Assembly: GCA_009782315.1 (NCBI GenBank)
Contig: WRJH01000007.1
Location: 1-32,408 of the forward strand
Length of the DNA: 32,408 nt
From: Alphaproteobacteria bacterium
GTDB taxonomy: Bacteria; Pseudomonadota; Alphaproteobacteria; Rs-D84
Direction: 5' to 3'
Positions 1 to 32,408 of this stretch are shown piece after piece (within the stretch, counting starts at the first letter, position 1; the number at the start of each line of letters is the position of its first letter). The notes beneath the pieces were generated by a model, which did not search any database, was not told the DNA's origin, and was given only the letters and a program-made list of their open reading frames with translations. The position numbers and the translations under genes are program-made.

Positions 1-1222
1 CCCTTTCCATCGGGATTTTCGCGCCCATGTCGGCGGCGGCGCGGCAAAGAAAGAATTTCGTCACGGTCAAATCGACCGGCAATTCGAACACTTGGTCCAT
101 ATATGGCGCGGCGCATTCCGAACATACCGCCCGGGCCGTTTTTTTCGACATGAATTTCAAATCGTCGGTCCGGCCGCATCCCGAACACTTGGTCAAATCC
201 AGCGCGTATCCGACAGAACGCAACAGCTGTATTTCCCAATCGATATAACGCTGCCCCCCACCGGAAACGCTGTGCGTTTCCGACTCCCCCCGATGGGGGG
301 AGTAATCGGGACCAATCACTCCCCCCTTGGGGGGAGTCGGCGCGCCAGCGCCGGTGGGGGGATATAAATATCCGCTTATCTCGCCCAGCACGTCGTTCAT
401 ATTCTTGAAAATTTCTTCGTTATCAAATCTTATTATCTTATAACCGTCACTATTTAATGCGCGGGTTCTTTCGACATCGTGCAATCGCCGGCCTTCTTCA
501 TAATGCTGTATGCCGTCCAGTTCTATTATCAATTTTTTTTCCAGGCATGCAAAATCGGCTATATATTTGTCCACCGGACACTGCTTTCGGAAAGCAACCC
601 CCAACTTGTTATCGCGCAGGTAATGCCACAGTAATTTTTCCGCATCCGTCATTTCCCGGCGAAGTTTTTGAGCGTTTGCCAGCGCGCGTTCTGTATATCT
701 TCGCTTTGGAGCATATATTTGCCCCCCACCGGAAACGCTGTGCGTTTCCGACTCCCCCCGATGGGGGGAGTAATCGGGACCAATCACTCCCCCCTTGGGG
801 GGAGTCGGCGCGCCAGCGCCGGTGGGGGGACGATTATCAAATTTCAGAAAGTCATTCACAAGACCGATTAACAATTCTTCCGTTGCATTAAACAGAACGG
901 AATCTTCGGCCCTTTCCGGCACCAGCGCGGAAACCAAAGCGAACGCGGAATTCATAAAAGACAACGCGGCCGCGTCACGCATAATCGGCGCCGCCAAATT
1001 CTTTTCCGATTCGAAATGAAACACGCCCAGTTGCGAATCCAGCCGCGCGTTCCACGACACGTTCCCGCATTGCCCGACCAAAGGCTTGTTTTTTCGGGCG
1101 ACAATCGCGCCCTTTATCATTCCGGCCAGAACACCGTGACGCTGCGTCAGTATTTTCGCAATCATGTCTCGTTCGCCGAATGGCCGCAGACCGATAATAA
1201 TGCCAATAGATTCCAGTTTCAT
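1..1222 (-). CDS. recO: DNA repair protein RecO, 3'-truncated by the window edge, with an in-frame insertion at 252-830
   Basis: Minus-strand translation from ATG at 1222: MKLESIGIIIGLRPFGERDMIAKILTQRHGVLAGMIKGAIVARKNK... (RecO N-term); after the insertion ...RYIDWEIQLLRSVGYALDLTKCSGCGRTDDLKFMSKKTARAVCSECAAPYMDQ... (RecO C-terminal domain with CxxC). Frame followed codon by codon through 832-353, and the second repeat copy is in the same phase (468 bp offset). Absent from the ORF track because it runs off the window. Confidence 0.85.
   Translation of the reverse strand, partial: MKLESIGIIIGLRPFGERDMIAKILTQRHGVLAGMIKGAIVARKNKPLVGQCGNVSWNARLDSQLGVFHFESEKNLAAPIMRDAAALSFMNSAFALVSALVPERAEDSVLFNATEELLIGLVNDFLKFDNRPPTGAGAPTPPKGGVIGPDYSPHRGESETHSVSGGGQIYAPKRRYTERALANAQKLRREMTDAEKLLWHYLRDNKLGVAFRKQCPVDKYIADFACLEKKLIIELDGIQHYEEGRRLHDVERTRALNSDGYKIIRFDNEEIFKNMNDVLGEISGYLYPPTGAGAPTPPKGGVIGPDYSPHRGESETHSVSGGGQRYIDWEIQLLRSVGYALDLTKCSGCGRTDDLKFMSKKTARAVCSECAAPYMDQVFELPVDLTVTKFFLCRAAADMGAKIPMER
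252..362. repeat. 111-bp multi-hairpin palindromic repeat, copy 2
   Basis: Identical to 720-830; outer arms CCCCCCACCGG/CCGGTGGGGGG, inner hairpins GGAAACGCtgtGCGTTTCC, ACTCCCCCCgatGGGGGGAGT, ACTCCCCCCttGGGGGGAGT. Confidence 0.95.
720..830. repeat. 111-bp multi-hairpin palindromic repeat, copy 1
   Basis: Direct repeat of 252-362, offset 468 bp (156 codons), same hairpin architecture. Confidence 0.95.
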
Positions 1223-1275
1223 TTTGACAATTATTATATACCATATATAATAAAGCGACAAAAAAAAGACGCAAA

Positions 1276-1710
1276 ATGAGAAATAAAAAGCAAAAAGACG
1301 ACAATGCCGATATCGTATTGGACATCGGCCGAAAGATTACGAATATAAACGCCCAACTGGAATATGCCATAAACATCAGGGAAGTTGCCGCCAAAGAATT
1401 GGACGACGGCGTCGCGCCCTGGGGCGTTATTCCGACCAGCCATTCGTATAACAAGATGAAATATTTTTCAAAGGCCGATTACGAATATTTCTGCGACGCC
1501 CTTTGCAAAGGCTTGAAACCTAGAAGCGCGGACGAAACAGAATACGCCGAAATCAGCAAATGCGTGCATACCCAGATTATGATATTGTATTCGATAGACT
1601 GCAAGATAACGGATTATTACAAACAGAAATCCGAATTAGAGGCGCGCATGAATTCGGAAATCGAATTGTGGGACGCGGCCGACGCCGTAATCAAAGGCAA
1701 ACGCAGGTAA
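1276..1710 (+). CDS. hypothetical protein, 144 aa
   Basis: Clean ORF divergent from recO, followed by a terminator; no recognised domain. Confidence 0.65.
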   Translation: MRNKKQKDDNADIVLDIGRKITNINAQLEYAINIREVAAKELDDGVAPWGVIPTSHSYNKMKYFSKADYEYFCDALCKGLKPRSADETEYAEISKCVHTQIMILYSIDCKITDYYKQKSELEARMNSEIELWDAADAVIKGKRR

Positions 1711-1713
1711 AAT

Positions 1714-1742
1714 AAAAATCCGCCGTTTGGCGGATTTTTTTA
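1714..1742. terminator. bidirectional intrinsic terminator
   Basis: aaaaatccgcc gttt ggcggattttttt between convergent genes. Confidence 0.85.
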
Positions 1743-2360
1743 TTCGCTCGCTGACTCATTGTCGGCGACTTCGTCGGCTTTTTCTTCCGCCTGCGTCTTT
1801 GACTCCGGCGCGACTTCGTCCGCCGCCTCTGGCTGCGGTGCGACTTCTTCGTCTTCAATTTTCTTTGTACCGAACGTCAGAACCTTTCCGGCGACCAGCG
1901 CATCGATTTCATCCTGGGTCTGGGCGACATAAACTTTGACCGGAACGATGACGTCGGGATGCAGCGCGATTTTGGTGTCGAACGCGCCGATAGTCTTTAT
2001 GGGATTGCCCAACAGAACCTGGTTGGATTCGACCGCGACGCCCGCCAGTTCGTTCAGCATGCGCGCAATGTCGCGACTGGACACGGAACCGTACAGGTGT
2101 CCGGTGTCGCCGGCGCTGCGTATCATGTGGAATTTGGCGCTTTCAACCGATTTGACTTCGGATTCCGCTTTGGATTTTGCGGATTCATGGCGGGCATGCA
2201 GTTCGGCTTTCTTTGCTTCGAACAACGCGACGTTGCCCTTTGACCAGCGCAGCGCCTTGCCATTAGGCAACAGATAGTTGCGCGCGTAACCGGTTGCCAC
2301 TTCGACCGTGTCGCCGATATGCCCCAGTTTGGATATTTTTTCTGTAAGTATGACTTTCAT
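1740..2360 (-). CDS. rplI: 50S ribosomal protein L9 with acidic C-terminal extension
   Basis: MKVILTEKISKLGHIGDTVEVATGYARNYLLPNGKA; upstream rpsR and rpsF in canonical order. Confidence 0.97.
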   Translation of the reverse strand: MKVILTEKISKLGHIGDTVEVATGYARNYLLPNGKALRWSKGNVALFEAKKAELHARHESAKSKAESEVKSVESAKFHMIRSAGDTGHLYGSVSSRDIARMLNELAGVAVESNQVLLGNPIKTIGAFDTKIALHPDVIVPVKVYVAQTQDEIDALVAGKVLTFGTKKIEDEEVAPQPEAADEVAPESKTQAEEKADEVADNESASE

Positions 2361-2376
2361 TTCATCTGTCCTTTTT

Positions 2377-2425
2377 TGTAGGGGCGAATTGCATTCGCCC
2401 GGGGCGTATGCAATACGCCCCTACA
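2377..2425. repeat. TGTAGGGGCG...CGCCCCTACA palindromic intergenic repeat
   Basis: TGTAGGGGCGAATTGCATTCGCCCGGGGCGTATGCAATACGCCCCTACA; outer arms and two inner hairpins. Confidence 0.9.
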
Positions 2426-2437
2426 TTAAGTTAGGGA

Positions 2438-2665
2438 TTATCCCAGATTGTTGCGCACGAATGGGATAAGCCCGATATGTCTTGCGCGTTTGATTGCCTG
2501 GGCCAGTTTGCGCTGGTCCTTTTGGCTGACCCCGCTGATGCGACTGGGTATAATTTTTCCGCGTTCGGTTATATAGCCTTCCAGCATTTTTTTGTTTTTA
2601 TAGTCTATATCCTTGCCTTTCAGCGGATTGGATTTTTTGCGGTATATTGCTGCACGTACTGCCAT
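2438..2665 (-). CDS. rpsR: 30S ribosomal protein S18
   Basis: [57 protein letters not shown]. Confidence 0.97.
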
Positions 2666-3000
2666 TATTCCACCTCTTCCTGTTTTTTCATCATAACGGA
2701 CGGGCCTTTGGCCAATTCTTCGACGCGGACGTTCAGAAAACGGATAAGGTCTTCGTCAATGCGTTCGCGGCGTTCGAATTCCGAAAGCGCTTCGCCCGGC
2801 ATTTCGACATTGAACAGCACATAGTGCGCCTTTTTGTTCTTGCGAATGACATAGGCCAGATTTTTCAATCCCCAGAATTCGGAAGATGCCACGCGGCCGC
2901 CCAATTCTTTGATGATATCGGTGAATTTTTGCGCTTTGTCTTTGACCTGCGCATCGGTCAAGTCTTGGCGGAAAACCAAGACGCTTTCATAGAATGCCAT
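2665..3000 (-). CDS. rpsF: 30S ribosomal protein S6
   Basis: [35 protein letters not shown]...[22 protein letters not shown]. Confidence 0.96.
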
Positions 3001-3158
3001 GTTTGCTCCTTTGAGTTTGATAGCCGATGATATTCACCATCAGCAGGAAAGCCCGCCCATTATGAACAAAAATTTAGAAAATGCAAGGAAAATCAAATTT
3101 TATATTTACAAAATAAAATCTTTGTGCTAGTCTGTTATAAACAAGCAAAGGAGTCGAA

Positions 3159-3914
3159 ATGTCCAAAAAAGCCAAAACGAAAACCGCCCCCGAATACAAT
3201 AAAGACAGCGACGGATCTCCAGAAGTTTTTAATTATTTTTACAGGGATTGCATCGACTGCAATAATTATATCAATATCAGCGCGGACGGCATAACGAACG
3301 CGTACGGACAGCCGATAACCACCTATAAATATAACGAGATAATGTTACCCCGGGATGTGGTAGAGCTGTTTGCAAAAAACACAAAGACATTTGCACAGCA
3401 ATGCCAAATCGACGGCAAGCCCGTCAAAATATCGAACATCCATGTCAAGACCGGCGAAATTGACCGCAGTGGCGACGCCAGACCATATCTAGAGGGCGAC
3501 CTGGTATCGACAGGGCTCAGCGGCGACGTAATTGTCTGGTGCAATTTCATTTTCAGGGTCGGAAGAAGAAAATACAGCACGGCCGCATTATATGATTTAT
3601 ACCACCAAAAGGCGGCGCATACCGCATGGCTGAAAAAAGAAGGCAAAGAAGCCACGCCGGAAGAATTGCGCGAAGCGATGCGCTGGGCCGGACCGTCCGG
3701 CTGGATATTCTGGGACCAATACGACAGAGCGAATAGCGCCGCCAAGTGGGCGGCTGTTAATGTTGTAAAAGAATTTATAATAAAAGGCGTTTTATGGCAG
3801 CATCTGCTGGGCGAAAACCGTCCGATGAAAAAGGCCATGGATAATATTGAACGAACCTATATCGGCCGCAATGCCGTGCTGCTGGATTCCAAATCCAAAC
3901 AACATTCGGCATAG
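3159..3914 (+). CDS. hypothetical protein, 251 aa
   Basis: ORF with AAGGAG ribosome-binding site upstream; no recognised domain. Confidence 0.7.
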   Translation: MSKKAKTKTAPEYNKDSDGSPEVFNYFYRDCIDCNNYINISADGITNAYGQPITTYKYNEIMLPRDVVELFAKNTKTFAQQCQIDGKPVKISNIHVKTGEIDRSGDARPYLEGDLVSTGLSGDVIVWCNFIFRVGRRKYSTAALYDLYHQKAAHTAWLKKEGKEATPEELREAMRWAGPSGWIFWDQYDRANSAAKWAAVNVVKEFIIKGVLWQHLLGENRPMKKAMDNIERTYIGRNAVLLDSKSKQHSA

Positions 3915-3922
3915 GCGGGTTA

Positions 3923-3950
3923 GTAGGGGCAAATAATTATTTGCCCCTAC
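3923..3950. repeat. Perfect 28-bp palindrome of the GTAGGGGC family
   Basis: GTAGGGGCAAATAATTATTTGCCCCTAC is its own reverse complement. Confidence 0.9.
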
Positions 3951-4035
3951 ATTTACTGTTGACACGCCTGTTGTCTTTTTAGTATTTTCAAATGGAAAGG
4001 AGAGCGCGCCGGTTACAGAACGGGCGCGGAAAACC

Positions 4036-4851
4036 ATGAACACCCAGTTCCACAAGACTCTTAACCGTATGGCGCTGTTCACCGCATTGGTTGGCGCGGC
4101 CCTGGTGATGTGGCACGAACAGTTTCTGGCCATCGCGCTGAACAACATCTGGCTGAACGGCGTTATTATCGGAACGACTTTGTTCGGCGTGGGGTCTGCT
4201 TTCGTCGACATGTTCCGTTTGCTGCCGGAATACAACTGGCTGCGCAAATATTTTTACACGCCCGCGCGCACGAACGATTTGCCGCCGCGCCTGTTCCGCC
4301 CCATCGCCATAATTCTGAACCGCGCGAAAACCGACCGGAACCGATATATATCGCCCCAGACTTTGGACAATTTCCTTAACATAATCCTGGGCCGGTTCGA
4401 AGACAGCCGCGAAGCGATGCGGTACATCACAAACACCTTGGTCTTCTTGGGACTTTTGGGAACGTTCTGGGGGCTTATCGCCACGGTCGGCGGTTTTGCG
4501 GATTTAATCGGCGCAATGGATTTCGCGGATGAAAACGTCATGAGTCTGATGCAGCAAAATCTGGCCATACCGCTGGGCGGCATGGGCACGGCTTTTTCGA
4601 CTTCGCTGTTCGGGCTTGCCGGGTCGCTGATTGTCGGATTTTTGGGATTGCAGACTCAATTGGCCCAGAACGCGATATTCCGCGAACTGGAAGAAAACCT
4701 TTCCGACCGCGCGCGACTGTTCGGATATATCGGCGACGGACGCGCCGGATACGACGGCGCCCTTCCCTATGTCAATGCGGCGGCGCGCGATTTGTCGCGG
4801 TCCATAGACAAATTGGAAAAGACGATTGGGAAAATACCGCCGCACAGGTAA
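4036..4851 (+). CDS. MotA/TolQ/ExbB-family proton channel protein
   Basis: TM segments and LGLLGTFWGLIATVGGFADL...LAIPLGGMGTAFSTSLFGLAGSLIVGFLGLQ, typical of the family. Confidence 0.85.
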   Translation: MNTQFHKTLNRMALFTALVGAALVMWHEQFLAIALNNIWLNGVIIGTTLFGVGSAFVDMFRLLPEYNWLRKYFYTPARTNDLPPRLFRPIAIILNRAKTDRNRYISPQTLDNFLNIILGRFEDSREAMRYITNTLVFLGLLGTFWGLIATVGGFADLIGAMDFADENVMSLMQQNLAIPLGGMGTAFSTSLFGLAGSLIVGFLGLQTQLAQNAIFRELEENLSDRARLFGYIGDGRAGYDGALPYVNAAARDLSRSIDKLEKTIGKIPPHR

Positions 4852-4872
4852 TTAATAAAAAGAGAGAGAAAA

Positions 4873-5979
4873 ATGTTAAAATTCCGCGAACGCACCAACA
4901 CATGGCCCGGATTTGTCGATTTGTTTTCGAACCTGGTCATCATACTGATATTCCTTTTGATAGTGTTCATATTCCTGTGGACGGCGACGAACGTGTTTTC
5001 GGCCGGCGGCAGCGGGGCAAAGCTTATCGCGTCGCTGACCAGGCAGAACACCGAAAAAACAGAAGAAATCGAAGACCTGCGCATGAACGAGGCGCAGGCG
5101 CGCGAACTGCTGATACTGGCCCGCGCCGCGCTGGAAACAGTCGAAGCGGAAAAGGTAGAGAAAGAGCAGCAGAATATATCGCTGGCCGAACTGGTCGCCG
5201 CGTACGAATCAAAATTATATGAAATGCAATCCGGCGAAGCGTCAATGACCCAGATTATACAATCGCTGGAATCGCAATTGCGCGCGGCGGAACACGACAA
5301 AACGGACGCCGCGGAATTGGAAATCCAGAAACACGCGCTGATGATGGAACTTTCCCGCATAAACGAGATGCTGGGCGCGGCAGAGGCGCGGTCGGCCGAG
5401 GCGGAAACAAACTATGTCGATATGTCCGCCCGGCTGAACCGGGCGCTGGCGGACAAGGTGGCGGAACTGAACCGGATGCAGGACAATCTGATGGACGCGG
5501 AAATGCGCGCGGCGCTGATGGGCGAATTCCAATCGGAATTCTATCGCGCGGTGCGGACGACATTGGCCGGAATGCCCGGCGTCGACGTGTCCAGCGACCG
5601 GTTCGTGATTTCCAGCGACATACTGTTCGCGACCGGTTCGTTCGAACTGTCCCCGGCGGGCAAAAAACAAATCGGACTGCTTGCCGGCATAATGAAAGAA
5701 CTTGAAATCAAAATCCCCCAGGATGTGAATTGGATAATACGCGTCGACGGGCATACGGATATTCAACCGGTGAAACTGGGGCTGCGCGGATTTGCGAACA
5801 ATACCGAACTGTCGCTGCTCCGCGCGCGCGCGGTGGTGGACGAACTTGTCGGGGCTGGCGTTAAAAAGAGACGGCTTATCCCGTCGGGATTCGGCGAAAT
5901 GTATCCGGTGGCGCCGGGCCGCGACGCGGCGTCCTTGCAAAAGAACAGACGCATAGAATTACGCCTTACCAACCCGTAA
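4873..5979 (+). CDS. MotB/OmpA-like peptidoglycan-binding protein with a long coiled coil
   Basis: N-terminal TM FVDLFSNLVIILIFLLIVFIFLW, coiled coil, C-terminal OmpA-like ...IRVDGHTDIQPVK...LSLLRARAVVDELVGAGVKKRRLIPSGFGEMYPVAPG...NRRIELRLT. Confidence 0.85.
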   Translation: MLKFRERTNTWPGFVDLFSNLVIILIFLLIVFIFLWTATNVFSAGGSGAKLIASLTRQNTEKTEEIEDLRMNEAQARELLILARAALETVEAEKVEKEQQNISLAELVAAYESKLYEMQSGEASMTQIIQSLESQLRAAEHDKTDAAELEIQKHALMMELSRINEMLGAAEARSAEAETNYVDMSARLNRALADKVAELNRMQDNLMDAEMRAALMGEFQSEFYRAVRTTLAGMPGVDVSSDRFVISSDILFATGSFELSPAGKKQIGLLAGIMKELEIKIPQDVNWIIRVDGHTDIQPVKLGLRGFANNTELSLLRARAVVDELVGAGVKKRRLIPSGFGEMYPVAPGRDAASLQKNRRIELRLTNP

Positions 5980-5980
5980 T

Positions 5981-7738
5981 CTATTTGTTTTTTCTTTCCA
6001 AGTCGACGATTATTTTTTTCCAGTCGACTTTTTTTATCAATCCCTTTTCGACCATGGTTTCGACGAAATTCCGGCGGTATTTCGGACTCACGTTTTGAAT
6101 CGCGATTGTTTCAATTTCGGCGCGCGATTTTGTGAACCATGTGGAAAAAGCGCGCAAACCGCCGTCGTTATTCTTTAACAGCGTCATCGCTATCGCGCGG
6201 ATTACCAGCGCGTCGTCCGCCGCGGAAAGCGAAGCCGCCTTTTTACACATCGCGTCGACAACGGTGTCGCCGTCCTTTATCGTGAAAAGTTTTTTATCGT
6301 ACATTCCGGCGACCATGTCGATATGCCGTATTATGGTGTCGCTGCTTTGCGTGAACAGCGGCGGCTGTTTCATCGCCGCGTCCAGATATTTTTCCATAGT
6401 CAATCCAACGCCCGCGAACGCTTCGACAACCCTGGTGATATATCCCGCGACCGTGTCCGGGCGCAGCGAGAACAAGGGCACCTGTCTTTTCGCCACGGCG
6501 ATATATTTCTCAACCGTCATGCCGTGTTGTTCGAATTTTTCCACGAAACCTTTTATATTATATTCTATGGTTTCGGGCGATGTCGAGAACAGCGACGGGC
6601 GTTTTACCGCGCACGCCACATATTCGTCGTATGAAAGCCCGTACGGTTCGAATACTTCAACGACCCCGTTCACGTTTATCGCCATTCTTTCGGGCGTGCG
6701 GGTGAACATCGTCGGCTCGTCTTTCAACGCCATATTTATATAACTGGCAAGTTTCAGATTGAACTTTTCACAGGCTCCTTTCACATTGTTTTCTATCCAA
6801 CAAGGTTTTGCGGAAAACAGTTGCGGATGTTTCAATGCCGCCGCCAGATATTCCGAAATATCAATACCCAACCTTTTGACCGTCTCTCTTACCCTGTTGC
6901 ATACCGTGTCCGGATTGCGCGAAAACAGCGACGGGTCTTTCTTTACCACAGCCAGGTATTTTTCCAACGTGACGCCGTATTGTTCGAATTGCTTTACGAC
7001 CATCGTTATATTGCGTTCCGCCGCATCGGGCGACAAAGTGAACAGTCTGGGATATTTCATGGCCATCTGAATGTATTCCGCAACGTCCAACCCGAATCTG
7101 TCGGAAACCCCCGCAATATTTCGTTTTGTCGTTTCCAGTTTTTGAGTCAGCAACTGGGGCCATTTCATCGCCACGGGCACGTATTGTTCGGCCGTCAGTC
7201 CATCCGATTCGAATATTCCGGCCACTTCCTTTACATTGGATTCCACCGTGTCGGGCCTGTACGCAAGAGCGTCGGGACGCTTTGTCAAAGCTTTCAAATA
7301 TTGTTCAAGCGTCACGCCGTATTCTTTGAATTTTTCGGCGCCCGCGCGGATATTGCGCCATATAATTCCGGGCGACCGAGTGAACAGTACGGGACTCTTT
7401 TGCGCCACCATCAGATAGCTTTCCAACGTCACGCCGTACGGTTCCAATATTTTCACGATTTCTTTTATGTTATACTCTATCGTGCCGGGCTTTGAATAAA
7501 ACAGCGACGGTTGCGATTTAGCCGCGGCCAAATAATCCGAGAATTCCAAATACGGCGCGAAACGCGCGGCCGCGTTTTCAATTTTTTGCCTGAAATTAAA
7601 ATAACAGGAATCCGGCCCCAAATCGTTGAAAATTGTTCTGCGAAATATGCGGTCAGCGGCTTTGTCCGCGTCTGCGGCGGACATGCCCGGAACCAATATC
7701 AGATTTTTCCTGATACGTGCTTTCAAATCGTTTGCCAT
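5981..7738 (-). CDS. 585-aa helical-repeat protein with mTERF-like units
   Basis: About 11 tandem ~39-aa units with consensus (V/L)(T/S)xExYxxxAxKxPxLFxxxPdTixxNIxxVvexFexyG. Confidence 0.8.
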   Translation of the reverse strand: MANDLKARIRKNLILVPGMSAADADKAADRIFRRTIFNDLGPDSCYFNFRQKIENAAARFAPYLEFSDYLAAAKSQPSLFYSKPGTIEYNIKEIVKILEPYGVTLESYLMVAQKSPVLFTRSPGIIWRNIRAGAEKFKEYGVTLEQYLKALTKRPDALAYRPDTVESNVKEVAGIFESDGLTAEQYVPVAMKWPQLLTQKLETTKRNIAGVSDRFGLDVAEYIQMAMKYPRLFTLSPDAAERNITMVVKQFEQYGVTLEKYLAVVKKDPSLFSRNPDTVCNRVRETVKRLGIDISEYLAAALKHPQLFSAKPCWIENNVKGACEKFNLKLASYINMALKDEPTMFTRTPERMAINVNGVVEVFEPYGLSYDEYVACAVKRPSLFSTSPETIEYNIKGFVEKFEQHGMTVEKYIAVAKRQVPLFSLRPDTVAGYITRVVEAFAGVGLTMEKYLDAAMKQPPLFTQSSDTIIRHIDMVAGMYDKKLFTIKDGDTVVDAMCKKAASLSAADDALVIRAIAMTLLKNNDGGLRAFSTWFTKSRAEIETIAIQNVSPKYRRNFVETMVEKGLIKKVDWKKIIVDLERKNK

Positions 7739-7803
7739 TGTGCGCCCCCTGTTTTATTATGGCGATATATTAACCAATAATTAGTATTTGTCAACTATAA
7801 AAA

Positions 7804-7831
7804 CTTGAAATCGAAACTATTTCCACTATAT
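7804..7831 (+). promoter_or_regulatory. RpoH (sigma32)-like heat-shock promoter upstream of groES
   Basis: CTTGAAA-N12-CCACTATAT; fits the sigma32 consensus; no CIRCE element seen. Confidence 0.6.
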
Positions 7832-7853
7832 TGCAATAACAGGAGAAAACACA

Positions 7854-8138
7854 ATGTTCAAACCGCTTTATAATTACATATTGTTGGAACGGCTGGAAGA
7901 TGCGGATACCACCGCCGGCGGGATAATCATTCCCGACAACGCCCGTGAAAAACCGGCGCGCGGACGCGTCGTCGCGGCCGGCAACGGAATCTGGATCGAC
8001 GGAATGCTGGTGCCGCCGTCCGTCCGTCCGGGCGACACCGTTATGTTCGCGAAATGGGCGGCATCCGCGGCCGATATAAAACTGGACGGGAAAGATTTTA
8101 TCATTATCAAAGAAACGGATATATTGGGGATAATTTGA
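7854..8138 (+). CDS. groS: co-chaperonin GroES
   Basis: MFKPLYNYILLERLEDADTTAGGIIIPDNAREKPARGRVVAAGNG...; followed by groEL. Confidence 0.96.
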   Translation: MFKPLYNYILLERLEDADTTAGGIIIPDNAREKPARGRVVAAGNGIWIDGMLVPPSVRPGDTVMFAKWAASAADIKLDGKDFIIIKETDILGII

Positions 8139-8139
8139 G

Positions 8140-8202
8140 CGTTTTCCGTTTGCCGTTTACCGGAATTATTGCGGTAAACGGAAAACGGAAAACGGAAAAC
8201 GG
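8140..8202. repeat. Inverted pair of period-7 repeats in the groES-groEL gap
   Basis: cgttttccgtttgccgtttaccgg / gcggtaaacggaaaacggaaaacggaaaacgg; unit cggaaaa. Confidence 0.9.
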
Positions 8203-8210
8203 AGAATAAA

Positions 8211-9821
8211 ATGGCGAAAGATATAGTATTCAACACAAACGCAATGCTGCGCGGCGTCGACAAACTGGCCAACGCGGTCAAAATCACAATGGGCCCAAAG
8301 GGCCGCACTGTCGTAATTGAAAAATCATACGGCGCGCCGAACGCGACCAAAGACGGCGTGACCGTCGCGCGCGAAGTGTCATTGCGCGATGCGGCAGAAA
8401 ATGTCGGCGCGAAATTAATCCAGGAAATGGCGAAAAAAGCGGGCGACGTCGCGGGCGACGGAACGACCACCGCGACCGTATTGGCGCAACGACTTGTCGC
8501 GGACGGCACGGCGCGCATCGCGAACGGGATGAACCCGATGGACATCAAACGCGGAATAGACATGGCCGCCGCCGCCGTTGTGGGCGACATCGACGCTCAT
8601 TCGGCGCCCGTGAAATCGTCCGCCGAAATCGCCCAGGTCGCGACGATTTCCGCAAACGGCGATTCCGACATCGGCGCTAAGATTGCGGACGCCATGGAAC
8701 GCGTGGGCAAAGAAGGCGTGATTACGGTCGAAGAGGCAAAGGGTCTGGACACCGAAATCGACGTGGTCGAAGGCATGCAGTTCGCGAACGGATTCATGTC
8801 GACTTACTTTGTGACGAATCCGGAAAAAATGCTGTGCGAAATGGATGGCGCGCAAATTCTGGTTTCGGAAAAAAAGATTACCGGCCTGCAAGCCCTGCTT
8901 CCCATTTTGGAACCGGCGCTGCAATCCGGCCGGCCGCTGCTTATCATCGCGGATGACATGGAATCAGAGGCTTTGGCGACTTTGGTCTTGAACCGGCTGC
9001 GCGGCGGATTGAAGGTATGCGCGGTAAAGGCGCCCGGATTCGGCGACCGCCGCAAAGAAATGCTGCGCGATATAGCCACCCTTGTCGGCGCGACCGTGAT
9101 TTCCGACGACATGGGCATGACTTTTGAAAATATTACGCCGCAAGTTTTGGGCGCGGCGAAAAAAATCGTCGTGTCGAAAGACACCACTTTGATAACGGGC
9201 GGCGCCGGGGATGCCGACGCGGTGAAAGCGCGCGCGGACGAAATCCGGGTGGCTTTGGAAAAAACGACGTCCGAATACGACCGTGAAAAATTGTCCGAAC
9301 GGCTGGCGCGCCTGGTCGGCGGCGTCGCCGTGATAAAGGTCGGCGGCATGACGGAATTAGAGGTAAAGGAAAAACGCGACCGCGTGGACGACGCGCTGGC
9401 CGCGACGCGCGCCGCAGTGACGGACGGCATCGTTCCGGGCGGCGGCGTGGCGCTGTTGCGCGCAAGTCTGGCATTGGCGAAAATCAAAGGCGCAAACGCG
9501 GACCAGGACATAGGAATTGAAATCGTGCGCGGCGCGATTTCGGCGCCGGCGGCCCAGATTATCGAAAACGCGGGCGATTCCGCCCTTACAATCATTGCGA
9601 AAATTTCCGATTCAAAAGATTACAATTTCGGATACAACGCCCAGACGGGCGAATACGGCGACATGATGAAAATGGGAATTATAGACCCGGCCAAAGTTGT
9701 AAAGACCGCTATTCTGGCGGCTGCGTCGACGTCCGGCGTGATGCTGACCACCGGCTGCGTCATGACGGAGATTCCGGAAGAAAAACCGGCGCCCCCTTCG
9801 GGCGGCATGCCGATGATGTAA
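8211..9821 (+). CDS. groL: chaperonin GroEL
   Basis: [43 protein letters not shown]...[10 protein letters not shown]...[12 protein letters not shown]. Confidence 0.98.
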
Positions 9822-9847
9822 AAAAAGGGGCGGCGCCCCTTTTTTTT
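9821..9847 (+). terminator. intrinsic terminator after groEL
   Basis: aaaaaaggggcggcgccccttttttt. Confidence 0.8.
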
Positions 9848-9868
9848 ACAATTAAACATATACGTTCG

Positions 9869-10246
9869 TTAATATATGGAATTCGTGTTGATTGTTTCGC
9901 TGGCCTTTACTCTTTTTCCACCGCTTATACAATTCCCGCGCACCCAAGTTCCGCCGCCGTTTCTGCAGTCGCTGGCAGAACCGTATAGGTTGGCGGGAAA
10001 CTCTATCACATATCCGCCGGCCTCATCGTAATAAATGCACGTGGTCGACATACCGCTGAATTCCGGAGTGTTGCGAAGCGCCTCGCATTCCGCCAATGTC
10101 ATGCCTATCACGGTTGGTTCCGCAACAACCGGTTGGGCAACCATCGCCGGTTGCGCGCGGGTCGCCGCAGTCAATGTCGCCGCGTTAATGCCGGTTATGA
10201 TAAATGTCGCAATCAATGCACCGCAAATTAAAATTGTTTTCTTCAT
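9869..10246 (-). CDS. small secreted hypothetical protein
   Basis: Signal peptide MKKTILICGALIATFIITGINA; four Cys in the mature part. Confidence 0.6.
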   Translation of the reverse strand: MKKTILICGALIATFIITGINAATLTAATRAQPAMVAQPVVAEPTVIGMTLAECEALRNTPEFSGMSTTCIYYDEAGGYVIEFPANLYGSASDCRNGGGTWVRGNCISGGKRVKASETINTNSIY

Positions 10247-10318
10247 GTTTTTCTCCTTTGTTTTTTACATGTTACGGATGCATTGTATCACAGAAACGCT
10301 CTTTTCCCAAATTTTATA

Positions 10319-10900
10319 TCAGAAATTCCACAGCGCGCCCAGGCCTATGAAATTATACCCGCCGTCAACCATCGTCGTGCCGCCGTTGTCGAAATGCTGT
10401 ACATAAATTTCCGCAGACCAGATTTCCGTAAACCGCCATCCGATAAATATTTTCGAACCGAACATCAGCAAAGAATCCATCCGGTCGTCATGATTAAGTT
10501 TTATATACATGCCCGCGCCCGCGCCGAAATAAAAATCATGCGACCACAGCAAAGCCGTATCCCAAGAAATTCCGCCGACGGGATTTGTGTAATTGGTCAT
10601 GCCGCTGTAACCTATATTGACGCCGATGTGCATATTCTGGCGGCCGGGCAGACGAAAGAATTCGAACGGCTGGCTGTATGTGAACATGACTTGTTCGAAC
10701 GGTTCCGACCGCCAGTCGCCGTTTGGAATCATATTGCGAATCGGGCCCGGGCCCACGCTGTGCCCGACGTGCAGTGCGATTTGGTTTTCCGTATCGTGAA
10801 AGAACGGGTTTTCGGCGCGCGCGCCGAAAACAAGGCATAAGGCATAGGGCATAAGGCATACGCGCACGGTAATCGTCAAAATTTTTTCCAATGATTTCAT
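10319..10900 (-). CDS. PagL-like (lipid A 3-O-deacylase/acyloxyacyl hydrolase-like) outer-membrane protein
   Basis: ...IALHVGHSVGPG...MFTYSQPFEFFRLPGRQNMHIGVNIGYS...FYFGAGAGMYIK...EIYVQHFDNGG...LGALWNF; C-terminal aromatic residue. Confidence 0.65.
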   Translation of the reverse strand: MKSLEKILTITVRVCLMPYALCLVFGARAENPFFHDTENQIALHVGHSVGPGPIRNMIPNGDWRSEPFEQVMFTYSQPFEFFRLPGRQNMHIGVNIGYSGMTNYTNPVGGISWDTALLWSHDFYFGAGAGMYIKLNHDDRMDSLLMFGSKIFIGWRFTEIWSAEIYVQHFDNGGTTMVDGGYNFIGLGALWNF

Positions 10901-10954
10901 ATCTTGTCCTTTGGTATAATATTTTATGCCCTATGTCTTATGCCCTATGCCCTA
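10832..10954. repeat. Inverted period-7 repeats flanking a gene start
   Basis: aaggcataaggcatagggcataaggcata (10832-10860) and tatgccctatgtcttatgccctatgcccta (10925-10954). Confidence 0.85.
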
Positions 10955-11527
10955 AAAACTCATTCCCACGGCGATGCCGACGCTGTTCATTCCGTTGTTA
11001 AGCTGGTTCAGATGGCCGTCGGAAAAATGCTGGGCCGCAAGTTCCGCATGAAACTGGCCGAACGAATATCCGACGAACACGCGTTCGCCCGCCATCCATT
11101 CCGACCCCAGAAAATCGTTTTTCTGTTCTTTTACAAACGGCCCTATTCCGGCGCCGAAATAGAAATTTCCGGGGGACCAGAATACTACCTCTTGGGACAG
11201 GCCGACTGCCCATTGGGCAATTCGACTTCCCGTCTGGACATTATATTCGCGGCGCATGGACATGTCTTTCGCGCCCTTTGTATCGCCCGTTATGCGCAGG
11301 ACATGAAGGCCGCGCCGCCCGGGCAGACGAAAGAAACTGTTCGGTTGGGAATACGTGAACATCAGCGTGGCGATCCTGTCGGCCCATCCGTCGATGGCGT
11401 AAAACCCGTCCATGCGGAAAGCGTTTTCAAATTCGCCGAACATGGGGTTTTGATGCGGGACAGATTCCGCGCGGGCGGATCCGACCGCAAGGCAAATTAT
11501 GAAGAAAATCAAAAACCTGTAAAACAT
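10952..11527 (-). CDS. PagL-like outer-membrane protein, second tandem paralogue
   Basis: Start chosen at MFYRFLIFFIICLAVGSARAES (signal peptide); shares LMFTYSQPxxFFRLPGR, NFYFGAGIGPFVKE, AAQHFSDGHLNQLNNGMNSVGIAVGMSF with its neighbour. Confidence 0.65.
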   Translation of the reverse strand: MFYRFLIFFIICLAVGSARAESVPHQNPMFGEFENAFRMDGFYAIDGWADRIATLMFTYSQPNSFFRLPGRRGLHVLRITGDTKGAKDMSMRREYNVQTGSRIAQWAVGLSQEVVFWSPGNFYFGAGIGPFVKEQKNDFLGSEWMAGERVFVGYSFGQFHAELAAQHFSDGHLNQLNNGMNSVGIAVGMSF

Positions 11528-11595
11528 GCATGGGCATTTTTGCCGAACGCCGGCAAAAATCACACAGGCATGAAATCCCAAAAATCCGAAAAAAA

Positions 11596-11652
11596 TGTAG
11601 GGGCGCAATATCTTGCGCCCTTATATAGGGTCGAATATATTCGACCCCTACA
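11596..11652. repeat. TGTAGGGGCG...CCCCTACA composite palindrome
   Basis: TGTAGGGGCGCAATATCTTGCGCCCTTATATAGGGTCGAATATATTCGACCCCTACA. Confidence 0.9.
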
Positions 11653-11699
11653 AAACGCTTGCAAAATGGAAAAGTTTTCATATAATGGGCGGGCGCAAC

Positions 11700-11773
11700 T
11701 GGGGCGTAGTTTAATGGTAGAACAGCAGACTCTGACTCTGTATATCGCGGTTCGAGTCCGTGCGCCCCAACCA
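11700..11773 (+). tRNA. tRNA-Gln(CTG)
   Basis: Acceptor TGGGGCG/CGCCCCA, anticodon loop CTCTGAC (anticodon CTG), T arm CGCGG-TTCGAGT-CCGTG, encoded CCA. Confidence 0.9.
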
Positions 11774-11813
11774 AAAATAAAAATGCCCTTGCGGCATTTT
11801 TATTTTTGGTTGC
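11769..11813 (+). terminator. Long perfect hairpin directly after the tRNA
   Basis: aaccaaaaataaaaatgcc-cttgc-ggcatttttatttttggtt; 19-bp perfect arms overlapping the CCA end. Confidence 0.8.
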
Positions 11814-12040
11814 GCGGGCAAGCGAGGCGAGAACCGCAGGTTCGAATCCGAGTATGTGAGAACGAGCCTTTGGCGAAATTCGAACAACTACGAGGATACG
11901 CGCAGCCCAAAGGGCGAGCGAATCCGTGCGCCCCTATATAAAGAGCGCACCATAACCATAGGCCGCTATCCTGTTCTTTCACCAATCGCGTCGGCCGATG
12001 CCATATTGAAACGATTCCCTGTTCGTGATATAATGGCGGC

Positions 12041-12796
12041 ATGAAGCAAAAAGGCCCGGCATTTCGTCGCAACAATATACAGTTCAAGGCGCTGTTCAAC
12101 AAAAGTTTCAAAACACGCCTGGTAAAGGACATGGGGCCGTTTATGACAACATGGACCTGGACGAACGAGCCGCTTGAAAAATTTGCGGCCGACCTTGACG
12201 TGCGCGGTAAATCCGTGTTGTCCATCTGCGCGGGCGGCGATATGGCGTTGACCTTTCTTTTGAACGGCGCCAAGTTCGTCGATGTGTTCGACAAGACCAT
12301 AAAAGCAAGGTTCGATACGGAAATCAAAATCGCCACAATGCGGCAATACAAAAAGTTCGACACCGTGTTACGGAAAATGGCGGCATTTGATTCGGCCGCC
12401 AAAAAAGTCGACATATTAAAGAAAAACCGCGTGTGGAACAAGATATCGCCGCAGATGCGGGCGCTTGCGGAAACATGGGATTCGGCCGGTTATAATACGC
12501 CATTCGGCAACGGCCGGCGGCCTTTTGACGAAAACATTGCGCATTACAAAAAAATCCACAAACTTGTCCAAGGCATGTCGGCGCCGCCGCTGGGCGAATT
12601 TATATGGCGGGATTTGGCGGGCATGTCCGGCGTCGGCAAAAAATACGACGTTATCTATCTGTCGAATATACCGGAATACGGCGGATTCGATTGGAACGCC
12701 GTCATGGAAACATTGTCCCCTATTTTGCCCGATGGCGGACAGGTTATAGGAATGTCCGGCAACAAGTTTCATATCGCCACCAAAATCCGCGACTGA
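12041..12796 (+). CDS. putative SAM-dependent (methyl/aminocarboxypropyl) transferase, possibly DUF3419/BtaA-like
   Basis: Rossmann-like motif KSVLSICAGGDMALTFLLNGAKFVDVFD and YDVIYLSNIPEYGGF. Confidence 0.5.
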   Translation: MKQKGPAFRRNNIQFKALFNKSFKTRLVKDMGPFMTTWTWTNEPLEKFAADLDVRGKSVLSICAGGDMALTFLLNGAKFVDVFDKTIKARFDTEIKIATMRQYKKFDTVLRKMAAFDSAAKKVDILKKNRVWNKISPQMRALAETWDSAGYNTPFGNGRRPFDENIAHYKKIHKLVQGMSAPPLGEFIWRDLAGMSGVGKKYDVIYLSNIPEYGGFDWNAVMETLSPILPDGGQVIGMSGNKFHIATKIRD

Positions 12797-12852
12797 ATAA
12801 CCACCGTTTGCAAACGCTTGCCTTTACCCGGGTTTGATTTTATAATCCAAGT

Positions 12853-13875
12853 ATGAACGATAAAAAATTAAAAGATTTTGGCGAGAAAAGACTTCTGGCC
12901 GAAATAATCCTTCCCATGGTGAATCCCGGACGGGACAATATGCTTGCGGGCGACGACTGCGCGATTATTCCGATTACAAAAAACCGGTGGGTTTCCATTT
13001 CGACAGACAGGGTGCCCAGTGATTTGATAAGTTTCAAACTTGGCATACTTGATTACTTTGGCCTGGGCTATTATCTGGCGGTTTTGAATATCAGCGATAT
13101 CTGCGCATCCGGCGCGCGGCCGGTCGGGCTGCTTTTGAATCTTGCCTTTCCGGGGGATTTTTTCGTCGAAGATTTACAGACCCTGTACAAGGGAATCATT
13201 GCGGCGTGCGACGAATACGATTGCAAAATCCTGGGCGGCGATTTCAGCGATTCTGCGGAAATGAATTTAACCGCGACATCCGTCGGCATCGGTGAAGACG
13301 GCCGTCCGCTTTACAGAAACACTATCGGCAACGGCGATGTGATTTATTGTTCGGACTATGTCGGATTGACGCCGACCGCGTTTTTATATTTTCTGACCGC
13401 AAAACCACAAGGCATTTTGCTTTCCGCGAAAGAGGAAGAAATTTTGAAAGACCAATTCAGAAAAGTCAAAGCGCGCAAAAATCTTTCGGAACTTTTGGCC
13501 GCCGCAAACAAAGACCATACAGTTTCATGCATGGACAACACCGACGGGGTTTTTCAATCGTTCAACGAAATGTCGGCGCAAAGCGGTGTCGGCATAGAAC
13601 TGGACGCGGCGAAACTGCCGATTCATGAATTAAGCCATAAACTGGCGGGACTGATGGGCAAAGACGTTTACGAACTGGTCCTGGGTGCGGGCGCGGATTT
13701 TCAATTGTTGGGGGCGATTGATAAAAACATCCCGCAAGATATTCTGGATGAACTGCGGAATGCGGGCCTGTATGAAATCGGAATTGCAACGAACACGGAA
13801 AGCGGGGTTTATTTGAATAAATCCGGGCAATTGTCGCGGCTGGATATTCCGGGTTGGAATTATTATACAGGGTAA
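12853..13875 (+). CDS. ThiL/AIR-synthase-like kinase
   Basis: AGDDCAIIP...VSISTDRVPSD...GLGYYLAVLNISDICASGARPVGLLLNLAFP...KILGGDFSDS...CMDNTDGVFQS. Confidence 0.7.
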   Translation: MNDKKLKDFGEKRLLAEIILPMVNPGRDNMLAGDDCAIIPITKNRWVSISTDRVPSDLISFKLGILDYFGLGYYLAVLNISDICASGARPVGLLLNLAFPGDFFVEDLQTLYKGIIAACDEYDCKILGGDFSDSAEMNLTATSVGIGEDGRPLYRNTIGNGDVIYCSDYVGLTPTAFLYFLTAKPQGILLSAKEEEILKDQFRKVKARKNLSELLAAANKDHTVSCMDNTDGVFQSFNEMSAQSGVGIELDAAKLPIHELSHKLAGLMGKDVYELVLGAGADFQLLGAIDKNIPQDILDELRNAGLYEIGIATNTESGVYLNKSGQLSRLDIPGWNYYTG

Positions 13876-13879
13876 GACT

Positions 13880-14527
13880 ATGCGCCACCTGCTGTTGGAT
13901 TTGGACGATGTTTTGTTCGACGTTACCCATACGGACGACGGCAACACCAGATTTTATTGGTCCAAAGACATTGAAAAAGATTTGGGGCTGGCGCCGTTCG
14001 ATTCGCGTGATTTTTTCAAGGCCGACACGTTTACATTGGATGTCCAGGCGGATAATGAAAAATTGCTGCAACATACGGAAATGGTCATGAATTCCGAAAA
14101 ATACAGGCGTTTTGGTGTTTCCGCCGCGGATTTCTTGAATTACTATCATGAAAAAAATTCCATATTCAACACAAAAGTTTATGAATTTTTTATGGAACAA
14201 AAACGGCGCGGTTTCGGAATATCAATCGCCACAAACCAGACCAAAAGACGCATGGAATTTCTGTTGGAAAAATACCCGCAATTGAATAATTTGGCGGAAT
14301 ATATTTTCGTTTCGTCGACAATCGGACACTTAAAACCCGCACCGGAATTTTTCCTGTACGTTCGGGAAAAACTGGCCCTGCCCTTTGCCGAAATCTGCAT
14401 GATTGACGACAAGCAAAAGACAATCGACGCATGCCGCGTCATGGGCATGACCGCATCGCTATGCTTTCATGATTTCGAATCATTCAAACGACAATTCGAA
14501 TCTTTGAAAACCGAAATTATTTCATAA
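13880..14527 (+). CDS. HAD-superfamily hydrolase
   Basis: LLLDLDDVLFD; ISIATNQTKRR; GHLKPAPEFF; ICMIDDKQKTIDACRVMGM. Confidence 0.85.
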   Translation: MRHLLLDLDDVLFDVTHTDDGNTRFYWSKDIEKDLGLAPFDSRDFFKADTFTLDVQADNEKLLQHTEMVMNSEKYRRFGVSAADFLNYYHEKNSIFNTKVYEFFMEQKRRGFGISIATNQTKRRMEFLLEKYPQLNNLAEYIFVSSTIGHLKPAPEFFLYVREKLALPFAEICMIDDKQKTIDACRVMGMTASLCFHDFESFKRQFESLKTEIIS

Positions 14528-15737
14528 TCGCGGCGGCGCCCTGTCGATACCGCATCAATCGGTCGTAAAGTTTTTTCTTTTTCGGAATATATGTCATCGC
14601 CCATATACCGACCATGACCGACGCGACCCCTGACAAGAATATTCCCAATCTATATCCGCCGCCCATCGACACGCCAAGTATAAAAACAGCGTACGATAAT
14701 ATGACCGTGCCCTGTTCGCAAAAACTGTACATCGATAAAAACGCGCCGCGGCTGGCCGACGGAATCGCATGCTGGAACCGCGAATAAACCAGAACGCGGA
14801 CGATGGAATAACAGAAATAGAACAATGCGAAAAACACCAGACCCGGCACGGAAAAAATAGACGCCATGATAATCATGATAAGGCCGATGTACGACACGCC
14901 CGCGAAAAGTTTCCTGTCCGGCATTTTATCGAATTTATCCGCGAACGTATTGCCAAAAGCCTGGAACACCAGCGAAAGTATAAACAGCCCGCCGACCAAT
15001 TCCGGCCGTATTCCCATTTCCACCCCGATAAGCCCCAAATATTCGTCGATTTGCGAAAACCCGTAAAGCAGATTGCAAAGTATCATCAGATACAGAATAT
15101 ACGGCGCGCGGCGCAATACCGTTCCGGCCGTGCGCAGGGATTTTACCACGTTCGCGCTGCGCTTTACCACATTCTGGGTCTTTATATCCATGCGGAACAT
15201 AAACACCATGGCAAGTATCATCGAGATGGCCGTGGCAACCGCGATGACTTCATACCCCAACGGAATCATCAGCGACCCCGTGCCGGCGATAATATACGCG
15301 ATGTTTTCTATGGCGCCCTTGCGACCGCAGACTTTGGTATAAATCGCCTTGTGCCGGCGGGCCTGCAATTCGTCGAAAACTATCGCTTCCCACACGACAT
15401 TATATGCGGCCCACATAATGCCCCATAAAAGAAATCCCAAAGCGAATCCCCAAAAAGTCGGCCAAATCACCCATACGATAAAGCACGACATTTTCATAAA
15501 CTGCGTGACCAGCATTACCGCTTTGCGTGAAAATTTGTTGGCGGACATCAAGACCGGTATCTGGGTCACAACAACGAATAGCGACCAGATGATAAGCAAA
15601 ACAGACAGCCCGACATCCGAAACCCCGGATTCGGCAAAGAACAGCAAATACACGGGATTCATGAATATCAAACAATTAAAGAATGAATACCCGTATACAT
15701 TGAATAAAAACCGGCGTAAAGAAGATTGTTTTTTCAT
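14517..15737 (-). CDS. MFS transporter
   Basis: About 12 hydrophobic segments; VGLSVLLIIWSLFVVVTQIPVLMSANKFSRKAVMLVTQF. Confidence 0.8.
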   Translation of the reverse strand: MKKQSSLRRFLFNVYGYSFFNCLIFMNPVYLLFFAESGVSDVGLSVLLIIWSLFVVVTQIPVLMSANKFSRKAVMLVTQFMKMSCFIVWVIWPTFWGFALGFLLWGIMWAAYNVVWEAIVFDELQARRHKAIYTKVCGRKGAIENIAYIIAGTGSLMIPLGYEVIAVATAISMILAMVFMFRMDIKTQNVVKRSANVVKSLRTAGTVLRRAPYILYLMILCNLLYGFSQIDEYLGLIGVEMGIRPELVGGLFILSLVFQAFGNTFADKFDKMPDRKLFAGVSYIGLIMIIMASIFSVPGLVFFALFYFCYSIVRVLVYSRFQHAIPSASRGAFLSMYSFCEQGTVILSYAVFILGVSMGGGYRLGIFLSGVASVMVGIWAMTYIPKKKKLYDRLMRYRQGAAAIMK

Positions 15738-15775
15738 ACGGGGATTTTATCACAAAAAGGAATTTATGTCTAATA

Positions 15776-16990
15776 TTAATGCCTGCGCAAATAAATGCCA
15801 GTAAAGCCGTTCTTTTTGATTCTTTTTACAACCCGGTATGCGTTCTGTTTTTCCAGCAATCTGAAAATATTCGTACTTTTGTCCGAAATAAAAATATTCG
15901 CATGCCGCAAATCTTTCAAAGTAATATCATAACCGTCGGTCATCGGAATAACGTCCGGTATGATTATATAATTCTGGACAGGTTCCATAATTTCGCCGAC
16001 CAGCGAGACATGTTTAACGGATATGTTTTCCGCCTGAACGCCGTTCGCTATCAAATTATCCCGGCTGATTTGCAATTGCAATAAATCCCGGCCGGCCAAT
16101 ATATATCGGCTTATTTTTCCGGGAAAAATTTTATGCGCCAATACCGGGACACGCCCCTGGCCCGGATTCCAAAAAAGACACGCGCCGGACGGCTTTTCAT
16201 TTTTCAACAAATCCAAAAGCAATTCCGATTGATACCCCATCGTATCGAAATCCGGCAGATTAAAGACCGTTTTCAATTTATAAGAAAAACCGAAATCTTT
16301 CTGCGCAATATTATCCCGAATATAGGGCGCAATCTCGTCCGCCGGCACTTTAATGCCGTCCAAATTTTCCGGCGCTTTGAAATGCACGACCCAATGCGCT
16401 TTGCCCATTTCTTCGAACGTAAGGGCGGCGCCGGCGCCGGCCAGAATTTCCCGGATTTGGGTTGTAAGCGGCTTTATCACGACAACGGCGCAGATTCCGT
16501 CGGCGGCAACGGACAGAATCATTTTTTTTATAAAGTCTTCCAGTCCCTTGTCCCCTATTTTCGCCGGAATGTTCGATACGATGAAATCGTATTTTATGTC
16601 CGCGCGTCGGATGCCCAGTTCGCCCGAAACCCGATAATCGCCGATGCCGTTTAATTCGTTGTTAAGTTTTGTAAAATCCAGCGCCAGCATATCCCGGTCC
16701 GTAAACGTCACGTCGATATGCGGAAACTTTTTTTTCAAACATATTCCGATAATTCCCGCCCCGGCGCCGATGTCCTTGGTTTTTACAATCTTTTCGAAAT
16801 TAATTCTCTGGGCCACTGTTTTCAACAACAGCTTTGTCCCGACATCCACGTCGAAACTGCTGAACAATGCGTGGGAAAGGCAGAATTTTAACTTTTCCCC
16901 CATGAATGAAAAATCCACAATCTTGTCGACCAGTATCGAAACTTTTTCGTCCCGGATGCGCCCTGGCAATGATAAATTCGCTTTTTTCAT
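15776..16990 (-). CDS. class I SAM-dependent methyltransferase (RsmC/RlmG-like)
   Basis: DIGAGAGIIGICLKKKFPHIDVTFTDRD...YDFIVSNIPAK. Confidence 0.65.
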   Translation of the reverse strand: MKKANLSLPGRIRDEKVSILVDKIVDFSFMGEKLKFCLSHALFSSFDVDVGTKLLLKTVAQRINFEKIVKTKDIGAGAGIIGICLKKKFPHIDVTFTDRDMLALDFTKLNNELNGIGDYRVSGELGIRRADIKYDFIVSNIPAKIGDKGLEDFIKKMILSVAADGICAVVVIKPLTTQIREILAGAGAALTFEEMGKAHWVVHFKAPENLDGIKVPADEIAPYIRDNIAQKDFGFSYKLKTVFNLPDFDTMGYQSELLLDLLKNEKPSGACLFWNPGQGRVPVLAHKIFPGKISRYILAGRDLLQLQISRDNLIANGVQAENISVKHVSLVGEIMEPVQNYIIIPDVIPMTDGYDITLKDLRHANIFISDKSTNIFRLLEKQNAYRVVKRIKKNGFTGIYLRRH

Positions 16991-16991
16991 A

Positions 16992-17567
16992 TCAACATAT
17001 CACTTTTGAAAATTGTTCCGCCAAAGAATCCAATCCGCCCTTTACATAACGCAAAGCGTTCGGATGAATGCAAAGCCCGACTTTGCGGCCGCCCATATCA
17101 AAAACCCGGCCGCAGTTTTCTTTGGTCCGGACCGTCTGTCCCGTGATTGTTTCGAATGCGACAGAGCCCAGCGCGATTATTAATTTCGGATTTATAGAAT
17201 CTATTTGTCGCGACAAATATTGGCGGCATGCCGCGATTTCTTTTTTCGTCGGTTTTCTGTTTTCCGGCGGCCGGCATTTTATAACATTAGTAATAAACAA
17301 GTCTGCGCGGCGGACGCCGCACCGGTCCAGAATCTTGTCCAGAATCTGGCCGCCGTGTCCGACAAACGGACGGCCCGTTTCGTCGTTTACCGCACCCGGC
17401 GCTTCGCCGACAATCATAATTTTCGCGTCCGCGCGGCCTTCGCCCGGCACGGCTTTATTGCGCGTCCGGCAAAGCGGGCATTTGTCGCATCGGGTTATAT
17501 CGCGGGCAATTTCGTTTATCATCACGCGATTATACGCCATGACAATCGGAATATCAAGATTTGCCAT
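16992..17567 (-). CDS. uracil-DNA glycosylase, family 4-type
   Basis: CDKCPLCRTRNKAVPGEGRADAKIMIVGEAPGAVNDETGRPFVGHGGQILDKIL...VIKCRPPENRKPTKKEIAACRQYL. The start could be internal, at 17522. Confidence 0.9.
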   Translation of the reverse strand: MANLDIPIVMAYNRVMINEIARDITRCDKCPLCRTRNKAVPGEGRADAKIMIVGEAPGAVNDETGRPFVGHGGQILDKILDRCGVRRADLFITNVIKCRPPENRKPTKKEIAACRQYLSRQIDSINPKLIIALGSVAFETITGQTVRTKENCGRVFDMGGRKVGLCIHPNALRYVKGGLDSLAEQFSKVIC

Positions 17568-17652
17568 AACCTTCCTGTGGGGGCGCTTTTCATGCTTGAC
17601 AAAAGCGTCTGTTTATTTATACTTGGATACGCACAAAAAGAAAAGGAATCTT

Positions 17653-19512
17653 ATGACAAATAAAATCGACAAACCGGTTGAAATTTTGGAAAACAATCGA
17701 TTGGCCCCCAATGTTATGGAAATGGTTTTGGATGCGCCGCATATCGCGGAAACGGCACAGCCCGGGCAATTTGTAAACCTGTTCGTCGAACGCGGCCGGT
17801 TGCGCCGACCGTTTACCATATCCGCCGTCGACAACAAATATAAAACCGTCACCGTCAGATACCGCGTCGGCGGCAAAGGAACAAAAGCGCTGGCGAATAT
17901 GAAACCGGGAACGGAATTATTGTGCATGGGCCCCTTGGGGAACGGGTTTTCCATAAAAGGCTGGAAAAAAAACAAATTTACGAACAATATAATAATCGGC
18001 GGCGGAATGGGTTCGGCGTTCGTTCCGTTTATGGAACAAAAATTGTCCAAAAACGGTTCGTTTACGGATATCATAGTCGGCGGCAAGACGAAAAAGGACA
18101 TTTGTTTCTGGAACGACGTCATAGCCAGTCCCGACATCTGGTTCATGACCGAAGACGGCACGCACGGGCACCAGGGTTTGGTTACGGATATATTGCGCGT
18201 CCTTTTGCAATCGGAATTGAAATACGAAAAAATTTACACATGCGGACCGGTCCCTATGATGAAGGCCGTTTATGAAATCGCAAAACAATTCGACATAGAC
18301 GTCGAATGCGCGTTGGAATCCGAAATGGGTTGCGGATACAATGTCTGCAAATCGTGCACTTGCAAGGGGTCGGACGGCAAAGCGGTTTCAATATGCAAAG
18401 ACGGTCCGGTTCTTTCCGGCGACAAAATCGATTGGGAATATCTGGAAGAAAAAGAAGACCAGAAAAAACAAAAAACCGACACGCCCGATTTTACCAGAAC
18501 GCGCAGCCAGATTAAAAATTCGTACAAGTTCGATTTGAACGGATTCTTGAACGACAACCCGTATATCGCGGCAAGCGGATGCGCCGGATTCGGAATCGAA
18601 CAGGACAACATCACGGACATGTCGAACTTCGGCGCGATTTCATTAAAGGGACTGACCCGGAACCTGCGCTTTGGAAATCCCGGAACGCGAATAAAAGAAA
18701 TACCGTGCGGCGGAATTATGAATTCCATCGGATTGGAAAATCCCGGCGTCGAATATTTTGTGAACGAAATATCGCCGAAAATAGAAAAGAAGTTCGATGG
18801 AAAGAACACGAAAATCATCGCGAATATTTCGGCCGCCACGCCCCAAGAATTCGCAGAAATGATTCATCTGTTGAACGGTTCGTACGTCGACGCGTATGAA
18901 ATCAACGTGTCGTGCCCCAATCTGGATAAAAAGATTATCGGCACGAACGCACAGCTTGTTTTCGATGTTACAAAAGCGGCGCATGCGGCGACGCTGCATA
19001 GGCCTATCTTTGTAAAGCTGACCCCGAATGTGGCGAATATCGGCGAAATCGCCGCCGCCGCGGAATCCGCGGGCGCGCAGGCGATATCCCTTGTCAATAC
19101 CGTCATCGGATACGACATGGACCCGAAAACGGGGCGCAGTATTCTTTACAACGGCATCGCCGGAATGTCGCATCACGCGGTCGTTCGGGAAATCGCGCTG
19201 GCCAAAACTATCGAAGTGGTCAAATCGACCGGGTTGCCCGTTATCGCGGGCGGCGGGATATGGGATGAAACGGATATCGTGCGGTTTGCGTTGGCCGGCG
19301 CGGACGCGTTTTCTATCGGAACCGAATTGCTGCCCAATCCGGGATTGATGGAAACCCTGCCCGCGCGCGTCAAAGAATTCTTGGCGCGGTATTGGGGCGG
19401 TAAAACACTTGGCGAAATAACAGGCGCGGGATATTTGAACAACGAGGGGCGCACCATCGCCGATGCAAAGCTTTCGTATATAAAAAGTCAAAACACAAAA
19501 CGAATAAAATAA
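17653..19512 (+). CDS. Fused dihydroorotate dehydrogenase: PyrK-like electron-transfer domain plus class 1B PyrD-like domain
   Basis: N-term PGQFVNLFVERGRLRRPFTISAVD...LGNGFSIKG...CALESEMGCGYNVCKSCTCKG; C-term NPYIAASGCAGFG...AYEINVSCPNLD...VKLTPNVANIGEIAAAAESAGAQAISLVNTVIG...IAGGGIWDETDIVRFALAGADAFSIGTE. ATG 17653 chosen over 17068. Confidence 0.9.
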   Translation: MTNKIDKPVEILENNRLAPNVMEMVLDAPHIAETAQPGQFVNLFVERGRLRRPFTISAVDNKYKTVTVRYRVGGKGTKALANMKPGTELLCMGPLGNGFSIKGWKKNKFTNNIIIGGGMGSAFVPFMEQKLSKNGSFTDIIVGGKTKKDICFWNDVIASPDIWFMTEDGTHGHQGLVTDILRVLLQSELKYEKIYTCGPVPMMKAVYEIAKQFDIDVECALESEMGCGYNVCKSCTCKGSDGKAVSICKDGPVLSGDKIDWEYLEEKEDQKKQKTDTPDFTRTRSQIKNSYKFDLNGFLNDNPYIAASGCAGFGIEQDNITDMSNFGAISLKGLTRNLRFGNPGTRIKEIPCGGIMNSIGLENPGVEYFVNEISPKIEKKFDGKNTKIIANISAATPQEFAEMIHLLNGSYVDAYEINVSCPNLDKKIIGTNAQLVFDVTKAAHAATLHRPIFVKLTPNVANIGEIAAAAESAGAQAISLVNTVIGYDMDPKTGRSILYNGIAGMSHHAVVREIALAKTIEVVKSTGLPVIAGGGIWDETDIVRFALAGADAFSIGTELLPNPGLMETLPARVKEFLARYWGGKTLGEITGAGYLNNEGRTIADAKLSYIKSQNTKRIK

Positions 19513-19538
19513 AAAACGCCCGAAAGGGCGTTTTTTTA
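19511..19538. terminator. bidirectional intrinsic terminator
   Basis: aaaaaacgcccgaaagggcgttttttta between convergent genes. Confidence 0.85.
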
Positions 19539-20849
19539 TTTCTGCTTTGTTCGCATTATTTCTTCAAATCGGGCGTTCGCCGCATACTGCCCGCCGGCGG
19601 AAAGAATTTTGGTTATGTTCTTGTTCTTGAATGCCGGTTCATGCGTCACGTTTATCGGATGCATTCTGGCCAACCAATTCGGCAAAACATACGTCGCCGG
19701 GTCTTCGTCTTCCAGAAATTCGCGTTCTATGGATACGAACGACAAATTGGGCGTATCGTAAAAATCTATTTCGATAACGCCGTGCCCGTCCGGAATCAGA
19801 CAGCGCGATTTTTGGATTTGCCCAGCCGCAAACCCGCACAGCGCATTATATTCGGATTTGGTTATATCGAATTCCACCTGTGCCCTGTCGCGGCCGGCGT
19901 TGGTCGTGACGTTCTTGAAAGTCGCCACAAATTTCTTGTCGTACGCGCGGTATCTGAATTCGGATTCATCCGGAAAATTCCCCATGAAATCCAAAATGCC
20001 GTCCCGGATTCCGGTCAGATTTTCAGGGTTCAGATTCAGCACCGGGTTGCCGCCCACTTTCAGAATATTTCCGTCCAAAGACAGATTATGTCCGGCGGGT
20101 ATGTATCCCTGGACAATCGTGCCGGACTTTATCAGATACGAATGAGTTTTCGGCAAAACGAATTTCGGCAGAACCCATTTTATTTCGCGTTCGTTCCGCA
20201 GGTTGCGCACTTCGCCCGTGCGCCGCGCCGCATCGACCAGGTCGACATCGGTATCGACGCGCATGATTTTCGTCTGGCCCGGAAATCTGTAATGGCGGAA
20301 ATAATATTTGTATTCTTCGCTTGTCGGATAGCGTTTGTATCTTTTTATAAAGTCCGCCGGCGCCTCTGCCTTGAAATCTTCGAATTCACGGATGCCGGCC
20401 CATCCCGCGGGCGATTCCTTGGTCGACGGCTTCCAATCTTTCGACACGCCGCGAACGAACACGGCGGTGAACGGTTTGTTCTGGCGCGCGGCGTATGTTA
20501 TGCGATGCGTTCCGTCGACCAGCAATGGTTTGCCATCCGTGATTTCGACAATCGGCGGATATAAAGTATACCGAACGCCGTCGATTTCGTATGTAATAAA
20601 GCCCTTTTGGTTCAGAAAATCGATGCCGTGATTTTCCTGTAACTGGCGGTCCAATTCCGCCAGGAATTCCAATTGACTGGTGTACACGTATGTCTGGGAC
20701 GCGACTATGTCGCTTTGCTTTACGGTCCTGACGGAAATGTCCGCGTCCAGATACGGCGCCATATCCGCGTTGCCGAACAGCACCGTGTTGTGTTTGAAAT
20801 AATTGACCAGGGTTGTCTTGTCGCTGATTTCGAGAGATTTAATTTGCAT
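19536..20849 (-). CDS. ParB/sulfiredoxin-like domain fused to a CYTH-like domain
   Basis: N-term PPIVEITDGKPLLVDGTHRITYAAR; C-term EREIKWVLPKF (ExExK-like)...IVQGYIP...KSRCLIPDGHGVIEIDFYDTPNLSFVSIEREFLEDEDPATYVLPNWLARMHPINVTHEPAFKNKNI. Confidence 0.65.
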   Translation of the reverse strand: MQIKSLEISDKTTLVNYFKHNTVLFGNADMAPYLDADISVRTVKQSDIVASQTYVYTSQLEFLAELDRQLQENHGIDFLNQKGFITYEIDGVRYTLYPPIVEITDGKPLLVDGTHRITYAARQNKPFTAVFVRGVSKDWKPSTKESPAGWAGIREFEDFKAEAPADFIKRYKRYPTSEEYKYYFRHYRFPGQTKIMRVDTDVDLVDAARRTGEVRNLRNEREIKWVLPKFVLPKTHSYLIKSGTIVQGYIPAGHNLSLDGNILKVGGNPVLNLNPENLTGIRDGILDFMGNFPDESEFRYRAYDKKFVATFKNVTTNAGRDRAQVEFDITKSEYNALCGFAAGQIQKSRCLIPDGHGVIEIDFYDTPNLSFVSIEREFLEDEDPATYVLPNWLARMHPINVTHEPAFKNKNITKILSAGGQYAANARFEEIMRTKQK

Positions 20850-20912
20850 TGCATACGCCTTTATATTTTGCTACATTTCTCTCAACAAAAGGTTAATAAA
20901 AAGGCGCGTTAT

Positions 20913-21473
20913 ATGTCAATCAAAATATATTTCGATATGGACGGGGTTTTGGCGGATTTCGAACAATCGGCCATAAAATACAGGCCGCGAAGCGCCGACC
21001 TGAACCGGCCGAATGAATATTTGTCCGATGCGCAAAAGGCGGCGAAATTGGAATTTTATCGTAAAATAGAGGGCACGAATTTTTACGGCGACCTGGCCGT
21101 GATGCCGGGCGCGGGCGAAATGATTGCCGCAGCAAAGGCGGTTGCGGGCGATAATGTTTTTATCCTGACAAAAATACCAAAAGCCGCAAATTTTATAACA
21201 GGCGCGCTTTTGACGGACGCGAATGAACAGCGGCGCATTGCCCAACAAAAAATCGAATGGGTATTGCGGCATTTCGGGGATTATTTTTCGCCAGACAGAA
21301 TAATCACGGTTATGGACGGCACCAAGGGCGTATTGTTGCGCCCGACGAAAACCGACATCTTGGTCGACGACCGCCCGGATAATATCGCGAATTGGACGGG
21401 CAGCGGCGGCACGGGAATTCTGTATACGTCGGCCGCGGATACCGCGACAGAATTGGCCGGATTGAAAAAATAA
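20913..21473 (+). CDS. 5'(3')-deoxyribonucleotidase-like HAD protein
   Basis: MSIKIYFDMDGVLADFEQSA...NFYGDLAVMPGAGEMIAAAKAVAGDNVFILTKIP...DILVDDRPDNIANW. Confidence 0.75.
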   Translation: MSIKIYFDMDGVLADFEQSAIKYRPRSADLNRPNEYLSDAQKAAKLEFYRKIEGTNFYGDLAVMPGAGEMIAAAKAVAGDNVFILTKIPKAANFITGALLTDANEQRRIAQQKIEWVLRHFGDYFSPDRIITVMDGTKGVLLRPTKTDILVDDRPDNIANWTGSGGTGILYTSAADTATELAGLKK

Positions 21474-21521
21474 ATACTCACAACTGGCAGGAAAGTATCT
21501 TTATAGCCTCTTGTCCCATAA

Positions 21522-21665
21522 TCGTCATTCCCGCTTGGTCCACCCCACGCAATCTGCGATTGCGTGGGGACCCCGGGGCGGGGATCCATTGTATAATAAA
21601 GAGTCGCCAGCTTTTCTGGCGACAGCTTTTTTAACAGTAGACCCCCGCCTGCGCGGGGGTGACGA
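21522..21665. repeat. MITE-like nested inverted repeat
   Basis: Ends CGTCATTCCCGC / GCGGGGGTGACG; internal perfect hairpins CCCCACGCAATCtgcGATTGCGTGGGG, GTCGCCAGcttttCTGGCGAC, ACCCCCGCctgcGCGGGGGT. Confidence 0.85.
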
Positions 21666-21827
21666 GAGGTCTGCACGAGAATGATAAAATCATTGTATAT
21701 ACATTATGTATATACAATTAAAATTTTACCTGTTTTATCTATATAAATAAATTTGACAAAATAGTTGACAAATGGATTTTTAAGGGACATAATGATGGCT
21801 AAATACAAAAAAATTAAAGGTCGCATT

Positions 21828-22793
21828 ATGTCAAAGAAAGACACTCTTCAAAATGCCAGCAACAGAATCGCGGAAACCGGCACTTCGACGGTCGCCGGGG
21901 CCGCCGCCGCACGCATGCGCGCCGAAATGATGTCGCCGACGACCCAAAAAGCGCCCGCGGCGCCCGCGGAAAACCCGGCCAAGGCGGCTGCCGCCAAACC
22001 CGCGGTTACGGCGACGCCAATTGCAAGAACCCCCGCCGCACCGTCCGAATTCGAAAAAAATCTGGCCGCCGCATGCAAAACATGCGCCGCCAAAATAAAG
22101 AATGCCGCGCGTTATATATTCGTTCGTATCCCGACAATGTTTTGGAACCTTGTCCGCGGAATCAATATTGTTGGATTGGGCAACTGCGCCCTGCTTTTGT
22201 CGATTATAATCATGTTTTCCATTTTAATAGGCCGCGTTTGGAACGCCGGTCCGCGCGCCATTGCCACGGACAATACGCCCGCCGCCTGGAACCGGACCGG
22301 GCCCGCGCCCCGTCCCGTTACCATGGATGTTCCGGCGAATGTCGTCGTCAGCGCACGGAACGATACGCTGACCGTCACATTGCCGTTGCAGAAAATAGTC
22401 CGCACAGGCGTGCAATCCGGAAATATTGCGGCGCCCGCCGCGCGCCGGATCGCACAACCCCGCCACCAATACTATCCGGCCCGCAAAAATGTTTCGAAAC
22501 AGCTGGTCGCGAATGTCTGGATTTCCGGCGATAAAATCGTCGACGGCGCGGGCACGGGCGGTTCTTCGTTAAAACCGGGCGCAAAAATCCGCGGCAATTT
22601 ATTCTTGCAAAATCACCGCAAATATACATTGCCGTGCGGAATTTATGTTGACGGCGACCTTTATTTGCGCAATATTGGCCTGCTGCGTTTTTGCGACGAC
22701 TTTACGGTCACGGGAAACATATACGTCAGCAGTAATTCCAGCTTTGGCCCCATACCGCGCACGGCGCGTCTGGGCGGCCGGGTGATATTTTAA
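21828..22793 (+). CDS. hypothetical membrane protein with Ala/Pro-rich N-term and bactofilin-like C-terminal strands
   Basis: TM GLGNCALLLSIIIMFSILIG; C-term GNLFLQNHRKYTLPCGIYVDGDLYLRNIGLLRFCDDFTVTGNIYVSSN. Start site uncertain. Confidence 0.5.
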   Translation: MSKKDTLQNASNRIAETGTSTVAGAAAARMRAEMMSPTTQKAPAAPAENPAKAAAAKPAVTATPIARTPAAPSEFEKNLAAACKTCAAKIKNAARYIFVRIPTMFWNLVRGINIVGLGNCALLLSIIIMFSILIGRVWNAGPRAIATDNTPAAWNRTGPAPRPVTMDVPANVVVSARNDTLTVTLPLQKIVRTGVQSGNIAAPAARRIAQPRHQYYPARKNVSKQLVANVWISGDKIVDGAGTGGSSLKPGAKIRGNLFLQNHRKYTLPCGIYVDGDLYLRNIGLLRFCDDFTVTGNIYVSSNSSFGPIPRTARLGGRVIF

Positions 22794-22809
22794 TAAAGGA
22801 AAAAAAGAA

Positions 22810-23289
22810 ATGAACGAAAAAGATTTGGATTTGGCGCTGGCATACATAAAGGACAAGAAAGTGCGAAAAGAAAATTACCATATAATAGACAACATGTACG
22901 AAACGTACTTTATAACCCAGGGCGATTCATTGGTCCAAAGAATGACATGCACCATTATATTGTATCTGTCGGATTTTCGGAAAAAATTATTGGGCCGCAG
23001 TATAGGCAGGATTACGGGCCAGGTAAAGCGGCTGGAAAACGAATCCGCTTTTTGCCATCCCGCCGACGATAAAATGCGGGCACGCATTGCCAATGCCAAA
23101 CATAACGCGATTCAAAAATTCGACAAAGCTTACGTCGGCGCGATGATCGCCCAGCATCGCATTGCCAATTCGGACAAAAAACCGGCGCCCAGAAAGATAG
23201 AATACCGTGCGGATATGACCGTGACCATACCGGTTTACAAACCCACCACTATGATTTATAAAATCCATCGGGCAAACCGAATAAAATAA
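22810..23289 (+). CDS. hypothetical protein, 159 aa
   Basis: ORF with aaagga upstream; no recognised domain. Confidence 0.6.
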   Translation: MNEKDLDLALAYIKDKKVRKENYHIIDNMYETYFITQGDSLVQRMTCTIILYLSDFRKKLLGRSIGRITGQVKRLENESAFCHPADDKMRARIANAKHNAIQKFDKAYVGAMIAQHRIANSDKKPAPRKIEYRADMTVTIPVYKPTTMIYKIHRANRIK

Positions 23290-23316
23290 AAATCCGCCAA
23301 ACGGCGGATTTTTTTA
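23288..23316. terminator. bidirectional intrinsic terminator
   Basis: aaaaatccgccaaacggcggatttttttatt between convergent genes. Confidence 0.85.
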
Positions 23317-23637
23317 TTTCTTGATTTCCAAGACTTTAACTTTGAACACAACCTCTTTCCCAGCCAGTTCGGCGGCGTGATATTGTTCCGGGAACGCCAG
23401 AACCACGTCGCGTTCCTCGCCTTTTTTCGCGCCCATCAATTGGTCTTCGAATCCGGGTATGAATTGGCCGCTGCCCAGCTTAAGCGGGAATCCTTCGGCG
23501 GTGCCGCCCGGAAATTGGACGCCGTCCAAAAACCCTGCAAAGTTAATCACGACAGTATCGCCGGATTTCGCGGCGCCATCGCACGCGCCCACAAACAGCG
23601 CGCCGCATAATGACATGGCTATTGATAATTTCTTCAT
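23314..23637 (-). CDS. FKBP-type peptidyl-prolyl isomerase-like lipoprotein
   Basis: [21 protein letters not shown] lipobox; [74 protein letters not shown]. Confidence 0.8.
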
Positions 23638-23658
23638 GTTTACTCCTTTTTGTTTCAA

Positions 23659-24213
23659 TTAATAAATGCACTTGAACCCATATTCGCGCATCGTCGAACC
23701 TTCGTCGCGCGTGGCGAAATCAAAATAAGGCGTCGGGCGCAGGACTTCAAAGGACGGGCGGTCGAAAATCATGACATAATTGACGCTGTTGCGACCGCAT
23801 ACCCTTTTGATTTCGAAATCCGCAACCCGGGCCAGAACGTGCGCGGCATCGCCGTCAACGTCCATACCGTTCGCGTTTTGAATTACTTTCAGCCGCATTT
23901 CGCGCATGTCCGTGCTGCCCAGCATTATCTGGACGCGGACTATCGTGCCCTTGTACTCTTCCCATCTGGTTTCGACCCGGCTGGCGTCCCAGCGGGCGTT
24001 CATTTCATTGACCTCTTGCTGTGTTTTCGGGCGAAAGGCGTCGGCGCCGAATTCCGGGTTGTCCGCATCCATAAATCCGGCCGTCCGTTCGTTCAACAGC
24101 GGCGCGTCCGGCCCGCCCATTTCAAAGTCGGTCTGGTTATACCGCGTATCGTTGCCGCCGCATGCGGCCAGAAAAAGCATAGAGCATAGAGCATAGATAA
24201 TAGATTTTTTCAT
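23659..24213 (-). CDS. hypothetical lipoprotein
   Basis: MKKSIIYALCSMLFLAACGGN, lipobox LAAC. Confidence 0.65.
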   Translation of the reverse strand: MKKSIIYALCSMLFLAACGGNDTRYNQTDFEMGGPDAPLLNERTAGFMDADNPEFGADAFRPKTQQEVNEMNARWDASRVETRWEEYKGTIVRVQIMLGSTDMREMRLKVIQNANGMDVDGDAAHVLARVADFEIKRVCGRNSVNYVMIFDRPSFEVLRPTPYFDFATRDEGSTMREYGFKCIY

Positions 24214-24268
24214 TTTATCTCTCTTTAATTATATAACTGCCGACTTTATACTATCGACTATCGACTTT
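24178..24268. repeat. Two adjacent period-7 repeats
   Basis: gcatagagcatagagcatagataatag (24178-24203) and cgactttatactatcgactatcgacttt (24241-24268). Confidence 0.7.
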
Positions 24269-24325
24269 GATTATAAACACTTTTGCATATTGTCGCAAGA
24301 GGTAAATTATGATACAATTAATGGC

Positions 24326-25288
24326 ATGAGTGATATCGTACTTAACACTTTGATGAAACCTTTGGAAGAATTCTTTATGCCGGAATTCGTCGAAGAAATC
24401 GCAATCAACCATGCGGGAGAGGTTTGGATGCGCCTGCACGGCGCGCGCGTTCCGTGGGTTTCGTATAAATCCGAAAAACTGTCCAAACAATATCTGGTCG
24501 ATTTAATCCATACCGTCGCGAACGTGTACGAACGGCCGTTCGAACCGGTAAAGGGCATTCCGGTCGTTTACGCCACCCTGCCCGGCCAGCACCGGTTTAC
24601 AGGAATAGCGGGCCCCAACGTCATGTACGACGACAATGACGTGACGGGCGGCGTGGCGCTGAACATCCGGGGACATTTTGTCAGCACCAAAGACGCTTTC
24701 AACAGTTATAATCTGAAACAGGGCCAGCCGCTTTTGAAAATCAAACCGCGTTCGAAAAAGAAATCCAACGACCCGTACGTGCATCTGATGAACGCCATAA
24801 ACGACGGAAGTCCGATTTTGATTTCCGGCGCGACCAGCACGGGAAAGACTACATTCCTGAACCACATATTGACGCTGATAGACCAGAACAGCCGCGTTAT
24901 TACGGTCGAAGACGCGCGAGAATTGAACGTGCCGCAAAAAAACCGGGTGCATTTTGTATTATCGCGCACGGAACAAAATAACCAGATGAATTATTCGCGT
25001 TTGCTTGATTTGGTTGTGCGCATGACGCCGGACGTTATAATCGGCGGCGAAATTTCGACGGACAACGCTTCGGCGATGTGGGAAATGATGGGCACGGGGC
25101 ATGACCATTTTTATACTACGATTCACGCGGAATCGGCGGCGGCGGCGTACGGCGCGTTCGCGGACCGGATACTGCATACCCAGCCGGCGTACAAGCGCGC
25201 GGAATTAATCGAAGAAATGAAACGCAAACTGCACGTGGTGCAATTGTCCCGCGACGGCACCCTGCGCGCAGTTACGGAAGTGGTATGA
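24326..25288 (+). CDS. virB11: VirB11-like type IV secretion ATPase
   Basis: Walker A ISGATSTGKTTFLNH; ITVEDARELNVPQKNRVHF; LLDLVVRMTPDVIIGGEI; GTGHDHFYTTIHAESAAAA. Start placed at MSDIVLNT. Confidence 0.88.
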   Translation: MSDIVLNTLMKPLEEFFMPEFVEEIAINHAGEVWMRLHGARVPWVSYKSEKLSKQYLVDLIHTVANVYERPFEPVKGIPVVYATLPGQHRFTGIAGPNVMYDDNDVTGGVALNIRGHFVSTKDAFNSYNLKQGQPLLKIKPRSKKKSNDPYVHLMNAINDGSPILISGATSTGKTTFLNHILTLIDQNSRVITVEDARELNVPQKNRVHFVLSRTEQNNQMNYSRLLDLVVRMTPDVIIGGEISTDNASAMWEMMGTGHDHFYTTIHAESAAAAYGAFADRILHTQPAYKRAELIEEMKRKLHVVQLSRDGTLRAVTEVV

Positions 25289-26391
25289 TATCAAAGGTAG
25301 TTTTTGATTATACGCTAATCCAACCTCACTTGACAAAAATATGGGGGGGGGTAAATAATACCCCCGGATTGTCCAGGCACGTTTGGCTGATTCGGTTTCT
25401 TGCGTTTGCTGGAATTTTCTTGTTTGCCGCGCCACAAAATGGCGTTTGTCAGACATTGAGATTCGGTTCATTGGCTGTGCCGTTATCCGCAACCAAGACG
25501 TCGTCGCCCGCATTGCATGTACGAACTGCAAGCGGCGTGCGTTACGGACATTTGGTATCGGGTACGGCGCCGGGTCGATTGACGTTCAAAACATCTGCGG
25601 GCATCGTTTACAGTCTGGTCGCAACGTGTGCAGCGCAACATTTTTTTAACAACGGCACTTGCACGAACTGTGCTAACGGCTGCAGCACCAGCCAGGCCTG
25701 TACGCCCGCCCTTGGCGCCGGATGCACAGCTATGACCACAAACAGCGGCATCCAAACCCGTTCCGCAGCGTGCACGAATCCAGCAAATAATGTTCTGCCC
25801 ATGCAATGTGCGGCATTCGGAGCCTGTACCGGCGGCACTTGCTCGACGTGCGCCAGCGGATATACATTATACGGCGGCGCATGCATAATACAGTCGGGCA
25901 ACGAGTGTCTGTCGTTCGGCACTGGCAACGGCGCCGGAACAACTTCTACAATTGCGGCCGATTATACCGCCGGGATTTATACTTGGAATGGCCAAGAGCA
26001 CGGCCTGCCGAACAGCTGGCTTACCCGGACAATAAGAGACGATTTGAATGCGCTGGGGGGGACAGGAAGAGGAGATTATGGCAGCACTGCGCTTGATGCC
26101 GGTAATATACAAAGGTGTATATATCCGACATTTTGGGTTCAAAGTGCTATAAGCTCGACAACGGGCACACGCCCCAATTCCGGCAATCCTGTAATCACCA
26201 CCAGCGGGAACGGCAACGCCGGGCATTGCTGGTGCAGGGTAAAAAGAAGATCTGACAACAGAAATGGCCCATGGATATATCATTACAATATAACAGCCAA
26301 TGCCGCCGGCCGCTGCCCGTCTCGTTGCGCAAGCATCACATACGATGGCCAGGTTCCCGGATTCGGGCCGGCGCTGTTGACGGGATTTTGA
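25285..26391 (+). CDS. Cys-rich putative secreted/surface protein
   Basis: ATGA overlap with virB11; signal-like SRHVWLIRFLAFAGIFLFAAPQNGVCQ; many CxxC-type motifs. True start uncertain (25285, 25341 in other tract lengths, or TTG 25369). Confidence 0.6.
   Translation: MISKVVFDYTLIQPHLTKIWGGVNNTPGLSRHVWLIRFLAFAGIFLFAAPQNGVCQTLRFGSLAVPLSATKTSSPALHVRTASGVRYGHLVSGTAPGRLTFKTSAGIVYSLVATCAAQHFFNNGTCTNCANGCSTSQACTPALGAGCTAMTTNSGIQTRSAACTNPANNVLPMQCAAFGACTGGTCSTCASGYTLYGGACIIQSGNECLSFGTGNGAGTTSTIAADYTAGIYTWNGQEHGLPNSWLTRTIRDDLNALGGTGRGDYGSTALDAGNIQRCIYPTFWVQSAISSTTGTRPNSGNPVITTSGNGNAGHCWCRVKRRSDNRNGPWIYHYNITANAAGRCPSRCASITYDGQVPGFGPALLTGF
25330..25359 (+). promoter_or_regulatory. Candidate phase-variable promoter: TTGACA-N18 (containing G9)-AATAAT
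   Basis: TTGACA at 25330-25335, G9 at 25343-25351, AATAAT at 25354-25359. Confidence 0.5.
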
Positions 26392-26443
26392 CGCTGATGG
26401 CAAAATTGTAAGGGCGGATAATTTTCCGCCCATTTTTATTAAT

Positions 26444-26680
26444 TTACCGGGCGGGCTCTTGGCAAGGAATACACTTAATTCCAGTAATACGAATAACCTC
26501 ATCGTTAACCATTATTAGACGGGCGTAAACTTGTTGGCATCCTCCTGGACACCCGGAAGCATCTTCACCTTTCAAAATTACTGTCTGTGGAACACCGGGT
26601 GTCTTTGCGGCAGACTCCTGGATTTTCTTAACCTGCGCGCCCCTACATTCAACCATTCGCTTTCGGGTGGGCTTTGGCAT
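26444..26680 (-). CDS. small Cys-containing ORF overlapping the xerC 3' end
   Basis: ...ILKGEDASGCPGGCQQVYARLIMVNDEVIRITGIKCIPCQEPAR; start uncertain. Confidence 0.3.
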   Translation of the reverse strand: MPKPTRKRMVECRGAQVKKIQESAAKTPGVPQTVILKGEDASGCPGGCQQVYARLIMVNDEVIRITGIKCIPCQEPAR

Positions 26681-27569
26681 ATTCCTTCATCACCATCGAC
26701 ATATCGACTTTCGTATAAAGCTGTGTCGTCGACAGCGACGCATGGCCCAGCAATTCTTGCAAATGCCGCAAATCAACCCCACCGGAAAGCAACGATGTCG
26801 CAAAAGAATGGCGCAGCGCGTGCGGCGTCACATATTCCGGCAATTGCAATTGATTCCGCAGATTTTCTATGACTTTTTCCGCCATTCGCGCGGACATCGG
26901 CAACCCGCGCACGGAACGAAACAACGGGCCGTTATCAAACGGCCGCGCGCGGACATATTTTTCAATCGCGTCAAACACGGCGGGCAATACGGGAACCAGG
27001 CGGTCTTTGTTACCCTTGCCGCGTATGCGCAGTACTTTTGGCCGCTTTGCCACGTCGGCGTCGGTCAGCGACAGCGCTTCGGAAATACGCAATCCGCATC
27101 CGAATATTAAAATGACCAAAGCATTGTCGCGCAATGCAACCCACCCCCCTTCGCCAAGGCTTCGGGGGGCAAGCCCGTCGCTAAGCGCGGCATCCGACAT
27201 GTTTTTCACATCCGATGCGCCGATTGCCTTTGACAGGGATTTTGGGACTTTCGGACTGCCCACCAAGGCAATCGATTCGTTTTTAAGCCCGCGCTTTTTA
27301 TCCATGTATTTGAAAAATCCGCGCACCGAAGACAGCGCCCGCGCCGTCGACCGGAACGACAATTTGCGCTTTGCGCGCCCGGCCAGCCATGCGCGAAACT
27401 GTAAAGTATCGACGCGCGCCAAATCTTTCGGGTGTAAATCCGCGCCCGCCCATTGTTCGCAAAAATTAATAAAATCGCGGACGTCCGATTCGTACGCCGC
27501 AACCGTGTGCGCGGAATACCGCCGCACATGGGCAAGATGGTTTATAAAATCAACAATCAGGTCGTTCAT
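26649..27569 (-). CDS. xerC: tyrosine recombinase XerC/XerD-type
   Basis: ALVILIFGCGLRISEALSLTDADV...RGKGNKDRLVPVLP...TPHALRHSFATSLLSGGVDLRHLQELLGHASLSTTQLYTKVD. Confidence 0.9.
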   Translation of the reverse strand: MNDLIVDFINHLAHVRRYSAHTVAAYESDVRDFINFCEQWAGADLHPKDLARVDTLQFRAWLAGRAKRKLSFRSTARALSSVRGFFKYMDKKRGLKNESIALVGSPKVPKSLSKAIGASDVKNMSDAALSDGLAPRSLGEGGWVALRDNALVILIFGCGLRISEALSLTDADVAKRPKVLRIRGKGNKDRLVPVLPAVFDAIEKYVRARPFDNGPLFRSVRGLPMSARMAEKVIENLRNQLQLPEYVTPHALRHSFATSLLSGGVDLRHLQELLGHASLSTTQLYTKVDMSMVMKEYAKAHPKANG

Positions 27570-27571
27570 AT

Positions 27572-27627
27572 AGGTATGAGGTAGAGGTATGAGGTATTTA
27601 GAGTTTGCCACCTCTTACCTCATACCT
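27572..27627. repeat. Inverted period-7 repeats between xerC and the LOG gene
   Basis: aggtatgaggtagaggtatgaggtat / cacctcttacctcatacct. Confidence 0.85.
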
Positions 27628-28180
27628 GTTCATGCTCCTTCAAATACGCCGCGATTAAATCTTCGGGATAATCGAACATCTGCATATTGTATTCGGCGAT
27701 TGTCGATATAAATCCGGCGCGATGCATGTGCGCCATGACGCGGCCGAATATGTTCCAATATCCGTCGGTGTTCAGAAAATATATGGGCTTTTTGGATTCG
27801 CCGACCTGTTGCATCGTGACGATATCGGTCAGTTCGTTCATGGTTCCCATACCGCCCGGCAATATGCAGAAAGCGTCCGACAAATCGTACATTCTTTGTT
27901 TTCTTTCGTTAATGCCCGTGACGATTTCGGATTCTATCCCCTTGACCAGCGGTTCCTGCAACGCAATGACGTCGTGGGTCGAAATCCCGACAAGCCTGCC
28001 GCCGCCGTCCAGCGCCGATTGCGCGACCGTCCCCATCAGGCCGACCGCCCCGCCGCCATATACCAGGCGGATTCCATTTTCGGCCAAAAGCTCGCCTATA
28101 CGCGCGGCGTCTTTGGCAAACTGGGGGTTGGTTCCGAATTTGTGCCCGCAATAAACGGCCAGCGATTTTATTTTCGACAT
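27620..28180 (-). CDS. LOG/TIGR00730-family Rossmann-fold protein
   Basis: VYCGHKFGTNPQF...GIRLVYGGGAVGLMGTVA...ILPGGMGTMNELTDIVTMQQVG. Confidence 0.9.
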   Translation of the reverse strand: MSKIKSLAVYCGHKFGTNPQFAKDAARIGELLAENGIRLVYGGGAVGLMGTVAQSALDGGGRLVGISTHDVIALQEPLVKGIESEIVTGINERKQRMYDLSDAFCILPGGMGTMNELTDIVTMQQVGESKKPIYFLNTDGYWNIFGRVMAHMHRAGFISTIAEYNMQMFDYPEDLIAAYLKEHEQV

Positions 28181-28231
28181 ATGTTTTTCCTTTCTTTACT
28201 TTTCATAATAATATCATAAAATAGCGGGAAT

Positions 28232-29170
28232 ATGAACTATAAACCTGATGATTTTATCGGAAAGCGGACAGCCGTCGCGGTCAGCGGCGGCGCCGATTCG
28301 ATGGCGCTTCTTCACATGTGCCGGGACTGTGACGCGACCGTTCTGCATGTCGACCATGGACTTCGCAAAACATCGGCCAAAGATTCCGAACTTGTGGCAA
28401 GGGCGGCGGCCGAATTGGGCCTGCCGTTCGTATTGCTGAAATGGACCGGCGAAAAGCCGAAAACAGGGGTCGAGGCCGCCGCGCGCACAGCGCGATACGA
28501 ATTATTGCTGAACTGGTGCCGCGAAAACAAAGTCGAAATTTTATTGGTCGCGCATAACGCGGACGACCAGATTGAAACTTTCCTGATGAACCTGGGCCGC
28601 GGATCGGGCGTATACGGCCTGGCCGCGATGCCCGCCGCCCAGGACTGGGACGGAATTCTGGTCGTGCGGCCGGTGCTGGACACGCCGCATGCGGCATTGG
28701 AAAAATACTGCGCCGACAATAAAATCAAATATATCCACGACGAAATGAACGACGACGAAAATTTCACCCGCGTGAAAATTCGAAAAAACCGGCATCTGTT
28801 GCATGACAAGCTGGGCATTTCCGACGAACGAATTCTGACCGCCGTTAAAAATCTGGACCGGGTGCGGTTCATGCTGGAAAACGATGTCGACGATTTAATC
28901 AAAAGCGTGACGGTCGGCGGGCGGGCGGTTTTTTCCGAAAAATTCCTTTCCGACATGCCGGGCGAGACGCGCCTGAAATTCTTGTCGCGGCTGTTTCAAA
29001 TTATCGGAAAATCGGCCTATGGCCCGCGGCTTGAAAAAATCGAACGCGCGGACTATATGTTGCAAAGCGATTGCAAATTCACAATTAACAATTGTATAGT
29101 GCGAAGGTTCAAGAATAAAATCATGGCCGCGCCCGAAGGCGCAAGCGTATCATTCAGGAAGAAAAAATAA
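28232..29170 (+). CDS. tilS: tRNA(Ile)-lysidine synthetase
   Basis: AVAVSGGADSMALLHM; ATVLHVDHGLRKTSAKDSELV; AHNADDQIETFLMNLGRGSGVYGLAAMP. Confidence 0.93.
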   Translation: MNYKPDDFIGKRTAVAVSGGADSMALLHMCRDCDATVLHVDHGLRKTSAKDSELVARAAAELGLPFVLLKWTGEKPKTGVEAAARTARYELLLNWCRENKVEILLVAHNADDQIETFLMNLGRGSGVYGLAAMPAAQDWDGILVVRPVLDTPHAALEKYCADNKIKYIHDEMNDDENFTRVKIRKNRHLLHDKLGISDERILTAVKNLDRVRFMLENDVDDLIKSVTVGGRAVFSEKFLSDMPGETRLKFLSRLFQIIGKSAYGPRLEKIERADYMLQSDCKFTINNCIVRRFKNKIMAAPEGASVSFRKKK

Positions 29171-31026
29171 TGCAAAAACAAAATCCAAAAAAAGACAAAT
29201 CGTATCTGTTTCTGGGAATATTCGCCGTTCTGTTCGCCGTATTTATCGCGCGCGTGATTTTCATGGATACGGGAATGCCCATGCTGCGCCCGCGCGGCGA
29301 TGCGACGGCACAGCAAACCGCGGCAAAAGCAATAGAGATGAATTTTTCGGAACTTCTTACCGCATCCAATGCCAAACAAATCTCAAAGATTTCGCTGCGC
29401 GACAATATCGCGACCGGCGAATTAAACGACGGCGCGAAATTCCGGGCCGTCGTCGCGTACGACCCAGCGCTGCTTTCCAAACTGGCGGATGCGGGCGCGT
29501 CCGTCACGCTGGACAATTCCAAGGGATGGATGGACGCGATTGCGACATGGTTTCCGATTCTGTTCACCGTTCTGATTATAATATGGATTTTCCGCAGCGT
29601 CCGCGGCGGCGGCATGGGCGGAATGGGAAGATTAACCCAACAGATGAATCCGACAAAAATTATCGCAGGGTTGAAAAAGAAAACGACTTTCGCGGATGTC
29701 GCGGGAATAAAAACCGCGAAACAGGAAGTATCCGAAGTCGTCGACTTTCTGAAACATCCCGATAAATTCAAAAAAATCGGCGCGCGGATTCCGCGCGGGA
29801 TATTGCTTTCGGGCGAACCGGGCACCGGCAAAACATTGCTGGCGCGGGCGATCGCCGGCGAAGCGAACGTGCCGTTTTTCGCAACGTCGGGCAGCGATTT
29901 TTCCGGAATCATAGTCGGGCTGGGCGTCGCCAAAATCAAAGAAATTTTCGAAATGGCAAAACGCAATTCGCCGTGCATTCTGTTTATCGATGAAATCGAC
30001 GCCATCGGAATGTCGCGCGGCCGGTCGACTTTCAACGACAACGACCGCGAGCAAACCCTGAACCAACTTCTTATCGAAATGGACGGATTCGCGGGCGATT
30101 CGGGCGTCATCGTAATCGGCGCCACCAATCGGCCGGACATGCTGGACGGCGCTTTGCTTCGCCCCGGCCGCTTTGACCGCCAGGTTTATATCGAATTGCC
30201 GGATATGGCGGGTCGGCGCGAAATCCTGGACCTGTATGTAAAGAAATTCAAAATGGGCTCAGGAGTGGACTTGCAACAGGTCGCGCGCGGCACGACCGGT
30301 TTTTCCGGCGCGGATTTGGAAAACCTTTTGAATGAATCGGCGCTTTTGGCGGCGCGCGAAAACCGCAAGGCGATAGAATCGAAAGACATTGACGAGGCGC
30401 GCGACAAAATCCTGATGGGTCCGAAAAAAGACAGAAAAATTTCGGCAAAAGATTTGAAACTGACCGCGTATCACGAAGCCGGCCACGCGTTCGTCAGCGT
30501 GCATTACAGAAACGTCACCGACCCGATTCACAAAGCGACGATTATCCCGCGCGGCCGGGCGCTGGGCATGGTGCAGCGCCTGCCCGTCGATGACAAGGTT
30601 TCCGTCAGCTTGTCCGAAATCCGCGCGGACCTGTCCATATCCATGGCCGGCCGCGTCGCCGAAGAAATGTTTTTCGGCCGCGACAATATAACGACGGGCG
30701 CCGAAGCCGACATCGCGAACGCGACATATATGGCGCGGCGGTCGATTACTATGGCGGGCCTGTCATCAAAAATCGGACCGGTCGCGGTGAACCAAGTGGA
30801 TACTTTCGGACATCGGCACGCGCTGGAAAACGCGTCCGAAAAAACAGCCGAATCGGTCGACCTTGAGGTGCGCGCATGGCTGGACGCGGCGTACAAAGAC
30901 GCGAATGCGATAGTATCGCGCGGACGCAAGACCGTTCAAAAGTTGGCCGAAGAATTGCTAAAGCGGGAAACCCTGTCGCGCGAAGAAATCGAAGAAATCA
31001 TATTGGGTAAAAAGGCAAAAAAATAA
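29170..31026 (+). CDS. ftsH: ATP-dependent zinc metalloprotease FtsH
   Basis: GEPGTGKTLLARAIAGEA; HEAGHAFVSVH; second region of homology; directly after tilS. Confidence 0.97.
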   Translation: MQKQNPKKDKSYLFLGIFAVLFAVFIARVIFMDTGMPMLRPRGDATAQQTAAKAIEMNFSELLTASNAKQISKISLRDNIATGELNDGAKFRAVVAYDPALLSKLADAGASVTLDNSKGWMDAIATWFPILFTVLIIIWIFRSVRGGGMGGMGRLTQQMNPTKIIAGLKKKTTFADVAGIKTAKQEVSEVVDFLKHPDKFKKIGARIPRGILLSGEPGTGKTLLARAIAGEANVPFFATSGSDFSGIIVGLGVAKIKEIFEMAKRNSPCILFIDEIDAIGMSRGRSTFNDNDREQTLNQLLIEMDGFAGDSGVIVIGATNRPDMLDGALLRPGRFDRQVYIELPDMAGRREILDLYVKKFKMGSGVDLQQVARGTTGFSGADLENLLNESALLAARENRKAIESKDIDEARDKILMGPKKDRKISAKDLKLTAYHEAGHAFVSVHYRNVTDPIHKATIIPRGRALGMVQRLPVDDKVSVSLSEIRADLSISMAGRVAEEMFFGRDNITTGAEADIANATYMARRSITMAGLSSKIGPVAVNQVDTFGHRHALENASEKTAESVDLEVRAWLDAAYKDANAIVSRGRKTVQKLAEELLKRETLSREEIEEIILGKKAKK

Positions 31027-31649
31027 TGCCGTTCAATATCGAAATCATTCGCATGTCGCCGTCCAACACTAATTCCATATTAATAGACAATGGAACCGAC
31101 GCCGCGATTTTCGACCCGTGGGGGTCGGCGTCCGATTGGGAAAAATTATTGGCGGAACGCGGATTGGATTTGCGCGCAATTTATGTGACGCACGGGCATT
31201 ACGACCACATGTCGGCAATTCCGAAAATGAACGCGAAATGGTTTATGAATCATGCCGATTTGCCCATAATCAAATGGTCCAATCCGTTTTTATTCATGTA
31301 CGGATACGGCGCGATAGACGCAAAGAAAAATCCGCCCATCGACCTGGCGCCCGGAAAAATAGAAATCCTGCCAGGCCTTTCCACCGAAATCATACACACG
31401 CCGGGCCACAGCGCCGGCAGCGTTTGCTTTTATTTTCCGGAACAAAAAACGGTTCTGACCGGCGATACTTTGTTTTACGACACCATTGGGCGGACGGACC
31501 TTCCCGGCGGCAGCGGACAGGCTATGAAAGAATCTTTGGACATCTTGCGCGCGCGGAATTTTCCGGACGATACAACCGTGATTCCCGGCCACGGAAAGAT
31601 GGGAAAAATGTCAGCGGTAAAAAACGACAATATTTTTGCACAATGGTAA
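31026..31649 (+). CDS. MBL-fold hydrolase
   Basis: VTHGHYDHMSAIP; IHTPGHSAGSVCFY; LTGDTLFYDTIGRTDLPGG; TTVIPGHG. Confidence 0.9.
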   Translation: MPFNIEIIRMSPSNTNSILIDNGTDAAIFDPWGSASDWEKLLAERGLDLRAIYVTHGHYDHMSAIPKMNAKWFMNHADLPIIKWSNPFLFMYGYGAIDAKKNPPIDLAPGKIEILPGLSTEIIHTPGHSAGSVCFYFPEQKTVLTGDTLFYDTIGRTDLPGGSGQAMKESLDILRARNFPDDTTVIPGHGKMGKMSAVKNDNIFAQW

Positions 31650-31719
31650 AAGCTGTGTTATAATCTTTCCATGCCGGCCGGAGAGGCCGAAATTAACCAA
31701 TATATATGGAGTGTCTATA

Positions 31720-32172
31720 ATGAAAAAACTTTTAACATTCACAGCCGTGTTCGGAATGATGTTCATGGCCGCGGCAAACGCGAACGAAGGCAAAAAATGG
31801 GCCGAAATGACGCCGGAACAAAAGGCCGAAATGAAACAGAAAAAGATGGAAAAATGCATGGAAAAAGGCAAATCATCGGAAGAATGCAAAAAAGTCATGA
31901 TGAATAAAAAGGAGAAAGGCTGCCCGGACGCCGCGAAAAACGATAAAGACGAATGCCCGAAGAAAGCCAGAATGACCGAAGAAGAACGCGCGGCATGGCG
32001 TGAAAAGAAAGCCAGCATGACGGACCAGGAACGCGCGGCATGGCAGGAAAAACGCGCGGCCAAAAGCGGCGAAGCGCGCAAAGAAAACCGTGCCGCCAAA
32101 AACAATTTGAAATCCGGCAAGAAACCGACAAAGAAAGATACGGCCGAAAAACCCTGGTATAAATTCTGGTAA
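31720..32172 (+). CDS. small secreted Lys/Glu-rich protein
   Basis: MKKLLTFTAVFGMMFMAAANANEGKKWAEMTPEQKAEMKQ...; RBS ggagtg; duplicated MT(E/D)xERAAWxEKxA segment. Confidence 0.7.
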   Translation: MKKLLTFTAVFGMMFMAAANANEGKKWAEMTPEQKAEMKQKKMEKCMEKGKSSEECKKVMMNKKEKGCPDAAKNDKDECPKKARMTEEERAAWREKKASMTDQERAAWQEKRAAKSGEARKENRAAKNNLKSGKKPTKKDTAEKPWYKFW

Positions 32173-32182
32173 AAAATTTATG

Positions 32183-32213
32183 TAAAAAAATCCCGCATCC
32201 GCGGGATTTTTTA
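32183..32213 (+). terminator. intrinsic terminator
   Basis: gtaaaaaaatcccgcatccgcgggattttttac. Confidence 0.85.
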
Positions 32214-32408
32214 CTAAACATTCGTTTCGGGGCGAGATGGTCTATTGAGAGGCATTGAACGCATATTTCAGTCAAAAAATGCATATTCCAACATTGTATT
32301 ATTTGTAGCTTGAAAGCCTTTGATAGGCAATAAAAGCACGGGAAAATTACCATATAGACGCCATACGGAATCGCCATATTAGCGCCATATAGATTAAAAA
32401 CTGGTAAA

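Follow-up and report, generated by a model that had tools for sequence, protein, structure and literature searches.

A DUF559 nuclease between hairpin repeats, in frame within recO: a candidate small mobile palindromic element

Why does a nuclease domain lie inside RecO, between two identical hairpin repeats? The window, i.e. the whole analysed stretch of 32,408 nucleotides (contig WRJH01000007.1 of the alphaproteobacterial assembly GCA_009782315.1), starts within recO, which is on the minus strand with its ATG at 1222. The initial annotation described a DUF559 module between identical hairpin repeats, in frame in RecO, and this was confirmed by Pfam and frame analysis: RecO_N, DUF559 (E 5e-36) and RecO_C occur in a single chain of 407 aa. 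The lengths it gave for the insert (579 bp, 193 codons), the repeats (111 bp, 37 codons) and the repeat period (468 bp) were correct, and the recO frame is continuous as described, with no stop within the fused ORF. The features are listed below.

2..251, minus strand: C-terminal part of recO (RecO_C, by Pfam), in frame after the insert and truncated by the contig end
252..830, minus strand: whole insert, 579 nt or 193 codons, open in the recO frame and in no other
252..362, minus strand: 111-nt hairpin repeat, copy on the recO-C side, identical to the copy on the recO-N side
252..306, no strand assigned: hairpin unit A, outer
314..362, no strand assigned: hairpin unit B, inner, forming an inverted pair around DUF559 with unit A at 720-774
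374..685, minus strand: DUF559 (PF04480), Vsr/I-Bth0305I-like nuclease domain with the active-site residues of the family kept
720..830, minus strand: 111-nt hairpin repeat, copy on the recO-N side
720..774, no strand assigned: hairpin unit A, inner
782..830, no strand assigned: hairpin unit B, outer
831..1222, minus strand: N-terminal part of recO (RecO_N), up to the insertion in a loop (frame reading, Pfam and orthologue comparison)

No stop occurs in the minus-strand recO frame across the 579-nt insert, whereas each of the other five frames contains 1-12 stops. Positions 252-362 and 720-830 are identical 111-nt direct repeats with a spacing of 468 nt, as annotated, but each can be refined into paired hairpin units, A-14 nt-B, so that an inverted pair is present as well. 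The order in the window is A-B-DUF559-A-B: the nuclease is framed by an inverted B...A pair, and the outer A and B complete the direct repeats. The 111-nt repeat folded much better than its shuffles (z -8.4 as DNA and -10.1 as RNA). It is open in four of six frames; this is explained by composition (P 0.64), and the idea that the repeat is unusually open was rejected. Only some of the longer two-unit copies exceeded their shuffles in openness, and most copies of GC-rich hairpins that were measured had 4-5 of six frames open.

The junctions of the insert are Pro/Gly peptides coded by the hairpins. These junctions, together with Pfam scans without a Hint domain, led us to reject an intein, in agreement with the initial annotation, which had noticed no splice motifs. 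Group I/II introns were rejected as well (no Rfam match in five loci), and the open frame makes a bypass reading as needless as an intein or an intron. The exact end of the recO insertion was not found, and no target-site duplication was evident at recO or queA insertions, whose close empty sites are too variable.

More than 40 recO orthologues contain no domain at the insertion loop, which precedes a Y-x-x-W-E motif. The initial annotation had proposed a search for empty sites among orthologues, and these relatives provide them; a similar domain is not common to all RecO proteins. Four of the domain-free sequences belong to the same genus, three of them complete and one represented by its C-terminal part. 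One recO (L098, genome G019) has a short PPPGGG stretch at the loop. In a genome of another genus (G013), a related DUF559 was found in frame at the same place in recO, with hairpin peptides on both sides, and the two recO-embedded domains form one clade (support 99/86).

The element described by the initial annotation was supported by these data, but the phenomenon extends beyond recO. DUF559 was present in 66 of 143 genomes of the bacterial family, and in 33-34 of 97 places examined it was in frame within a larger gene. The hosts were recO (2), an N-terminal site (14) and a C-terminal site (10) in queA, queH (4), tsaB (2), truA and a POR subunit, and one further long DUF559-bearing frame had no identified host gene. 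Pfam confirmed recO (twice), queA, queH, tsaB, truA and POR as in-frame hosts. Two queA genes (L068 and L123) carry one DUF559 at each of both sites; empty queA has about 7 residues at the N site. Recombination between the repeats had been predicted to leave an in-frame scar, and hairpin peptides without DUF559 are indeed present in frame at the queA N site of genomes G154 and G125. G154 and G128 have a DUF559-less hairpin peptide at a third queA site. Outside the family, DUF559 shares a frame with asparagine synthase (asnB), whose amidotransferase domain is split around it, and with HsdM (hsdM), a DNA methylase and CbiG (cbiG). In a simple listing, many of the host genes serve tRNA modification or DNA/RNA processing (queA, queH, truA, tsaB, mnmE, miaB-like, recO, ligA, xseA, uvrD).

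In the DUF559 tree, copies from the queA N and C sites interleave, and well-supported branches force at least 8 and 7 changes. Free-standing copies mostly form separate lineages. The recO copies and the queH copies each constitute one clade at one site.

The nearest solved structures of the domain are 3HRL (NGO0050) and the homing endonuclease I-Bth0305I (Foldseek E 1e-4, TM 0.76 by target length), with Vsr lower. Both the nuclease fold and the catalytic residues of Vsr-like homing endonucleases were found in the window domain. The gene-embedded copies are in frame and retain their active-site residues: E67, D69, D82 and R85 (window domain numbering) are invariant among them. Median dN/dS, a simple count over few pairs, was 0.41 for embedded and 0.35 for free copies, which suggests that selection maintains the nuclease. 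Previous work tied a protein of the same domain family, Caulobacter VsrA, to methylation-dependent DNA damage and proposed a role in mismatch repair (PMC12907096). In the literature consulted, neither VsrA nor 3HRL is tied to repeats or mobility.

In the window and in most relatives, the nuclease is boxed by inverted hairpin repeats. Such repeats flank 82 of 95 DUF559 loci in the family, compared with none of 136 control pairs taken elsewhere in the same loci; a pair was scored when the match between the left 260 nt and the reverse-complemented right 260 nt exceeded that of all 475 shuffled pairs. Across the phylum, inverted flanks were found at 43 of 70 loci, compared with 2 of 30 controls, and they were also found at 45 of 53 loci in a set of named genomes, mostly Clostridia (5 of 140 in the pooled control of that run); the genomes compared are related and these counts are not independent. 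Many of the assemblies are in all likelihood short-read. Among six named records, four had inverted hairpin flanks (Azospirillum lipoferum 4B, Sphingomonas parapaucimobilis, Deinococcus sp. NW-56 and Picosynechococcus PCC 7002), and no inverted pair was scored in Neisseria gonorrhoeae or in one E. coli record. DUF559 and hairpin flanks co-occur in other Proteobacteria, Clostridia, Deinococcus and cyanobacteria too. The N. gonorrhoeae DUF559 has a similar GC-rich stretch on each side in the same orientation. This locus (L343; NZ_CP119142.1, 49599-49892), with DUF559 between similar GC-rich repeats, lies in a 2.17-Mb record deposited as a plasmid, and its DUF559 is probably NGO0050.

No convincing gene interruption was seen among 51 free-standing DUF559 elements with clear flanks. 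In one relative (G074), the whole unit, nuclease and flanks, has moved recently: four copies are present at four places, and the pairs compared are 89-98% identical over about 680-840 bp, inverted flanks included.

Related repeats are also dispersed without the nuclease, in the manner of MITEs. In the source genome (G000), the window repeat has copies at ~17 loci on other contigs. Most of these are solitary B units or B units followed by A after about 20 nt (B-20-A), and the B-20-A copies look like the element minus its gene. The same type of repeat is arranged as A-n-B in G013. This repeat family is present in G000, G013 and a further genome, G020, with one marginal match in G007, and is absent from four genomes of the same genus. 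Two of the three genomes with the repeat have a DUF559 of the recO clade; in G020 the repeats occur but DUF559 was not found. The second DUF559 of G000 (contig C20) is flanked by an unrelated, likewise dispersed hairpin family, CTACCCCGGAA...GAAGGGCAT, other copies of which are on contigs C18 (L028, L103, L104), C53 (L030), C6 (L105) and C1 (L107).

Many of these hairpins are in frame within genes, whose names beyond Pfam domains are our reading. In G000 they were found in ligA, an exo/endonuclease gene, mnmE, rsmH (at a contig end), lnt, a methyltransferase gene, fmt, lepA, xseA, a terminase-like gene and uvrD, and those of the second family in polA and a prmC-like methyltransferase gene. The corresponding genes are tatD, a miaB-like gene, a recN-like gene, ftsJ, rnhB, a UvrD-type helicase gene and rsmH in G013, and tsaD, der (twice), a uracil-DNA glycosylase gene, two further radical-SAM genes, polA, a miaB-like gene (twice) and dnaX in G020. 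Three hosts (rsmH, the miaB-like gene and polA) were each struck in two genomes at the same or a similar place. Sixteen hairpin loci spanning no gene yielded no convincing out-of-frame disruption, with one of uncertain status (L287).

Several other repeats were observed in the window. A xerC/D-like recombinase gene (26649-27611) contains a short GC hairpin, GCCCCCCGAAGCCTTGGCGAAGGGGGGTGG, at 27125-27175 on the minus strand, which reads LAPRSLGEGGW in frame and is perhaps another in-frame repeat remnant; its only match elsewhere in the genome is 18 nt long. A 27-nt inverted repeat (8140-8194; 93% complementary, 1 nt apart) is located just before the start of a groEL-like gene, with GGAAAAC repeats after it. 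At 1708-1744 and 23282-23318 there are near-identical hairpins that resemble terminators, with T runs behind them. Two neighboring minus-strand genes (10319-10900 and 10952-11608) encode similar small proteins, apparently tandem paralogues, and have a common 47-nt repeat.

We think it probable that the recO insert is a small mobile palindromic element, in which hairpin units surround one DUF559 nuclease gene, inserted in a recO loop. In our best reading, the Vsr/I-Bth0305I-like nuclease is the only enzyme of the element, and its enzyme-less derivatives resemble Rickettsia palindromic elements (RPEs). The nuclease would cut its own hairpin ends and/or an unoccupied target, and repair (or strand transfer) would then copy or insert the element at the cut. 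It may also act in trans and move enzyme-less hairpin copies. Intragenic insertions would persist only in a tolerant loop, and only with no stop and a length divisible by three; because GC-rich hairpins leave most frames open, such survival is likely. Targeting is not required to explain in-frame residence, since out-of-frame copies would not survive in useful genes; it is partly a survivor effect. RecO would be produced as a single polypeptide that carries the nuclease as an additional domain, and the fused protein presumably works. A frame-keeping, RPE-like, nuclease-bearing element, as initially annotated, is borne out by the comparative data, from which we infer that it is self-mobilising.

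Other explanations have to be considered. DUF559 might act by homing only, cutting one allele of a gene and being copied in by repair, with the hairpins as independent repeats that landed nearby. The fold match to I-Bth0305I, the restriction of recO and queH copies to one clade and one site each, and the reuse of one site in recO, and by hairpins in rsmH and the miaB-like gene, agree with this. Recurrence at one site in recO, queH and rsmH also fits a tolerant loop. However, one lineage occupies two distant queA sites and interleaves in the tree, inverted hairpin flanks are the rule even around free-standing intergenic copies, and nuclease and flanks moved jointly to four places in G074. We consider homing alone unlikely. 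It is more doubtful still that the nuclease is a passenger, i.e. that the hairpins are spread by another enzyme (RAYT or a host process) and DUF559 is carried along or otherwise employed, e.g. in mismatch repair. The VsrA data could be read in this way, and G020, with many repeats of the window family and no DUF559, is also a point against the mobile element proposed here; in addition, DUF559 is missing from the genomes with the most CGTC REPs. Against the passenger explanation, no RAYT was found in G000, G020, G074 or G135, one genome has two unrelated hairpin families, each around a DUF559 of its own, and nuclease gene and flanks move together. For G000, an 88% complete assembly, this means that no HUH tyrosine transposase (PF01797) was found, and G013 had one weak Y1-transposase match.

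The two remaining explanations concern recO itself. Both domains are in one open chain, as would be expected if RecO had gained a useful nuclease domain. However, the insert is patchy within clades, more than 40 orthologues lack it, and the same domain, joined by hairpin-coded linkers at either end, also occurs in enzymes of tRNA modification and metabolism; in view of the orthologues and the other hosts, a simple RecO fusion was rejected, and we regard a functional one as highly improbable. An artefact of short-read assembly might be suspected from the identical 111-nt repeats and the nearby contig end, and other contig ends also fall in these repeats. Misassembly is disfavored because G013, of another genus, has an in-frame DUF559 at the same place in recO; with further in-frame insertions in dozens of genes from many genomes, we regard an artefact as barely conceivable.

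The mobile element proposed here shares properties with several known systems. RPEs are likewise short palindromic repeats that reside in frame in unrelated genes and are translated through (review PMC10969869), and palindromic repeats in frame in unrelated protein genes were found here. However, RPEs have no known enzyme, whereas most DUF559 genes in our data sit between such repeats, and the window unit differs from RPEs in sequence and end tags. RPEs of R. conorii have a CGTC tag with a hairpin and a CCA tail (PMC3733652); this arrangement is absent from the window unit and occurs in 11 of 97 family loci (control 2 of 145). A 2013 survey concluded that CGTC REPs, a group that includes RPEs, "apparently lack a dedicated transposase" (PMC3733652). 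CGTC REPs and DUF559 co-occur in genomes (odds ratio about 3, p 4e-5, not corrected for relatedness). Membership in the CGTC REPs was nevertheless left as a lead, as the window unit has no such tags and the richest CGTC genomes have no DUF559. Single hairpin units and inverted pairs, dispersed and in part intragenic, are shared with REP/REPIN systems with RAYT (GTAG) and with the enzyme-less CGTC REPs, and REP/RAYT systems also have the enzyme gene flanked by repeats (PMC3733652). The enzyme here, however, is a PD-(D/E)XK/Vsr-like nuclease and not an HUH tyrosine transposase.

Homing endonucleases of the I-Bth0305I type (EDxHD) have the same nuclease fold, and the reuse of sites in recO and queH is reminiscent of them. 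Unlike in Vsr-like homing endonucleases, no intron or intein surrounds the domain, which comes with hairpin terminal repeats and enzyme-less derivatives. With insertion sequences and MITEs the element shares terminal inverted repeats that enclose a single gene, spread in several copies and deleted derivatives; for example, the four G074 copies are at unrelated places in one genome. In contrast to these elements, copies inside genes keep the frame and no target duplication was found. No DDE, HUH or serine/tyrosine recombinase was seen in the element. We found no published link between DUF559 and repeats in the open-access papers that were searched.

We give about even chances to a broader proposal: that DUF559 proteins are the mobility enzymes of undescribed, bacteria-wide, hairpin-ended transposable elements with a Vsr/EDxHD-type nuclease as their sole enzyme, that the deletion derivatives of these elements include many orphan palindromic repeats, intragenic ones too, and that a branch in this alphaproteobacterial family lives in frame within host proteins. 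The spread of intragenic palindromic repeats has been an open question since their discovery in Rickettsia, and DUF559 is a concrete candidate for the enzyme, being widespread, small and amenable to tests in laboratory strains. If so, the large DUF559 family would gain a likely function, a nuclease type would be added to the enzymes that move DNA, and there would be a route for new loops and domains to enter proteins.
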